From assembly GCA_020061705.1 (NCBI GenBank), contig JAGUXT010000051.1, positions 1 through 59,680 of the forward strand: DNA of 59,680 nt. Direction: 5' to 3'. The stretch's first letter is position 1; the number at the start of each line of letters is the position of its first letter. Positions 1 through 59,680 of the stretch are shown here, one piece after another. The translations under genes and the position numbers were made by a program. The notes beneath the pieces were generated by a model. That model was not told the DNA's origin. It did not search any database and worked only from the letters and a program-made list of their open reading frames with translations. Source of the stretch: Halothiobacillus sp. Lineage in GTDB: Bacteria; Pseudomonadota; Gammaproteobacteria; Halothiobacillales; Halothiobacillaceae.

Positions 1-2913
1 CTTGCCCAATACGCGCTGACGCTCGCTGGCATACAAGGCGACAAGGAAGCGGTTGTCGATATAGGCCTTGCCCGGCGTGCCTTCCGCCGTGCCCAGACCG
101 GCGTTCATCATGTTCACCACCAACTGGCCGCGCGCCTCGAACGCCGCGTTGCCCGAGCCCTGCGCCGCGTAAGTGTTGCGCAAGGTGATGAGTTCATTCG
201 TCCAGTAGTTCAGTCCTTCGGCATCGCTGGCACGGCCAAACACGTTGTTGTAGATCGCTTCGACAAAAGCCTGATCGGCCATGCCCGCCGGGTAAATAGC
301 CGTGACCACCGACAGGCTGAAGATGGTGCCGCCCACACGTTGGTAGGACTGGCCTTCGTTGACGATCTGGTTGCTCCAGTAGTTCATGCCACCCATATCG
401 GCGGCGCGCAGGAAGGCCGCCAGGTACATGCGCGAGAAGTGGTTCTCGGTCGGCACACTGAAGCTGGCGTTGTAGCTACGGTTAGCGCTCATGACGAGCG
501 AGCAGTTGGTACGCGTGCCCGTACAATCACCGCCCCAGGCTCCGAACACCTTGCCTGCCTCCGGTGTGGCGGTCAGGGTGACGCTGCTGTTGTAGGCGTA
601 GCTGGCCTGGTTCGGGGTGATTTGCACGCTACCGCCTGCGCTGAGTGCGCCGGACAGGCTGTAGTGGCGTGGGGCGCTGCATTGCACCGCCGTGCCGCTC
701 ACGCAGCTCCACGAATAAAGACTATTCGTGCTCGTCACGTTACTGGCCGTGCCTATGGCGCATAAGCTGGTCGGCACCGTAACCGTCGGCACACCGGCTG
801 AAGCACCGCAGCCAGCGGCCGGGGGAGGGGTTACAAACGTTGCGCTCACCGTGCGGTTGGCACTCATGATGATATTGCAGGTCGATGACGAGCCACTGCA
901 ATCACCACCCCAAGCACCCAAAACCATACCGCTAACTGGCTGCGCGGTCAGACTCACACTCGTATTGTAGGCATAGCTCGCCTGCTGAGGGCTTACATTA
1001 ATACTGCCGTCGCCCGTGACACTGAGCGAAAGTCCGTAGTGACGCGGTGCGCTGCACTGTGCCGTTGTATCGGCAGCACAGCTCCAACTGAAAAGCGTGT
1101 CAGAGCTTGTGATGCCGCTCGGCGTGCCGCTGGCGCACAAGTTGGTGGGGGTTGCGATGCTGGTCACACCGTTGGCTGCACCGCAACTGCCCGCGATGGG
1201 GGCGTTGACAAACGTCGCACTGACCACGCGGTTGCTGCTCATGCTGAAACTGCATGTCGTGGATGAGCCGCTGCAATCGCCGCCCCAGGCACTCAAAATC
1301 TTGCCGCTGGCGGGTTGCGCCGTCAGCGTCACGCTGGTGTTGTAGGCGTAGCTCGCCTGCTGGGGGCTCACTCCAATGCTTCCGTCACCCGTGATGCTGA
1401 GTGAAAGTTCATAGTGACGTGGTGCGCTGCACTGCACTGTATTACTGCCGACACAGCTCCAGCTATAGAGACTATTAGAACTTGTAACGCTGCTGGGTGT
1501 GCCGCTGGCGCACAAGCTGGTAGGCGCAACGATGCTGGCGACATTATTAGCTGTGCCGCAACTGGCTATGACGGCAGGCGGCGTGCGGAAGGCTGCGATA
1601 TTTGTCTTGGTATTGGTTAACGCCAACGCGGCATGGGCAGAGTTTTGTGCAAGCTCACTTACACCACAAGGGTTGCCGCCAGTACATGTTAAATTTGGAT
1701 TAGAAAACTTGGCGACTTCTGGACTGAGGTAGCTCATGACCGTGCCAAACACGCCCTGAATGCCGTAGCCATTAGCATAGGTATAAGCGCCTGACCCACC
1801 ACCATTGGCTCGATCATGCGCCAGCCCCATGTTATGACCGAGCTCATGCGGAAACGTCATGTCAGTACAGTAATACCCCGACGGATCGCTTCCGTCACTA
1901 ACCACTGCATAGCCATTCGCTGACCAGAAGGCCAAGTTATTGCCGATGGATTGCTGGTTGTAACCGGAGACCCAAGCCACACCACAACTGACTTGCTCCG
2001 GATATTGAAAGGGACGGATGAACACCACCAAATCTGCCCCCGCCGCATCACGCAAGCCACCAATCGTATTGAAGGGCGCAACACCGTCAGTAATGGCATC
2101 CAGCGCAATCCCGTTATCGTTGAGACTGGAATAGTTCAATTGCACGATTTGCCCCACGCGCCGAATTTCCAAATCAACCCCACTATCGATGTAGGCCTGA
2201 TTTGTTAGCGCAAAGAGAAAATCGATCCGAGCATTCAGCCCGCTCCCCAAGGTCGTCGCCAAATCATTGTTCACCACCACCATTACATCGATCGTCGTGC
2301 CGGCAACGGCAGGGCTCGACACGCCAGACTGAACGGTGGCGAGAGCCGATGACACGGACGAAGCCAACTCAAGCGAAGCTTTGTTTTCAGCATTCGCGCT
2401 CGGACGAGCCAGATGATCGTGATCCTGTACGGGGTGCTGCAAAGTCGGTGTCCCGCAAAATACCGGCGGCACCCTGAGACCAGCAGCCTTGACATCTACT
2501 AGAACCGTCTGGCCTTGCTCACTACGCAACAGAAACTCGCCTTCCGGCGTGAGGATGCGCCCCACGGTAGCATGGTCGTCCTGCACAAGAATGATGCGAA
2601 AGTTATCGCCCGCCTCCGCAACCTCGCCAACCCAAACCTTGGCACCGCGTGCATTTTGCTCAACGCTAGAAAATATAACGTCGCGTGGCGAGCCTGTAAT
2701 CGCCCCTAATGCAACGCGTTGCCCAGGTTTAATGCCTTGCGCAAGCACCGGATTGATGCGGACTAAACGAGCACCTTGCGGCATAGTCAGTGAGGCAGGC
2801 GCGATACCCGTCTGCGCACCTTGCACTGCGTCCGCAGGCAGAAACAGATCACTCGCCACAGCCACCGGAGAGAACAGAAATGCGAGCAAAGCGATAATGG
2901 AGTATCGGAACAT
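1..2913 (-). CDS. Secreted metzincin zinc metalloprotease with three InlB-type repeats and DUF4214-like tail (3' end beyond window)
   Basis: A continuous minus-strand reading frame of 971 codons runs off the window edge, so the C-terminus is missing. It begins with ATG at 2913 and a signal peptide (MFRYSIIALLAFLFSPVAVA). The catalytic motif HELGHNMGLAHD is at residues 356-367 and fits the metzincin zinc site HExxHxxGxxHD; a Met-turn candidate (VMSYLSP, Met about 393) follows at the right distance. From about residue 450 to 820 come three ~123-residue units ending in the pattern AWGGDCSG...NR.V.ATF, typical of divergent InlB B-repeats. The last visible part has two segments of the type GRASDAEGLNYWTNEL, typical of DUF4214. 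Known of the families: metzincins cleave extracellular proteins; the repeats are usually surface or adhesive spacers. Role as an exported, possibly surface-attached protease is inferred. Confidence 0.85.
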   Translation of the reverse strand, partial: MFRYSIIALLAFLFSPVAVASDLFLPADAVQGAQTGIAPASLTMPQGARLVRINPVLAQGIKPGQRVALGAITGSPRDVIFSSVEQNARGAKVWVGEVAEAGDNFRIILVQDDHATVGRILTPEGEFLLRSEQGQTVLVDVKAAGLRVPPVFCGTPTLQHPVQDHDHLARPSANAENKASLELASSVSSALATVQSGVSSPAVAGTTIDVMVVVNNDLATTLGSGLNARIDFLFALTNQAYIDSGVDLEIRRVGQIVQLNYSSLNDNGIALDAITDGVAPFNTIGGLRDAAGADLVVFIRPFQYPEQVSCGVAWVSGYNQQSIGNNLAFWSANGYAVVSDGSDPSGYYCTDMTFPHELGHNMGLAHDRANGGGSGAYTYANGYGIQGVFGTVMSYLSPEVAKFSNPNLTCTGGNPCGVSELAQNSAHAALALTNTKTNIAAFRTPPAVIASCGTANNVASIVAPTSLCASGTPSSVTSSNSLYSWSCVGSNTVQCSAPRHYELSLSITGDGSIGVSPQQASYAYNTSVTLTAQPASGKILSAWGGDCSGSSTTCSFSMSSNRVVSATFVNAPIAGSCGAANGVTSIATPTNLCASGTPSGITSSDTLFSWSCAADTTAQCSAPRHYGLSLSVTGDGSINVSPQQASYAYNTSVSLTAQPVSGMVLGAWGGDCSGSSSTCNIIMSANRTVSATFVTPPPAAGCGASAGVPTVTVPTSLCAIGTASNVTSTNSLYSWSCVSGTAVQCSAPRHYSLSGALSAGGSVQITPNQASYAYNSSVTLTATPEAGKVFGAWGGDCTGTRTNCSLVMSANRSYNASFSVPTENHFSRMYLAAFLRAADMGGMNYWSNQIVNEGQSYQRVGGTIFSLSVVTAIYPAGMADQAFVEAIYNNVFGRASDAEGLNYWTNELITLRNTYAAQGSGNAAFEARGQLVVNMMNAGLGTAEGTPGKAYIDNRFLVALYASERQRVLGK
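455..1565 (-). repeat. Three tandem ~370-bp in-gene repeats (InlB-type units)
   Basis: Three direct repeats with a period of about 370 bp encode the InlB-type units of the metalloprotease. Each unit has a Cys-rich front part (LCASGTPS..TS..L.SWSC) and a back part (SYAYNTSVTLTA..AWGGDCSG). They are similar but clearly diverged at the protein level. The two N-terminal copies (about 820-1565) are the closest to each other. Confidence 0.75.
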
Positions 2914-3086
2914 GGCGTTGGTTTCCCCTAAAGTCCTTAATTCAGTGCATTACGGCAAAAATTTTTAATGTCTATAGTCAAGCATAAAATCAACAATTAG
3001 GCGAAAATTATAGTCGTTTTCGAGCTGATTAAATCGACGTCAGGACAGCTTATTCGACTGACATGCATTTGCCATCTTGCACGCTG

Positions 3087-3092
3087 TACAAT
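3087..3092 (+). promoter_or_regulatory. Candidate -10 element for the decarboxylase gene
   Basis: TACAAT lies 36 bases before the chosen decarboxylase start. The hexamer 17 bases upstream (TGCATT, 3064-3069) matches the -35 consensus only partly. The 214-base divergent gap is AT-rich compared with the rest of the window. This is a weak prediction. Confidence 0.3.
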
Positions 3093-3127
3093 CGCGCATC
3101 TTTTCACCTATACAAGAAGGGTCGCCC

Positions 3128-5380
3128 ATGAGATTCCGCTTCCCCATCGTCATCATCGACGAAGACTTCCGCTCCGAAAACGCCAGCGGTTTTGGTATTC
3201 GCGCCCTCGCCACGGCCATTGAAGCTGAGGGCGTTGAAGTCATGGGGGTCACGAGTTACGGCGACCTGTCCACGTTTGCTCAACAACAAAGCCGCGCTTC
3301 GGCTTTCATCATGTCGATTGACGATGAAGAATTCAGTTCCGGCATCCCCAACGAAGAACTGGCCGTGGTGCGCCAGCTGCGCTCCTTCGTCGAGGAAATC
3401 CGCTTCCGCAACGCCGACATCCCCATCTTCCTCTATGGCGAAACGCGCACATCCAGCCACATCCCCAACGATGTATTGAAAGAATTGCACGGCTTCATTC
3501 ACATGTTTGAAGACACGCCGGAGTTCGTCGCGCGTCACATCATCCGCGAATCCAAGGCCTATCTTGATACCCTCGCGCCGCCCTTCTTCCGTGCGCTCAC
3601 CCACTACGCGGCGGACGGTTCCTATTCCTGGCACTGCCCAGGCCACTCAGGCGGCGTGGCTTTCCTGAAAAGCCCGGTCGGGCAGATGTTCCACCAGTTC
3701 TTTGGAGAAAACCTGCTACGCGCCGACGTGTGCAACGCGGTCGAAGAACTCGGCCAACTGCTTGACCACACCGGCCCGGTCGCCGCCTCCGAGCGCAATG
3801 CAGCACGCATCACCCACGCCGACCACCTGTACTTCGTCACCAACGGCACCAGCACCTCCAACAAAATGGTCTGGCACAGTGTGGTCGCCCCCGGCGACAT
3901 CGTGGTGGTCGATCGCAACTGCCACAAGTCCATCCTGCACGCGATCATCATGACTGGCGCGATTCCTGTGTTCCTCACACCAACGCGCAACCATTTCGGC
4001 ATTATCGGGCCGATTCCGCTGTCCGAATTCAAGATGGAAAACATCCAGAAGAAAATCGACGCACACCCATTCGCTCGCGATGCGGCCATCAAAAAGCCGC
4101 GCATTCTGACCATCACCCAGTCCACCTATGATGGCGTGCTGTACAACGTCGAAACCATCAAGGAACTGCTTGATGGTGAAATTGAAACCCTGCATTTCGA
4201 TGAAGCCTGGCTGCCCCACGCTGCTTTCCACGAATTCTACGGCGACTATCACGCCATAGGCGAAGGGCGCCCGCGCTGCAAGGACTCGCTGATTTTCTCC
4301 ACCCAATCCACGCACAAACTGCTGGCTGGCCTATCGCAAGCCTCGCAAATTTTGGTGCAAGACAGCCAAAACGGTGGTTTCGACCGTGACGTGTTCAACG
4401 AGTCCTACCTGATGCACTCCTCCACGTCACCGCAGTACGCGATTATCGCCTCCTGCGACGTGGCCGCTGCCATGATGGAACCTCCAGGAGGTACCGCGCT
4501 GGTCGAGGAGTCGCTGGTCGAAGCGCTCAACTTCCGCCGTTCGATGCGCAAAGTTGATGAAGAGTGGGGTGCGGATTGGTGGTTCAAGGTCTGGGGTCCC
4601 GATGAGTTGCCGAGCGAAGGCATGGGCGAGCGCGAAGACTGGATGATTAAAAACGGCGACCGCTGGCACGGCTTTGGCGATTTGGCGAGTGGTTTCAATA
4701 TGCTTGATCCGATCAAGGCCACCGTCATCACACCCGGCCTGGACATGGATGGCGATTTTGCCGACTGGGGCATCCCGGCAGGCATCGTCAACAAATACCT
4801 CGCCGAGCATGGTGTCGTGGTGGAAAAAACCGGCCTTTACAGCTTTTTCATCATGTTCACCATTGGCATCACCAAGGGTCGCTGGAACACGCTGGTGACT
4901 GCCTTGCAGCAGTTCAAGGACGATTACGACCGTAACCAGCCACTTTGGCGCATTTTGCCGGAATTCATTGCCAAGCACCCTGTCTATGAGCGCATGGGAC
5001 TGAAGGATTTGTGCGACAAACTGCATGGCTTGTACAAGCAATATGATGTGGCGCGCCTGACCACCGAAATGTATCTCTCCGACATGGTTCCGGCCATGCG
5101 CCCGGCAGATGCATGGGCGAAAATGGCGCATCGCCAGATCGAGCGCGTGCCGGTGGATGAGTTGGAAGGACGCATTACCGCCAGTCTGGTCACGCCCTAT
5201 CCGCCCGGTATCCCCCTGCTCATTCCCGGAGAGCGCTTCAACAAAACCGTAGTCGATTACCTCAAGTTTGTGCGCGAATTCAACAAACAGCTCCCCGGCT
5301 TTGAAACCGATGTACATGGTCTCGTCGCGGAAAAAATCAACGGTGAAACCATCTATCACATTGACTGCGTGAAGGATTAA
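3128..5380 (+). CDS. PLP-dependent Orn/Lys/Arg decarboxylase, fold type I
   Basis: 750 residues, the usual size for biodegradative/biosynthetic basic-amino-acid decarboxylases (about 710-760). An N-terminal receiver-like wing domain (about 1-140) precedes the PLP domain. The PLP lysine is K397 in STHKLLAGLSQAS; the motif SWHCPGHSGG (about 180) and the HFDEAW motif (Asp for the PLP ring) are present. An in-frame start exists 51 bases upstream, but ATG 3128 has AGAAGG at seven bases and removes a non-conserved extension. The enzyme removes CO2 from ornithine, lysine or arginine to give putrescine, cadaverine or agmatine; I cannot fix the substrate from sequence alone. speE lies 3.3 kb downstream, which favours a polyamine role. 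Confidence 0.9.
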   Translation: MRFRFPIVIIDEDFRSENASGFGIRALATAIEAEGVEVMGVTSYGDLSTFAQQQSRASAFIMSIDDEEFSSGIPNEELAVVRQLRSFVEEIRFRNADIPIFLYGETRTSSHIPNDVLKELHGFIHMFEDTPEFVARHIIRESKAYLDTLAPPFFRALTHYAADGSYSWHCPGHSGGVAFLKSPVGQMFHQFFGENLLRADVCNAVEELGQLLDHTGPVAASERNAARITHADHLYFVTNGTSTSNKMVWHSVVAPGDIVVVDRNCHKSILHAIIMTGAIPVFLTPTRNHFGIIGPIPLSEFKMENIQKKIDAHPFARDAAIKKPRILTITQSTYDGVLYNVETIKELLDGEIETLHFDEAWLPHAAFHEFYGDYHAIGEGRPRCKDSLIFSTQSTHKLLAGLSQASQILVQDSQNGGFDRDVFNESYLMHSSTSPQYAIIASCDVAAAMMEPPGGTALVEESLVEALNFRRSMRKVDEEWGADWWFKVWGPDELPSEGMGEREDWMIKNGDRWHGFGDLASGFNMLDPIKATVITPGLDMDGDFADWGIPAGIVNKYLAEHGVVVEKTGLYSFFIMFTIGITKGRWNTLVTALQQFKDDYDRNQPLWRILPEFIAKHPVYERMGLKDLCDKLHGLYKQYDVARLTTEMYLSDMVPAMRPADAWAKMAHRQIERVPVDELEGRITASLVTPYPPGIPLLIPGERFNKTVVDYLKFVREFNKQLPGFETDVHGLVAEKINGETIYHIDCVKD

Positions 5381-5454
5381 ATCTCTCGCATTGCATGTCC
5401 AACACCTGGCCGTTAAGGTGTCGAGGTTACTAAACCAAATTAGGAGCGCTCACA

Positions 5455-5835
5455 GTGAGCAATTTCTGGGATTTCATGTGGCTATTGGTGACGAGTTTTT
5501 TCATGGTGATCTACCTCATCATCATGTTCCAGGTGGTTATCGACATCTTCCGCGACCACAAGCTCGGTGGGGTGGGCAAGGCTTTATGGATTGTCGCTCT
5601 AATCATCGCCCCGTTCTTTAGTGTGCTTGCCTACCTGATTGTGCGCGGTGCGGGCATGAGCGAACGCCAAATGTCAGTGATGCAGCACAATCGCGCTGAA
5701 GCCGAGTCCTATTTGCGCGGCATGGTGCAGGTCAAGTCCCCGGCAGAACAAATCGCCGATGCCAAAGCCTTGCTGGATGCGGGCACGATTAGCACCGAGG
5801 AGTTCAATGCGCTTAAAGCCAAAGCACTCAGCTAA
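5455..5835 (+). CDS. Small membrane protein with PLDc_N-like segments and SHOCT domain
   Basis: 126 residues starting with GTG, chosen because AGGAG lies nine bases upstream and the ORF has no earlier good start. Two hydrophobic segments (about 8-30 and 40-62) enclose a short basic loop, as in PLDc_N proteins. The last ~30 residues (EQIADAKALLDAGTISTEEFNALKAKAL) are a typical SHOCT motif, a short helical oligomerisation module. No enzymatic residues are visible. Function is unknown; membrane-stress or scaffold roles have been suggested for similar proteins. It is 74 bases after the decarboxylase and may be co-transcribed; a terminator follows. Confidence 0.75.
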   Translation: MSNFWDFMWLLVTSFFMVIYLIIMFQVVIDIFRDHKLGGVGKALWIVALIIAPFFSVLAYLIVRGAGMSERQMSVMQHNRAEAESYLRGMVQVKSPAEQIADAKALLDAGTISTEEFNALKAKALS

Positions 5836-5873
5836 AGCGATACTTACCTAGGCTCTAAACCGCTGAGTTCATC

Positions 5874-5903
5874 ATGCCGCACCTTGATGCGGCATTTTTT
5901 TTT
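5874..5903 (+). terminator. Rho-independent terminator after the SHOCT gene
   Basis: Stem ATGCCGC/GCGGCAT with an eight-base loop, followed by nine T residues. It lies between two convergent genes; the T-run serves the plus strand. Confidence 0.8.
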
Positions 5904-5916
5904 GCACAACTGGGTA

Positions 5917-7041
5917 CTAGCGTGCCGCACTCCAGGCATAAGGCGCGGCATTGAGCAGGCCCACTTCCTTTTCAACCATCTGCACAAATAATTCCGTCGA
6001 TGCCGGCCCCATAACCAAGCCGTTACGGAAATGCCCTGCGTGCAAAAACAAACCCTTAATCTCGGGATGAGCACCAAGATAGGGAATCCCCTGCGGACTG
6101 CCCGGACGCAGCCCCGCCCAGTGCGCTTCAATCGGCACACCAGCAAGCGCGGGACACAACCGCAGCGCAAAAGCATGCAGGGACTCACGCGCCACTTCGG
6201 TCGTGACCTTATCAAAGCCCACATGTTCGAGCGTACTCCCCACCAACACCCGGCCATCCTTGCGCGGAATCAGATAACGCCCTTCCGACATGACAATGCG
6301 CCGCAAACCGCTATGCGGCGCATTCAGTACCATCATCTGACCACGCACTGGCTCAATCGCAGGCGGGTGTTCGCCGACAACGCCCAAGGCTTGCAACGTC
6401 TGCGTGCTCCATGCACCTGCTGTCAGCACGACCGCATCCGCCGAAAGTGCCTGCCCATTCACGCGCACACCATGCACGCGTCCCGTTGAAATAGCCAAGC
6501 CCTGTACCTCGACCTGCTCCAGCAGGTGAACACCATGCACATCCAGAGCCGCCCGCAACGCACGCAGCAGGCGCGGATTGCGGATCTGCATCACATTTGG
6601 CATCCACCATGCGCTTTCACCCGCATGATGAATACCTGCCTGCACAGCAGACACCTCACCCGCCCCAATGCGCTGCACCACAGCGCCTCTCGCCGCCGCC
6701 CAAAGCACAGGATCAAGCGCCTGCACCGAGGCGCTATCCTGACCAGCCACATCATCCAGCATCAGCAAACCGCTGGACAACAACTCGGGATCAACTCCGG
6801 TCTCCTCTCGCAAGCTCTCGACCAAAGCGGGATAAAGCTGCTGCGAGCGTTGCGCCAAGGCATTTACCGCATCCGCATAATGCCAAGGGTAGAGCGGCGA
6901 AAGAATGCCACCACCTGCCCAGGAGGACTCTTGACCCACCTGCTGGCGATCCAGTAGCGTCACCGCATAGCCGCGCGCGCGCAGCGCCAAAGCGGTTAAC
7001 ATACCGATAGCACCCGCGCCCACGATCAGAAAATCACTCAT
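5917..7041 (-). CDS. thiO: Glycine oxidase ThiO (FAD-dependent)
   Basis: 374 residues, a DAO-family flavoprotein of normal length. The FAD Rossmann motif GAGAIG starts at residue 8, so the ATG at 7041 must be the true start or very near it. QESSWAGGGILSPLYPW and the C-terminal GLRPGSPQGIPYLG and HAGHFRNGLVMGP stretches are characteristic of ThiO. The enzyme oxidises glycine to iminoglycine for the thiazole ring of thiamine; soluble cytosolic. It is divergent from oxyR and the two start codons share two bases, so its promoter and ribosome site must lie inside oxyR. No other thiamine gene is nearby. Confidence 0.85.
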   Translation of the reverse strand: MSDFLIVGAGAIGMLTALALRARGYAVTLLDRQQVGQESSWAGGGILSPLYPWHYADAVNALAQRSQQLYPALVESLREETGVDPELLSSGLLMLDDVAGQDSASVQALDPVLWAAARGAVVQRIGAGEVSAVQAGIHHAGESAWWMPNVMQIRNPRLLRALRAALDVHGVHLLEQVEVQGLAISTGRVHGVRVNGQALSADAVVLTAGAWSTQTLQALGVVGEHPPAIEPVRGQMMVLNAPHSGLRRIVMSEGRYLIPRKDGRVLVGSTLEHVGFDKVTTEVARESLHAFALRLCPALAGVPIEAHWAGLRPGSPQGIPYLGAHPEIKGLFLHAGHFRNGLVMGPASTELFVQMVEKEVGLLNAAPYAWSAAR

Positions 7042-7984
7042 GACTCTTACCGAACTCCGTTACATTCTTGCCGTCGCCCGCGAGCGCCATTTCAGCCGTG
7101 CCGCCGATGTCTGTCACGTCAGTCAGCCGACGCTAAGTGTCGCCGTGCGCAAGCTTGAAGACGAACTCGGCGTACAAATTTTTGAACGCGACCCCAAAAG
7201 CGCCATTCGCGTCACCCCTGCGGGTGAGCGCATTTTGGCGCACGCCCAGCGCGTACTGGAAGAAGCCGAACAACTCAAGCAAGCCGCTCGACACTGCAAT
7301 AACCCTCTGCAAGGCACCTTGCGCGTGGGGCTAATTTACACCATCGGCCCCTACCTTCTGCCTTACATCATCCCGGCCCTGCACCAACGCGCGCCGCTCA
7401 TGCCGCTTTTAATCGAAGAAGGCATGACCGCCGAGCTCGCCGCACGCCTGCAACTTGGCGAACTGGATGTTATCGTGATTTCCGAGCCTTTTAGCGCCGC
7501 AGGAGTCATCACGCAAGCGGTGTATGACGAAGCCTTTGTCGTCGCCATGCCACCAGAGCACCCGTGGAGCCGCGAAACCCTACTCTCGCCCGAACGTCTG
7601 GCTGAAGGTGAGTTACTTCTGCTCGGGCAAGGCCATTGCTTTCGCGACCAGGTGCTGCAAATGTGCCCCGACTGCAACCGCAGTGCCAACTTCAGCGGCC
7701 TGCAACGCACCCTTGAAGGCGGCTCGCTGGAAACCATCCGCCACATGGTGGCCTCCGGCCTTGGTGTTACCGTATTACCGTGCAGCTCGGTCGAGCAAAG
7801 CTTCGACCGTGGCCGCCTGATTTACCGTCACTTCAGCGAACCGGTACCCACGCGGCGGGTTATCCTCGCCTGGCGCAAAACCTTTCCTCGCGTGGATGCC
7901 ATCGAAACCTTGCGTCAAACCATTTTGTCCATCCAGCACCCCTGCCTACACAGCCTGCCGGATGCAGAGATGCAAGGGCATTAA
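7040..7984 (+). CDS. oxyR: Hydrogen-peroxide sensing LysR-type regulator OxyR
   Basis: 314 residues. The N-terminal winged helix-turn-helix (FSRAADVCHVSQPTLSVAVRKLEDELGVQIFER) is typical of LysR regulators. The redox pair is present as C200 and C209 (GHCFRDQVLQMC), nine residues apart as C199/C208 of E. coli OxyR. The start aligns with residue 1 of OxyR, which supports ATG 7040 although the ribosome site is poor. The regulator is oxidised by peroxide to a disulfide form that activates peroxide defence genes. No catalase or Ahp gene is visible in the window, so its targets are elsewhere; autoregulation over the shared thiO/oxyR start region is an inference. Confidence 0.9.
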   Translation: MTLTELRYILAVARERHFSRAADVCHVSQPTLSVAVRKLEDELGVQIFERDPKSAIRVTPAGERILAHAQRVLEEAEQLKQAARHCNNPLQGTLRVGLIYTIGPYLLPYIIPALHQRAPLMPLLIEEGMTAELAARLQLGELDVIVISEPFSAAGVITQAVYDEAFVVAMPPEHPWSRETLLSPERLAEGELLLLGQGHCFRDQVLQMCPDCNRSANFSGLQRTLEGGSLETIRHMVASGLGVTVLPCSSVEQSFDRGRLIYRHFSEPVPTRRVILAWRKTFPRVDAIETLRQTILSIQHPCLHSLPDAEMQGH

Positions 7985-8126
7985 GAACCTGTTTACGATC
8001 TTGATCAACGGATGCCGTGCAAGCGGAAATCGACCGAAAAAGCGCAGCATAGATGACTATGTGAGCATTTTGAGGTCGATTTACGCGCCGCAATGCGCAG
8101 TTCAGCGAGGTCGTAAACAGGTTCTA
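7982..8126. repeat. MITE-like palindromic element filling the oxyR/cold-shock gap
   Basis: Perfect 15-base terminal inverted repeats AGAACCTGTTTACGA (7984-7998 and complement 8111-8125) bound an element with no ORF and with internal complementary arms (AAATCGACC...GGTCGATTT). A diverged copy is at 57052-57180. The stop codon of oxyR (7982-7984) and the stop codon of the convergent cold-shock gene (8124-8126) are the first and last bases of the element. Confidence 0.75.
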
Positions 8127-8579
8127 AGCCTCAATCGGCATAACCTCCTCAGCCTGCAACCCCTTGCGCCCCTGCGCGATCACAAAGACCACGCGCTGCC
8201 CCTCAAACAAAGAGCGATGCCCTTCACCCAAGAGTGAACGGTAATGCACAAAAATCTCTGCCCCTGAATCGCGCAAAATAAAACCATAGCCCTTGCCGGC
8301 ATCAAACCACTTCACCGTACCCATTTCCTGCAAACCGACTTCATCCGACGACTGCACCCCAAGCGAGGTGCGCGGGGTATGGTCGCGTTCAAAAACACCA
8401 TCCAACGCGCCACTCGCCCAGCTCACCAACAGAGTGACTACCAAAAAAATCAGAAGTAGCAACAAATAAGCCGACCACTGCATGTGCTCGACGGATAGCA
8501 CAGGAAAAACCGCCAACGGAGCCACCGCCGACAAGCCAATACTGACAATTAAAGAACGTACCAGGATTTTTTGTTTCAT
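8124..8579 (-). CDS. Membrane-anchored cold-shock-domain protein
   Basis: 151 residues from ATG 8579; a TTG four codons upstream is possible but neither has a strong ribosome site. Two hydrophobic segments (about 8-28 and 35-55) are followed by a linker of about 25 residues and a C-terminal cold-shock domain (about 85-151): GTVKWFDAGKGYGFI with the RNP1-like KGYGFI and an RNP2-like IFVHY motif, ending in GLQAEEV. Cold-shock domains bind single-stranded RNA or DNA. Anchoring at the membrane with the domain in the cytosol is inferred from the topology. Target and function are unknown. Confidence 0.8.
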   Translation of the reverse strand: MKQKILVRSLIVSIGLSAVAPLAVFPVLSVEHMQWSAYLLLLLIFLVVTLLVSWASGALDGVFERDHTPRTSLGVQSSDEVGLQEMGTVKWFDAGKGYGFILRDSGAEIFVHYRSLLGEGHRSLFEGQRVVFVIAQGRKGLQAEEVMPIEA

Positions 8580-8724
8580 GATGTACCGCAACCAAGGTTA
8601 ATGTTAAAAATAAAAAGCGCCGCGCTCGAAGCAACGAAATCAAATCGACGCGACCTGCGATTGTTGCACAATTGCCCACCGCAGGTGAACGTAATATGAC
8701 GGCACCCACACAATGAGAACGCAC

Positions 8725-9615
8725 ATGAATCCATCGACTGACGAAAATCCGCTGTTCGAAACGCAAAACAGCACCTGGATCAGCGAAACCATCCCACACA
8801 TGGGCGCGGCCTTCAGCCTAAAAACCACGCAAAAGCTGGATGAAATTCAAAGCCCGTTCCAGAAAATTGCCGTCTACGCCACCGAACACTGGGGCAATCT
8901 GATGGTCATCGACGATGCCTTCATGCTCACCAGCCTGGAAAATTTCGTCTACCACGAAATGCTCGCCCACCCGGCGCTGTTCACTCACCCCGACCCTAAA
9001 CATGTCGTCATTATTGGCGGCGGCGACTGCGGCACCCTGAGCGAAGTTTTGAAGCATCCGGGCGTGGAAAAAGTCACCCAGATCGACATTGACGAGCAGG
9101 TCACGCGCATGGCGGAAAAATGGTTTCCTGAACTGTGTACGCGCAACGCCGACCCGCGCGCCGAGTTGCGCTTTGACGATGGCATCAAATTCATGCGCGA
9201 AGCTGCTGATGCATCCGCCGACATCATCATCGTGGACTCCACCGACCCCATCGGCCCTGGCGAAGGGCTGTTCGGTGCTGCTTTCATTGCCGACTGCTAT
9301 CGCGTGCTGCGCACAGGCGGCATGATGGTCAGCCAAAGCGAATCGCCGTTTTACCACATGGACGTGCTGCAAAACGTACACCGCGCCATGCTTCAGGCGG
9401 GATTTAACGACCGCCGTGCCCTACTCTTCCCGCAACCGGTCTACCCCGGCGGTTCCATCACCTGCACCCTGGCGCGCAAGGACGCAACGCTGGACGCTTT
9501 CCGCGTTGATGACGCCGCCACCAAAAGCTTCCCGACGCGTTATTACAATGTCGGCATCCACCAGGGCGCACTGACCCCGCCGGAATTTGTACGCGAGGCG
9601 TTAGAGGTGATTTAA
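8725..9615 (+). CDS. speE: Polyamine aminopropyltransferase (spermidine synthase) SpeE
   Basis: 296 residues. The nucleotide-binding motif [18 protein letters not shown], the [13 protein letters not shown] active-site loop with catalytic Asp, and the C-terminal [11 protein letters not shown] are family hallmarks. It transfers an aminopropyl group from decarboxylated AdoMet to putrescine; cytosolic. ATG 8725 has GAGAA just upstream; the ATG four codons earlier (8713) has no ribosome site. No speD is seen, so decarboxylated AdoMet must come from a gene elsewhere. With the decarboxylase at 3128 it suggests local polyamine synthesis, though three unrelated genes lie between. Confidence 0.9.
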
Positions 9616-9621
9616 CGCATC

Positions 9622-9690
9622 GTTGTAGGTGCGACAGATTCGCACAACGCCTTTTTTGGGCGACGCTGTGCGACAAGTCACACCTACAAC
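9622..9690. repeat. Inverted dispersed repeat (GTTGTAGGTGCGA family), copy 1
   Basis: Left arm GTTGTAGGTGCGACAGATTC (9622-9641) continues to 9646; the right arm (9667-9690) is its near-complement. Related sequences are at 20528-20585 (same two-arm form) and 33450-33473 (one arm). It lies between speE and mnmG and can form a long hairpin, but has no terminal T-run. Confidence 0.7.
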
Positions 9691-9740
9691 AGATTATTTC
9701 GTACAATCAGCCGCTTGCGATTTCCTGCTTGAACCAAACC

Positions 9741-11651
9741 ATGCTCTACCCTGAAAAATTCGATGTCATTGTCATCGGCGGCGGCCATGCCGGTACCGAA
9801 GCCGCGCTGGCGGCTGCGCGCACGGGGGCGAAAACCCTGCTATTGACCCACAACATCGAAACCGTGGGCGCGATGAGCTGCAACCCGGCGATTGGCGGCA
9901 TTGGCAAGGGACATCTGGTCAAGGAAATCGACGCGCTGGATGGTGCCATGGCGCGTGCCGCTGACCGGGGCGGCATCCAGTTCCGCATTCTCAATGCCCG
10001 CAAAGGCCCGGCGGTACGCGCCACACGGGCGCAAGCCGACCGCAATCTTTACCGGCTGGCGATTCGTGACATGGTGGAGCACCAGCCCAATCTGCACGTT
10101 TTTCAGCAGGCTGCCGATGATTTGATCGTCGAAGGCGAGCGTGTGGCGGGCGTGGTGACCAACACCGGCATCCGCTTTGTCGCCTCCAGCGTGGTGCTGA
10201 CGGCGGGCACTTTTCTGGGCGGCAAGATCCACGTCGGCATGGATAACTACGCTGGCGGACGCATGGGCGACCCACCCTCGATTGCATTGGCGCAGCGCTT
10301 GCGTGAGCTGCATCCGCGTGTGGATCGCCTGAAAACCGGCACCCCGGCACGCATCGACAGCCGTTCGCTGAATTTGGCGGTGATGGAAGAGCAAAGGGGC
10401 GACGAGCCTGCACCGGTGTTTTCCTTCCTTGGATCACGCGCCGAACACCCGCGCCAAGTGAGTTGCTACATTACGTACACCAACGAGCGCACCCACGAGA
10501 TCATTCGCGGTGGACTGGATCGCTCGCCCATGTATGCGGGGGTGATCGAAGGCATCGGCCCGCGTTATTGCCCGTCGATCGAAGACAAGATCGTGCGCTT
10601 TGCTGACAAGGATCGGCATCAGGTGTTCGTCGAGCCGGAAAGTCTGACCTCGACTGAGGTCTACCCCAACGGCATCTCCACCTCGCTGCCGTTTGATGTG
10701 CAACTGGCCATGATTCGCTCGATTGCGGGCTTTGAAAACGCGCACATCACCCGCCCCGGCTATGCCATTGAGTACGATTATTTCGACCCGCGTGACCTTA
10801 GACCCACGCTGGAAACCCGCGTGCTGAGTGGTCTGTTTTTCGCCGGCCAAATCAATGGCACCACCGGTTACGAAGAAGCCGGGGCACAAGGACTGGTGGC
10901 CGGGGTGAATGCGGCGCGCGCCGCCAAGGGGCTGGAACTGTGGGCACCGCGCCGTGAAGAAAGCTACATCGGCGTGATGATCGACGATTTGATTACCCTG
11001 GGCACCAAGGAACCCTACCGCATGTTCACCAGCCGCGCGGAATACCGCCTGCTGTTGCGCGAAGACAATGCCGATCTGCGTCTGACCGAAATCGGGCGTG
11101 ACCTGGGCTTGGTTGGCGAAACCCGCTGGCGCGCATTTAACGAAAAACGCGAAGCGATTGAGCGCGAACAGCAGCGATTACGCGAGATCATGGTAACACC
11201 TAACAGTCCTGCCGGATTGGCATTACTTGAGCGCGGTCTAGTGTTTGCGCGTGAATCACTCGCCATTGACCTGCTCAAGCGCCCAGAGTTGGATTATGCG
11301 CAAGTCGTCAACCTTCCGGGCTTAGCTTCGAGTCTCAAGCCAGAAAACATGGAATATGACATTGCCGAACAAGTGGCCGAACAGGTCGAAGTCCAGGCTA
11401 AATACGCAGGCTATCTGGATATTCAGCGCCAGGAAATCGAGCGCTCACGTCGCAATGAAGACACGCTACTGCCCGAGTCGCTGGATTTGGATGCGATTAG
11501 CGGCCTATCGAATGAAATCAAGCAAAAACTCAAACTGCATCGCCCCTCCACACTGGGACAGGCCTCGCGCATTCCCGGCGTGACTCCGGCTGCGATTTCG
11601 CTATTACTGGTCTCGCTAAAAAAACAAGCTCGCCTGAGGGCTGCTTCATGA
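9741..11651 (+). CDS. mnmG: tRNA uridine-34 carboxymethylaminomethyl modification enzyme MnmG (GidA)
   Basis: 636 residues; E. coli MnmG has 629. FAD motif [19 protein letters not shown] at the start fixes the N-terminus at ATG 9741 ([15 protein letters not shown]); a TTG four codons earlier is also in frame. [13 protein letters not shown], the conserved Cys-containing [16 protein letters not shown] and the C-terminal [11 protein letters not shown] stretch are characteristic. With MnmE it modifies the wobble uridine of several tRNAs. It is the first gene of a four-gene set with ATGA overlaps (rsmG, parA, parB), an arrangement often found near the replication origin. Confidence 0.95.
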
Positions 11652-12295
11652 GTCTGTCTTTCCCGCGTGCCGCCTGCCTCGATCGTCTACGCGCCGGCCT
11701 GGATGAAATTGAGCTGCCGCTGGATGAGGCCACCCAGGCTCGCCTGCTCGACTACCTGACTCTGATGGACAAATGGAATCAGGCCTACAACCTGACCGCC
11801 ATCCGCAAGCCACTGGAGATGGTGGACAAACACCTGCTCGACTCACTTAGCCTGCTATCGCATGTGCAAGACGCGCCACTGCTTGATGTGGGCGCAGGTG
11901 CGGGTCTGCCGGGTCTGGTCATCGCCATCGTACGCCCCGGTGTCGATGTCACCCTCGTCGATGCCGTGGACAAAAAAGTGCAATTCATGCAGCACGTCAT
12001 CCGCACCCTGCAACTGCCCAACGCCCGCGCCATCCATAGCCGCATCGAGGATATGCACGGCCACTACCCGCAAATCACCAGCCGTGCCTTTGCCAGTCTT
12101 GCCGATTTTGTGAACCTGACACGCCCGCTGCTTGGCGCGGGCGGCGTGTGGCTGGCGATGAAAGGGCAGATTCCGCAGGATGAGCTGCACACACTGCCCG
12201 CATGGGTTAAAGTCACCGCCACACCTGAGCTGCGCGTCCCCGCCGCGCTCGGCGAACGCCACCTCATTTTGTTGACTGACCAGGACACGCCATGA
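11648..12295 (+). CDS. rsmG: 16S rRNA (guanine-527-N7) methyltransferase RsmG (GidB)
   Basis: 215 residues, normal size. The N-terminal [14 protein letters not shown] and the AdoMet-binding motif [17 protein letters not shown] (about 77-93) are diagnostic; [11 protein letters not shown] follows. It methylates N7 of G527 in 16S rRNA on the assembled small subunit. The start overlaps the mnmG stop by ATGA, so translation is probably coupled. The stop overlaps the parA start in the same way. Confidence 0.95.
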
Positions 12296-13068
12296 CCCGC
12301 ATTTTTGCCATTGCCAACCAAAAAGGCGGTGTAGGAAAAACCACCACTGCTGTCAATCTGGCGGCGGGACTGGCGCTCGGTGACAAGCGGGTGCTGCTGA
12401 TCGACCTTGATCCACAAGGCAATTCCACCACGGCCTGCGGCTTGGACAAACACGCCATTCACCCCACAACCAATGAACTTTTGTTGGGCGAACAAGACAT
12501 CAGCGCGTGTATTCACGCCAGCCAATGCGGCGACTACGACGTGATCCCCGCCAATGGCGAACTTACCACCGCCGAAGTGCGACTGGTGAGCAAGATCGGG
12601 CGTGAAATGGTGCTGAGACTTGCGCTGCAAAACATTGCCGAGCGCTACGACATCGTATTGATGGATTGCCCGCCAGCGCTCAATATTCTCACGGTCAATG
12701 CACTCGTCGCCGCGCAGGATGTCATCGTGCCTATGCAGTGCGAATACTTTGCGCTTGAAGGGCTTTCGGCGCTGATGGGTACGATTGAACAGGTGCGCGC
12801 CGCCGTGAATCCCGGCCTGCATATTTTTGGCGTGCTGCGCACCATGTTTGATGGACGCAACCGTCTGAGCCAGGAAGTTTCCCAACAGCTTGAAGCGCAC
12901 TTTGGTGCGACGCTGTTTGAAACCATTATTCCGCGCAATGTGCGCCTCGCCGAAGCGCCCAGCCACGGGCTTTCGGTCATCGCCTACGACCCGAGCTCCA
13001 GCGGGGCGCAGGCCTATGTGCAACTCGCACAGGAAATGATGCAACGCATGATGGAAACGACCGCATGA
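12292..13068 (+). CDS. parA: Chromosome partition ATPase ParA/Soj
   Basis: 258 residues. Deviant Walker A KGGVGKTTTAVNLA lies at residues 11-24; Walker A' LLIDLDPQGNSTTACGL and the VLMDCPPALNILT segment follow. No N-terminal helix-turn-helix, so this is the short chromosomal type. The protein dimerises on ATP, binds DNA non-specifically and, with ParB, segregates the origin region. It sits between rsmG and parB with ATGA overlaps on both sides. Confidence 0.95.
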   Translation: MTRIFAIANQKGGVGKTTTAVNLAAGLALGDKRVLLIDLDPQGNSTTACGLDKHAIHPTTNELLLGEQDISACIHASQCGDYDVIPANGELTTAEVRLVSKIGREMVLRLALQNIAERYDIVLMDCPPALNILTVNALVAAQDVIVPMQCEYFALEGLSALMGTIEQVRAAVNPGLHIFGVLRTMFDGRNRLSQEVSQQLEAHFGATLFETIIPRNVRLAEAPSHGLSVIAYDPSSSGAQAYVQLAQEMMQRMMETTA

Positions 13069-13931
13069 GCGCCGCCAAACGTGGCCTGGGGCGTGGTCTT
13101 GGCGCACTACTGTCCTCCGCCGAAGCCCCGCGTGAGGGCGAAATTTTATCATTGGCGATTAGCCGCATTCGCCCAAACCCATGGCAACCACGCCAGGTGT
13201 TCGATGTCGAGATGCTCGAACAACTCGCCCAATCCATCCGTAGTCAAGGCTTGCTGCAACCGGTGGTTGTGCGCCCGGCGGGGGACGACTACGAACTGAT
13301 CGCGGGCGAGCGTCGCTGGCGCGCCTGTGGTTTGGCTGAACTCACCCACCTTCCTGCCGTGGTGCGCCATGTCGATGACCGCACCACGGCAGCGCTTGCG
13401 CTGGTGGAAAACCTGCAACGCGAAGACTTGAATGCACTGGAAAAGGCACTCGGCATCAAGCGCCTGATTGATGACTTCGGCCTGACGCATCAACAAGCTG
13501 GTGACGCGCTAGGGCATTCACGCGCTCATGTGAGCAATCTATTGCGATTGCTCGACTTGACTCCAGCCGTGCAGGGGCTGGTGGAAAGCGGCCAGCTGGA
13601 TATGGGTCATGCGCGCGCACTTCTGCCACTGAGCAAATCCCAGCAGGAGGAGTTAGCCGAAAAAATCGCCGCACGTCCAATGTCGGTGCGTGAGGTTGAA
13701 GCAGCGGTCAATCGCCTGTTGCTCACCAAGGATGATGCGCCAGCCAACCAACCTACACCTGATGCGAATATCAGCGCGCTCGAACGCCGATTGAGCGAAC
13801 ACTTGGGGACTCCCGTCGAAATCCGCCACGGCCAGCGCGGCAAGGGACACATTGTTTTGCGCTATGGCTCTTTGGATGATCTCGATGCCCTGCTCTCGCG
13901 CCTAAATGTCGCCCCCCACGACGCAGATTAG
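13065..13931 (+). CDS. parB: Chromosome partition protein ParB/Spo0J
   Basis: 288 residues. N-terminal RGLGRGLGALL, the CTP-binding/nuclease-like domain (IRPNPWQPRQVFD, GERRWRA, ALVENLQREDLN), a helix-turn-helix (LTHQQAGDALGHSRAHVSNLLRLLDL) and a C-terminal dimerisation domain appear in the usual order. It loads at parS sites and spreads as a CTP clamp. I did not find a clear parS (TGTTTCACGTGAAACA) in the window. Its stop codon is inside the first of five downstream hairpins. Confidence 0.95.
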   Translation: MSAAKRGLGRGLGALLSSAEAPREGEILSLAISRIRPNPWQPRQVFDVEMLEQLAQSIRSQGLLQPVVVRPAGDDYELIAGERRWRACGLAELTHLPAVVRHVDDRTTAALALVENLQREDLNALEKALGIKRLIDDFGLTHQQAGDALGHSRAHVSNLLRLLDLTPAVQGLVESGQLDMGHARALLPLSKSQQEELAEKIAARPMSVREVEAAVNRLLLTKDDAPANQPTPDANISALERRLSEHLGTPVEIRHGQRGKGHIVLRYGSLDDLDALLSRLNVAPHDAD

Positions 13932-14088
13932 CCGGCTGCTGAAATGGGTATTTCAGCAGCCGGCTAATGCGGGACATGGATGTCCCGCTTGCAAATCAAT
14001 CACATAAGTGATTGATTCGCGAATGACGAGTCCGGGCGTGTACCGGACTCGTCATTGCTGAAAAACTCATGGATGAGGTTTTTCAGCA
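13927..14088. repeat. Array of five contiguous hairpins downstream of parB
   Basis: Five different inverted repeats lie end to end: (1) 13927-13968, 19-bp perfect stem starting ATTAGCCGGCTGC, loop GGGT; (2) 13969-13988, stem GCGGGACAT, loop GG; (3) 13994-14017, stem AATCAATCAC, loop ATAA; (4) 14022-14056, 14-bp stem AATGACGAGTCCGG, seven-base loop; (5) 14056-14088, 15-bp stem TGCTGAAAAACTCAT with one bulge, loop GG. None has a following T-run. The rest of the gap to pilC (14089-14237) shows nothing recognisable. Confidence 0.85.
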
Positions 14089-14237
14089 TCCTGTCAGGGC
14101 GGATTGTGGCCTGATTACGACGCGCGCGCGCAAAACACCTAGGCAAAACGGGCAAACCTCTCCTACACTCACTGGCAATTCAGAAGCCCCTTTCTCCAAT
14201 CAAGGGCAAGGGCATGATCACGGCACGAGGACATCGC

Positions 14238-15479
14238 ATGGCGCAGGCGAAAAAACTGGATAAAGAACGCATCGGTGACAACAAAGTCACTTGGTCTTGG
14301 GAAGGCAAAGGCAAAAAGGGTGAAGTTATTCGCGGTGAAGTACTCGCCGTAAGCGAAATTCAGGCGCGCGCCTCATTGCGCCAGCAAGGCGTGATGGTGC
14401 TCAAAATCAAGAAAAAGCCCAAGGCCTTGTTCAGTAGCGGCAAACCGGTCGAACCTGGCGATATTGCCGGTTTTGCGCGTCAGTTAGCCGTGATGATGCA
14501 AGCGGGTATGCCCTTGCTGCAAGGTTTGGAAATCATTGCGCAAAGCTCTGAAAAGCCCTCCATGACCAAGCTGGTTACGGCGATTAAGGATGATGTTTCC
14601 GGGGGCATTTCACTCGGCAACGCACTCAAAAATCAACCGCTTTATTTCGATAATCTGTTTGTCAGTCTCGTTATTGCGGGTGAAAACGCCGGTGCGCTCG
14701 AAGCCATTCTTGAGCGTATTGCTGTTTACAAGGAAAAGTCTGAAAGCCTGAAAAAGAAAATCAAGAAAGCACTCACCTACCCGATTGCTGTTATGATCGT
14801 TGCATTTATCGTGACTGCAATCCTGCTGATCTTCGTGGTACCCGTTTTCGCCGATGTTTTTGGTAGCTTTGGTGCTGAACTTCCGGCCTTTACCTTATGG
14901 GTCCTCCATCTGTCCGAGGCATTCCAAGAATATTGGTGGTTGATTTTCGGTGGAATTGGGGTTGCGGTATTCACCTTTTCCTACTTCAAAAAACGCTCCA
15001 AAGCCTTCCAAATTGCATTGGACAAACTCATTCTGCATATTCCGCTGGTCGGCCCACTGACGCACAAAGCTGCTGTAGCACGCTTTGCCCGCACATTATC
15101 CACCATGTTCGCAGCTGGAGTACCATTAGTTGAAGCAATGGGCTCAGTGGCGGGCGCAACTGGCAACTATGTGTATGAAACCGCCGTATTAGAGATGCGC
15201 GACATGACCGAACAGGGTCAAGCCATGCGCATTTCCATGCAGCAATCCGGACTGTTCCCGATGATGGTGATTCAGATGATCGGCATTGGTGAGGAAACGG
15301 GTGAAATCGACAAGATGCTTAGCAAGGTCGCCGATATTTATGAGGAAGAAGTGGACAATATGGTTGATGCGCTGTCCAGCCTGATGGAGCCGATGATTAT
15401 GGCCTTCCTGGGGGTGGTGGTTGGTGGCCTCGTCATCGCCATGTACCTGCCAATCTTCAAGCTCGGTGCGGTGGTTTAA
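14238..15479 (+). CDS. pilC: Type IV pilus inner-membrane platform protein PilC
   Basis: 413 residues from ATG 14238, chosen because GAGGA lies about eight bases upstream; an in-frame ATG at 14214 is also usable. Two T2SSF domains are visible (about 75-195 and 275-400) with membrane segments near 175-200, 230-250 and 385-405. FARQLAVMMQAGMPLLQGL and FARTLSTMFAAGVPLVEAM are the matching front motifs of the two domains, and GEETGEIDKML is typical. PilC forms the platform that the PilB/PilT motors act on. The pilB gene, normally just upstream, is absent; the hairpin array takes that place. Confidence 0.93.
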   Translation: MAQAKKLDKERIGDNKVTWSWEGKGKKGEVIRGEVLAVSEIQARASLRQQGVMVLKIKKKPKALFSSGKPVEPGDIAGFARQLAVMMQAGMPLLQGLEIIAQSSEKPSMTKLVTAIKDDVSGGISLGNALKNQPLYFDNLFVSLVIAGENAGALEAILERIAVYKEKSESLKKKIKKALTYPIAVMIVAFIVTAILLIFVVPVFADVFGSFGAELPAFTLWVLHLSEAFQEYWWLIFGGIGVAVFTFSYFKKRSKAFQIALDKLILHIPLVGPLTHKAAVARFARTLSTMFAAGVPLVEAMGSVAGATGNYVYETAVLEMRDMTEQGQAMRISMQQSGLFPMMVIQMIGIGEETGEIDKMLSKVADIYEEEVDNMVDALSSLMEPMIMAFLGVVVGGLVIAMYLPIFKLGAVV

Positions 15480-15485
15480 CTCCGG

Positions 15486-16385
15486 ATGGAAGACTCATCA
15501 TTCCTAAGCGTGTTCGCTACTAATCCTGCATGGCTTTACGCCACTATCGTACTCTTTGGACTGCTGATCGGCAGCTTTCTGAATGTGGTGATTTTACGCC
15601 TTCCAAAGATGATGGAAACGCGCTGGCATCATGAATGCCGCGAGCTGCTTAGCCACCAGAAAGATGAAGATACCGAAGATGCGGGAAAAAGTGCCACAGG
15701 TTTCAATATTGCCTACCCCGCCTCACACTGCCCAAGCTGTGGGCATGAGTTGTGCTGGTGGGAAAACCTTCCATTACTAAGTTATGTCCTGCTACGCGGG
15801 CGCTGCTCATCATGCAAAACAGTTATTTCTCCGCAATACCCTTTAGTTGAAGCAGCGGCTGCCGGACTAGCAATCTTGGCGGCGATTTATCTTCCCTTCG
15901 GGTGGCCACTTCTGTTCGCATTGGTGCTCGTCTGGGCCTTGCTCACGCTCACCGTCATTGACCTCAACACCATGCTTCTCCCCGATCAGATTACCTTGCC
16001 CTTGCTGTGGATGGGGCTGCTGGTCAATGTAGGCGGCACCTTCACCAGCCTGCCCGATGCGGTCATTGGTGCGGCAGCGGGCTACATGACACTCTGGTTG
16101 GTGTATCAGGGCTTCAGGCTGCTCACCGGCAAGGAAGGCATGGGTTTTGGCGACTTCAAATTGCTGGCAGCCCTCGGTGCGTGGATGGGCTGGCAGGCAC
16201 TGCCCGCTATCATTCTCATGTCCAGCCTGGTCGGGGCTATTGTCGGCATCAGTCTCATGATCATGCGGAAAAAGGATGCCAGTATGGCGATTCCCTTCGG
16301 TCCCTACCTCGCTGCTGCAGGCGTGATTTGGTTCTTCTTTGGCAACCAGATCAGCGTCGCCTATCTAGGCGACATTTTCCCCTAA
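15486..16385 (+). CDS. pilD: Prepilin peptidase / N-methyltransferase PilD
   Basis: 299 residues. The cytoplasmic domain has the two CxxC pairs (CPSCGHELCWWE and CSSCK) linked with methyltransferase function, and the catalytic aspartates of the A24 peptidase are seen in VIDLNTMLLPDQITLP and GMGFGDFKLLAALGAWMG. About eight hydrophobic segments span the protein. It cleaves prepilin leaders and methylates the new N-terminus. It begins six bases after pilC and is followed by coaE, the common pilCD-coaE order. Confidence 0.95.
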   Translation: MEDSSFLSVFATNPAWLYATIVLFGLLIGSFLNVVILRLPKMMETRWHHECRELLSHQKDEDTEDAGKSATGFNIAYPASHCPSCGHELCWWENLPLLSYVLLRGRCSSCKTVISPQYPLVEAAAAGLAILAAIYLPFGWPLLFALVLVWALLTLTVIDLNTMLLPDQITLPLLWMGLLVNVGGTFTSLPDAVIGAAAGYMTLWLVYQGFRLLTGKEGMGFGDFKLLAALGAWMGWQALPAIILMSSLVGAIVGISLMIMRKKDASMAIPFGPYLAAAGVIWFFFGNQISVAYLGDIFP

Positions 16386-16398
16386 TCGCGCCACCCCC

Positions 16399-17049
16399 AT
16401 GCTAACCATCGGCCTCACCGGCGGAATTGCCAGCGGCAAGTCAACGGTCTGCAAATACTTTGCCGAACTGGGCGTGCCGATCGTTGACACTGACGTGATT
16501 AGCCGCGAACTGGTGAAGCCTGGACAGCCTGCGCTGGCCGAAATCGTCACTCATTTCGGTCATCAGGCGTTGCGTGAGGACGGCCAGCTCAACCGCCCTT
16601 GGCTGCGTCAGCGTATATTCTCGTCCGATCAGGAGCGAAATGCGCTGAACGCCATACTGCACCCACGCATTCGAACCGAAGCGCGCGCACAGCTCGAAGC
16701 CTTGAATAGCACGTCCGCGCCTTACGCACTGCTGGTGGTGCCGCTTTTGCTCGAAAGCGGGGAATACGCACCACTGATTGACCGGGTGCTGATTGTGGAT
16801 CTGGATGCAGATAGCCAACTTGAACGCCTGATGCAACGCGACGGCATTGATCTGGCGCAGGCACAAGCCATTCTCCGCGCCCAAGTCTCACGAGCCCAGC
16901 GTCTTGCCCATGCCGACGACATCATCGACAACTCAGGTTCCAACGAAAAGCTGCGTGCTGCCGTCACGCGCCTGCATCAGGACTATGCGCAACGCGCCGA
17001 TCAGCTGCGGACTGGCAGCCTGTCGGACTTGAGACGATCTGGCTGCTAG
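16399..17049 (+). CDS. coaE: Dephospho-CoA kinase CoaE
   Basis: 216 residues. P-loop GLTGGIASGKST at residues 5-16, DTDVISREL and the LLESGEY lid region are typical. It phosphorylates dephospho-CoA in the last step of CoA synthesis. The last ~12 residues (TGSLSDLRRSGC) are encoded by a dispersed palindromic repeat, so the natural C-terminus has probably been replaced. The TAG stop overlaps the stop of the convergent ygfX-like gene (shared CTAG). Confidence 0.93.
   Translation: MLTIGLTGGIASGKSTVCKYFAELGVPIVDTDVISRELVKPGQPALAEIVTHFGHQALREDGQLNRPWLRQRIFSSDQERNALNAILHPRIRTEARAQLEALNSTSAPYALLVVPLLLESGEYAPLIDRVLIVDLDADSQLERLMQRDGIDLAQAQAILRAQVSRAQRLAHADDIIDNSGSNEKLRAAVTRLHQDYAQRADQLRTGSLSDLRRSGC
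17014..17046. repeat. Palindromic repeat inside the coaE 3' end
   Basis: GGCAGCC and GGCTGC(T) arms flank TGTCGGACTTGAGACGATCT. Related copies: 35836-35872, degenerate 29139-29165, and the ends of the palindromic element 38453-38620, whose right end contains the complement of GAGACGATCTGGCTGC. Confidence 0.65.
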
Positions 17050-17447
17050 GCCGCTGCCTCCACCCTGAGTCGAGCACGCAGGCGACGCAAGGCCTCTGCA
17101 TCAGTCGCTTCAGGGAACAACGTCACCCCGATGCGCCGTCCATCGTCAAGACGAAAGGCGAGGTGAACCCAGCAAGGCCAGGTGCGACTGGCTGAGAGAT
17201 TGAAGTGAGCATCCTGCCAGTCACCGCTGAGTAGTTGCAGCTGCCAGCGCCCATCCACACCCCATTGCACCGCACGTACGGCAGGCTTGCGCGTCCAGAC
17301 CTGTACAGCGGAAACACACAGCACAAGGCTTAAAACAGCCTGCGCCACCCAAGGCAATGCCGCAAGCCAAAGGGCAGCCAACAACAACCCGTGCGCCAGC
17401 AGCAAACTCAGGCGCAACGCAGGCGAGTCATGTAGCAATAGCAGCAC
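17046..17447 (-). CDS. YgfX-like membrane protein
   Basis: 133 residues from GTG 17447; a longer reading from 17504 is open but gives an unlikely Arg/Gly-rich front. Layout matches YgfX: short front (HDSPALRLSLLLAHG), two adjacent membrane segments with LAALPW between, then a soluble domain with conserved Trp residues (WGVDGRWQLQLLSGDW) and DDGRRIGVTL. In E. coli ygfX lies next to sdhE and has been reported to affect cell shape and flavinylation-related functions; no sdhE is nearby here. The assignment rests on pattern only. It converges with coaE and the stop codons overlap. Confidence 0.6.
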   Translation of the reverse strand: MLLLLHDSPALRLSLLLAHGLLLAALWLAALPWVAQAVLSLVLCVSAVQVWTRKPAVRAVQWGVDGRWQLQLLSGDWQDAHFNLSASRTWPCWVHLAFRLDDGRRIGVTLFPEATDAEALRRLRARLRVEAAA

Positions 17448-17668
17448 GAGTGCCCCATCACCTCGACCTCGTGCAGATACATGTCGACCCACCACCCCTC
17501 CCACACATCACACCGCCAGACACACCCGCCAAAAACTACCGCCAGCTCAGCTGCTAGCAAGGATGAGCATGGTATAACGACGCTCGAAAATTATGTCCCT
17601 GACTTGTTATAGTAGGCTTGGAACGTTTTTTGCGTGATATGCATTCTATCTCCCCTTCAAGGTCGAAC

Positions 17669-18970
17669 ATGCCCCATACCCAGCAACCGCGCGACAAAGA
17701 CATTGCTGCGTTTCTGCAGCTCTCCAATCAATGCGAAAACGCCGGACTGGAACACCTGCTGGCGGCCAGCCAATTGGTTGGGCGTATCCGCCCGCTCATT
17801 CACGCACTGCAACGCGAACGTGGCGTTTCCAATCTATTCCTTAATTCGCATGGCGAATGTTACGCCGAACGCATGCAAACCTACCGCCTGGAAGTCGGGA
17901 GCACTGAAGCCTTTCTGCGCCAGGAATTGACGGACTGGCGAAATCGTCCACGCTACCACCTTGCCGGGAGCCGCCTGTACGCCAACATCGCACTGGCCCT
18001 GCACGGCCTAAGCGAACTGCCCGAGCTGCGTGTGAAAATCGACGATTTCAGGTGTGCCGCGCCCGAAGCCATGCAAGCCTTCAGCGAATTGATCCGCCGC
18101 CTGCTTGGCGTGGTCTTCGAAGCTGCCGACATGGCGGCCGACCCGGCCATTTCGCGCGCCCTGGTTGCCCTGCTCAATTTCATGCAAGGCAAGGAGCTGG
18201 CTGGACAAGAGCGCGCAATTGGCGTGGCGGGCTTCAGCCAGGGTTGGCAGGGGGAAAGCGAACGCGAAGCGCTGATGAATCGCATTGATGCCCAGGAGCG
18301 CTGCTTTCAAATTTTCACCGAATTCGCCGATGACGCAAGCCTTGCACGCTGGCAACAGCTGACTGCCTCACCACTGACCGCCGAGGTTGAGCGCCTGCGT
18401 CGTATCGCCTGCACCCAGCGCCCCAGCCTGCCCAACGGTCGCGAATTGGCACAACTCTGGTTCGAACAAACGACCCGCCGCATCGATGCCATGAAAGACA
18501 TCGAAGATGCGCTGGAAGTCGGCCTGCACGACTTGTGCAGCACTCGCCTCACCCAGAGCCAGGCCGCCCAGGATGAGCCGGCCGAGCTGGAGCGCTCCAC
18601 CGAAGACACCCTGCCGCTCGGTGTGGTACTTGGACGCCCCGTCGATGCCGTTGACCCCGAACTTCTTCTGGACGTCGAGCGTCGCCACATTGAGGGACGC
18701 GCCCCGATGGGACGCTCATTGATTGAGCTGGTGCAAACCCAGTCCCGTCGCCTGCAAACCATGCAGGATGAACTGAAGGCCGCGCATGAGGCCCTGGACG
18801 AGCGCAAGCTGATCGAACAGGCCAAGGCATTGCTCATCAAGCATCGCGGCATGAATGAAGACGAAGCGCACCGGCTGCTGCGCAAGACGGCGATGGATCA
18901 GGGCAAGCGCCTGATTGAAGTCGCCCGCGCCGCAATTGCCATGGCGGAGATGCTGGGATCCAGATTTTAG
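17669..18970 (+). CDS. nasR: Nitrate/nitrite-responsive transcription antiterminator NasR (NIT-ANTAR)
   Basis: 433 residues. ATG 17669 has AAGG seven bases upstream; the frame is open to 17618 but without a site. The N-terminal two thirds (about 30-290) is a helical NIT sensor domain with the LQRERGVSNLFLNSHG motif. The C-terminal ~60 residues are ANTAR: ALLIKHRGMNEDEAHRLLRKTAMDQGKRLIEVARA, which binds RNA hairpins. In Klebsiella NasR, nitrate or nitrite binding to NIT lets ANTAR prevent termination in the nas leader. Two leaders with the expected hairpin pair and terminator lie upstream of nrtA and nasA, giving strong contextual support. Confidence 0.93.
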   Translation: MPHTQQPRDKDIAAFLQLSNQCENAGLEHLLAASQLVGRIRPLIHALQRERGVSNLFLNSHGECYAERMQTYRLEVGSTEAFLRQELTDWRNRPRYHLAGSRLYANIALALHGLSELPELRVKIDDFRCAAPEAMQAFSELIRRLLGVVFEAADMAADPAISRALVALLNFMQGKELAGQERAIGVAGFSQGWQGESEREALMNRIDAQERCFQIFTEFADDASLARWQQLTASPLTAEVERLRRIACTQRPSLPNGRELAQLWFEQTTRRIDAMKDIEDALEVGLHDLCSTRLTQSQAAQDEPAELERSTEDTLPLGVVLGRPVDAVDPELLLDVERRHIEGRAPMGRSLIELVQTQSRRLQTMQDELKAAHEALDERKLIEQAKALLIKHRGMNEDEAHRLLRKTAMDQGKRLIEVARAAIAMAEMLGSRF

Positions 18971-19083
18971 AGCCTGCCTGGAGGTGAGCGCCGCCTCAAC
19001 ACAGTGCGATCCAACGCACGATTTCAGGGCAATGGAACAACCTTAACAATCTGCACACCATGCGGAATGCGCATCCTAAGACA

Positions 19084-19098
19084 TGGCACACCTCTTGC
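19084..19098 (+). promoter_or_regulatory. Sigma-54 promoter of the nrt-nir operon
   Basis: TGGCACACCTCTTGCT fits the -24/-12 consensus TGGCAC-N5-TTGC without mismatch, with GG and GC separated by ten bases. A start near 19110 is predicted, two bases before the first leader hairpin. Sigma-54 control fits nitrogen limitation sensed through NtrC. Confidence 0.85.
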
Positions 19099-19111
19099 TT
19101 TGAAATAATCA

Positions 19112-19153
19112 GCGACCAACGTCGGCCGCAATACCCCACGAGCAAAGGCGCTC
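19112..19153 (+). promoter_or_regulatory. ANTAR-target RNA (two hexaloop hairpins) in the nrt leader
   Basis: P1 (19112-19129): stem GCGACC/GGCCGC with one A-C mismatch and loop AACGTC. P2 (19140-19153): stem GAGC/GCTC and loop AAAGGC. Both six-base loops have A at position 1 and G at position 4, the signature recognised by ANTAR proteins. The P2 loop end and 3' arm are part of the terminator 5' arm, so P2 and terminator are mutually exclusive. Confidence 0.85.
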
Positions 19154-19195
19154 ATACCATCAGGTTTATCCTGGATGGTATGAGCGCTTTTTTTT
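19148..19195 (+). terminator. Conditional intrinsic terminator (attenuator) before nrtA
   Basis: Stem GCGCTCATACCATC (19148-19161) pairs perfectly with GATGGTATGAGCGC (19174-19187), extended by AGG/CCT past one bulged G, and is followed by eight T residues. It lies 38 bases before nrtA and should stop transcription unless NasR holds the upstream hairpins. Confidence 0.9.
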
Positions 19196-19232
19196 GCCCT
19201 GGAACGTTCGCCACCCACGAGAGAAAAAGATC

Positions 19233-20495
19233 ATGAAAACCACATCCAAGCCAACCCCGTTGACCCGCCGCGACTTTCTCAAGCACAGTCTGGCCGCTGC
19301 AAGCGGTGCCGCGCTGTATGCTGCCCTGCCCACAGGCATCCGTACCGGTGCCTGGGCGGCTGGCTCCGATGCACCCGAAAAAACCGAACTCAAGGTCGGC
19401 TTCATTCCACTGACCGACTGCGCCAGCGTAGTCATGGCTTCAGTCAAGGAGTTCGACAAGAAATATGGCATCAAGATTATCCCGTCCAAGGAAGCCTCAT
19501 GGGCTGCGGTGCGCGACAAGCTGGTCAACGGCGAACTGGATGCCGCGCATGTGCTCTACGGCCTGGTATACGGCGTGCAATTGGGCATAGGCGGCACCAA
19601 GAAAGACATGTCGGTATTGATGACCATCAACAACAACGGTCAGGCCATTTCACTTTCCAACCAGTTGCGCGACAAGGGCGTGACCGACGGTGCCGGGCTC
19701 TCCAAGCTGGTCAAGGCCGAGCCGCGCGAATACACCTTCGCGCAAACTTTCCCCACCGGCACCCACGCCATGTGGCTGTACTATTGGCTGGCCAATTACG
19801 GCATCGACCCGTTCAAGGATGTGAAGAACATCACCGTGCCGCCTCCCCAAATGGTCGCCAACATGCGCATCGGCAACATGGACGGCTTCTGTGTGGGCGA
19901 GCCGTGGAACGCGCGCGCCATCATGGACAAGATCGGCTTCACCGCCGAAACCACCCAGGGCATCTGGAAGGATCACCCGGAGAAGGTGCTCGGTTGCACT
20001 GCCGATTTCGTCAAGCAGAACCCGAACGCAGCGCGCGCCCTGACCATGGCCGTGCTGGAAGCCTCGCGCTACATCGACGTGATGGACAACCGTCCCGAGG
20101 TTGCCCGCGTGATTGCCGACAAGTCTTTCGTCAACACCGCCGTGGATGTCATCGAAGGCCGCATGATGGGCAAATACGACAACGGCCTGGGCAAGACCTG
20201 GCAGGATCCGAACTACATGAAGTTCTACAACGACGGCGCGGCGAGCTTCCCCTACCTGTCGGACGGCATGTGGTTCAGCACTCAACACAAGCGCTGGGGT
20301 CTGCTCAAGGAGCACCCGGACTATCTGGCCGTAGCCAAGCAGATCAACCAGATCGACCTGTACAAGGAAGCCGCCACTCAGCTCAAGATGAATATCCCGT
20401 CCAGCCCCATGCGCAGTTCAACCCTGTTTGATGGCAAGGTCTGGGACGGCAGCGACCCGAAGGCCTATGCGGATAGCTTCACGATCAAGGCTTGA
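19233..20495 (+). CDS. nrtA: Nitrate ABC transporter substrate-binding protein NrtA
   Basis: 420 residues. The N-terminus TRRDFLKHSLAAASGAAL is a Tat-type leader (RRDF), then an NMT1/NrtA-like domain: ELKVGFIPLTDCASVVMA, the ETTQGIWKDHPEKVLGCTADF region and the late PYLSDGMWF. It captures nitrate (or nitrite) in the periplasm for NrtB/NrtC. ATG 19233 is chosen; the ORF is open 13 codons further up into the terminator. First gene of the operon controlled by the sigma-54 promoter and NasR leader. Confidence 0.9.
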   Translation: MKTTSKPTPLTRRDFLKHSLAAASGAALYAALPTGIRTGAWAAGSDAPEKTELKVGFIPLTDCASVVMASVKEFDKKYGIKIIPSKEASWAAVRDKLVNGELDAAHVLYGLVYGVQLGIGGTKKDMSVLMTINNNGQAISLSNQLRDKGVTDGAGLSKLVKAEPREYTFAQTFPTGTHAMWLYYWLANYGIDPFKDVKNITVPPPQMVANMRIGNMDGFCVGEPWNARAIMDKIGFTAETTQGIWKDHPEKVLGCTADFVKQNPNAARALTMAVLEASRYIDVMDNRPEVARVIADKSFVNTAVDVIEGRMMGKYDNGLGKTWQDPNYMKFYNDGAASFPYLSDGMWFSTQHKRWGLLKEHPDYLAVAKQINQIDLYKEAATQLKMNIPSSPMRSSTLFDGKVWDGSDPKAYADSFTIKA

Positions 20496-20527
20496 TGCTC
20501 TTTACCCCGCCCTCCTTTGCTGAGGGC

Positions 20528-20585
20528 GTTGTAGGTGCGAATTCATTCGCACTCATACCCATGTGCGACAAGTCGCACCTACATC
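20528..20585. repeat. Inverted dispersed repeat (GTTGTAGGTGCGA family), copy 2, between nrtA and nrtB
   Basis: Left arm starts GTTGTAGGTGCGAATTCATT (20528 on, to 20552); right arm 20563-20585 reads GTGCGACAAGTCGCACCTAC and on. The arms pair over about ten outer bases and each has internal dyads. It is inside the operon, between binding protein and permease. Confidence 0.7.
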
Positions 20586-20606
20586 AATCCCCAAGGATTC
20601 ACCACC

Positions 20607-21407
20607 ATGAGCACGCTCAACCCTACTGCGGAGCGCTTCAAGGCGATTGCCCTAGGCACCGTGCCTCCCGCCATTGGTCTTGGCCTCTTCATTTTAGTGT
20701 GGGCACTGGTCTCGGCCAGCACACCCACGATCCCCACGCCGGGCGCAACGTTCGTATCGGCGGTCGAGTTGTTTTCCGACCCGTTCTACAACAAGGGGCC
20801 GAACGACATGGGCATCGGCTGGAACATTCTGGCCTCACTTGAACGTGTCGCCATCGGTTTTGGCCTGGCGGCGCTGATCGGCATTCCGCTCGGCTTCATC
20901 ATTGGCCGCTTCCGCTTCTTCAACGACATGCTCGCGCCCATTATCAGCCTGCTGCGCCCGGTGTCACCGCTGGCCTGGTTGCCGATCGGCCTGCTGGTGC
21001 TGCAAAAAGCTGAACCTGCGGCGATCTGGGTGATTTTCATCTCCAGCATCTGGCCGATGATTATCAACACCGCGGTCGGCGTGACCCGCGTGCCACAGGA
21101 CTACATGAATGTCGCCCGCGTGCTCAACCTGTCCGAATGGAAGATCGTCACCCGCATCCTGCTGCCCGCAACCCTGCCCTATGTCATGACTGGCGTGCGT
21201 CTTGCCATCGGCGTGGCCTGGCTGGTGATTGTCGCTGCAGAAATGCTCACCGGCGGCATTGGCATCGGCTTTTGGATCTGGGACGAATGGAACAACCTGG
21301 ACGTCGCTCACATCATCATCGCCATCTTTGTGGTCGGCATTATCGGCCTGCTGCTGGAAGTGCTCCTCACCCAGCTCGCCAAGCGCTTCGATTACGACGC
21401 ACGCTAA
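20607..21407 (+). CDS. nrtB: Nitrate ABC transporter permease NrtB
   Basis: 266 residues from ATG 20607 with AAGGA nine bases upstream. Six membrane segments and the EAA-type loop (NVARVLNLSEWKIVTRILLPATLPYVMTGVRLAIGVAWLVIVAAEML) are typical of the nitrate/sulfonate/taurine permease family. It forms the membrane channel with NrtA and the ATPase. Frequent in nas operons. Confidence 0.9.
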   Translation: MSTLNPTAERFKAIALGTVPPAIGLGLFILVWALVSASTPTIPTPGATFVSAVELFSDPFYNKGPNDMGIGWNILASLERVAIGFGLAALIGIPLGFIIGRFRFFNDMLAPIISLLRPVSPLAWLPIGLLVLQKAEPAAIWVIFISSIWPMIINTAVGVTRVPQDYMNVARVLNLSEWKIVTRILLPATLPYVMTGVRLAIGVAWLVIVAAEMLTGGIGIGFWIWDEWNNLDVAHIIIAIFVVGIIGLLLEVLLTQLAKRFDYDAR

Positions 21408-21424
21408 CTCTGAGACCCACACCC

Positions 21425-22216
21425 ATGAACGCCTACATTCAACTCGACAACGTCGGTATGCAATTCAACACCAAGCGCGGGCCATTTATTGCCTTGCGTG
21501 AAGTGGATCTGCACATACAGAAAGGCGAATTTGTCAGCATCATCGGTCACTCGGGCTGCGGCAAATCCACCGTGCTTAACCTTGTCGCCGGTCTGCTGGA
21601 TGCCACCTCGGGCACCCTGCTCTGCGCAGGACGCGAGATCAGGGGCCCCGGCCCCGACCGTGCCGTGGTGTTCCAGAACCACTCGCTTTTGCCCTGGCTC
21701 ACCTGCACCGGCAACGTATTGCTGGCGGTCGAACAGGTGTTCGGCGACAAGGAAAGCAAGGCGCAAATGCTCGAACGCGCCCACGCCGCTCTGGAACTCG
21801 TTCATCTGACCCATGCCAACGACAAATTTCCGCACGAAATTTCCGGCGGCATGAAACAGCGCGTCGGTATCGCCCGTGCGCTGGCCATGGAGCCAAAAGC
21901 CTTGCTGATGGACGAACCGTTCGGCGCGCTGGATGCACTGACCCGCGCCCACTTGCAGGACGAGCTGATGAGCATCTGCGCCGCCACGCAAAGCACGGTC
22001 ATCATGGTCACGCACGATGTGGACGAAGCCGTACTGCTCTCCGACCGCATCGTGATGATGACCAACGGCCCCTCCGCCACCGTGGGCGAGATTCTGCACG
22101 TCGAGCTGCCGCGTCCCCGCGAGCGCCTTCAGCTTGCCGATGATGCCGCCTACAACCACTACCGTCATGAGGTGCTCACGTTCCTCTACGAAAAGCACCA
22201 CAAGACGGCGGCGTAG
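21425..22216 (+). CDS. nrtC: Nitrate ABC transporter ATP-binding protein (NrtC/NrtD type)
   Basis: 263 residues. Walker A GHSGCGKST, signature ISGGMKQRVGIARAL, Walker B ALLMDEPFGALDA, and switch His in MVTHDVDEA. It lacks the C-terminal NrtA-like domain of cyanobacterial NrtC, so in that naming it equals NrtD; proteobacterial operons use either name. It powers nitrate import. Confidence 0.9.
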   Translation: MNAYIQLDNVGMQFNTKRGPFIALREVDLHIQKGEFVSIIGHSGCGKSTVLNLVAGLLDATSGTLLCAGREIRGPGPDRAVVFQNHSLLPWLTCTGNVLLAVEQVFGDKESKAQMLERAHAALELVHLTHANDKFPHEISGGMKQRVGIARALAMEPKALLMDEPFGALDALTRAHLQDELMSICAATQSTVIMVTHDVDEAVLLSDRIVMMTNGPSATVGEILHVELPRPRERLQLADDAAYNHYRHEVLTFLYEKHHKTAA

Positions 22217-22225
22217 GAATTCGCC

Positions 22226-25200
22226 ATGAAAAAGCGGCAACTGGTGGTGATTGGCAATGGAATGGCGGGAATGCGCACGGTAGAAAACCTGCTGCGCCTG
22301 GCTCCCGATACCTACGCCATTACCGTGATCGGCAGCGAACCACGCGGCAACTACAACCGCATCATGCTCTCGCCGGTGCTGGCGGGTGAAAAGGATTTTG
22401 CCGACACCCTGCTGCATGATGTGGACTGGTACACCGATAACGGCATCACCTTGCACGCCGGAGTGACAATCGAGCGTATCGAGCGTGAAGCCAGGCAGGT
22501 TCACACCGACAACGGCTTGGTCGTGGCGTATGACCAATTAATACTGGCCACCGGTTCCGCGCCATTCATGCCCGCCCTGCCCGGTATCGAGCTGCCGGGC
22601 GTGCTCGGCTTCCGCGATCTGGACGATGTGGAAACCATGCTTGATGCGGCGCGCAACCATCGTCATGCCGTGGTGATCGGCGGCGGCATCCTCGGTCTGG
22701 AAGCCGCCGATGCGCTGAATCGGCGCGGCATGGATGTGACCGTGGTGCATCGCAACGGCTGGATCATGGACAAGCAGCTTGATGAAGCTGCCGGGACGAT
22801 GCTGCAAACGGCGCTGGAAGCGCGTGGCATCCGCTTTGCAATGCAAGCTCGCACCGCTTCGATGGAAGGTCATGACCGCGTGAGCGGCGTGCGACTGGAA
22901 TCCGCTGTGCTGATCCCCGCCGACCTAGTCGTGGTCACCGCCGGAGTGCGCCCGCGCATCGAACTTGCCCGCGATTGCGGCCTGAGTTGCCGTCAGGGCG
23001 TGATGGTGAACGACGCATTGACCACCTCCGACCCGGCCATCTTCGCCGTAGGCGAGTGCATTGAACATCGTGGCGAGACCTTCGGCCTGGTCGCCCCGCT
23101 ATGGGAGCAGGCCGAGGTGCTGGCAAGCGTTTTAGCGGGTGATGCGGATGCCTTCTACCAAGGCTCGCCGCCGCAGACCACGCGCCTCAAGGTCACCGGC
23201 ATCGAGGTCTTTTCCGCCGGGGATTTCCACGGCGGCGAAGGCAGCGAGGTGCTGACCCTGCACAACCCTATCGACGGACACTACCGCCGCCTCGTCCTGC
23301 GTGATGGCCGCCTGAGCGGCGCGGTGCTTTACGGCGACGCAGGCGACGGAGGCTGGTATTTCGATCTGATGCAAAGCGGGACGGATCTTTCCGCCGTCCG
23401 CTCCACCCTGATTTTTGGCGAGGCGCTATGCCGCCTCGACGAACCCACACCATCCGCCGCAACGACGGCGAGGAGCCCTACCATGAACACTCACCTACCC
23501 ACCTTGCTGGTCGTCGGCCACGGCATGGTTGGCCACAGCTTTGTCGAAAGATTGGTCGATCACGGCCTGCACCAAAGCCACCGCGTGATCGTGTTTGGCG
23601 AAGAGCGCCGCGCCGCCTACGACCGTGTACATCTGACCGAATACTTCGGCGGCAAAACGGCCGACGAATTAACGATGGTCAGCGACGGCTTTTTTGACGA
23701 ACACGGTATCGAGCTGCGCCTGCATTCCCCGATCACCGCCATTGACCGTGTGCGCCAATGCGTCACCGATGCGCATGGCCACGAAACGCCTTACGACCTG
23801 CTCGTGCTGGCCACCGGCTCCTATCCTTTCGTGCCACCGATGGAAGGCAGCCAGCGAGATGCCTGTCTGGTGTATCGCACCATCGAAGATTTGGAAGCCA
23901 TTACCCACTGGGCGGGGCAATCCAAAATCGGCGCAGTGGTCGGCGGTGGTCTGCTCGGTCTGGAAGCGGCCAATGCGATCAAGCAACTCGGTCTGGACAC
24001 GCATGTGATCCAATTCGGCTCACGCCTGATGTCGGCGCAACTCGACGATGGCGGCGCGGCGATGCTCAAGCGCAAAATCGAAGAACTCGACATTCGCGTG
24101 CATACCAACAAGGACACCCGGCGTATCGAAGCGGGCGAAAACCAGCGCCACCGCATGGTGTTTGCCGACGGCGAGACCCTGGAAACCGACCTGATCGTGT
24201 TCTCCGCCGGCATCCGCCCGCGGGATCAACTGGCGCGCGAGTGCGGGCTGAATGTCGGGCCGCGCGGTGGCATCATGATCGACAACCATTGCCGCACCTC
24301 CGACCCGGCCATTTTTGCCATCGGCGAATGCGTATTGTGGAACGGGCAACAGTTCGGCCTGGTCGCCCCCGGCTACCAAATGGCGCGGGTTCTGGCGGAT
24401 GTTTTGACTGGCAAGGCGAATGCGTTCACCGGCGCGGACATGAGCACCAAGCTCAAGCTGCTCGGCGTGGATGTGGCCTCGATTGGCGATGCGCACGGCG
24501 CAACACCGGGCAGCGTGGCCTACACCTATGTTGATGGCGCGAATGCGATCTACAAGAAAATCGTGGTCTGTCCGGAAACCCAAACCCTGCTCGGCGCGGT
24601 GCTGGTGGGCGATGCCAGTGAATACGGCACGCTGCTGCAAATGGAGCTGAACGGCATCAAACTGCCTGAACATCCCGACAGCCTGATCCTGCCCGCGCGT
24701 GACGGTGCCGCGCCGAAAGGCCTAGGTGTGTCCGCCCTGCCAGCCACGGCGCAAATCTGCTCCTGCCACAATGTCAGCAAGGGCGACATCACGCTTGCCG
24801 TGGAAGGCGGCTGCACCACGGTGGCCGAACTCAAGGCCTGCACCAAGGCCGCCACCGGCTGCGGCGGCTGCGCCGCACTGGTCAAGCAGGTGCTGGATTT
24901 TGAGCTGGAGCAGCGCGGTGTCGAGGTGAAGAAGGACATCTGCGAACACTTCGCCCACTCGCGCCAGGAGCTGTATCACCTGGTGCGCGTTGGCGGCATC
25001 AAGACCTTTGACGAGCTGCTGGCTCGCCACGGCCAAGGCCACGGTTGCGACATCTGCAAACCGGCGGTCGGCTCCATTCTGGCCTCGGTGTGGAATGACT
25101 ACGTGCTCAAGGATGAGCACTTCGGCCTGCAAGACACCAACGACCGCTACCTGGCCAATATGCAGAAGGACGGCACCTACTCGGTGGTGCCGCGCGTGCC

Positions 25201-26020
25201 GGGCGGCGAAATCACCCCGGACAAGCTGATCGCCATCGGTCAGGTGGCGAAAAAGTACGGCCTGTACACCAAGATTACCGGCGGTGTGCGCGTTGACATG
25301 TTCGGCGCGCGCCTGGAGCAACTTCCGCTGATCTGGAAAGAGCTGATTGACGCCGGTTTCGAGACCGGCCAGGCCTACGGCAAATCCCTGCGCACGGTGA
25401 AAACCTGCGTCGGCTCCACCTGGTGCCGCTATGGCGTACAGGATTCCACCAGCCTTGGCATCGAGCTTGAACATCGTTACAAAGGTCTGCGTGCTCCCCA
25501 CAAGATCAAGTTCGGCGTCTCCGGCTGCACCCGTGAATGCGCCGAAGCGCAGGGCAAGGACGTGGGCATTATCGCCACCGACAAGGGCTGGAACCTGTAC
25601 GTTTGCGGCAATGGCGGCATGAAACCGCGCCACGCCGATCTGTTCGCCTCCGATCTCGACAAGGACACCCTGGTCAAATACATCGACCGCTACCTGATGT
25701 TCTACATCAAGACCGCCGACCGCCTGCAACGTACCAGCGTATGGATGGACAATCTCGAAGGCGGACTGGATTATCTGCGCGAGGTGGTTATTCACGACTC
25801 ACTCGGCCTGGGCGAGGAGCTGGAAGCGCAGATGCAGCATGTGGCCGACACCTACCAATGCGAGTGGAAAACCACGGTTGAGAACCCCGAGCGGGTCAAA
25901 CTGTTCCGCGCCTTCGTGAATAGCGATACGCCGGATGAAAACGTGATCTTCGTCGAAGAGCGCGGCCAGATTCGCCCGGCTACGACGGAGGAAAAGGAAA
26001 TCCACGCGGCGGTGGCTTGA
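22226..26020 (+). CDS. nirB: Assimilatory nitrite reductase large subunit NirB fused to an N-terminal FAD/NAD(P) oxidoreductase
   Basis: 1264 residues, far above the usual ~850. Residues 1-405 form a complete NirB-like flavoprotein module (GNGMAGMRT; second Rossmann GGGILGLEAADAL near 150; AIFAVGEC). A 15-residue Pro/Ala/Thr linker leads into residues 420-1264, which are a full NirB: GHGMVGHSF, GGGLLGLEAANA, a BFD [2Fe-2S] domain from about 844 (CSCHNVSKGD...CGGC) and the siroheme/[4Fe-4S] domain with CVGSTWC (about 1060) and SGCTREC (about 1098). NirB reduces nitrite to ammonium with NAD(P)H and NirD. The internal ATG at 23483 has GAGGAG eight bases upstream, so a standard NirB may also be made. 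No stop separates the two modules. Confidence 0.9.
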   Translation: MKKRQLVVIGNGMAGMRTVENLLRLAPDTYAITVIGSEPRGNYNRIMLSPVLAGEKDFADTLLHDVDWYTDNGITLHAGVTIERIEREARQVHTDNGLVVAYDQLILATGSAPFMPALPGIELPGVLGFRDLDDVETMLDAARNHRHAVVIGGGILGLEAADALNRRGMDVTVVHRNGWIMDKQLDEAAGTMLQTALEARGIRFAMQARTASMEGHDRVSGVRLESAVLIPADLVVVTAGVRPRIELARDCGLSCRQGVMVNDALTTSDPAIFAVGECIEHRGETFGLVAPLWEQAEVLASVLAGDADAFYQGSPPQTTRLKVTGIEVFSAGDFHGGEGSEVLTLHNPIDGHYRRLVLRDGRLSGAVLYGDAGDGGWYFDLMQSGTDLSAVRSTLIFGEALCRLDEPTPSAATTARSPTMNTHLPTLLVVGHGMVGHSFVERLVDHGLHQSHRVIVFGEERRAAYDRVHLTEYFGGKTADELTMVSDGFFDEHGIELRLHSPITAIDRVRQCVTDAHGHETPYDLLVLATGSYPFVPPMEGSQRDACLVYRTIEDLEAITHWAGQSKIGAVVGGGLLGLEAANAIKQLGLDTHVIQFGSRLMSAQLDDGGAAMLKRKIEELDIRVHTNKDTRRIEAGENQRHRMVFADGETLETDLIVFSAGIRPRDQLARECGLNVGPRGGIMIDNHCRTSDPAIFAIGECVLWNGQQFGLVAPGYQMARVLADVLTGKANAFTGADMSTKLKLLGVDVASIGDAHGATPGSVAYTYVDGANAIYKKIVVCPETQTLLGAVLVGDASEYGTLLQMELNGIKLPEHPDSLILPARDGAAPKGLGVSALPATAQICSCHNVSKGDITLAVEGGCTTVAELKACTKAATGCGGCAALVKQVLDFELEQRGVEVKKDICEHFAHSRQELYHLVRVGGIKTFDELLARHGQGHGCDICKPAVGSILASVWNDYVLKDEHFGLQDTNDRYLANMQKDGTYSVVPRVPGGEITPDKLIAIGQVAKKYGLYTKITGGVRVDMFGARLEQLPLIWKELIDAGFETGQAYGKSLRTVKTCVGSTWCRYGVQDSTSLGIELEHRYKGLRAPHKIKFGVSGCTRECAEAQGKDVGIIATDKGWNLYVCGNGGMKPRHADLFASDLDKDTLVKYIDRYLMFYIKTADRLQRTSVWMDNLEGGLDYLREVVIHDSLGLGEELEAQMQHVADTYQCEWKTTVENPERVKLFRAFVNSDTPDENVIFVEERGQIRPATTEEKEIHAAVA

Positions 26021-26022
26021 AA

Positions 26023-26160
26023 TTAGCCACAGAGAGCACAGAGGGCTCAGAGATGAAATCCGTCATTGTGGTGCACTGGATTCAGAGGCTCACCCGGAAT
26101 GACGATTTATGGAAATGCACATTCCAAACTCTGTGTACTCTGTGAACTCTGTGGCAAAAA
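26023..26160. repeat. Imperfect inverted dispersed repeat between nirB and the amidotransferase gene
   Basis: Left arm TTAGCCACAGAGAGCACAGA (26023 on) is complementary to the right arm ending ACTCTGTGAACTCTGTGGC (to 26155). The CACAGAG unit repeats within both arms. No ORF of its own. It is inside the predicted operon. Confidence 0.6.
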
Positions 26161-26171
26161 GAGATAAATTC

Positions 26172-26873
26172 ATGCATATCACCGTCCTGCAACACATGCC
26201 CCACGAAGGCCCTGGCAGCATTGCCGACTGGGCGAGCGAACGCGGCCACACGCAGCGCATTGTCCATCTCTATCAGGAGGACACTGCGCCGCAGGTCGAT
26301 GAATTCGACCTGCTGGTCGTACTCGGCGGCGATATGAGCGTGCACGACCAGGCCGACCACCCCTGGCTTGCACCCGAGCGCGACCTGATCAACGCGTCGC
26401 TTGATGCAGGCAAGCCGGTCGTCGGCATTTGCCTCGGTGCGCAGCAAATCGCGCTCGCACTGGGCGCGGCAGTCTATCCCAACGACCAGCGTGAAGTCGG
26501 CTTCTGGCCGATCCGCAAAACCGCTGAGGTTTTACCGCTGCCCGACACGCTGGACGTGCTGCACTGGCATGGCGACACCTTCGACCTGCCTGCCGATGCG
26601 CGTCTGTTCGCCAGCAGCGAGGGCTGCCGCAACCAGATGTTCCTTGCCGCCAACGGCCTAGCGCTCGGCCTGCAATGCCATATCGAAACCACAGCCGAGA
26701 TGGTGGACGACTTCTGCCGCGAGGACGCAGCCTATCTCATCCCGCCCGCCGGACAAGGCCGCTGGATGCAGGACGCCGAACGGATGCGCGCTGAAACTGC
26801 CGCTTACCCTGCCATGCGCGATGCGCTTTTTACCCTGCTGGATTCATTCAACCAACACGCGAGAACATCATGA
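26172..26873 (+). CDS. Class I glutamine amidotransferase-like protein
   Basis: 233 residues. The catalytic triad is readable: Cys87 in GICLGAQ, and His/Glu in LQCHIETT near residue 175; the oxyanion segment VVLGGDMSV is also present. Such stand-alone domains release ammonia from glutamine or act on other amides. The substrate is unknown. It sits between nirB and nirD and overlaps nirD by ATGA, so it belongs to the nitrite-reduction operon; a role in nitrogen flux is inferred. The chosen ATG has no strong ribosome site; the frame is open 21 codons upstream into the repeat. Confidence 0.85.
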   Translation: MHITVLQHMPHEGPGSIADWASERGHTQRIVHLYQEDTAPQVDEFDLLVVLGGDMSVHDQADHPWLAPERDLINASLDAGKPVVGICLGAQQIALALGAAVYPNDQREVGFWPIRKTAEVLPLPDTLDVLHWHGDTFDLPADARLFASSEGCRNQMFLAANGLALGLQCHIETTAEMVDDFCREDAAYLIPPAGQGRWMQDAERMRAETAAYPAMRDALFTLLDSFNQHARTS

Positions 26874-27211
26874 CCACCGCCTCACAACACTGGATCGACC
26901 TCTGCGCTCTTGCCGACCTGCCGCCCAATGCCGGCCTCGCCGCCCGTGTGGGCGACACTCAAATCGCCCTGTTCCACCTGCCCGACAGTGACGAGAAAGT
27001 CTTCGCTCTCGCCAACTTCGACCCCAAAGGCCATGCCAACGTGCTGGCGCGCGGCATTCTGGGCGACATCAAGGGCGAGCGCGTGGTCGCCTCACCGCTC
27101 TACAAGCAGCACTACCGCCTGCGCGATGGTCACTGCCTGGAAGACGAGAGCCTCAGCGTGCCCGCATGGGCGGTGCGCATCGAAGCCGGACGGGTGCTGG
27201 TGGCGGCCTGA
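26870..27211 (+). CDS. nirD: Nitrite reductase small subunit NirD
   Basis: 113 residues of Rieske-like fold (WIDLCALADLPPNAGLAARVGDTQIALFHL...VFALANFDPKGHANVLARGILGDIKGERVVASPLYKQHY). The Cys-His cluster ligands of true Rieske proteins are absent, as is normal in NirD. It partners NirB. Overlaps the amidotransferase gene by ATGA. Confidence 0.93.
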   Translation: MTTASQHWIDLCALADLPPNAGLAARVGDTQIALFHLPDSDEKVFALANFDPKGHANVLARGILGDIKGERVVASPLYKQHYRLRDGHCLEDESLSVPAWAVRIEAGRVLVAA

Positions 27212-27341
27212 CGCGCCACTTCAAACTCATCTCGACGCTATCAGGCTGCTGACACAGTATTTCAGCGACCCGTTCTTGCATGTCTCGCCACAGCCCCCTA
27301 CCATGCGTTACATGTTACACGTCCTGCTTCGAGGTTTCGCC

Positions 27342-27554
27342 ATGCGCACCCATGCCGCCGCCCGCGTACAAAAACACCGCGCCGCCCTGCGCGCTTCCGG
27401 CCTGCGCCCTGTTCAAATATGGGTACCGGATACGCGTGCCCCCGGCTTTGCGGAAGAGTGTCGTCGTCAATCATTGCTGATTAGAGACGACCCACAAGAA
27501 CAGGAAGTACTGGAGTGGATTGAGCGCGCCGCCGATATTGAAGGCTGGAAATGA
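27342..27554 (+). CDS. MazE-type antitoxin (DUF3018-like)
   Basis: 70 residues from ATG 27342 with GAGG eight bases upstream. RVQKHRAALRASGLRPVQIWVPDTRAPGFAEECRRQS matches the small antitoxins paired with PemK/MazF toxins: a short DNA-binding front and an acidic toxin-binding tail (DDPQEQEVLEWIERAADIEGW). It overlaps the toxin gene by ATGA. Such antitoxins normally repress their own promoter together with the toxin; the 130-base gap upstream could carry it, but no operator is clear. Confidence 0.85.
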   Translation: MRTHAAARVQKHRAALRASGLRPVQIWVPDTRAPGFAEECRRQSLLIRDDPQEQEVLEWIERAADIEGWK

Positions 27555-27874
27555 AACGCGGCGACCTCGTCACCGTGTCTTTGCCTGGAGACTATGGTAA
27601 GCCGCGCCCAGCGCTCATCATCCAAGCTAACCTGTTTTTGGATCATCCCTCCGTGGTTGTTTTGCCCATTACCGGAGAAGTGCGGGATGCGCCACTTTTT
27701 AGGATCACTGTCCATCCTACTGATGGCAACAGGCTGCACAAATTGTCGCAAGTCATGCTGGACAAACCCTACACAGTGACACGAGCCAAAGTGGGAGAAC
27801 CTTTTGGATGCCTTGATGAGCGCACCCTCCTTGAAGTGAGTCGCGCCCTCGCCATATTTCTTGGCATTGCCTGA
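27551..27874 (+). CDS. MazF/PemK-type mRNA interferase toxin
   Basis: 107 residues. The front MKRGDLVTVSLPGDYGKPRPALIIQA has the conserved GDLV and KPRPALI motifs of this family, and VVVLPITGEVRD is typical. Known members cut single-stranded RNA at short motifs and are neutralised by the antitoxin. It ends three bases before the convergent yeeE-type gene. Confidence 0.9.
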   Translation: MKRGDLVTVSLPGDYGKPRPALIIQANLFLDHPSVVVLPITGEVRDAPLFRITVHPTDGNRLHKLSQVMLDKPYTVTRAKVGEPFGCLDERTLLEVSRALAIFLGIA

Positions 27875-27877
27875 CGG

Positions 27878-28969
27878 TTACTTTCCGGCCCAAGCCACGC
27901 TCAGCTTATGCGCCACCACGCCACCCGCCGTAATTGAAGCCAGCGCCACAAACGACCCCAGCGCCAAACTCGCCAGCCCGCTGAAGCCCTGACCGACAGT
28001 ACAGCCCATGGCCAGCACACTGCCCACGCCGGCCAATACAGCGCCGCTCATAGTGATAAACCACTCACGCAGATTACCGAACGGAATCAGCTTGAACTCG
28101 CGCCGCGCCATGGCACTGACCCACGCGCCGAGCAACACCCCGACCACCGCCACCACGCCAAACGCGATGGTTGTGGCACTCGGATGACCGAGAAAATGCA
28201 CCACATCGCCCAGCGGTGCACTGAACGTAAACGATTGCACGCCCAAACCTTCGGGCGGGGTATCCATCAACTCGGCGGCATCCGCAGCGGCCTGCCCCAA
28301 ACGACCGCCCGTCAAGGCGTAACCGAGCGAGACCATCAACCCGACCAGACTCGCACCCAGCCACACCCACACGCCTTGGCGAAATTGCAGCCATTGTGCC
28401 GCCACCCACCAGAAGCCGACCGCGATCAACACACCAAGCACCACGCTCATGCCCATATCGCCGCCAAACAGGCTGGCCAAATCCTGATGCGCGATGCCAA
28501 AACGGGTTAAATCCAGCGTCAACACCCCGACCCACGGCGCAAACCACTCGGCATACACCGGCGTACGCGTCATCACATAGGCGGTCAACGCCACCACAAT
28601 CAACACCGGCAAGGATTGCAGATTGCCCTGCCCCAGCTTGACCAGATTGCGCGCCGGACAGCCGCGCATCATCACCATACCCACGCCGAAGATAAAGCCG
28701 CCAAGAATGTAACGCCCCCAGGCAAATTGCGGGCTGCGATACGGCGGCTTGGTGTCACCAAGATCGATCCCGGCAAAGGCTTGCAGCAAGGCGGTGAAAA
28801 AAACTGCCGCGCCGATGGCAATCAGATAGGCCGAAATGCGGCTGCGCTTGCCGTCAAGAACCCACTCACGCAAGCCGCCCGGCAGACACACCCGCGAAAA
28901 CTGCGCCGCTGCGCCAAACACCACAGCAATCAGCAATACGCTGCCCAACAATAGCGTTACCGCATCCAT
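27878..28969 (-). CDS. YeeE/YedE-type membrane transporter (sulfur compound uptake family)
   Basis: 363 residues from ATG 28969 with AGGGG six bases upstream. About nine membrane segments; the two duplicated cores carry the family Cys motifs MRGCPARNLVKLGQGNLQSL (about 118) and LAMGCTVGQGFSG (about 330). Characterised members import thiosulfate (TsuA) or deliver selenium or sulfur; substrate here is unknown. No TusA-like gene is adjacent. It is divergent from nasA and shares its 341-base upstream region. Confidence 0.85.
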   Translation of the reverse strand: MDAVTLLLGSVLLIAVVFGAAAQFSRVCLPGGLREWVLDGKRSRISAYLIAIGAAVFFTALLQAFAGIDLGDTKPPYRSPQFAWGRYILGGFIFGVGMVMMRGCPARNLVKLGQGNLQSLPVLIVVALTAYVMTRTPVYAEWFAPWVGVLTLDLTRFGIAHQDLASLFGGDMGMSVVLGVLIAVGFWWVAAQWLQFRQGVWVWLGASLVGLMVSLGYALTGGRLGQAAADAAELMDTPPEGLGVQSFTFSAPLGDVVHFLGHPSATTIAFGVVAVVGVLLGAWVSAMARREFKLIPFGNLREWFITMSGAVLAGVGSVLAMGCTVGQGFSGLASLALGSFVALASITAGGVVAHKLSVAWAGK

Positions 28970-29158
28970 GATTACCCCTAACTCATCGGTATTGAGGCAA
29001 AAGCATAAAGTGCCATGCGGTACTTGGCTCATTGAATGTCACGATGCGGGCATACATCACCCATCACGCACCAATTTAGCGCATCAGGAGAATAGCGAAC
29101 CGGAGCCCGCAGGCAACACCATGCGCACCCTGCGGGCCGGCAGCCTGTCGGACAAGTC

Positions 29159-29173
29159 TGGCATCAAACCTGC
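29159..29173 (+). promoter_or_regulatory. Sigma-54 promoter of the nasA operon
   Basis: TGGCATCAAACCTGC keeps the invariant GG and GC ten bases apart, with two mismatches to TGGCAC-N5-TTGC. Predicted start about 29185, one base before the first leader hairpin, the same geometry as in the nrt leader. The -24 part lies in a degenerate palindromic repeat (29139-29165). Confidence 0.7.
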
Positions 29174-29185
29174 TTTAAGCCACCC

Positions 29186-29232
29186 GACTTCTCCAAAGCG
29201 GGGGGAGTCTTCTGGAAAGGACAAAGGCGTTC
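29186..29232 (+). promoter_or_regulatory. ANTAR-target RNA (two hexaloop hairpins) in the nasA leader
   Basis: P1 (29186-29209): nine-pair stem GACTTCTCC/GGGGGAGTC with two G-U pairs and loop AAAGCG. P2 (29219-29232): stem GGAC/GTTC with one G-U pair and loop AAAGGC, identical to the P2 loop in the nrt leader. Both loops have A1 and G4. Linker between the hairpins is nine bases (ten in nrt). P2 overlaps the terminator 5' arm. Confidence 0.85.
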
Positions 29233-29281
29233 TGTTCCCGGTGCATGGAAATCCATGTCACGGGAACAGGGCGCCTTTTTT
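29223..29281 (+). terminator. Conditional intrinsic terminator (attenuator) before nasA
   Basis: 5' arm AAAGGCGTTCTGTTCCCG (29223-29240) pairs with CGGGAACAGGGCGCCTTT (29261-29278), with two G-U pairs; an upper stem CATGG/CCATG closes the loop. The stem ends in a T-run (29276-29281). It is 29 bases before nasA. Confidence 0.88.
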
Positions 29282-29310
29282 ATTGGCCTATTTTTTTGGG
29301 CTTAAGCCAA

Positions 29311-32001
29311 ATGACTACCCAAGTAACCCACCGTACACCCACCACCACTGCACTCACCACCTGCCCTTACTGCGGTGTCGGCTGCGGGGTGCAGGCCCGA
29401 CTTGAAAATGGCGCGCTGATCGGCGTCAAGGGCGACAAAAACCACCCGGCCAACCTGGGACGCCTGTGCGTCAAGGGTGCGAACCTGCATGAAACCGTGG
29501 ATTTACACGGACGCCTGCTGTACCCCGAAATGCACGGCGAGCGCACCGATTGGGACACGGCGCTCAATGCCGTGGCCGATGGCTTTAAGCGCATCATCCG
29601 CGAGCACGGCGCGAAGGCCGTGGCGTTTTACGTCTCCGGCCAAATCCTGACCGAGGATTACTACGCCGCCAACAAGCTGATGAAGGGCTATATCGGCGCA
29701 GCCAATATCGACACCAACTCGCGCCTGTGCATGGCCTCTGCCGTGGTCGGCTACAAACGCGCCTTTGGCATGGATGCCGTACCCTGCAACTACGAAGACC
29801 TGGAGGCCGCCGAGCTGATTGTGCTGGTCGGCTCCAATACCGCCTGGGCGCACCCCGTCACCTACCAGCGCATCGAAGCCAGCAAAAAAGCACGCCCGGC
29901 CATGCGCGTGATCGTCATCGACCCGCGCCGCACCGCCACCTGTGACATGGCTGATCTGCATTTGCCGCTCAAACCGGGCACGGATGCGGTGTTGTTCAAC
30001 GGCCTGCTGGCCTGGCTTGTGGCCACCCATGCGATTGACCAAGGTTATATCGACGCGCACACGCAAGGCTTTGCCGCCGCGCTTGAGACGGCTCACGAGT
30101 GGTCTCCCAGGCGCGTGGCGGAGGAATGCGAGCTGCCACTGGCCGATGTGCTGTCCTTTTTCAGCCAGTTTGCCGAAACCGACAAGGTGGTGACGCTGTA
30201 CTCGCAGGGCGTGAACCAATCGTCCAGCGGCGTGGATAAATCCAACGCCATCATCAACTGCCACCTGGCCACCGGGCGTATTGGCCGCGAAGGCATGGGG
30301 CCGTTTTCGATCACCGGCCAGCCCAACGCCATGGGCGGACGTGAAGTCGGCGGACTGGCGAATCAGCTCGCCGCGCACATGGACTTCGCCCCGGAGGATG
30401 TGGCGCGCGTGCAGCGTTTCTGGGACTCGCCCGTGATTGCCGACACACCCGGCCTCAAGGCCGTCGATCTGTTCAAGGCGATTGGCGAAGGCAAGATCAA
30501 GGCGGTGTGGGTCATGGCCACCAATCCGCTCGTTTCCATGCCGGATGCCGATGCAGTACGCAAGGCGCTGTCCGGCTGCGAACTGGTGGTGGTGTCCGAC
30601 ATCATGCGCGACACCGACACCACGCGGCTGGCCGACATCCTGCTGCCCGCCACTGGCTGGGGCGAGAAGGACGGCACGGTGACCAATTCCGAGCGCTGCA
30701 TTTCGCGCCAGCGCGGTATATTACCGATTCCCGGCGAGGCGCGGCATGACTGGCAAATCATCTGCGACGTGGCCGAGCGCATGGGCTTTGGCGAGGCTTT
30801 TGCCTACACCTGCCCGGCGGATATTTTTCGTGAACATGCGGCGCTTTCGGGCTTTGAGAATGCAGGCAGCCGCGCTTTCGACATTAGCGCACTGACAGAG
30901 ATCACGAACGAACAATACGACGCCCTCGCGCCGATTCAGTGGCCGGTCACTTCTACCGCTCCGCAAGGCGCCCCCCGCCTGTTCACCGACGGCCGGTTTT
31001 ACACCCCGAACCAACGCGCCCGCTTTATCCCCATCACCCCGCGCCCGCCGGTTCACGCCACCAGTGTGCACTACCCCTTTGTGCTCAATACCGGTCGTGT
31101 GCGCGATCAGTGGCACACCATGACCCGCACCGGCAAGTCGGCCCGCCTGCTGGCGCACATCGACGAGCCGTATTGCGAAATCCACCCCGATGATGCCGCC
31201 CGCCTCGGCCTGAGTGAACGCGGTCTGGCACGCCTCAGCTCGCCGACCGGCTGGATGCTGGCGCGCGTCAAGATCAGCGACAGCCAACGCCCCGGCTCGG
31301 TATTCGTGCCGATGCACTGGAACAGCCAGTTCGCCGCACAGGCGCGCATGGGCAGTCTGGTCGCGCCGGTGGTTGATCCGTTGTCCGGCCAGCCGGAATC
31401 CAAGCACACGCCGGTACACGTCGCAGCCTGGCGCCCCGCGTGGCAGGCCGTGCTGTTTGCGCGTAGCGAGGTCGATCTTGGCGATGTGCCCTACTGGGCA
31501 AAAATGACGGGCGATGGTTTTGCTCGCCATGAACTGGCCGGATTAGATACACCGAAAAACTGGCACGAATGGCTGCAAAAACACCTGAATACGGCAGGAA
31601 TAAGCCTCGAATCGGGTGACGCACGCAGTCTTGATTACCACCATATCCTCTGGGCAGAAGGCCACCCCTTCGCCGCGCTGTATGTCGCCCCACACCAGCC
31701 CGACATCGACCGTGAAGCAATCAGCGAGGCCTTCATCACACCGCCCACCGACAGTTCCGGCCGCCTTGCCCTGCTCGCAGGACGCGCCCCGGCGGGCGGC
31801 GAAGACATCGGCAAGATCGTCTGCTCGTGCTTCCGCGTCGGCGAAGTCGCCATCCACAAAGCCATCGAAAGCGGCTGCACCAGCGCCGAAGCCCTCGGCA
31901 CTGCGCTCAAGTGCGGCACCAACTGCGGCTCCTGCATCCCGGAGCTAAGAGCACTGATCGACGCGCATCACAAGACGAATACCGGCGAAAAGGCCGCCTG
32001 A
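29311..32001 (+). CDS. nasA: Assimilatory nitrate reductase catalytic subunit NasA
   Basis: 896 residues. N-terminal [4Fe-4S] ligands C18, C21, C25 (CPYCGVGC) and a fourth in GRLCVKG; molybdopterin-binding blocks follow (YVSGQILTEDYYAANKLMKGYIG, NTNSRLCM-like, ATGRIGREGMGPFSITGQPNAMGGREVGG). The C-terminus (from about 838) adds a BFD-like [2Fe-2S] domain (CSCFRVGE...CGTNCGSC), as in Klebsiella NasA. It reduces nitrate to nitrite in the cytosol. No separate NasC-like electron donor is nearby; NirB or ferredoxin may serve. The start is weakly supported by a ribosome site but sets the conserved Cys motif at the usual distance. Confidence 0.95.
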   Translation: MTTQVTHRTPTTTALTTCPYCGVGCGVQARLENGALIGVKGDKNHPANLGRLCVKGANLHETVDLHGRLLYPEMHGERTDWDTALNAVADGFKRIIREHGAKAVAFYVSGQILTEDYYAANKLMKGYIGAANIDTNSRLCMASAVVGYKRAFGMDAVPCNYEDLEAAELIVLVGSNTAWAHPVTYQRIEASKKARPAMRVIVIDPRRTATCDMADLHLPLKPGTDAVLFNGLLAWLVATHAIDQGYIDAHTQGFAAALETAHEWSPRRVAEECELPLADVLSFFSQFAETDKVVTLYSQGVNQSSSGVDKSNAIINCHLATGRIGREGMGPFSITGQPNAMGGREVGGLANQLAAHMDFAPEDVARVQRFWDSPVIADTPGLKAVDLFKAIGEGKIKAVWVMATNPLVSMPDADAVRKALSGCELVVVSDIMRDTDTTRLADILLPATGWGEKDGTVTNSERCISRQRGILPIPGEARHDWQIICDVAERMGFGEAFAYTCPADIFREHAALSGFENAGSRAFDISALTEITNEQYDALAPIQWPVTSTAPQGAPRLFTDGRFYTPNQRARFIPITPRPPVHATSVHYPFVLNTGRVRDQWHTMTRTGKSARLLAHIDEPYCEIHPDDAARLGLSERGLARLSSPTGWMLARVKISDSQRPGSVFVPMHWNSQFAAQARMGSLVAPVVDPLSGQPESKHTPVHVAAWRPAWQAVLFARSEVDLGDVPYWAKMTGDGFARHELAGLDTPKNWHEWLQKHLNTAGISLESGDARSLDYHHILWAEGHPFAALYVAPHQPDIDREAISEAFITPPTDSSGRLALLAGRAPAGGEDIGKIVCSCFRVGEVAIHKAIESGCTSAEALGTALKCGTNCGSCIPELRALIDAHHKTNTGEKAA

Positions 32002-32013
32002 GGACACTTCATC

Positions 32014-33435
32014 ATGCAAAACCTCCCCATTTTCATGAACATCAAGGATCGTCCCGCCCTCGTGGTCGGCGGCGGCACGGTCGCGGCGCGCAAAGCCGAA
32101 CTTCTGCTGTTGGCAGGCGCAAACGTCACCGTGATTGCCCCGCGTGTGCGCGGTGAAATGCAGCGCATGATCGAAGCCGGGCGTGTGCAATGGCGCGAGC
32201 AACTCTTCGGACCTGGCGCGGTACGCGGTTTCCGCATCGTCATCGCCGCCACCGATAATGAGGCTGTCAACCGACTGGTGTTCGAGGAATGCGAGCGCCA
32301 TGCCATCCCGGTCAATGTGGCCGACCAGCCGGAGCTTTGCAGTTTTATCCTGCCGTCGATTGTCGAGCGCGGGCCAATCACCATCGCCGTGTCCACCGGC
32401 GGGCGCTCGCCAATTCTGGCGCGCCTGCTCAAGACTCGACTGGAAACCCTGATTCCATCCGGCTTCGGCGTGCTGGCCGATCTGCTGGGTCGCTATCGCC
32501 ATGCGGTCAAGGCGCGCTTTGCCGAACTGGACGAGCGCAAGCATTTTTGGGAACGCATGTTGGACGGCTCCCTGGTCAATCTGGCCACCAGCGGACGCAT
32601 GAATGAAGCCGAGCATTTTTTAGAGACGGCGATTCAGGCAGGCACACCGCCCAGCCACGGCGAAGTCTGGCTGATCGGCGCAGGCCCCGGCGACCCCGAC
32701 CTGCTCACCCTCAAAGCCCTGCGTCTGCTGCAACAGGCCGACGTGGTGGTGTACGACAAACTCGTGCCGGAGGCGATCATCAACCTCGCCCGCCGTGAAG
32801 CCGAGCGCATCCATGTCGGCAAAAGCATGAGCAACCACACCCTGCCGCAGGATGAAATTAACCAGTTGCTGGTTGATCTGGCGCGGCAAGGCAAGCGTGT
32901 GGCGCGGCTGAAGGGCGGCGACCCCTTCGTGTTCGGGCGCGGCGGCGAGGAAATGGAGGCCGTGGTCGCAGCCGGACTTCCCTGCCTGGCTGTACCCGGC
33001 ATCACCGCCGCCGCAGGCTGCGCCGCTTCGGCGGGCATCCCGCTGACCCACCGCGATTGCGCCCAATCGGTGCGTTTCGTCACCGGTCATACCAAAAAAG
33101 ACGACATGGGACTGGACTGGCGCGCACTAGTGGCCGAAGGGCAAACCCTGGTGTTCTACATGGGGCTGGCCAATGTCGAGCGCATTTGCGACAGCCTCAA
33201 GGCACATGGCATGTCTGCCGAAATGCCCGCCGCCGTGATCGAGCGCGGCACCCTGCCCGATCAGCGTGTATTCAGCGGCACGCTGGCCACGCTGCCCAAC
33301 ATCGTGCGCAGCGAACAGCCGCGCTCGCCTAGTCTCATCGTGGTGGGGGAGGTGGTGAACTTGCGCGAGCGGCTGGGGTTTATCCATGAGCACGCACGAG
33401 CCGTACCCGCCTTATTTGAACTGTGCGCAGCTTAA
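32014..33435 (+). CDS. cysG: Siroheme synthase CysG (fused methyltransferase/dehydrogenase/ferrochelatase)
   Basis: 473 residues. Residues 1-210: precorrin-2 dehydrogenase/ferrochelatase (VVGGGTVAARKAELLL, STGGRSPILARLLK). Residues 215-465: uroporphyrinogen-III C-methyltransferase (VWLIGAGPGDPDLLTLKALR, GGDPFVFGRGGEE, VPGITAAAGCAASAGIPLTHR). It makes siroheme, the NirB cofactor. ATG 32014 has GAGGA ten bases upstream, 12 bases after nasA. Confidence 0.95.
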   Translation: MQNLPIFMNIKDRPALVVGGGTVAARKAELLLLAGANVTVIAPRVRGEMQRMIEAGRVQWREQLFGPGAVRGFRIVIAATDNEAVNRLVFEECERHAIPVNVADQPELCSFILPSIVERGPITIAVSTGGRSPILARLLKTRLETLIPSGFGVLADLLGRYRHAVKARFAELDERKHFWERMLDGSLVNLATSGRMNEAEHFLETAIQAGTPPSHGEVWLIGAGPGDPDLLTLKALRLLQQADVVVYDKLVPEAIINLARREAERIHVGKSMSNHTLPQDEINQLLVDLARQGKRVARLKGGDPFVFGRGGEEMEAVVAAGLPCLAVPGITAAAGCAASAGIPLTHRDCAQSVRFVTGHTKKDDMGLDWRALVAEGQTLVFYMGLANVERICDSLKAHGMSAEMPAAVIERGTLPDQRVFSGTLATLPNIVRSEQPRSPSLIVVGEVVNLRERLGFIHEHARAVPALFELCAA

Positions 33436-33449
33436 GCAAATGGTTTATG

Positions 33450-33473
33450 CATAGGTGCGAATTCATTCGCACA
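33450..33473. repeat. Dispersed repeat (GTAGGTGCGAA family), single arm
   Basis: ATAGGTGCGAATTCATTCGC and four more bases; it can form a seven-pair hairpin GTGCGAA/TTCGCAC with loop TTCA. The same sequence is the left arm of the copy at 20528. It lies in the 166-base gap between cysG and ybiB; nothing else was recognised there. Confidence 0.6.
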
Positions 33474-33601
33474 CTCCGGCGTGGAAATGCAACCCGGACA
33501 ATCCAGCGTCCCGCATGGCGCACCGCTGGAGCGGCGCAAACAGCACGTTCCAGGCGAGAGCGTGGTAACGATAGAAACAGGCCATTAAACAGGAATGACC
33601 C

Positions 33602-34567
33602 ATGCACCCCTTCGCCCCATTCATCCAAATCCTAGGTAAAGGCCGCCACGGCTCACGCAGCCTGACGCAGGATGAAGCGCGCATGTCCATGGGAATGATC
33701 CTCGACGACGCGGCGACCCCTGAGCAGATCGGTGCCTTCCTGATGCTGATCCGCATACGCGAAGAAACACCCGAGGAAGCGGCGGGCTTTGTGCAGGCGG
33801 TGCGCGAGCGAATCACCTTGCCGGAAGGTATTTCCACGCCGACCATAGATTGGGGCAGCTACGCCGGAAAGCGCCGCCATCTGCCCTGGTTCCTGCTTGC
33901 CGCCCGCCTGCTGGCAAATAACGGCCTGCCGGTATTCATGCATGGCGACACGGGTGAATCGGCGGATCGTCTTTACACGCAAAACGCGCTGGCAGCACTG
34001 GACATGCCCGTGGCGCAATCCTTCAGCGAGGCGCAGGAACATCTCGCGGCCAGCCAATTCGCCTACCTGCCACTGACGGCTTTCGCCCCCGGCATCAAGC
34101 GCCTGATGCAATTGCGCGACCTGCTCGGCCTGCGCTCGCCGGTACACAGTGTGGCGCGCATGCTCAATCCGCTGTCTGCGCCGCTCTCGGTGCATGGCAT
34201 TTTTCATCGCGGTTACGAGCATATTCACCAACGCGCCGCCTGCCTGCTCAACGAGCCCTCGGTGCTGGTATTCAAAGGCGAAGGCGGCGAGGCGGAAATC
34301 AATCCCGAAATGGCGACCGAGTTGTTTATCAGCCGCGCTCAGGCAGGCGAGCAAAATCCATGGCAACCCCTGCTCGAACGCCGCCAGATCAAACCCGAAC
34401 AGCTCGACCCCGCCCACCTGCGCGCCGTGTGGCATGGCAAGTGCAACGACAGCTACGGCGAAGCCGCTGTGATATCCACCCTCGCCGCCGTGCTGTCCGC
34501 ACTTGGGCGCGTCGGCTCGCAGGAGGATGCCATCGCTCTTGCCAAAACCTGGTGGGATGCAAGATGA
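33602..34567 (+). CDS. ybiB: YbiB/TrpD2-type phosphoribosyltransferase-fold protein
   Basis: 321 residues. Front helical domain (LTQDEARMSMGMILDDAATPEQIGAFLMLIRIREET) and the later GKRRHLPWFLLAARLLANNGLPVFMHGDTG are typical of the anthranilate phosphoribosyltransferase superfamily. It lacks the usual PRPP loop GTGGD, as in YbiB, where DNA binding rather than transferase activity has been described. It is often placed next to cysG/nas genes. Overlaps mobA by ATGA. Confidence 0.8.
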   Translation: MHPFAPFIQILGKGRHGSRSLTQDEARMSMGMILDDAATPEQIGAFLMLIRIREETPEEAAGFVQAVRERITLPEGISTPTIDWGSYAGKRRHLPWFLLAARLLANNGLPVFMHGDTGESADRLYTQNALAALDMPVAQSFSEAQEHLAASQFAYLPLTAFAPGIKRLMQLRDLLGLRSPVHSVARMLNPLSAPLSVHGIFHRGYEHIHQRAACLLNEPSVLVFKGEGGEAEINPEMATELFISRAQAGEQNPWQPLLERRQIKPEQLDPAHLRAVWHGKCNDSYGEAAVISTLAAVLSALGRVGSQEDAIALAKTWWDAR

Positions 34568-35136
34568 CCATCACCGCCGTGATCCTCGCTGGAGGACGCG
34601 GCACCCGCATGGGTGGCGTGGAAAAGGGGCTGCTGGACTGGCGAGGTCGGCCACTGATCGCGCATCTGATCGACGCACTCGCGCCGCAAGTGGATCACAT
34701 CCTTATCAACGCCAATCGAGCGCACGAACGTTACGCCATCTTTGGCCTGCCCATCATCCGCGATGCTCCCGACTTTGAAGGTCTGGGACCTCTGGCCGGA
34801 ATACACACTGCACTCAGCCATGCCGCCACCGAGAGGGTGATCTGCGTGCCCTGCGACATGCCCGAAATACCCGACGATTTGGTCGCAAAACTGCTTCAGG
34901 CGACACAGGCCGAACCGAGCCGCCCGCCACTGGCCTATGCCATCGCCGCCGCACGCGCCTACCCGACATTATGCCTGTTGCACCGCGACTACCGCGACGC
35001 ACTGGCCGCCAGCCTGCACCAGGGGCATTGTGCCGCACGTCGCTGGCTGGATGAGCATGGCGCAATTCAGGTCGAATTTGGCGACTTGCCGCTGGCCAAT
35101 TTCAACACACCGGATGCACTCAAACCGCCGCGCTAA
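34564..35136 (+). CDS. mobA: Molybdenum cofactor guanylyltransferase MobA
   Basis: 190 residues. Nucleotide-binding motif LAGGRGTRMGGVEKGLLDWRGRPL at the start, DAPDFEGLGPLAGIHTAL and the metal-site CDMPEIP are family hallmarks; the C-terminal LANFNTPD is also typical. It attaches GMP to molybdopterin, giving the bis-MGD cofactor NasA needs. Its place at the end of the nasA operon makes functional sense. Confidence 0.93.
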   Translation: MTITAVILAGGRGTRMGGVEKGLLDWRGRPLIAHLIDALAPQVDHILINANRAHERYAIFGLPIIRDAPDFEGLGPLAGIHTALSHAATERVICVPCDMPEIPDDLVAKLLQATQAEPSRPPLAYAIAAARAYPTLCLLHRDYRDALAASLHQGHCAARRWLDEHGAIQVEFGDLPLANFNTPDALKPPR

Positions 35137-35219
35137 CTCACTGAAACGCTGCACCTTATCGCATTATTCCCTGCACATGCTAAATTGACCCAACGTCCAC
35201 ACGACGCGAGGTTGTAACC

Positions 35220-35825
35220 ATGATGCGCACACTTTTCCGCAGTTTCCTTTCGATACTCATGGCGACCGCCATGCTCGCAGCCAGCGGTTGCGCCACCGGC
35301 CCGGATGTGTGGGTGGATTACAGCCCGTCCACGCCCTTCGGCCAGTACAAAACCTTTAGCTTCGCCCACCCGCTGGACACCGACAGCGACGGCTACCAGA
35401 GCATTCTCTCGCAACGCCTGATGGCCGCCACCCAGCGTGAATTGGAGGCGCGCGGCATGCGCAGGATCAACGGCCCGGCGCAACTTACCGTTAATTTCAA
35501 GCTCATGTGGGTCGAGCGTACCCAAGTCACACCTTATTTCACCCCCATGATCGGCTACGGCTTCGGTCGGGGTTATTACGGCTACCGTTCCGGGTTTTAT
35601 GGCGCATGGCCGCTCTACCCCACGCAAGGTGTCGTTAGCACCCATATGGAAGGCACGCTCAGAATCGATATCACCGACGAGGCACGCAGGCAACGCGTGT
35701 GGGTCGGACTCATCAGCGATTTTGCCACTGACATCGGTTCGGATCTGGCACCTTCCGGTGTCGAGGCTGCCGTGGCTGCCGCGTTTGCCAAATATCCGCT
35801 ACCGGTGCGCACGCCCGCAAAGTAA
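35220..35825 (+). CDS. DUF4136-type lipoprotein
   Basis: 201 residues. Lipobox MLAASGC (Cys about 23) after a hydrophobic leader. DVWVDYSPSTPFGQYKTFSF and the late RVWVGLISDFATDIG..VEAAVAAAFAKYP fit DUF4136, a family of outer-membrane lipoproteins of unknown function. A Gly/Tyr-rich stretch (GYGFGRGYYGYRSGFYG) is in the middle. Two start codons (35220, 35223) are equal options. Confidence 0.8.
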   Translation: MMRTLFRSFLSILMATAMLAASGCATGPDVWVDYSPSTPFGQYKTFSFAHPLDTDSDGYQSILSQRLMAATQRELEARGMRRINGPAQLTVNFKLMWVERTQVTPYFTPMIGYGFGRGYYGYRSGFYGAWPLYPTQGVVSTHMEGTLRIDITDEARRQRVWVGLISDFATDIGSDLAPSGVEAAVAAAFAKYPLPVRTPAK

Positions 35826-35835
35826 GTTACCTCCC

Positions 35836-35872
35836 CAGCAGTCTGTCGGACTTGAGACGAACTGGCTGCCAG
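35836..35872. repeat. Palindromic repeat (TGTCGGACTTGAGACGA family), copy
   Basis: CAGCAGTCTGTCGGACTTGA followed by GACGAACTGGCTGCCAG. It matches 17014-17046 with few changes. It lies in the 148-base gap between the two lipoprotein genes. Confidence 0.65.
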
Positions 35873-35973
35873 TTCGAGGCTCGGCGCGGCTTAAGTGTCA
35901 CCGGTATTTCACAATAGCTCTCCAGTATCGCGGTTTGCTTGAGCACGAACCTATCGCAAAAACCTGGAGAAAA

Positions 35974-38328
35974 ATGATGACGATGAACAAAAGCCTGCTT
36001 TCTGCTGCCATCAGCCTTGCCTTGATCAGCGCACTCAGCGGCTGCGGCGGCGACAGCGAAATTCTGCCTGCGGCGCCCACCACCCCTCCCGACGTTTCCA
36101 AGCCCAACGCCAACATGCATTTCAACCGCGTGGCTGTATTCCCGGTGTGCTCACAGGCGGGCGCATCCTGCGAAACCGACGACTCCACCGCAGCTGAAAT
36201 CGTCACCGTCAGCACTGATGGCATGACCCTGATCTACTCCAACAGCCCGATGGGTGAAATTGGCTTCATCGACATCACCACCCCAAGCAGCCCCAAGGCC
36301 AAGGGGCACCTGGACATGGGCGGCGAGCCGACTTCCGTAGCTGTTGTTGGCAGCAATGTCGTGGCCGCCGTCAATACCTCCAAGGATTACATCAACACCT
36401 CCGGCAAGCTGGCCGTGGTCGATATCGCAACGCAAAAGGTTCTGGCCAACATTGCCCTGCCGGGTCAGCCTGATTCCGTGGCTGTGAGCAAGGATGGCAA
36501 ATACATCGCCATCGCCATTGAAAACGAGCGAGACGAAGACTTGAACAAGGGTGCACTGCCCCAGCTTCCCGCTGGCAGCCTTGTGATCGTCGATGTTGCT
36601 GGCGAGCCTTCCACCTGGAAGACCCGCACCGTCAGCATGACCGGTATCGCCACTCTCTACCCTACCGACCCCGAGCCTGAGTATGTCGCCATCAACGACG
36701 ACAACATCGCGGTTGTCACCTTGCAGGAAAACAACCACATCGCCTTGGTTGACCTGAAAGAAGGCAAGATCACGGCACACTACAGCGCGGGCAGCGTCAA
36801 CCTGACCCAGGTGGATCTGAAGGATGAGCGCCCCAACAACATCAGCCAGATTGAAACCCAGTCCAACCGCTTGCGCGAACCGGATGGCGTAAGCTGGATC
36901 TCCAAGACCCAGTTCGTCACCGCCAACGAAGGCGATCTGAATGGCGGCAGCCGTGGCTTCACTCTGTTCAACAAGGACGGCAGCGTGGCCTACGACTCTG
37001 GCAACAGCATGGAGCACATGGTCGCTACCATCGGTCATTACAACGACCGCCGCTCGGATGCCAAGGGCAACGAACCAGAAAATGCTGCCTATGGGCGTTT
37101 CAGCACCAGCGCGGGCTTTACCGATTATCTGTTCGTCTGTTCCGAGCGCTCCAGCGTGGTCGGTGTTTACGACCTGAGCACCTCCAACGCGCCAGCCTTC
37201 AAGCAGGTTCTGCCCGCTGGCATGGGACCTGAAGGCGTGCTCGCTATCCCTTCGCGCAATCTGTTGATCGCCGCCAGCGAGGAAGATGACCGTGAAGGCG
37301 CGGTACGCTCCGTGGTCAACATCTACCAGTACCAGGAAGCCAAGGCCAAGTATCCAACCCTGCAATCGGTCAAGCGCAGCGATGGCAACTCGATTCCCTG
37401 GGCGGCGCTTTCCGGCCTGGCAGCGGGCAGCGATAGCGTGATCTACAGCGTCAACGACAGCTTCTTTGGCGCCAACCGCATCTTCGGCATCGACCTGAGC
37501 AAAGCCCCTGCGCAGATCAACAAGGAAATCGCCATCAAGGACAGCAAGGGTGTGCTTGCAGCCCTGTCCGCGACCTTGCCTGCGGATAAAGATGCCAACG
37601 CCTTTGACCAAACCGATCTCAAGCTCATGCTCAATGCCGACGGCACGGTCAACCTTGACCCTGAAGGCATTGCTGTGTCCAGCGACGGCGGCTTCTGGCT
37701 GGCCTCCGAGGGGGCAGGCACGGTCAACGATGCCAAATACCCGGTCACCAAGCCGAACATCATCGTCAAGGCCGATGCCGCTGGCGTGATCCAACAGGTC
37801 ATCCAGCTGCCCGCCGAGCTTAACGCCAAGCAGTTGCGCTTTGGCTTCGAAGGCGTGGCCGAATCCAACGGTAAGCTGGTAGTCGCTTTCCAGCGAGCAT
37901 GGACAGGGGATGCCAACCCGCGTCTGGGCATTTACGATCTGAACGCCAAGACCTGGTCATTCGTGTTCTACCCGCTGGATACCGTGGCTTCGCCCTTCGG
38001 TGGCTGGGTCGGCCTGTCTGACATTACCACGCTGCCCAACAACCAGTTCCTGGTGGTTGAGCGCGACAACATGGCTGGCCCGGATGCCCGCATCAAGAGG
38101 CTCTACAAGATCGATCTCAACGGTATCGCGGCAGGCTCCACCGTTAGCAAAACCCTGGTGCGCGACCTGATAAGCGACCTGAAGGCTCCGGGCGGCAACG
38201 TCCTCGAAAAAGTCGAAGGCTCGGCTATCCTGCCGAACGGCGATGTCTATATCGTCACCGACAACGACGGCGTGGACGGTGGCAACGGCGAAACCCAGTT
38301 CATCAACCTGGGCAAGATCATCAAGTAA
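35974..38328 (+). CDS. Exported lipoprotein with beta-propeller and phytase-type esterase-like domain
   Basis: 784 residues from ATG 35974, with GGAGA six bases upstream. Lipobox ALSGC (Cys about 25). The first half (about 45-430) resembles the beta-propeller of choice-of-anchor I / alkaline-phosphatase-like proteins (GGEPTSVAVVGSNVVAAVN, LPGQPDSVAVSKDGKYIAIAIENERDED). The second half (about 450-780) resembles the esterase-like domain of phytases (LDPEGIAVSSDGGFWLASEGAG, FGFEGVAESNGKLVVAFQRAW, KVEGSAILPNGDVYIVTDNDGVDGGNGET). Known relatives are secreted and often tied to phosphate release; no activity can be read here. A terminator follows. Confidence 0.8.
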   Translation: MMTMNKSLLSAAISLALISALSGCGGDSEILPAAPTTPPDVSKPNANMHFNRVAVFPVCSQAGASCETDDSTAAEIVTVSTDGMTLIYSNSPMGEIGFIDITTPSSPKAKGHLDMGGEPTSVAVVGSNVVAAVNTSKDYINTSGKLAVVDIATQKVLANIALPGQPDSVAVSKDGKYIAIAIENERDEDLNKGALPQLPAGSLVIVDVAGEPSTWKTRTVSMTGIATLYPTDPEPEYVAINDDNIAVVTLQENNHIALVDLKEGKITAHYSAGSVNLTQVDLKDERPNNISQIETQSNRLREPDGVSWISKTQFVTANEGDLNGGSRGFTLFNKDGSVAYDSGNSMEHMVATIGHYNDRRSDAKGNEPENAAYGRFSTSAGFTDYLFVCSERSSVVGVYDLSTSNAPAFKQVLPAGMGPEGVLAIPSRNLLIAASEEDDREGAVRSVVNIYQYQEAKAKYPTLQSVKRSDGNSIPWAALSGLAAGSDSVIYSVNDSFFGANRIFGIDLSKAPAQINKEIAIKDSKGVLAALSATLPADKDANAFDQTDLKLMLNADGTVNLDPEGIAVSSDGGFWLASEGAGTVNDAKYPVTKPNIIVKADAAGVIQQVIQLPAELNAKQLRFGFEGVAESNGKLVVAFQRAWTGDANPRLGIYDLNAKTWSFVFYPLDTVASPFGGWVGLSDITTLPNNQFLVVERDNMAGPDARIKRLYKIDLNGIAAGSTVSKTLVRDLISDLKAPGGNVLEKVEGSAILPNGDVYIVTDNDGVDGGNGETQFINLGKIIK

Positions 38329-38357
38329 CGCTCCGGCATTGATTAACGCCTGAGACA

Positions 38358-38382
38358 GGCCGCCCCAACGGGCGGCCTTTTT
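38358..38382 (+). terminator. Rho-independent terminator
   Basis: Perfect stem GGCCGCCC/GGGCGGCC with loop CAAC, followed by five T residues, 29 bases after the lipoprotein stop. Confidence 0.9.
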
Positions 38383-38452
38383 AATGTGCGCTATTACGCT
38401 AATACCACACGCTAAACCGCCGAACATGCTTATAATCCCCGCGCCGCAAAGC

Positions 38453-38620
38453 CTAGGAGCCTATCGGACTTGAGCGGCTGAAGCGAAAAAGTCGCTGACC
38501 GAGGGCATATTTTGACGATTTTTTCGGCAATAGCAGGGACTATTGGCTATAAAAACGGTGAAATATGCACCGGTCAGAGGCTTTTGCAGCCAGATCGTCT
38601 CAAGTTCGATAGGCTCCTAG
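38453..38620. repeat. MITE-like 168-bp palindromic element upstream of the cobalamin riboswitch
   Basis: Terminal inverted repeats of 22 bases (CTAGGAGCCTATCG... at both ends, one mismatch). The interior is also self-complementary (CTGACCG...GCATATTTT against AAATATGC...CGGTCAG), so the whole element can fold as one long hairpin. No ORF. It ends 16 bases before the riboswitch. Confidence 0.75.
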
Positions 38621-38636
38621 CTCGCGGCGTTTGCGT

Positions 38637-38806
38637 TTCAGGTGCCCCCATGTTCGTCATGTCGGGTTAAACGGGAAACAGGTTCAAAACCTGTGCTGCC
38701 CCCGCAACGGTAAGTGCTTTTCGGCGCATCCATGCAACCACTGCCCCCACAACGCGGGGCGGGAAGGTGATGTCGCTTTATGCACCAGCCCGGAGACCGG
38801 CCTGAA
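38637..38806 (+). promoter_or_regulatory. Cobalamin (AdoCbl) riboswitch
   Basis: P1 TTCAGG/CCTGAA closes the aptamer exactly. Conserved blocks are in order: GGGTTAAACGGGAAACAGG, GCTGCCCCCGCAACGGTAA, and the B12 box AGCCCGGAGACCGGCCT (38787-38803). It precedes btuB by 55 bases; no clear terminator follows, so control of translation start is likely, with binding of cobalamin lowering btuB expression. Confidence 0.95.
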
Positions 38807-38861
38807 GCTCTCTTCACCAGACATGCGGGTGTGCTTGTCTCTTGATTCTGGTCTTCTTTAG

Positions 38862-40682
38862 ATGAAAAAACTCGCCCTTTGCACGGTGCTTTCCACCGTG
38901 TTCGCTCCTTTGCCGCTGTTCGCCGCCGACGCACTGGATGATGTTGTCGTCACCGCCACGCGCACCGCGCAAAACCTTAACGACACCCTGGTGGACACCA
39001 GCCTGATCACCCGCGCCGACATCGAACGCAGCCAGGCGCGCGATCTCAAAGACCTGCTGCAAGGTCTGCCCGGCATTAGCTTTGCCAATAATGGCGGCAT
39101 GGGACAGGTCACCTCCATGTTCCTGCGCGGCTCGAATTCCGATCATGTGCTGGTGCTGGTGGACGGCATCCGCATGGGTTCGGCCACGGTCGGCAGCTTT
39201 GCCTGGGAACAGATTCCGCTGGCGCAAATCGAGCGCATTGAAGTCACCCGTGGCCCGGCCTCCAGCCTGTACGGCTCGGAAGCCATCGGCGGCGTGGTGC
39301 AGATTTTCACCCGCAAGGGCACGCGCAACGGTTTCAGCCCGCGCGCCACACTGGGCGGCGGCAGCTACGGCACCTTCGACGGCTCGGCGGGCTTTTCCGG
39401 CGGCAATGGTCAATTCTGGGGCTCGGGCGAGTTGGCGTATGAAACCACCGACGGCTTCAATGCCTATGAAGGCTCGTCCATGTTTCAACCGTATGAGGGC
39501 GACAAGGACGGCTACCGCAACACCTCCGGCTCGCTGCGCGCGGGCGCCAAGCTGGGCGATTGGGGCGAAGCGGGCGTGAACTGGCTGCGTGTCGATGGCA
39601 GAAACGACTTTGACGGCAGCTTTGTCAATGAAGCTGAAACCCGCCAGGACGTGTTTGGCGCGTCGCTCAGTGCCAAGCCGCTGGACACCCTGAGCCTGCT
39701 GTTCAATGTCGGACAAAGCCGCGACGAGGCCGACAACTTCCTCAACGGCACATTCAAAACCCGCTTTAACACCACACGCGACAATGCTTCGCTGCTCGCC
39801 AGCTACACCCTGACGAGCACGCAAAGCCTGACCCTCGGTGCCGACTATCTCAAGGATCAGGTGGACAGCAGCACAGCCTTCACAGTAGACAGCCGCGACA
39901 ACACCGGCCTGTTCGCCGAATACCTCGGGCGTTTCGGCAGCTTCGACACCCAAGTGTCTGCCCGCCACGACGACAACCAGCAATTCGGCGGCCACAACAC
40001 CTGGACGGCAGGCGCGGGCTACCGTTTCGCGCCGGAACTGCGCCTGAGCGCGCTGGCAGGAACGGCCTTCAAGGCACCCAGCTTCAACCAGCTCTACTAC
40101 CCCGGCTTCGGCAATGCCGATCTCAAGCCGGAAGAATCCACCTCGTATGAAATCGGGCTGGACGGGCGCATCAGCGGCGTCAACTGGCAAACGCGCCTGT
40201 TCCAGAACGACATCGACAACCTGATCGTCACCGCCCGCCAAGCGAACGGAACCTACCTGCCCTCCAACCTCAATGAAGCGCGTATTCGCGGCCTGGAAGC
40301 CAGCCTCTCCACCCGTGTGAACGAACTCGACATGCGCGCCAGCTACACTTGGCTCGACCCGGTGCAGGTCGGCGGCAGCAACGATGGCAAGCTATTGCCG
40401 CGCCGCGCACAAAACGTGCTGCGACTGGATGCCGATCAAAACCTTGGTGCACTCCGCCTCGGCGCGACCGTCAACGCCGCCAGCGGGCGTTATGAGGATG
40501 TCGCCAACACCCAGCGCATGGGCGGCTACACCACCGTCGATCTGCGCGGCGAATACCTCATCACCCCCGAATGGCGCATGCAAGCACGCATCGCCAACCT
40601 GTTCGACAAGGACTATGAAACCGCCTACCTCTACAACCAGAGCGGACGCGCGTTTTATTTGACCTTGCGTTATGGGCTTTGA
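38862..40682 (+). CDS. btuB: TonB-dependent cobalamin receptor BtuB
   Basis: 606 residues. Signal peptide ending FA-ADA, TonB box DDVVVTATRT, plug domain (LLQGLPGISF, SSLYGSEAIGGVVQIFTRK) and a 22-strand barrel ending in the aromatic FYLTLRYGL. It moves vitamin B12 across the outer membrane using TonB energy. Under riboswitch control; the ribosome site before ATG is poor, which suits riboswitch-controlled translation. Confidence 0.93.
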   Translation: MKKLALCTVLSTVFAPLPLFAADALDDVVVTATRTAQNLNDTLVDTSLITRADIERSQARDLKDLLQGLPGISFANNGGMGQVTSMFLRGSNSDHVLVLVDGIRMGSATVGSFAWEQIPLAQIERIEVTRGPASSLYGSEAIGGVVQIFTRKGTRNGFSPRATLGGGSYGTFDGSAGFSGGNGQFWGSGELAYETTDGFNAYEGSSMFQPYEGDKDGYRNTSGSLRAGAKLGDWGEAGVNWLRVDGRNDFDGSFVNEAETRQDVFGASLSAKPLDTLSLLFNVGQSRDEADNFLNGTFKTRFNTTRDNASLLASYTLTSTQSLTLGADYLKDQVDSSTAFTVDSRDNTGLFAEYLGRFGSFDTQVSARHDDNQQFGGHNTWTAGAGYRFAPELRLSALAGTAFKAPSFNQLYYPGFGNADLKPEESTSYEIGLDGRISGVNWQTRLFQNDIDNLIVTARQANGTYLPSNLNEARIRGLEASLSTRVNELDMRASYTWLDPVQVGGSNDGKLLPRRAQNVLRLDADQNLGALRLGATVNAASGRYEDVANTQRMGGYTTVDLRGEYLITPEWRMQARIANLFDKDYETAYLYNQSGRAFYLTLRYGL

Positions 40683-40770
40683 TGCGTTGTGAACGTGCAG
40701 AAGGCACGCCTCCAACCGATTGGCGGTCTACCGCGGCGAGCATGCCGCACCTACGTTTAAGGAGGAATTC

Positions 40771-41376
40771 ATGATCAACGACGAGATCAACACCCGCCAC
40801 CAAGCGCGCATGGTGCGCAAGAAAGCCCTGATCGACGCGGCCATTGCGCGTAATGACAAGGCACAAGGGCTGTTGCTGGTGTTGACGGGTAACGGCAAGG
40901 GCAAGTCATCTTCGGCCTTTGGCATGGTCGGACGTGCGCTTGGTCATGGCATGAAGGTTGGCGTGTGTCAGTTCATCAAAAGCCGCACCGACACAGGGGA
41001 GGAGGCCTTTTTCGGCGCGCATCCGCTTTGCGAGTGGCATGTGCTGGGCGACGGCTTTACCTGGGATACGCAGGATCGCAGCGCGGACATCGCCAGTGCC
41101 GAACGCGGCTGGACGGTGGCCGAGCGCATGTTGGCCGACCCAAGCTATCAGCTCGTGGTGCTGGATGAGCTGACCTATTTATTGAGCTATCACTACCTCG
41201 ACCATGAGCGTGTGCTGGATGCCATCAGCCAGCGCCCCGCCATGCAGCATGTGGTGGTGACGGGGCGCGCCGCGATTGAGCCCTTGCTTGATCTGGCCGA
41301 TACCGTGACCGAGATGCTGGATGTGAAACACGCCTTTCAGGCGGGCATCAAGGCGCAGCCGGGAATTGACCTGTAG
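40771..41376 (+). CDS. cobO: Corrinoid adenosyltransferase CobO/BtuR
   Basis: 201 residues. ATG 40771 has a full AAGGAGG site six bases upstream. P-loop TGNGKGKSSSAFG (about 34-46), VGVCQFIK and VVLDELTYLL are diagnostic of the CobA/CobO/BtuR family. It adenylates cob(I)alamin or cobyrinate to make the coenzyme form. Second gene of the riboswitch-led set. Confidence 0.93.
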   Translation: MINDEINTRHQARMVRKKALIDAAIARNDKAQGLLLVLTGNGKGKSSSAFGMVGRALGHGMKVGVCQFIKSRTDTGEEAFFGAHPLCEWHVLGDGFTWDTQDRSADIASAERGWTVAERMLADPSYQLVVLDELTYLLSYHYLDHERVLDAISQRPAMQHVVVTGRAAIEPLLDLADTVTEMLDVKHAFQAGIKAQPGIDL

Positions 41377-41420
41377 TGGCGCGACTATTCAGGCTGCCGA
41401 TATTCCGGGCTAGCAATCAC

Positions 41421-42320
41421 ATGAAAGGCGCTCGTTTAATTCTTTTCACCACACTTTTCTGCTTAATCAGCGCATTTCACGCCCATGCTGCCGAAACATG
41501 CGTCAAAAACCCGGATGGCTCGCACTTTTGCCTCAGCCAGCCCGCGCAGCGCATCATTAGCCTCGCGCCGCATTTGACCGAGATGGTCTTTGCCGTCGGT
41601 GCGGGCGAGCAACTGGTTGGCGTGGTCGATCACAGCGACTTTCCGCCCGCCGCACGAACATTGCCCAGCCTCGGCAACTACAACCAGCCTGATATGGAAA
41701 TGCTGCTCAGCCTCAGGCCCGATTTGGTGCTCGTATGGCAAAGCGGCGCGTCACCCGCCGTGCTCGACACGCTGCAACGCCTCGGCATCAAGGTTTGGGT
41801 CAGTCGAGGCGAGCATATCGCTGATATTTCAGTCGAATTACGCAGCATTGGCCTTCTCAGCGGCCATACCGCAAAGGGCGCACGGGAGGCCGAAAACTTT
41901 GCACACGAACTCCATGCCCTCACGCAAGCGCGCGAGTCAGCCCGCAAAGTGCGCGGTTTCTATCAAATCTGGCCGCAGCCGCTTATCACCATCAGCAACA
42001 GACATTTTATTGCCGAAGCCATGCAGCATTGCGGCATTGAAAACATCGTTGGCACAAGCAGCAGCCTCACCCCCACTTGGAGCGTCGAGGCCGTGCTGCG
42101 CGCGCGCCCAGAGCTCATCATGACTTCGCCACCCGCGCGCGACTTTGAAAGCTGGTCACGCTGGACTGACCTGCCCGCCGTAAAAAATAATGCGCTCGTT
42201 ATTTTGCCGCCGGATGTGCTGATGCGCCCCGCCCCGCGTGTGCTGGAAGGCATTCGCGCCCTGTGCACAGCGGCGGATCGTGTGCGCGCAATCCAAATCT
42301 CCAGCGACGCATCGCCTTGA
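41421..42320 (+). CDS. btuF: Periplasmic cobalamin-binding protein BtuF
   Basis: 299 residues from ATG 41421, which begins a clean signal peptide (MKGARLILFTTLFCLISAFHAHAA). A GTG at 41376 overlapping the cobO stop would add 15 residues and is possible. Type III binding-protein fold: QRIISLAPHLTEMVFAVGAGEQLVGVVDHSDFP, MLLSLRPDLVLVWQSGASP. It hands B12 to BtuCD, whose genes lie 1.7 kb downstream. Confidence 0.88.
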   Translation: MKGARLILFTTLFCLISAFHAHAAETCVKNPDGSHFCLSQPAQRIISLAPHLTEMVFAVGAGEQLVGVVDHSDFPPAARTLPSLGNYNQPDMEMLLSLRPDLVLVWQSGASPAVLDTLQRLGIKVWVSRGEHIADISVELRSIGLLSGHTAKGAREAENFAHELHALTQARESARKVRGFYQIWPQPLITISNRHFIAEAMQHCGIENIVGTSSSLTPTWSVEAVLRARPELIMTSPPARDFESWSRWTDLPAVKNNALVILPPDVLMRPAPRVLEGIRALCTAADRVRAIQISSDASP

Positions 42321-42384
42321 CGAAGTCGCTTTTTACCGCTAAACAAGGCGGGCAGCCTATTCCCGCGACAGAGCAAAAATCAGC

Positions 42385-42945
42385 ATGAGCATTATTGAAT
42401 CATTTCGTTCTCTCTTTCGTAAACAAGCTCCGTTACCTCCAGCACCCAGCTCCGAAGAACTGCCCGCCCAGCCAATCAAGCCCAAAAATGAACGCCGCAA
42501 AATAGAGCGCCGTGACGCAATCGAAGGTACGCGCGCCCTGATTATTGACGATTCGAAGACTGTGGTCGTCACCTTGAGGAAAATTTTGGTTTCCACCGGC
42601 TACACAACCATGGAAGCCTTTGATGCTGAAAGCGGCATCGAGATCGCTCGCGCTGAATGCCCTGACGTGATCTTTCTCGACATCGTTCTACCCGGAATGA
42701 ACGGCTTTGCGGCACTGCGCCAGTTGCGTCGCGACCCCCTCACCAAGGACATCCCCATCATCATGATGAGCAGCAACGAACAAGCCACCGAGCAATTTTT
42801 TGGCGACCGCATTGGCGCGGATGATTTCATGAAAAAGCCTTTTGCCCGCGAAGAGGTTTTTGCCCGATTGAACAAACTGGTCGGTGAAGACTCTCAGTTA
42901 CGCCGCCCTGAATCTACCAACGTAGCCAATGGATCGAGCGTCTGA
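42385..42945 (+). CDS. Single-domain response regulator (CheY/PilH-like)
   Basis: 186 residues. A ~48-residue charged, Pro-rich front is followed by a receiver domain: acidic pair D55-D56 (LIIDDSKT), phosphoacceptor D99 (FLDIVLPGMNG) and KKPF lysine. No output domain. Such regulators act by protein contacts, for example in chemotaxis or pilus control. No histidine kinase gene is nearby. It is 64 bases after btuF. Confidence 0.85.
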   Translation: MSIIESFRSLFRKQAPLPPAPSSEELPAQPIKPKNERRKIERRDAIEGTRALIIDDSKTVVVTLRKILVSTGYTTMEAFDAESGIEIARAECPDVIFLDIVLPGMNGFAALRQLRRDPLTKDIPIIMMSSNEQATEQFFGDRIGADDFMKKPFAREEVFARLNKLVGEDSQLRRPESTNVANGSSV

Positions 42946-42989
42946 GTTGAGGAAAACCCACCCCACCGCCTTACCTTGAGGACTTTAGC

Positions 42990-43883
42990 TTGAAAAACCT
43001 AGCCTTACGTCTGTTACTGACCGCAACTCTAAGCCTTGGCCTGACGGCGACCGCGCAGGCCGCAACACAGCCCGAACTTCGCGTTAGCGTCGATCAACTT
43101 GCCAACCTGATGCAGCAAACCAATGTCGTGCTGATTGATGCCCGCCCGGCGGCTGAATATCAGCAAGGACACATTCCCGGCGCACGTAACCTGCCTTACA
43201 GAAGCACGTTTCAGGATATTTCCAAAAGCGGGCTTGTGCTCGCCGCCGAGCGCGCCAAACTGCTATTCCAGAGCATCGGGCTAAAAAATAATGATCTTGT
43301 GGTGGTTTACGATGGCAGCAACATGGTGCAAGCCTCGCGCGTCTTCTGGACACTGGAAATGAATGGTCATCAAAAGGTTCGTTTGTTGGACGGTGGGCTT
43401 CAGGCATGGCAAGCCAATGGCGGAAAGCTAACGCAAGAAACACCACGCATTGAAATTTCCGACTACCGCACTCAGACGAATAGAAAAGCCGTGAAAACCT
43501 GGGTCGATGTCGATGAAGCCCTGAACGGCTCCAAGCCTTACATTATTATTGACGCGCGCGATGGCGAGCACTTTACCGGCTTGAAATCCGAAGCCTATCG
43601 CTCAGGCCACATCCCCAACGCGCGCAGCGTTCCGGTCAACAAAAACCTCACTGCCGATGGCCACTTCCGTTCCAAGGATGAGCTGCGTGCGCTGTACGGA
43701 TCCATTCCCAAAAACACCGAGGTCATCGTGTATTGCTCCAAGGGACTGGCCTCATCATTGGAGTACTTCGTATTGCGCGAGCAAGGCTTGAATGTCGGCA
43801 ACTACGAAAGCTCATGGATGGAATGGGGTAACAAACTGAATCTGCCGATCGTCAATCCGACCGGCACCACCGACGTCCAGTAA
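42990..43883 (+). CDS. Exported two-domain rhodanese-type sulfurtransferase
   Basis: 297 residues with a TTG start; GAGGA lies about eight bases upstream and the signal peptide (KNLALRLLLTATLSLGLTATAQA) follows at once. Two rhodanese domains: the first (about 35-150) has Asp in the place of the catalytic Cys (VVYDGSN), the second has Cys249 in the active loop YCSKGLASS. Such proteins move sulfane sulfur, from thiosulfate or 3-mercaptopyruvate to acceptors; periplasmic location is inferred. A terminator follows. Confidence 0.88.
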   Translation: MKNLALRLLLTATLSLGLTATAQAATQPELRVSVDQLANLMQQTNVVLIDARPAAEYQQGHIPGARNLPYRSTFQDISKSGLVLAAERAKLLFQSIGLKNNDLVVVYDGSNMVQASRVFWTLEMNGHQKVRLLDGGLQAWQANGGKLTQETPRIEISDYRTQTNRKAVKTWVDVDEALNGSKPYIIIDARDGEHFTGLKSEAYRSGHIPNARSVPVNKNLTADGHFRSKDELRALYGSIPKNTEVIVYCSKGLASSLEYFVLREQGLNVGNYESSWMEWGNKLNLPIVNPTGTTDVQ

Positions 43884-43911
43884 ACGCTAGCTGTTCAAGC
43901 TTGCTTCACCA

Positions 43912-43943
43912 CCCGCGCCGGATGTCTCCGGCGCGGGTTTTTT
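43912..43943 (+). terminator. Rho-independent terminator after the rhodanese gene
   Basis: Perfect 11-bp stem CCCGCGCCGGA/TCCGGCGCGGG, loop TGTC, then six T residues. It separates the rhodanese gene from btuC, only 40 bases before the btuC start. Confidence 0.92.
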
Positions 43944-43983
43944 CTTTTTGGCGCCCCCACCACTGCCCTGTAGACTCCGCGCC

Positions 43984-44961
43984 ATGATCCACACCTACCG
44001 CCCTATTTTCATTCTCGCCTTATTGCTCACTGCAAGCGTCGGCATCCTGCTGGCCAACCTGGGCTTTGGTAGTAGCGGCTGGGTGTGGCCGCGCTTTTTT
44101 GCACACGATAGTGCAGGGCTATTGGAATACAGCATTATCATGGAGTTGCGTTTGCCGCGCGTGCTCGCCGCTTTCGCAGCGGGCGGCTTGCTGGCTTTGG
44201 CAGGCACACTGATCCAGGTACTCACCCGCAACCCTCTGGCCGACCCTTATATTCTCGGCATTTCCGGCGGCGCAGCGGTGGGAGCGTTACTTTCCATTTT
44301 GCTTGGCCTGCCTCTTTTGATGCAGCATCTTGGTGCGGCCTCAGGTGCTTTCGCGTCTCTGCTCCTGGTCATTGGCCTCGCGCACGGCGACGGCGCGTGG
44401 ACACGCCAACGCCTGTTGCTTACCGGCGTGGTGCTCGCCTCCGCCCTCGGAGCGGTGATTACCCTGCTGCTCGCCCTTGCCCCGGAAACGGCTCTGCGCG
44501 GCATGCTGTTCTGGCTGATGGGCGATTTATCCGGCGCACCCGCGCCGTGGTTGGCGCTGATCGGCTTGGGCATTTTGACCTTGCTTACCCTGCCTTGGGT
44601 GCGTGATTTGAATATTCTCACCCGTGGTGAAGCCAGCGCTGCGTCCCTCGGCGTGGCCGTGCACGAACTGCGCTGGGGCGTGTATGTACTGGCCGCGATA
44701 GCCACCGCTCTGGCAGTGATTACTGCGGGCAGCATTGGCTTTGTCGGTCTGCTCGCGCCCCACCTGGCACGTTTGCTGGTCGGCACCGACCATCGATTTG
44801 CCCTGCCCGGCGCCATTTTGCTTGGCGGCAGCCTGGTCATGCTGGCCGATTTATTGGCGCGCACGCTGATTGCGCCGCAACAACTTCCTGCGGGCGCATT
44901 GATCGCCCTTATTGGCGCGCCGCTATTCCTCGCCCTGCTCTATCGGGAAAGCAAGTCATGA
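43984..44961 (+). CDS. btuC: Cobalamin ABC transporter permease BtuC (FecCD family)
   Basis: 325 residues with about ten membrane segments. LRLPRVLAAFAAGGLLALAGTLIQVLTRNPLADPYILGISGGAAVGA is the FecCD hallmark and GFVGLLAPHLARLLVGTDHR is the coupling region. Vitamin B12 is the likely substrate given btuB, cobO and btuF; siderophore uptake is a less likely alternative. Overlaps btuD by ATGA. Confidence 0.88.
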   Translation: MIHTYRPIFILALLLTASVGILLANLGFGSSGWVWPRFFAHDSAGLLEYSIIMELRLPRVLAAFAAGGLLALAGTLIQVLTRNPLADPYILGISGGAAVGALLSILLGLPLLMQHLGAASGAFASLLLVIGLAHGDGAWTRQRLLLTGVVLASALGAVITLLLALAPETALRGMLFWLMGDLSGAPAPWLALIGLGILTLLTLPWVRDLNILTRGEASAASLGVAVHELRWGVYVLAAIATALAVITAGSIGFVGLLAPHLARLLVGTDHRFALPGAILLGGSLVMLADLLARTLIAPQQLPAGALIALIGAPLFLALLYRESKS

Positions 44962-45764
44962 GCACCCCCTTGCTGCAAGTGCATGATTTAACGCTCAAAC
45001 AGGGTGAAAAACTCCTGCTCAACGCCCTCAAACTAAGCATTCACCCCGGCGAATGCTGGGCGTTATTAGGACGCAATGGCGCAGGCAAAACCACCCTGCT
45101 GCACACCCTCGCCGGGGTTCGCCCGGCATCCATGGGCCAAATCAAACTGCAGGAACAACCGCTCTCCAACTGGAAGCCCCGCCAACGCGCCCGCCATGTC
45201 GGGCTGTTGACCCAGGATGCCAGCGAAGGCTTTGAAGCCAACGTGTTGGAAGCTGCACAGTCCGGCCGCCACCCCCATATCGAAAGATGGTCGGATGGCT
45301 CGGACGACGACGCCAAGATCGTGCAACAGGCCCTGGATATGTGTGGCTTGCAAGGATTTGAACAGCGCCGCGTCAACAGCCTCTCCGGCGGCGAACGGCG
45401 ACGTTTGGGTATTGCCACTTTACTCGCGCAAAATCCACCGCTGATGTTGCTGGACGAGCCGCTCAACCATCTGGATATGCAATGGCAATGGTGCATTCTG
45501 CGCCAGCTCGCCAGCCTTGCCGAACACGGCCACGGTCTTCTCATGAGCCTGCACGAGCCGAATATGGCCTTGCGCAGCTGCACCCACGCCCTGCTCATCA
45601 AGGATAATGGCACATGGCAAGCCGGGCGCGTCGACGAGCTAATCACCCCCGCAAATCTTGCGGCTGTTTATGGCTTTAAACTGCGCCAAATCGAAGACCA
45701 ACACGGCCTCTGGTTAGTCCCCGACTTGACACCCCTCTGTGAACCAAGCTCACACTGTGGCTAA
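44958..45764 (+). CDS. btuD: Cobalamin ABC transporter ATPase BtuD
   Basis: 268 residues. Walker A GRNGAGKTTL, signature LSGGERRRLGIATLLAQ, Walker B LMLLDEPLNHLD, switch His in LMSLHEPN. It is the energy component for BtuC. Start overlaps btuC by ATGA. Confidence 0.88.
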   Translation: MSTPLLQVHDLTLKQGEKLLLNALKLSIHPGECWALLGRNGAGKTTLLHTLAGVRPASMGQIKLQEQPLSNWKPRQRARHVGLLTQDASEGFEANVLEAAQSGRHPHIERWSDGSDDDAKIVQQALDMCGLQGFEQRRVNSLSGGERRRLGIATLLAQNPPLMLLDEPLNHLDMQWQWCILRQLASLAEHGHGLLMSLHEPNMALRSCTHALLIKDNGTWQAGRVDELITPANLAAVYGFKLRQIEDQHGLWLVPDLTPLCEPSSHCG

Positions 45765-46751
<987 letters not shown>

Positions 46752-46754
46752 CTC

Positions 46755-47102
46755 ATGGACATCGGCGCGGCACTGACCATTACCCTGCTTGCCGCCCTGC
46801 TGGGGCAGGTGTGGGCAGTGCAGGTGCGCCTGGAACGCCAGCTCCACTGGCTGAGTGCAGCGCTGTTGCTCAATGCCATGACCCTTTCCGCCGCCATGCT
46901 GTTGTTTGGTGACAGCAACCAGGTTTTTGGGATGGCCGCCGGGTTTGCAGCCATGCTGGTGGCCAGCGCCTCCGGCATGGGTGCGCTCATCTGGCTGTAC
47001 CGCATTGAAAAGCTGGGGCAATCCAAGCCGATGAACGCGGTTGAAGCTACGCCCGCCAACCCGTCCACCGCAGCAACGAACTCAGCCAACACTCATGGGT
47101 AA
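46755..47102 (+). CDS. Small three-helix membrane protein, NuoK-like, lacking the key glutamates
   Basis: 115 residues: three hydrophobic segments (about 5-22, 30-50, 60-85) and a hydrophilic Ala/Thr/Asn tail. The second segment (LSAALLLNAMTLSAAMLL) and third (AMLVASASGMGALIWLYRI) resemble GLEIMINA and AEAAIGLALLVALYR of NuoK/MrpC, but both membrane glutamates are replaced. An alternative is the second membrane part of a transhydrogenase alpha subunit (PntA2), given the PntB-like gene overlapping by eight bases. I cannot decide. Function unknown. Confidence 0.55.
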   Translation: MDIGAALTITLLAALLGQVWAVQVRLERQLHWLSAALLLNAMTLSAAMLLFGDSNQVFGMAAGFAAMLVASASGMGALIWLYRIEKLGQSKPMNAVEATPANPSTAATNSANTHG

Positions 47103-48468
47103 TCTCGGTCTCGCCCTGGCGGGTGTTTTGATGCTGATCGGGCTGCAACGCATGCACAGCGGGCATTCGGCCTTCCCCTGGTTCGCCAGCGGTTTTGGCG
47201 CGGCCATTCTCGTTCCCCTGCTGCTTGGTGGCGGTGAAAATCAACTACTCATGTTGACTGCGCTCGTTCTAGGTTTGGGCTTGGCACTGATTCTGGGGCT
47301 TATTTCCACGCTAACGCATCTCCCGGCGCGTCTTGCCCTGCTGAACGGTTTGGCAGGCGCGGCTACTGCGTTAGTTGCCAGTATGGCCATGCTGGAACAG
47401 CTACTTGAGCCGGGTTTGACCCTGGGTCTCGCCAGCCTCAGTGTGCTGCTCGGCGCGTTTTCGGCAGCGGGCGCAGCGGTGGCACATTTGCGCTTGAGCC
47501 ACCTTTTGCCACGCGTACTGCGCCATGCCTCGCAATCCTGGATCGGCGTGGTCTTGCTGGTCTGTACCCTGGCCTTGGGCGGCCTGCTTGCCAGCGGCAT
47601 GAAGGTGCATGTGCTCTGGCAAATGAGCTTTTTTATGCTGGCTGCGCTCTCAGGTATCGTCTTCAGCCTGCCACTGGCCGAGCGCGAAGCCCCACTCGCG
47701 GCCTCATGGCTTGGCGTATTAACTGGCCTGAGCATGGCACTGTTAGGTATTGCGCTGGATCTTGCCCCGCTGCTGGCGACCGGCATTCTCTCTGCCACGC
47801 TTACCCTGATTCTTAGCCTGGAGCTGGGACGGCAGGTGAATATGCCGCTTTCCACATTACTCTGGGGGGCGAGTGTTGCTCCGGGCGAGGCTGCAAATGA
47901 ACCCGCCAACCCCAAGCATCCCATGACAGTCGAGCAACTCGCACTAGAGCTTGAACAGGCGCGAGATGTTTTGCTCATCCCCGGCTTTGGCTGCATTGCA
48001 GCCGAAGGTTGTGACGAACTGGTGCGATTGACCAAGCTATTGAGTCAACGCGGCACACGAGTTCGTCTGCTGGCTCATCCGCTGGCCGGACGCTTGCCGG
48101 GGCAACTCGCTTTGCTCCTGCGCGAGGCAGGTGCCGATGAAGACATGCTGCTCGAGCATTGGAGCGGCGAACAGACGATTCCCGCCCTCACCCTGAGTAT
48201 TGGCGCGCACGACTTGATTAACCCGCAGCGCAACAGCGCGGGCACTCCTAATCTAAGCACCCTGGATACGAGCGCGAAAGTGGTGCTGATGCTCACCCAA
48301 ACACATGGCTTTAGCGGCATGGATAATCCGCTACTCAATGATGCCCATGTGCATGTCCTGCTCGCCGACGCGCGTAGCGGGCTGGCGCAACTCAACCAAC
48401 GGTTGGCGCAAACACAGCCCATAACATCGGATGAAGCCAGCCTTAAGGCTGAAACGGCGAGTGGCTGA
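47095..48468 (+). CDS. Divergent PntB-like membrane protein (NAD(P) transhydrogenase beta-subunit relative)
   Basis: 457 residues; E. coli PntB has 462. About eight or nine membrane segments (1-260), then a soluble domain (about 275-445) aligning by eye with PntB domain III: PGFGCIAAEG for PGYGMAVAQ, RLLAHPLAGRLPG (about 326) for GIHPVAGRLPG, IGAHDLINP (about 369) for IGANDTVNP, HGFSGMDNPLL for TGYAGVQNPLF. The Lys-Arg that binds the NADP 2'-phosphate in PntB is replaced (MLTQT, with a one-residue deletion). No gene for the NAD(H)-binding alpha domain I is near. It overlaps the NuoK-like gene and by 26 bases the convergent yfbR. A proton-translocating transhydrogenase is not supported. Confidence 0.7.
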   Translation: MGNLGLALAGVLMLIGLQRMHSGHSAFPWFASGFGAAILVPLLLGGGENQLLMLTALVLGLGLALILGLISTLTHLPARLALLNGLAGAATALVASMAMLEQLLEPGLTLGLASLSVLLGAFSAAGAAVAHLRLSHLLPRVLRHASQSWIGVVLLVCTLALGGLLASGMKVHVLWQMSFFMLAALSGIVFSLPLAEREAPLAASWLGVLTGLSMALLGIALDLAPLLATGILSATLTLILSLELGRQVNMPLSTLLWGASVAPGEAANEPANPKHPMTVEQLALELEQARDVLLIPGFGCIAAEGCDELVRLTKLLSQRGTRVRLLAHPLAGRLPGQLALLLREAGADEDMLLEHWSGEQTIPALTLSIGAHDLINPQRNSAGTPNLSTLDTSAKVVLMLTQTHGFSGMDNPLLNDAHVHVLLADARSGLAQLNQRLAQTQPITSDEASLKAETASG

Positions 48469-49054
48469 TTTCGTCCAGTGACAGGGAGAACGCCGGCACA
48501 TAACGCTGCATAAAATCCTGCACCGCAGGCACATCCCGCGCCAAATCTTCAATCTTCGCCAATTGAGCACGCTCGGCATGGCGAAATTCATGATTGCCCG
48601 CGCCCGCTTCTTCCACACACTTCAGATAGCCTGCAAGGCAATCCGCAGCCTTCACCAAACGCTGCTCTTCGGGATCGACCTGCTGACTATCCAGCAACGG
48701 AGCATAATCCTCGCGCAAATCATCGGGCAAAAGCTCAAGCAAACGCCGCTCGGCCTGATGCTCCAGCGTTTTGTACGCGGCACGAATCGCTTCGCTGCCG
48801 TATTTCACCGGCGTGGGCAGGTCGCCGGTAAGAATCTCGCTCGCGTCATGAAACATGCCCAACACTGCCACACGCTCGGCATTAAATGTTCCCGCATAGT
48901 GGCGATTGCTGATCAGCGCCAGCGCATGGGCAATCACCGCCACTTGCAGGCTGTGTTCCTGCACATTTTCCGCACGGGTATTGCGCATCAAGCCCCAGCG
49001 CTGGATCAGACGCATACGCGAGAGCATGGCAAAAAAAGGACTTGACGTGCTCAT
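48443..49054 (-). CDS. yfbR: HD-domain 5'-deoxynucleotidase YfbR
   Basis: 203 residues from ATG 49054. Front motif LIQRWGLMRNTRAENVQEHSLQVAVIAHAL with metal ligand His, then MFHDASEILTGDLPTPVKY (HD pair) and a distal Asp (KAADCLAGYLKC). It removes phosphate from deoxynucleoside 5'-monophosphates in the cytosol. It begins two bases after the ppk2 stop, so the pair is an operon. Confidence 0.9.
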   Translation of the reverse strand: MSTSSPFFAMLSRMRLIQRWGLMRNTRAENVQEHSLQVAVIAHALALISNRHYAGTFNAERVAVLGMFHDASEILTGDLPTPVKYGSEAIRAAYKTLEHQAERRLLELLPDDLREDYAPLLDSQQVDPEEQRLVKAADCLAGYLKCVEEAGAGNHEFRHAERAQLAKIEDLARDVPAVQDFMQRYVPAFSLSLDEISHSPFQP

Positions 49055-49056
49055 AC

Positions 49057-49890
49057 TCAAAACCGCCGCGCAATCCAGCGACGATGGGTCATGGTCGCTT
49101 CGTCGTCGTATTTATGCTTCATCTCACGCTCAGGCAATTTGACCTTCTCGCGCTTCTGTTTTTCGTAGGGAATATGCTCCAGCAAATGCGCAATCACGTT
49201 CAGCCGCGCGCGTTTTTTATCATTGGAATCCACGATATTCCACGGTGCAAAATCGGTATCCGTGGCATCGAGCATCTGGTCGCGGGCGCGCGAATAGTCA
49301 TACCAGCGTTGGCGTGAGGGCAGGTCCATGTTCGAGAGTTTCCACTGACGCACCGGGTCTTCGATACGCGCGCGGAAACGCCGCTCTTGCTCTTCGTCGC
49401 CGACTTCCAGCCAGTATTTGAGGAAGATAATGCCGTTATCCACAATGATGTTCTTCTCAAAAAACGGCGCCATTTGCAGAAATTTTTCGTGCTGTTCCTC
49501 GGTACAAAAACCCATCACATGCTCCACGCCGGCGCGGTTGTACCAACTGCGATCAAAAATCACCACTTCGCCCGCCGCCGGAAAGTGCGTTACATAGCGC
49601 TGTGAGTAAATCTGGGTTTTTTCGCGATCCGATGGCGCGGGCAAAGCGACCAATCGGAAAACTCGCGGGCTGACTTTCTCGGTAATTGCGCGAATCGTTC
49701 CGCCCTTGCCAGCGGCATCGCGACCTTCAAAAACAATAATCACGCGCTGCCCGGTATTGACCACCCAGTCTTGCAGCGCACACAGCTCCGCCTGCAATTC
49801 ACGCAGCTTTTTTTCATAATCCTTGCGCTTGAGCTTTTCAGGTTGCGCCTCAGCCAATGGACGCTCAATGTGTTCCGACTTCTTTCCCAT
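49057..49890 (-). CDS. ppk2: Polyphosphate kinase 2 (PPK2 family)
   Basis: 277 residues from ATG 49890, with AAGGTGAT six bases upstream. Walker A FEGRDAAGKGGTI (about 62-74), Walker B/lid VIFDRSWYNRAGVEHVMGFC and FLKYWLEV are diagnostic; single-domain size fits class I. It transfers phosphate between polyphosphate and nucleoside diphosphates (ADP or GDP). Paired with yfbR, suggesting a role in nucleotide pools. Confidence 0.93.
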   Translation of the reverse strand: MGKKSEHIERPLAEAQPEKLKRKDYEKKLRELQAELCALQDWVVNTGQRVIIVFEGRDAAGKGGTIRAITEKVSPRVFRLVALPAPSDREKTQIYSQRYVTHFPAAGEVVIFDRSWYNRAGVEHVMGFCTEEQHEKFLQMAPFFEKNIIVDNGIIFLKYWLEVGDEEQERRFRARIEDPVRQWKLSNMDLPSRQRWYDYSRARDQMLDATDTDFAPWNIVDSNDKKRARLNVIAHLLEHIPYEKQKREKVKLPEREMKHKYDDEATMTHRRWIARRF

Positions 49891-49959
49891 AGCGATCACC
49901 TTCTTGTTTTTATTGTCGAAATGCCAGAAAGCCCGCGCGATCTTCAAGTGCGCACCGGG

Positions 49960-51384
49960 TCACTGGGGCGATGGGGTATCTCCACGCGTGGAGCTTGCGG
50001 GCAGCTTCACCAGGCTGTCCCCCAATGCAAGATGCAAATTCACACGCTGCGCCAAACGCTCGCCCTGCACCTGAAGCAAGCTCAGGCGGGCACTTTCCAG
50101 GCTCAACTGCGCCTTCAGCACGCTGCGCATATCGCTGCTGCCGATTTTGTTCTGCAGCACAGCCAACTCCAGCGCGCGTTGCCGATCGTTCACCACCTGC
50201 TGCAAAATGTCCTGCCGCTCGCGCAAGGCTGCTTCGCCACTCAGCGCGCTTTCAACCTCGTCAAAGGCGCGCAGGCCGATACGAGCATAGGCGGCGACCG
50301 CTTCCTTCTGCTCGGCGTTGCGGATTTCCACCTGGGCATCCAATGCACCTGCGTTGAACAGTGGCCAAAGCAGGCTGCTGCCGATACCGCCGATCGGATT
50401 GCTATTGTTTTTCAGCACGATCAGATCGCTGGACACCGCGCCCAGGGTGGCAGTCAAACTCAGCGTCGGCAAGCGTGCCGCACGCACTTCCTCAGTGCGG
50501 TTGAAGGCCGCCGCAACGCGCCGCTCCGCCGCCACCACATCCGGGCGGCGCTCCAGCAGCTCGGAGGGTAGGCCTGCTGCCACGGGCGCTGGCATGGGCG
50601 GAAAATGACTGGCACTTTGAATTGCCGCCGCCGGGTAGCGCCCCAGCAAACCCTCCAGCGCACGCTGAGCCTGGGTGCGCGCAAACTGCACCTCGCGCAG
50701 GGCATCACGGTATTCACCAAGGCTAGCCTGAGCCTGAACCACGTCCTGCTCGCTGCCCGTACCAATGTTTTTACGCACCTTGCTCAGTTCAACCATCTGC
50801 TCGGCGGACTGCACCATGGCTTGCAACAATGCTTCCTGCTGTGCACTGGCAATGGTCAGCAACCAGCCGCGCACCACCATCGCCGCCAGCGATTGCTGAG
50901 CATAGGTATAGTCGAGCTGCGCTGAAGCATGGGTGTCCGTGGCAGCGCGGGCGCCATAACGCAGGCGACCCCACACATCCAGTTCCCAGCTCGCCGCCAG
51001 CACGGCGGTATTCATGCCATCGCCGCTGCCCCACTTGCCGCCGCCCTTGGCCGCCCCCACCACATTCGGCCACAGCTCCGCCCCCGCAATGGTGACATAG
51101 CCTGCGGCCTGCTCGACGCGCGCCGAAGCTGCGCGCAAGTCGGCGTTGTAAATCAGCGCTTCGTGCAGCAGAGCCTCCAGCGCAGGCTGATCGAACACCC
51201 CGGAACTCGCGCCGACGAGCGCTCCCGTCGCGGCGGGCGATTTCCATTGCGTGGGTGGCTGAGCATTGGGCAAAGCATCCTGCCGCAGCTGTGCGCTATC
51301 CGGCGGCGTATGCAGGCTGCACCCCGCCAACAGGCTGACCGCCACACACAACACCGAGCGCTGAAAAACCCTCAAGGTACTCAT
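49960..51384 (-). CDS. Outer-membrane efflux lipoprotein (NodT/OprM type)
   Basis: 474 residues from ATG 51384, which overlaps the upstream stop by one base. Lipobox SLLAGC (Cys about 22). Two outer-membrane-efflux repeats: ALIYNADLRAASARVEQAAGYV..., with ASWELDVWGRLRYG, and the later SLLWPLFNAGALDAQVEIRNAEQKEAVAAY with FDEVESAL. It forms the outer-membrane duct for the adjacent HlyD-type adaptor. Confidence 0.9.
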   Translation of the reverse strand: MSTLRVFQRSVLCVAVSLLAGCSLHTPPDSAQLRQDALPNAQPPTQWKSPAATGALVGASSGVFDQPALEALLHEALIYNADLRAASARVEQAAGYVTIAGAELWPNVVGAAKGGGKWGSGDGMNTAVLAASWELDVWGRLRYGARAATDTHASAQLDYTYAQQSLAAMVVRGWLLTIASAQQEALLQAMVQSAEQMVELSKVRKNIGTGSEQDVVQAQASLGEYRDALREVQFARTQAQRALEGLLGRYPAAAIQSASHFPPMPAPVAAGLPSELLERRPDVVAAERRVAAAFNRTEEVRAARLPTLSLTATLGAVSSDLIVLKNNSNPIGGIGSSLLWPLFNAGALDAQVEIRNAEQKEAVAAYARIGLRAFDEVESALSGEAALRERQDILQQVVNDRQRALELAVLQNKIGSSDMRSVLKAQLSLESARLSLLQVQGERLAQRVNLHLALGDSLVKLPASSTRGDTPSPQ

Positions 51385-52607
51385 CAATGCAACTTGGGAA
51401 TGATGTAGTTGGTGTACGAGCCGACACGCAGAATCACCATGCGCAGGATATGAATCATCTGCGCCTTCTGGGTGTAAATCGCTGCATCGCCCGCTGCACC
51501 CGCTGCCAGGAATTCATCACGGTGCTTGGGATCGACATCCAGCTTGACCGCAAAACGCCCAGGCGGGATCGGAGCTGTGCCGGTTTGCGGCAACACGCCC
51601 CCGATCGGCACCTGGCCTTGCCCCTGCCCCCACACGATCGAATCCACATGCGCCTTGATGATTGAGCCGGGCTTGGTGGCCAGCGCAATTTCAGCGGCAT
51701 CCCCCGGCTGCACCTGATGGATTTCGTTCTGATTGTAAAGCGCGATGATCTGGTAGTTGTGCTCTTCCACAAAGGTCATGGCGGGCGCCAGCGGCACCGC
51801 CACCACCATCGAGCCGGGGCGCAATTGCAGGTTCATAACCCAGCCATCAGCAGGCGCATAGGTTACCGTCTGGCTCAACTCCCAACGCGCGTTGTCCAGA
51901 TTGGCCTGGGTCGCCGCAATCTGTGCCTTGGCCGTGGCCACGCGGGCTTTCGCACTGGCCACCGCCGCCTGATCGTCACCCGAACGCGCTGAAAGTTTCA
52001 GCTTGGCTTGCGCTTCCGAAGCGCTTGCCGCAGCAATCTGGCCGTCGAGCTGGCGTACATTTGCTTCCCATTGCTCCAGCGAGAAACGCTCATCAGCACC
52101 CGCCGCCACCAGCTTGCGATACTGCTCGACGCGCTTGTGCGCCAGTTCAAGCTGGGCACGCAACGCACCAACCTGACCGGCGGCGGCTTTCACCGCCTCC
52201 TTCATCTCGCCCACGCTGGCTTCTGCCTGACTCAAGCCCGCCAGCGCATCATTCAACGCGGCCTGATTCGCCGCCAGCGTGCCTTCGAGCTGGCTGACCG
52301 CGTTCTGGTAGGGCGTCGGATCAATCCTGAACAGCACCGCCCCCTGCTGCACGTAGTCGTTACCCGCGACGGGAACCTCGATCACCCGGCCACGCACCTG
52401 CGGCACGATCTGCACCACGTATTTGATGACCCGTACATCCGGCGACGACGGTGCAACCACGTTCAGAGTCAGGATCAGCGCGGTGAGACCCACGATGGGA
52501 ATAATGACCACAATGACCTGGGACTTGGTGTTCCAGGGCAGCCATTTGAATTTGATAAAAACCAGCCAGACAAAGAAGGAGTAAATCCCGAGTAAAATCG
52601 CTTCCAT
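51384..52607 (-). CDS. HlyD/EmrA-type membrane fusion protein (YiaV-like)
   Basis: 407 residues. Two front membrane segments (about 3-20 and 30-50), then a biotinyl-lipoyl half-motif (VPQVRGRVIEVPVAGNDYVQQGAVLFRIDPTPY), a long coiled coil (about 95-230) and the second lipoyl half (YAPADGWVMNLQLRPG). The extra N-terminal segment and the DUF3302 partner match the E. coli YiaV/YiaW pair. No inner-membrane pump gene lies in the set. Overlaps both neighbours by one base. Confidence 0.85.
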   Translation of the reverse strand: MEAILLGIYSFFVWLVFIKFKWLPWNTKSQVIVVIIPIVGLTALILTLNVVAPSSPDVRVIKYVVQIVPQVRGRVIEVPVAGNDYVQQGAVLFRIDPTPYQNAVSQLEGTLAANQAALNDALAGLSQAEASVGEMKEAVKAAAGQVGALRAQLELAHKRVEQYRKLVAAGADERFSLEQWEANVRQLDGQIAAASASEAQAKLKLSARSGDDQAAVASAKARVATAKAQIAATQANLDNARWELSQTVTYAPADGWVMNLQLRPGSMVVAVPLAPAMTFVEEHNYQIIALYNQNEIHQVQPGDAAEIALATKPGSIIKAHVDSIVWGQGQGQVPIGGVLPQTGTAPIPPGRFAVKLDVDPKHRDEFLAAGAAGDAAIYTQKAQMIHILRMVILRVGSYTNYIIPKLH

Positions 52608-53185
52608 TAACGGGCACTCTCAGTAACGGATTCAGCGTCCACGCCTGTGGAAGGTTTGCTTTCGACAGCGGCTGGGGTTTTGTTGGTTGCTTCACCCTCA
52701 AGCGCAATCAGCTGATCGCGCACCACACGCAGCTCTGGGGTGATATGCCCCGAGGCCTGCAAGTGATCCAGCTCTTCGCGCAAATGGCGAATTTCGGCGG
52801 CGGTCATTTCTTCTCTCATGGCTCGCTCACCGGCTTCCTTGAAATAGTCCGGGTGCTTTTCCGTGCCATAGGCCATTTTGTAGGTCACCGGCTTGGTGTA
52901 CGCCCACAACCAGGCAAACGGCCACAACATGCCGCCGAAGATCAAGGACAGCAGGCACAGGGTTTTGATCGCGTCCTTTTGCGGGTGATGACGTTTCTCA
53001 GCCACTTTTTCCGGCAGGATATGAATCAGCCAGAACAGCCAGATGCCGCCAATCGGTATTGCGAAAAGGATAAATAGCGCCAAACCATTGGCCACCGCAT
53101 CCAGGGTTTCTCCATGAAACATGGAGGCATTTGCCGTCGATGACAGCAGCAAAAAGGCTAACGCAGCAAGCCAGAATGTCTTCAT
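52607..53185 (-). CDS. DUF3302 membrane protein (YiaW-like)
   Basis: 192 residues from ATG 53185, which starts a signal-anchor (MKTFWLAALAFLLLSSTANAS); the frame is open further upstream without reason to extend. Two more membrane segments: LFILFAIPIGGIWLFWLIHILPEKVAEKRHHPQ and LCLLSLIFGGMLWPFAWLWAYTKPV, the DUF3302 core. The tail is a charged helix (EEMTAAEIRHLREELDHLQ). Function unknown; the fixed pairing with the HlyD-type gene suggests a joint role. Confidence 0.82.
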   Translation of the reverse strand: MKTFWLAALAFLLLSSTANASMFHGETLDAVANGLALFILFAIPIGGIWLFWLIHILPEKVAEKRHHPQKDAIKTLCLLSLIFGGMLWPFAWLWAYTKPVTYKMAYGTEKHPDYFKEAGERAMREEMTAAEIRHLREELDHLQASGHITPELRVVRDQLIALEGEATNKTPAAVESKPSTGVDAESVTESAR

Positions 53186-53349
53186 ATTCACCAAACTCAC
53201 AAACCGCCCGACAGGCTTAATTATTTTTGAGTAGTCTAGCGCAATAATTCCAATCCATACCCGATATAAAATTTTGCCCGCATTCAATAGGTTTAGAGCG
53301 TAAAGTCAGGAAACTAAATATTTGCACTCCTTGCCGAGGACGCCAGTCA

Positions 53350-55008
53350 ATGAATGATGCAGTCGCCACACCCAAGCAAAAGTCAAACCGCTGGATGGCG
53401 GATGTACTTCCCGGCCTGACGACCGCCGCCGTCGTGGTACCCAAGGCGCTTGCCTATGCCACCATTGCCCAGCTTCCCGTGCAGGCTGGCTTGTTCGCAG
53501 CCTTGGTGCCGATGGCGATCTACGCCGTACTCGGCAGCTCGCGCGTACTCAGCGTCAGCACCACCACCCCCATCGCCATTTTATGTGCCGTCGCGATTGG
53601 CGAAGCCTTGCGCAACGACCCCAGTCTTAACCCGCTGATTGCCGCCGCCACGCTTTCGCTGCTGGTGGGCGTGATGCTGCTGGCTGCGCGCGTGCTGCGC
53701 ATGGGCTTTCTGGCCGACTTCATCTCGGAGCCGGTGCTGACTGGCTTCAAGGCGGGCGTGGGCTTTGTCATCGTCGTCGATCAACTACCCAAACTGCTCG
53801 GCATCCACATCCACAAGGAAGGCTTTTTCCGCGATATTGTCGCAATACTCCATCAGGTGTCCGAGCTATCCTGGATTACCCTTGGCGTGGCTGGCGCGAC
53901 CCTGGCGGTCATTTTTCTATCCAAGCACTTTTTACCCCGCGCACCCGCCCCCTTGCTTGCCGTCGCCGCCGGGATTGCCGCCAGCGCGCTGCTGGGGCTG
54001 GATGGATTGGGGGTCAGCGTGGTCGGCCCCATCCAGGGCGGATTTCCCGGCCTGACGCTGCCACAACCCGCTCTGTTCGAGGACATGTGGCCTGCGGCGG
54101 CGGGCATCGCCTTGCTGTCCTTTACCGAGTCCATCGCCGCCGCACGCGCCTTTGTACAGCGCGGCGACCCGCCGATCAACGCGAACCGCGAACTGCTGGC
54201 CATTGGCGCCGCCAACGCGGCGGGAGCCTTCATCGGCTCGATGCCCGCAGGCGGCGGAACCTCGCAAACCGCCGTCAGCCGCAAGGCTGGATCGCAAACC
54301 CAGGCGGCCTCGCTGGTGGTGGCTGCTGCGGCCTTGGCGACCCTGCTGTTTCTCTCGCCGCTGATCGAACTCATGCCCCACGCCACGCTGGCTGCCGTGG
54401 TGATCGCCTACTCCATCGGCCTCATCAATCCGGCTGAGCTGGACGCTATTCGCAAGATTCGCCTCATGGAGTTCCTCTGGGCGCTAGTGGCCTGCCTGGG
54501 CGTGATGGTGCTGGGAACGCTCAAGGGCATTGTGGTGGCGATTGTGCTCTCGATGGTCAGCATCCTGTCGCTGGCCAATAACCCGCGCGTTGATGAGCTG
54601 CGCCGCAAACCGGGCACACAGGTTTTCCGCCCGCGTTCAGACGAACATCCTGAAGACGAAAGCATCCCCGGCCTGCTGATTGCCCGCCCGGAAAGCGGCA
54701 TCTATTTTGCCAACGCTCGCAACGTCAGCGCAAAACTGCGCGAACTGGCTCCAGACAATCTTCCAGAGGTGGTGCTGCTCGACCTTTCAGCCGTGCCCAT
54801 GCTTGAGTTCACTGCGCTACAAATGTTGATCGAAGCCGAAGAACGGCTACGCGGCGAAGGCACGGAGCTTTGGCTGGCCGCGCTCAACCCCGAAGTTCTG
54901 GCGCTTGTGCAGCGCACCCCGCTGGCCGAACGACTGGGACGTGAACGCATGTATTTCACCGTGGAGCGAGCTGTCGAGGCCTACAACGCACGCCCCCCCT
55001 GTCGCTGA
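53350..55008 (+). CDS. SulP-family anion permease with STAS domain
   Basis: 552 residues. About ten to twelve membrane segments with PGLTTAAVVVPKALAYATIAQLPVQAGLFAALVP and FIGSMPAGGGTSQTAVSRKAGSQT, SulP hallmarks. The C-terminal STAS domain (about 435-545) reads LPEVVLLDLSAVPMLEFTALQML, with Glu rather than Asp-Ser at the usual phosphorylation spot. Members carry sulfate, bicarbonate or dicarboxylates; substrate not readable. Divergent from the DUF3302 set. Confidence 0.9.
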   Translation: MNDAVATPKQKSNRWMADVLPGLTTAAVVVPKALAYATIAQLPVQAGLFAALVPMAIYAVLGSSRVLSVSTTTPIAILCAVAIGEALRNDPSLNPLIAAATLSLLVGVMLLAARVLRMGFLADFISEPVLTGFKAGVGFVIVVDQLPKLLGIHIHKEGFFRDIVAILHQVSELSWITLGVAGATLAVIFLSKHFLPRAPAPLLAVAAGIAASALLGLDGLGVSVVGPIQGGFPGLTLPQPALFEDMWPAAAGIALLSFTESIAAARAFVQRGDPPINANRELLAIGAANAAGAFIGSMPAGGGTSQTAVSRKAGSQTQAASLVVAAAALATLLFLSPLIELMPHATLAAVVIAYSIGLINPAELDAIRKIRLMEFLWALVACLGVMVLGTLKGIVVAIVLSMVSILSLANNPRVDELRRKPGTQVFRPRSDEHPEDESIPGLLIARPESGIYFANARNVSAKLRELAPDNLPEVVLLDLSAVPMLEFTALQMLIEAEERLRGEGTELWLAALNPEVLALVQRTPLAERLGRERMYFTVERAVEAYNARPPCR

Positions 55009-55163
55009 AACCAATCCCGGAAGACTGTGACCAGGCGCTCCCCCCCCTCAAGCTCGGTTTTGAAAAAACCCAGCGCCGCCCTAACAGCAATCACAATTCC
55101 AGAAGGGTGCTACTCTCATTCTTGACCAGCGCCCGTTTCATCCGGAGGCTCCAGTAGAAGTCC

Positions 55164-55514
55164 ATGAATAGATGTACCCCCCAAATTCGAATACCCAATC
55201 GAGCATCCATCGGCAAGGCTGCATTGGTCACCGCCATTGCATCGATCGCAGCTCTGACCTCTGATATCACTCTTGATACCCGTGTCGTTGTTGCGGATGC
55301 CTCTGCCGTGATCGGCCGACCTGCAACCCCCCTGAGTTATGCAGGGGTGGCTCGACGCACCACTCGCCGCATGATTTATGCAACCTCCGTGTATGTCGCC
55401 ACACTGCCACCGAACTGCACGACGATCGTCATTGAAGGCGTTGCGCTTCAGCAGTGCGGATCGACCTACTATCAGGCCTCCGGCGCCCAGTACGTCGTGG
55501 TTGAGGTTCAGTAA
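55164..55514 (+). CDS. Small exported protein with SYAGVARR motif
   Basis: 116 residues with a hydrophobic leader (ALVTAIASIAALTS). It contains ASAVIGRPATPLSYAGVARRTTRR (about 47-70), nearly repeated in the gene at 56443. The tail has two Cys (LPPNCTT, VALQQCGSTYYQ) and resembles short exported proteins with a C-rich Tyr ending. I do not recognise the family. It is 95 bases before the DUF2092 gene; the 155 bases upstream show nothing definite. Confidence 0.6.
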   Translation: MNRCTPQIRIPNRASIGKAALVTAIASIAALTSDITLDTRVVVADASAVIGRPATPLSYAGVARRTTRRMIYATSVYVATLPPNCTTIVIEGVALQQCGSTYYQASGAQYVVVEVQ

Positions 55515-55609
55515 TCGAGCAGCCCGCGCCCTTCCAAATCTATCCAGGGCAGCACCTATCGCGTCGATTCGTCGCCATTCATTTAACCCAAACGAGGTAA
55601 CTTATCGTG

Positions 55610-56446
55610 ATGAAAAACACTCAACGAACTCTTGGCCTCGGCTGCGGCAGTACCGTAGCGAGCAGTCTTTTTCTTGCGGCGCTCATGCTCGCGGCACCCG
55701 TCGCACAGGCGATAGAAGGTGACGCGGAGGCTATTCTCAAAGCCATGAGCCAATATGTAGCCCAGCAAAAAAACATCGAACTCACCTTTGACAGCGATAT
55801 CGAGGTCGTCACGCCACAGTTGGAGAAGATTCAATTCACCAACTCAGGCGAAGCTCTGCTAAGCCGTCCGGACAAAATGCGCGCGCATCGCGTCGGTGGT
55901 TACGCGGATGTCGACATGGTTTTCGATGGCAAAACCCTGAGTATTCTGGGCAAGAACATCAACGGCTACATCCAGCGTGATTCAGCAGGTACGCTGGATC
56001 AGATGATCAACACCCTGCGCGCAGAGACGGGCGTTGCCTTCCCAGGAGCCGACCTTCTCCTGACAAACTCCTACGACACCCTGATGGCTGGCGTTATGGA
56101 AGCCAAACACATTGGGCGTGGTGTGATTGATGGCAAGGAATGCGAGCACCTCGCCTTCCGTAATTTCGACACCGACTGGCAGCTTTGGGTGCAAGTTGGC
56201 GACAAACCGATCCCATGCAAAATGGTCGTCACCAGCAAGATGCTGAACAGCGCGCCTCAATACACCGTGCGCATCAAGAGCTGGAAAACTGACGTTACCC
56301 CCAGCACGGATGCGTTCACATTCACCCCGCCCGCCGGCTCGCAGCGACTCGGTATGGAGTCCATGTCATCCCTCGACGAGTTGCCTCCCAGTGCTCCTGT
56401 AAGTCCATCTGCTCCCGTCACTCCAATCGCAGGAGAAAAGAAATGA
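55610..56446 (+). CDS. Exported DUF2092 protein
   Basis: 278 residues from ATG 55610; a GTG one codon earlier is equally placed to the GAGGT site. Signal peptide ends APVAQA. The rest (EGDAEAILKAMSQYVAQQKNIELTFDSDIEVV..QFTNSGEALLSRPDKMRAHRVGGYADVDMVFDGKTLSILGKNINGY) is typical of DUF2092, which has a LolA/LolB-like half-barrel for lipids by structural analogy. GKECEHLAFRNFDTDWQLWVQVGDKPIPCKMVVTSK is also characteristic. Overlaps the next gene by ATGA. Confidence 0.85.
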   Translation: MKNTQRTLGLGCGSTVASSLFLAALMLAAPVAQAIEGDAEAILKAMSQYVAQQKNIELTFDSDIEVVTPQLEKIQFTNSGEALLSRPDKMRAHRVGGYADVDMVFDGKTLSILGKNINGYIQRDSAGTLDQMINTLRAETGVAFPGADLLLTNSYDTLMAGVMEAKHIGRGVIDGKECEHLAFRNFDTDWQLWVQVGDKPIPCKMVVTSKMLNSAPQYTVRIKSWKTDVTPSTDAFTFTPPAGSQRLGMESMSSLDELPPSAPVSPSAPVTPIAGEKK

Positions 56447-56793
56447 AATACAGCGCACGCAGATATCTGTTCACGTTCGTGGCAATGACCGCCTTGTGGC
56501 TTTGCAACGGTTCAATCAACACCCAATCGTATAGCCTGTTCGCCTCTGCACATGCTGTGGTAGGTCATCCTGCAACCCCGGTGAGTTATGCTGGCGTGGC
56601 TCGGCGGAACACCGTGGGCGCTGGAGCGCCAGGTGTGGGCGTGGCTCCTGGCGTTGGAGCAGGCGGTGTCGGCGGGCCGGCCTCCGGGGTCGGCGTACTG
56701 CCTGGAGCAGGCGCTGGACAGGCGGGTGTCGGCTATAGTGGTGGCGTCGGCGTAAATGCTGGCGGCCCGGTCAATCGGGCGGGCGTGCGCTGA
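56443..56793 (+). CDS. Small exported Gly/Val/Ala-rich protein with SYAGVARR motif
   Basis: 116 residues, coupled to the DUF2092 gene by ATGA. After a hydrophobic leader comes HAVVGHPATPVSYAGVARRNT, then about 60 residues made almost only of Gly, Ala, Val and Pro (GVGVAPGVGAGGVGGPASGVGV). Low complexity; function unknown. The motif shared with the gene at 55164 suggests both act with the DUF2092 protein. Confidence 0.65.
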   Translation: MKYSARRYLFTFVAMTALWLCNGSINTQSYSLFASAHAVVGHPATPVSYAGVARRNTVGAGAPGVGVAPGVGAGGVGGPASGVGVLPGAGAGQAGVGYSGGVGVNAGGPVNRAGVR

Positions 56794-57051
56794 TCATTAT
56801 TGACCCGATCATTTATCGCATTCCTCCAACGCCTCTGGTGTCTGCGGCGTTGACCTCACTTCCGCCTCGCCAGAATGCCGACCGAATGAGCGTCATTCCC
56901 CAGAGCGGTACGATGTTGTCCGTGTCTGCCTTCACTATAAAGTGTGGCTTTTAAGCTCCCACTCCCTCCCCCTCAGCGGGGGACAGGGGGCTAAAAGCTT
57001 GCATCACAATGGGCAATTTAACAGGGGCGCAAACAGACCATAAGAGCCAGT
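56794..57051. other. Intergenic stretch without recognisable gene
   Basis: No convincing ORF. At 56961-56992 there is a G/C-run palindrome (CTCCCTCCCCCTCAGCGGGG...GGGGG) of a sort common as dispersed intergenic sequence. The 564-base gap to the broken gene at 57358 also contains the repeat listed next. Confidence 0.5.
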
Positions 57052-57226
57052 AATAAATCTCGACCAACGGATGCAGTACAAACGAAAAACCGCCGAAAAA
57101 ACGCAGTATAGACAACTACGCGAGCATTTTGAGGTGGTTTTTTGTGCCGCAATGCGCCGTTCAGTGAGATTTGAAATAGGCTTTAAGAATCTGTTTACGA
57201 TTTTTCACGATGGATGCCGGATGGCG
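57052..57226. repeat. Degenerate copy of the oxyR-side palindromic element
   Basis: 57052-57180 matches the interior of the element at 7982-8126 (for example CCAACGGATGC, CGCAGTATAGACAACTACG, GAGCATTTTGAGGT, GCCGCAATGCGC, TTCAGTGAG). It is followed at 57184-57226 by a second left end (AAGAATCTGTTTACGAT...GGATGCCG). Probably two old insertions. Confidence 0.65.
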
Positions 57227-57357
57227 GTATACATGCTTTTGACTCCATCCCCCCTCACGGGAGAGTGCTGGGGAGAGGCGAGCAAGCCAAATACACAATC
57301 GGCTGGCGTATGATCATCCGTTGATGCCCGAATATTTCGTTCGCAAGGCGCCATGCA

Positions 57358-58568
57358 ATGAGCACACCACCTCCGCATCCAAGTGACAACCTGCTGCGCA
57401 ACCCTCCAGACTTTTCGCTGGTGCACGGCAGGCCGCTGTTCCAGATTTTCCTGCGCACGCATCTCTCGAATGATGCGATGGAGCTGGCGCGCCAACGCAC
57501 CATCGTTATCGCCCTGCTGGCCTGGCTCCCGCTTTTCCTGTTATCGGCACTGGACGGGCATCTCCTGGGTGGCGTTGCCGTTCCCTTCCTGATGGACACC
57601 GAGGTGCACATCCGCTTTTTTTAGCGGCCATACCCATGATGGTCGGCGCGGAACTGATAGTACACCGGCGCATGCACCTGCTCGTCAGGCAGTTCATGGA
57701 GCGCAACCTGGTTCCCGATACTGCTCTGCCGCGCTTTGATGCCGCCATTCACTCGGCATTCCGCCTGCGCAACTAGACGCTCGCCGAGGTACTGCTGCTC
57801 GCCTTTGTCTATGGTGTTGGCGTGCTGATTGTCTGGCGCTATTTCATGGCGATTGACGCGCCCACCTGGTACGCCGTGCCGACGTCGGATGGCTTCAACC
57901 TTTCGCTCGCTGGCATGTGGTTTGTGTTTTTGAGCTTGCCACTTTTCCAGTTTCTTCTGCTGCGCTGGTATTTCCGCCTGTTTATCTGGGCACGTTTTCT
58001 CTGGCAGGTGTCGCGCATCAAATTGAACCTGATCCCCACCCACCCCGACCGCACCGGGGGACTTGGTTTTCTGGCTGACACGGTCTATGCCTTTATCCCG
58101 TTACTGATGGCGCACGGCGCACTGGTTGCCGGCAACCTCGCCAATCATATTTTCTACCTCGGCTCGACCCTATCCGAATACCAGGGCATCGTTGCCCTTA
58201 TGGTCGACTTTCTGCTGATTGTGGTTCTCGGCCCGCTGTTTGTCTTCACACCCCAGCTTGCCGAGGTGAAGCGCACCGGCAAGCGTGAATATGGCGTCTT
58301 GGCGCAGCGTTATGTGCATGAGTTTGATCGCAAATGGCTGCGCGGCGGTGCGCCTGCCGACGAGCCGCTGCTGGGTAGCGCCGATATCCAGTCTCTCGCT
58401 GACTTGAACAACGGCTATGAGGTGGTGCGCACGATGCACACCTCACCCGTTTCGAAGGAGGCCATCCTCCGCTTGGCAATCGCTGTGGTTGTGCCGATTG
58501 TCCCGCTGGCCCTCACCATGATGCCACTGGAGGAGTTGCTGAAAAAGTTGTTGGGGATTTTGTTGTAA
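57358..58568 (+). pseudogene. Broken polytopic membrane protein gene (frameshift plus stop)
   Basis: Two reading frames join into one ~400-residue membrane protein. 57358-57624 codes for the front (ending DTEVHIRFF) and stops at a run of seven T (57616-57622); adding one T would continue as LAAIPMMVGAELIVHRRMHLLVRQF in the next frame. That frame meets TAG at 57774-57776 (SAFRLRN-stop-TLAEVLLLAF) and is then open to 58568. The tail has several membrane segments and NLIPTHPDRTGGLGFL. I do not recognise the family. A single error could explain one lesion but not both. Confidence 0.75.
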
Positions 58569-58636
58569 AAGGGGGGGCGGCGTAGCACTCCCCATTTCAG
58601 ATCGAAAATCCCGCCCACAAAACGACTGACAGGCTG

Positions 58637-59602
58637 CTAGGGCATCACCACCGTCCAGCCTGTCGAGTCAAATTTTTCCATTTTTGCACCCAACGCGCTG
58701 GAATCATCACCCGAATCCTTTTCAAACACCGCGCCGTTCTGATTGACGATAAAGGTCATCACCCCACTCACACCATACTCGGCGGGATAGGCCACCATGG
58801 CGAAGCCCGCAAGCATGCGACCGTTAATCATGTAGTCATACGCGCCACCCGCTGCACCTTCGCCCTGGCGGGTGAGGATGCGGAAATGGTAACCACGGTA
58901 AGCATCACCCTGTTTGTGACCTTCAAGATAAGCCGAGCTGGCCGCAATAAGTGGGCCGAAGGGACTTTGCTCCTCGACCTTGGCGGCATCCGCAGGCCAA
59001 TACAAACCATCACGTTGACCGTCTGCGCTGGCCAGCTTCTGCGCAAACTCCAGCACTCCGTCGCCATTACGGTCGCGTGCGGCGTATTCACGCTGGGCGC
59101 GGACATAGGCGCGCAGCACGTCAATGGCGCTAAGTTCATTCGCACCGATATAGCGGTTCAATAATTCCTCTGCACCCTCGACGGTGGCAAAGTGCCAGCG
59201 CTGATCGACCCGCACAAGCGGTATGGGAAAAGGCCAGGCCTTGTCGCCGATGACCAACTCCTGACGATCCGGGGCAAGCTCATGCAACACGCTCAGGGTT
59301 TGCATGGCTGCCAAAATCCTGGCTCGATTTGCGCTGCTTGCCGCTTGGTCAGGCTGGATGAAAAGGTCTTTGTACTCTTCGCCAAACAGCTTGAGTATCG
59401 GTTCATTGCCGCCGCTCTTGAGAGCATCCTTGAGTGCCGTTACGGCCTCTTCGGGTGTGGCAAAGGTTTCCTGTGGCGCCGCAAAGGCCGACAGGGGCAA
59501 GAGCATGAGCAGCGCCTGCATCATGCTGCGTAAAAATGTAAAACTCGGGCGAAGTAGGTGCATGGCATTAGCTTCTTTTTGAATGGTAAAAATTAAGTGC
59601 AT
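58637..59602 (-). CDS. Exported DUF2950 protein
   Basis: 321 residues from ATG 59602, chosen for GGAGG eight bases upstream; ATG 59563 would give a tidier signal peptide (MHLLRPSFTFLRSMMQALLMLLPLSAFA). FATPEEAVTALKDALKSGGNEPILKLFG, the ARDRNGDGVLEFAQKLAS stretch, GLYWP, GPLIAAS and GYHFRILTRQGEGA are DUF2950 hallmarks. Function unknown. It follows a DUF3300-type gene by 15 bases, the usual pairing. Confidence 0.88.
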   Translation of the reverse strand: MHLIFTIQKEANAMHLLRPSFTFLRSMMQALLMLLPLSAFAAPQETFATPEEAVTALKDALKSGGNEPILKLFGEEYKDLFIQPDQAASSANRARILAAMQTLSVLHELAPDRQELVIGDKAWPFPIPLVRVDQRWHFATVEGAEELLNRYIGANELSAIDVLRAYVRAQREYAARDRNGDGVLEFAQKLASADGQRDGLYWPADAAKVEEQSPFGPLIAASSAYLEGHKQGDAYRGYHFRILTRQGEGAAGGAYDYMINGRMLAGFAMVAYPAEYGVSGVMTFIVNQNGAVFEKDSGDDSSALGAKMEKFDSTGWTVVMP

Positions 59603-59617
59603 TGCAGAAACCTCCAA

Positions 59618-59680
59618 TTAGCGCCGCCCACCGCCTCGGCCGCCGCCCCCACCGCGCGCACCGCCCCCGCCACGAGACCC
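59618..59680 (-). CDS. C-terminal end of a DUF3300-type protein (5' part beyond window)
   Basis: The last 20 codons before TAA (59620-59618) read GSRGGGGARGGGGGRGGGRR, the Gly/Arg-rich tail typical of DUF3300 proteins that precede DUF2950 genes. Only this tail is in the window, so the call rests on composition and neighbourhood. Confidence 0.6.
   Translation of the reverse strand, partial: GSRGGGGARGGGGGRGGGRR

Follow-up and report, generated by a model that had tools for sequence, protein, structure and literature searches.

A DUF2092 protein with a modelled LolA fold and two small exported-looking partners that share a motif arm in Halothiobacillus sp.

A DUF2092 protein and the two small exported-looking proteins that flank it form a real, conserved unit in the window, which is the whole stretch of 59,680 nucleotides from Halothiobacillus sp. 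that was analysed. As the best single reading, held tentatively and at a little less than even chances, we propose that DUF2092 acts as a carrier or chaperone of the LolA type, with small, non-lipidated exported proteins as its partners. This reading draws on the pairing of the genes, on the position of a shared motif, on the constraint acting on the motif and on the tails of the small proteins, and on the modelled LolA fold of DUF2092. The original prediction had described such a trio, and its coordinates and strands proved to be correct. On the + strand the order is SulP/STAS, small1, DUF2092, small2; export and cleavage of the small proteins are read from sequence.

53350..55008 (+): SulP/STAS transporter gene directly upstream of small1 (Pfam Sulfate_transp, 281.7 bits)
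55164..55514 (+): small1, 116 aa; a predicted signal peptide leads into the motif arm, followed by a DUF6515-like beta tail that contains two Cys
55164..55307 (+): predicted signal peptide of small1, residues 1-48, ending in A-S-A (read from sequence)
55308..55370 (+): motif arm of small1, VIGRPATPLSYAGVARRTTRR; probably begins the mature protein and is modelled as disordered (pLDDT about 50)
55374..55511 (+): small beta domain of small1, DUF6515-like unit, residues 71-116, five strands
55607..56446 (+): DUF2092 protein, 279 aa; predicted signal peptide and LolA-fold domain; PF09865 (Pfam)
55607 or 55610 (+): candidate starts of DUF2092, GTG or ATG, respectively
56443..56446 (+): ATGA overlap between the DUF2092 stop and the small2 start
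56443..56793 (+): small2, 116 aa; a predicted signal peptide leads into the motif arm, followed by a Gly/Val-rich tail that has no Cys
56443..56556 (+): predicted signal peptide of small2, residues 1-38, ending in A-H-A (read from sequence)
56557..56613 (+): motif arm of small2, VVGHPATPVSYAGVARRNT
56614..56790 (+): Gly/Val-rich tail of small2, kept in the same-genus genome G003

The motif V[IV]G[RH]PATP[LV]SYAGVARR directly follows a signal-peptide-like segment ending in A-x-A in both small proteins, as had been claimed. Of 19 residues, 15 are identical between the copies (78% DNA identity over 60 nt), and because 7 of these 15 residues use different codons, the motif has been kept as a protein sequence. 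Small2 matches small1 with E = 2e-6 in a search of the whole genome, where no third copy of the motif was found. That the two proteins are otherwise unlike each other holds for their tails, which are Cys/Tyr-containing and DUF6515-like in small1 and Gly/Val-rich in small2. The strict form SYAGVARR is local. The pattern gave hits in 14 of 274 genomes of the class, those outside the window falling into unrelated or antisense frames, and a reversed-pattern control gave similar numbers, so the strict form was dropped as a signature for a looser motif. A likeness of TPxSxAGVARR to the active-site signature of sulfatases was considered by eye and rejected, there being no Cys or Ser at the key place.

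Membership of the central protein in DUF2092 is clear, with 227 bits against a Pfam cut-off for PF09865 of 21.2. The SulP/STAS gene is a possible but weak operon member, as SulP, which is also present at L026, occurs at one of 80 relative loci. Sulfate uptake as the function of the unit was rejected on the same count, and it is also disfavoured by the window's own genome, which was searched for sulfatase and DUF1254 and gave no match. A scan of 54900-57300 revealed no promoter-like site, and terminator-like sites at chance level only. Elsewhere in the window there are a DUF3302 gene adjoining an HlyD-type membrane-fusion protein gene (51384-53287, -), a 248 aa protein which has no Pfam match at E up to 10 and is membrane protein-like by eye (57822-58568, +), and a DUF2950 protein (58637-59617, -). 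According to a passage in PMC4653623, root nodule bacteria always have DUF2950 co-localised with a DUF3300 upstream of it.

A search profile for the motif family was built from ten such small proteins. In a large genome collection it led to 501 pattern matches, 408 of which were confirmed and the best 80 of these fetched. Alphaproteobacteria account for 64 of the best 80, the others being from Gamma- and Betaproteobacteria, Thermodesulfobacteriota and Cyanobacteriota (NCBI ranks). Together with other loci they yielded 114 distinct motif-bearing frames and the wider motif G-R-P-x-T-P-x-S-[VYA]-A-G-V-A-R-R-T-[VT]-R-R. While constancy at G0, P2, P5, S7, A9, G10 and R14 was imposed by the collecting pattern, the free positions are also conserved: R13 in 114 frames, R18 in 111, A12 in 110, R17 in 107, T15 in 105 and R1 in 102.

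An A-x-A end lies exactly three residues before the motif Gly in 101 of the 114 frames. Within the fetched set this spacing, which was part of no search pattern, is found in 72 of 77 cases, and any other offset in at most 16 of 77. Because of this position the motif arm is probably the mature N-terminus. For the majority of rhizobial members, the mature peptide is predicted to be 29 residues long and Arg-rich, with two Cys; such a product might be secreted as a cationic peptide with bioactivity, as a signal or an antimicrobial, with DUF2092 sequestering it or providing self-protection. We consider this quite unlikely, as the sequence is very highly conserved across phyla, unlike diversifying bacteriocins, many relatives have longer tails, and the neighbour clusters that were examined showed no conspicuous gene for an export ABC or a protease.

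DUF2092 lies directly upstream of the motif protein on the same strand at 75 of the 80 loci, a share which is biased upward since the best 80 of 408 are those most similar to a rhizobial DUF2092 partner. Among the five loci without full DUF2092, L058 has kept a 3′ remnant of the gene. The exact 4-base overlap seen in the window recurs in 70 of 81 pairings, a count favoured by choosing the start nearest to the DUF2092 stop. At L003, the DUF2092-motif pair adjoins a protein that resembles pentameric ligand-gated channels by eye (2574-3602, -).

A different picture emerged from 398 genomes sampled across the window's phylum and not selected by the trio genes. The profile matched 36 places, and after five tail-only matches (L128, L130-L133) had been dropped, 31 motif places in 19 genomes remained, including the unread G393:C89 and a slight variant in G501. 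DUF2092 adjoins ten of these 31 places and is not adjacent at the other 21. Strong DUF2092 matches (E below 1e-30) occur at 19 places in 17 genomes. Motif and strong DUF2092 coincide in eight genomes (Fisher p 1e-7, the genomes not being independent), and 11 of the 19 motif genomes are without any strong DUF2092. The expectation that the motif would be specific to DUF2092 neighbours is thus largely refuted.

The motif also occurs near the C-terminus of an unrelated exported-looking family of about 220 residues (200-240 aa) that has no Pfam match, where it follows a F-I-D-[IL]-[IV] stretch (L120:2408-3064, L124:1510-2094, L125, L126, L127, L129, L024:2-628). Members of this family that are devoid of the motif were found at L053, L038 and L108. 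Given the places without DUF2092, these 220-residue proteins and DUF2092 partners that have no motif, the motif is a portable module rather than a DUF2092-specific tag.

From the side of DUF2092, a motif protein is the neighbour at nine of the 19 strong places, and these are all nine strong places in the eight co-carrying genomes. At eight of the other ten, DUF2092 is followed by an exported-looking protein without the motif but with a DUF6515-like tail of the type P-x-C...Y-x-C...Y-x-V; five of these eight give Pfam DUF6515 matches, all below the cut-off. One of the remaining two places is at a contig edge and one is without a partner by the pattern used. As either a motif protein or a DUF6515-like exported protein comes next at most strong places, a small exported partner is the rule for DUF2092. 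For the eight motif-less partners, either the arm is not a universal handle or they use another one. Directly downstream of the motif-less DUF2092 loci L143, L146, L149, L150, L152 and L166 are exported-looking proteins rich in Gly/His or Gly. Each carries one DUF6515-like tail unit, the matches falling on three different parts of PF20125, and PF20125 may hold repeated units.

The small1 tail, like several motif-less DUF2092 partners, matches part of DUF6515 (PF20125). With 18.4 bits it stays below the cut-off of 24.9, and the protein from L003 is the only one among those scanned to pass it (26.6 bits). An AF2 model of small1 from 13 sequences (pLDDT 69.8, pTM 0.38) consists of a signal-like helix (13-32), a disordered arm and a five-stranded tail that includes a block with pLDDT 80-89. 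A PDB fold search with this model gave no match at E below 1, a blank result that carries no weight either way. Compared with G003, where the small1 orthologue adjoins DUF2092, 40 of 49 residues of the small1 tail are identical. For the small2 tail this holds for 55 of 59 residues, while fourfold third positions are alike in only 21 of 46 cases. Both tails are real, conserved protein.

For DUF2092 itself, an AF2 model from 33 sequences reached pLDDT 84.4 and pTM 0.77. Foldseek ranked LolA first (E 4e-12), and with VIA-align the model superimposes on LolA with Z 16.4 and rmsd 2.8 over 178 aligned residues, followed by RseB (Z 14.1) and MucB (Z 12.2). Sequence matches to the PDB were unusable (best E 0.13). 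DUF2092 is thus modelled as a LolA fold, an open beta-barrel with a helical lid, which agrees with an earlier, sequence-based prediction of PF09865 as LolA-like in a passage of PMC4520260. The small exported partner and the shared N-terminal arm are absent from the DUF2092 description in that passage.

While DUF2092 shares with LolA the fold over nearly the whole domain and apparent export, it is distinct from LolA proper: it scores 17.9 bits against the cut-off of 112 for the lolA equivalog TIGR00547 (NCBIfam) and 30.4 bits against the cut-off of 100 for LolA1_Flavo. The motif partners also differ from what LolA handles. As they have no lipobox, the A-x-A being followed in the listed frames by a non-Cys residue and then [VIL]-G, the small motif partner is not a classical Lol client.

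The RseB/MucB matches raise the possibility that DUF2092 and its partner constitute a sensor of that type, with the small protein or a lipid as the signal that DUF2092 reads. In RseB and MucB, a second, C-terminal domain binds the anti-sigma factor. The DUF2092 model is a single LolA-like domain, aligned over residues 35-254 with low-confidence ends, and no anti-sigma gene is among the neighbours listed. Lipid sensing has been reported for such a fold in a passage of PMC7400510, and the LolA-like domain itself is common to both; even so, we regard a sensor as very unlikely. We count another feature of this group, its engagement of a periplasmic peptide, as support for the carrier reading, since the MucB-MucA pair, as treated in that passage (PMC7400510), sets a precedent for peptide binding by a LolA fold.

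In the same-genus genome G003, the genes follow each other on one strand in the order small2 homologue, Ser-type arylsulfatase, DUF1254/DUF1214 protein, radical-SAM maturase-like protein (taken as anSME by sequence and place, without a profile), DUF2092 and small1 homologue.

L169:4851-11718 (-): gene row of G003; Ser-type arylsulfatase (SSPTR), two motif proteins in the row

The DUF2092 proteins of the window and of G003 are identical at 103 of 259 positions (40%). In the tree, the window protein falls into a clade of 10 rows together with proteins of rhizobial type (support 96/94); a joint clade with the G003 protein is rejected (AU p 0.0002, for a pair chosen after the identities had been seen). 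The window DUF2092 is thus not the orthologue of that in G003, although both small tails are orthologous.

Motif residue 8 follows the DUF2092 clade. It is Tyr in all ten rows of the window DUF2092 clade, despite three tail types, as compared to 7 of 82 rows elsewhere. On the DUF2092 tree it changes 8 times versus a shuffled mean of 19.75. Both arms have Ala in G003, and both have Tyr in the window. This pattern fits a co-adaptation of arm and DUF2092; the covariation is confounded by co-inheritance of adjacent genes, and the two arms of the window could share their Tyr via gene conversion or homogenisation.

The neighbours at the best 80 of 408 and other loci form recurrent clusters: a TPR protein, DUF1254/DUF1214, a DUF900 hydrolase, sulfatase, FGE, MBL-fold, DUF3604 and HupE proteins. 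With anSME added, and DUF1254 standing for its cluster, these make up the companion set. At least one companion was found at 50 of the 80 loci, which are not independent and from which the profiles derive. The set was also counted at 19 motif loci without adjacent DUF2092 (274,695 bases in total; L184 among them has DUF2092 about 4 kb away) and in 20 control regions (320,020 bases in total). Because companions occur at 13 of the 19 loci but in one of the 20 controls, the motif marks a gene community, with DUF2092 as one of its members. Text searches of the literature returned no description of the partner family, of the DUF2092-partner pair or of the exported-enzyme island (sulfatase, maturases, DUF1254/DUF1214, DUF900).

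These counts bear on a further explanation: the arm may bind another common partner, such as the envelope surface, an outer-membrane protein or an enzyme, with DUF2092 merely co-inherited in an island of exported genes. The companions at DUF2092-less loci speak for it, as do the 220-residue exported proteins with the motif near their C-terminus and no adjoining DUF2092. The controls, however, were taken from four genomes of a single genus, at places of our own choosing, and the near-constant order of DUF2092 and motif protein, with the 4-base overlap, is tighter than the association of the other companions. We take a common partner to be a real possibility, held at well below even chances.

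In summary, the suggestion that the motif is a docking or sorting signal for DUF2092 has survived in part. The paired genes, the position at the predicted mature N-terminus, the modelled LolA fold and the tracking of residue 8 speak for it, while the 21 of 31 motif places without adjacent DUF2092 and at least eight of 19 strong DUF2092 places with a motif-less partner speak against it. We infer a docking role, with the arm as a plausible though not exclusive handle of DUF2092. In the carrier reading, DUF2092 and the adjacent small exported protein or proteins would form one periplasmic unit. DUF2092 would receive the Sec-exported small protein after cleavage of its signal peptide, bind it physically, and keep it soluble or pass it on in the direction of the outer membrane or cell surface. 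The likely handle in this branch would be the client's flexible arm at the mature N-terminus, x-V-G-R-P-x-T-P-x-S-x-A-G-V-A-R-R-T-x-R-R, with an exchangeable effector end formed by the tail, be it a Cys loop, a DUF6515-like beta unit or a Gly/Val stretch. It is somewhat unlikely, but worth stating, that DUF2092 proteins represent a Lol-like carrier line for small exported proteins without lipid, in which a LolA-fold carrier recognises the conserved N-terminal arm exposed by signal peptidase and brings the exchangeable tails to the surface of the cell, frequently from islands that code for exported sulfatases and for enzymes of unknown function as well.

DUF2092 and the small motif proteins, two families to which no function has been assigned, hereby become one testable unit. 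The arm may also be of use as a marker for a recurring exported-enzyme island comprising sulfatase, its maturases, DUF1254/DUF1214 and DUF900. Should DUF2092 indeed carry peptides, a periplasmic sorting route that works without lipid anchors would make use of the LolA fold, and the arm of 20 residues would be a ready tag for that route.
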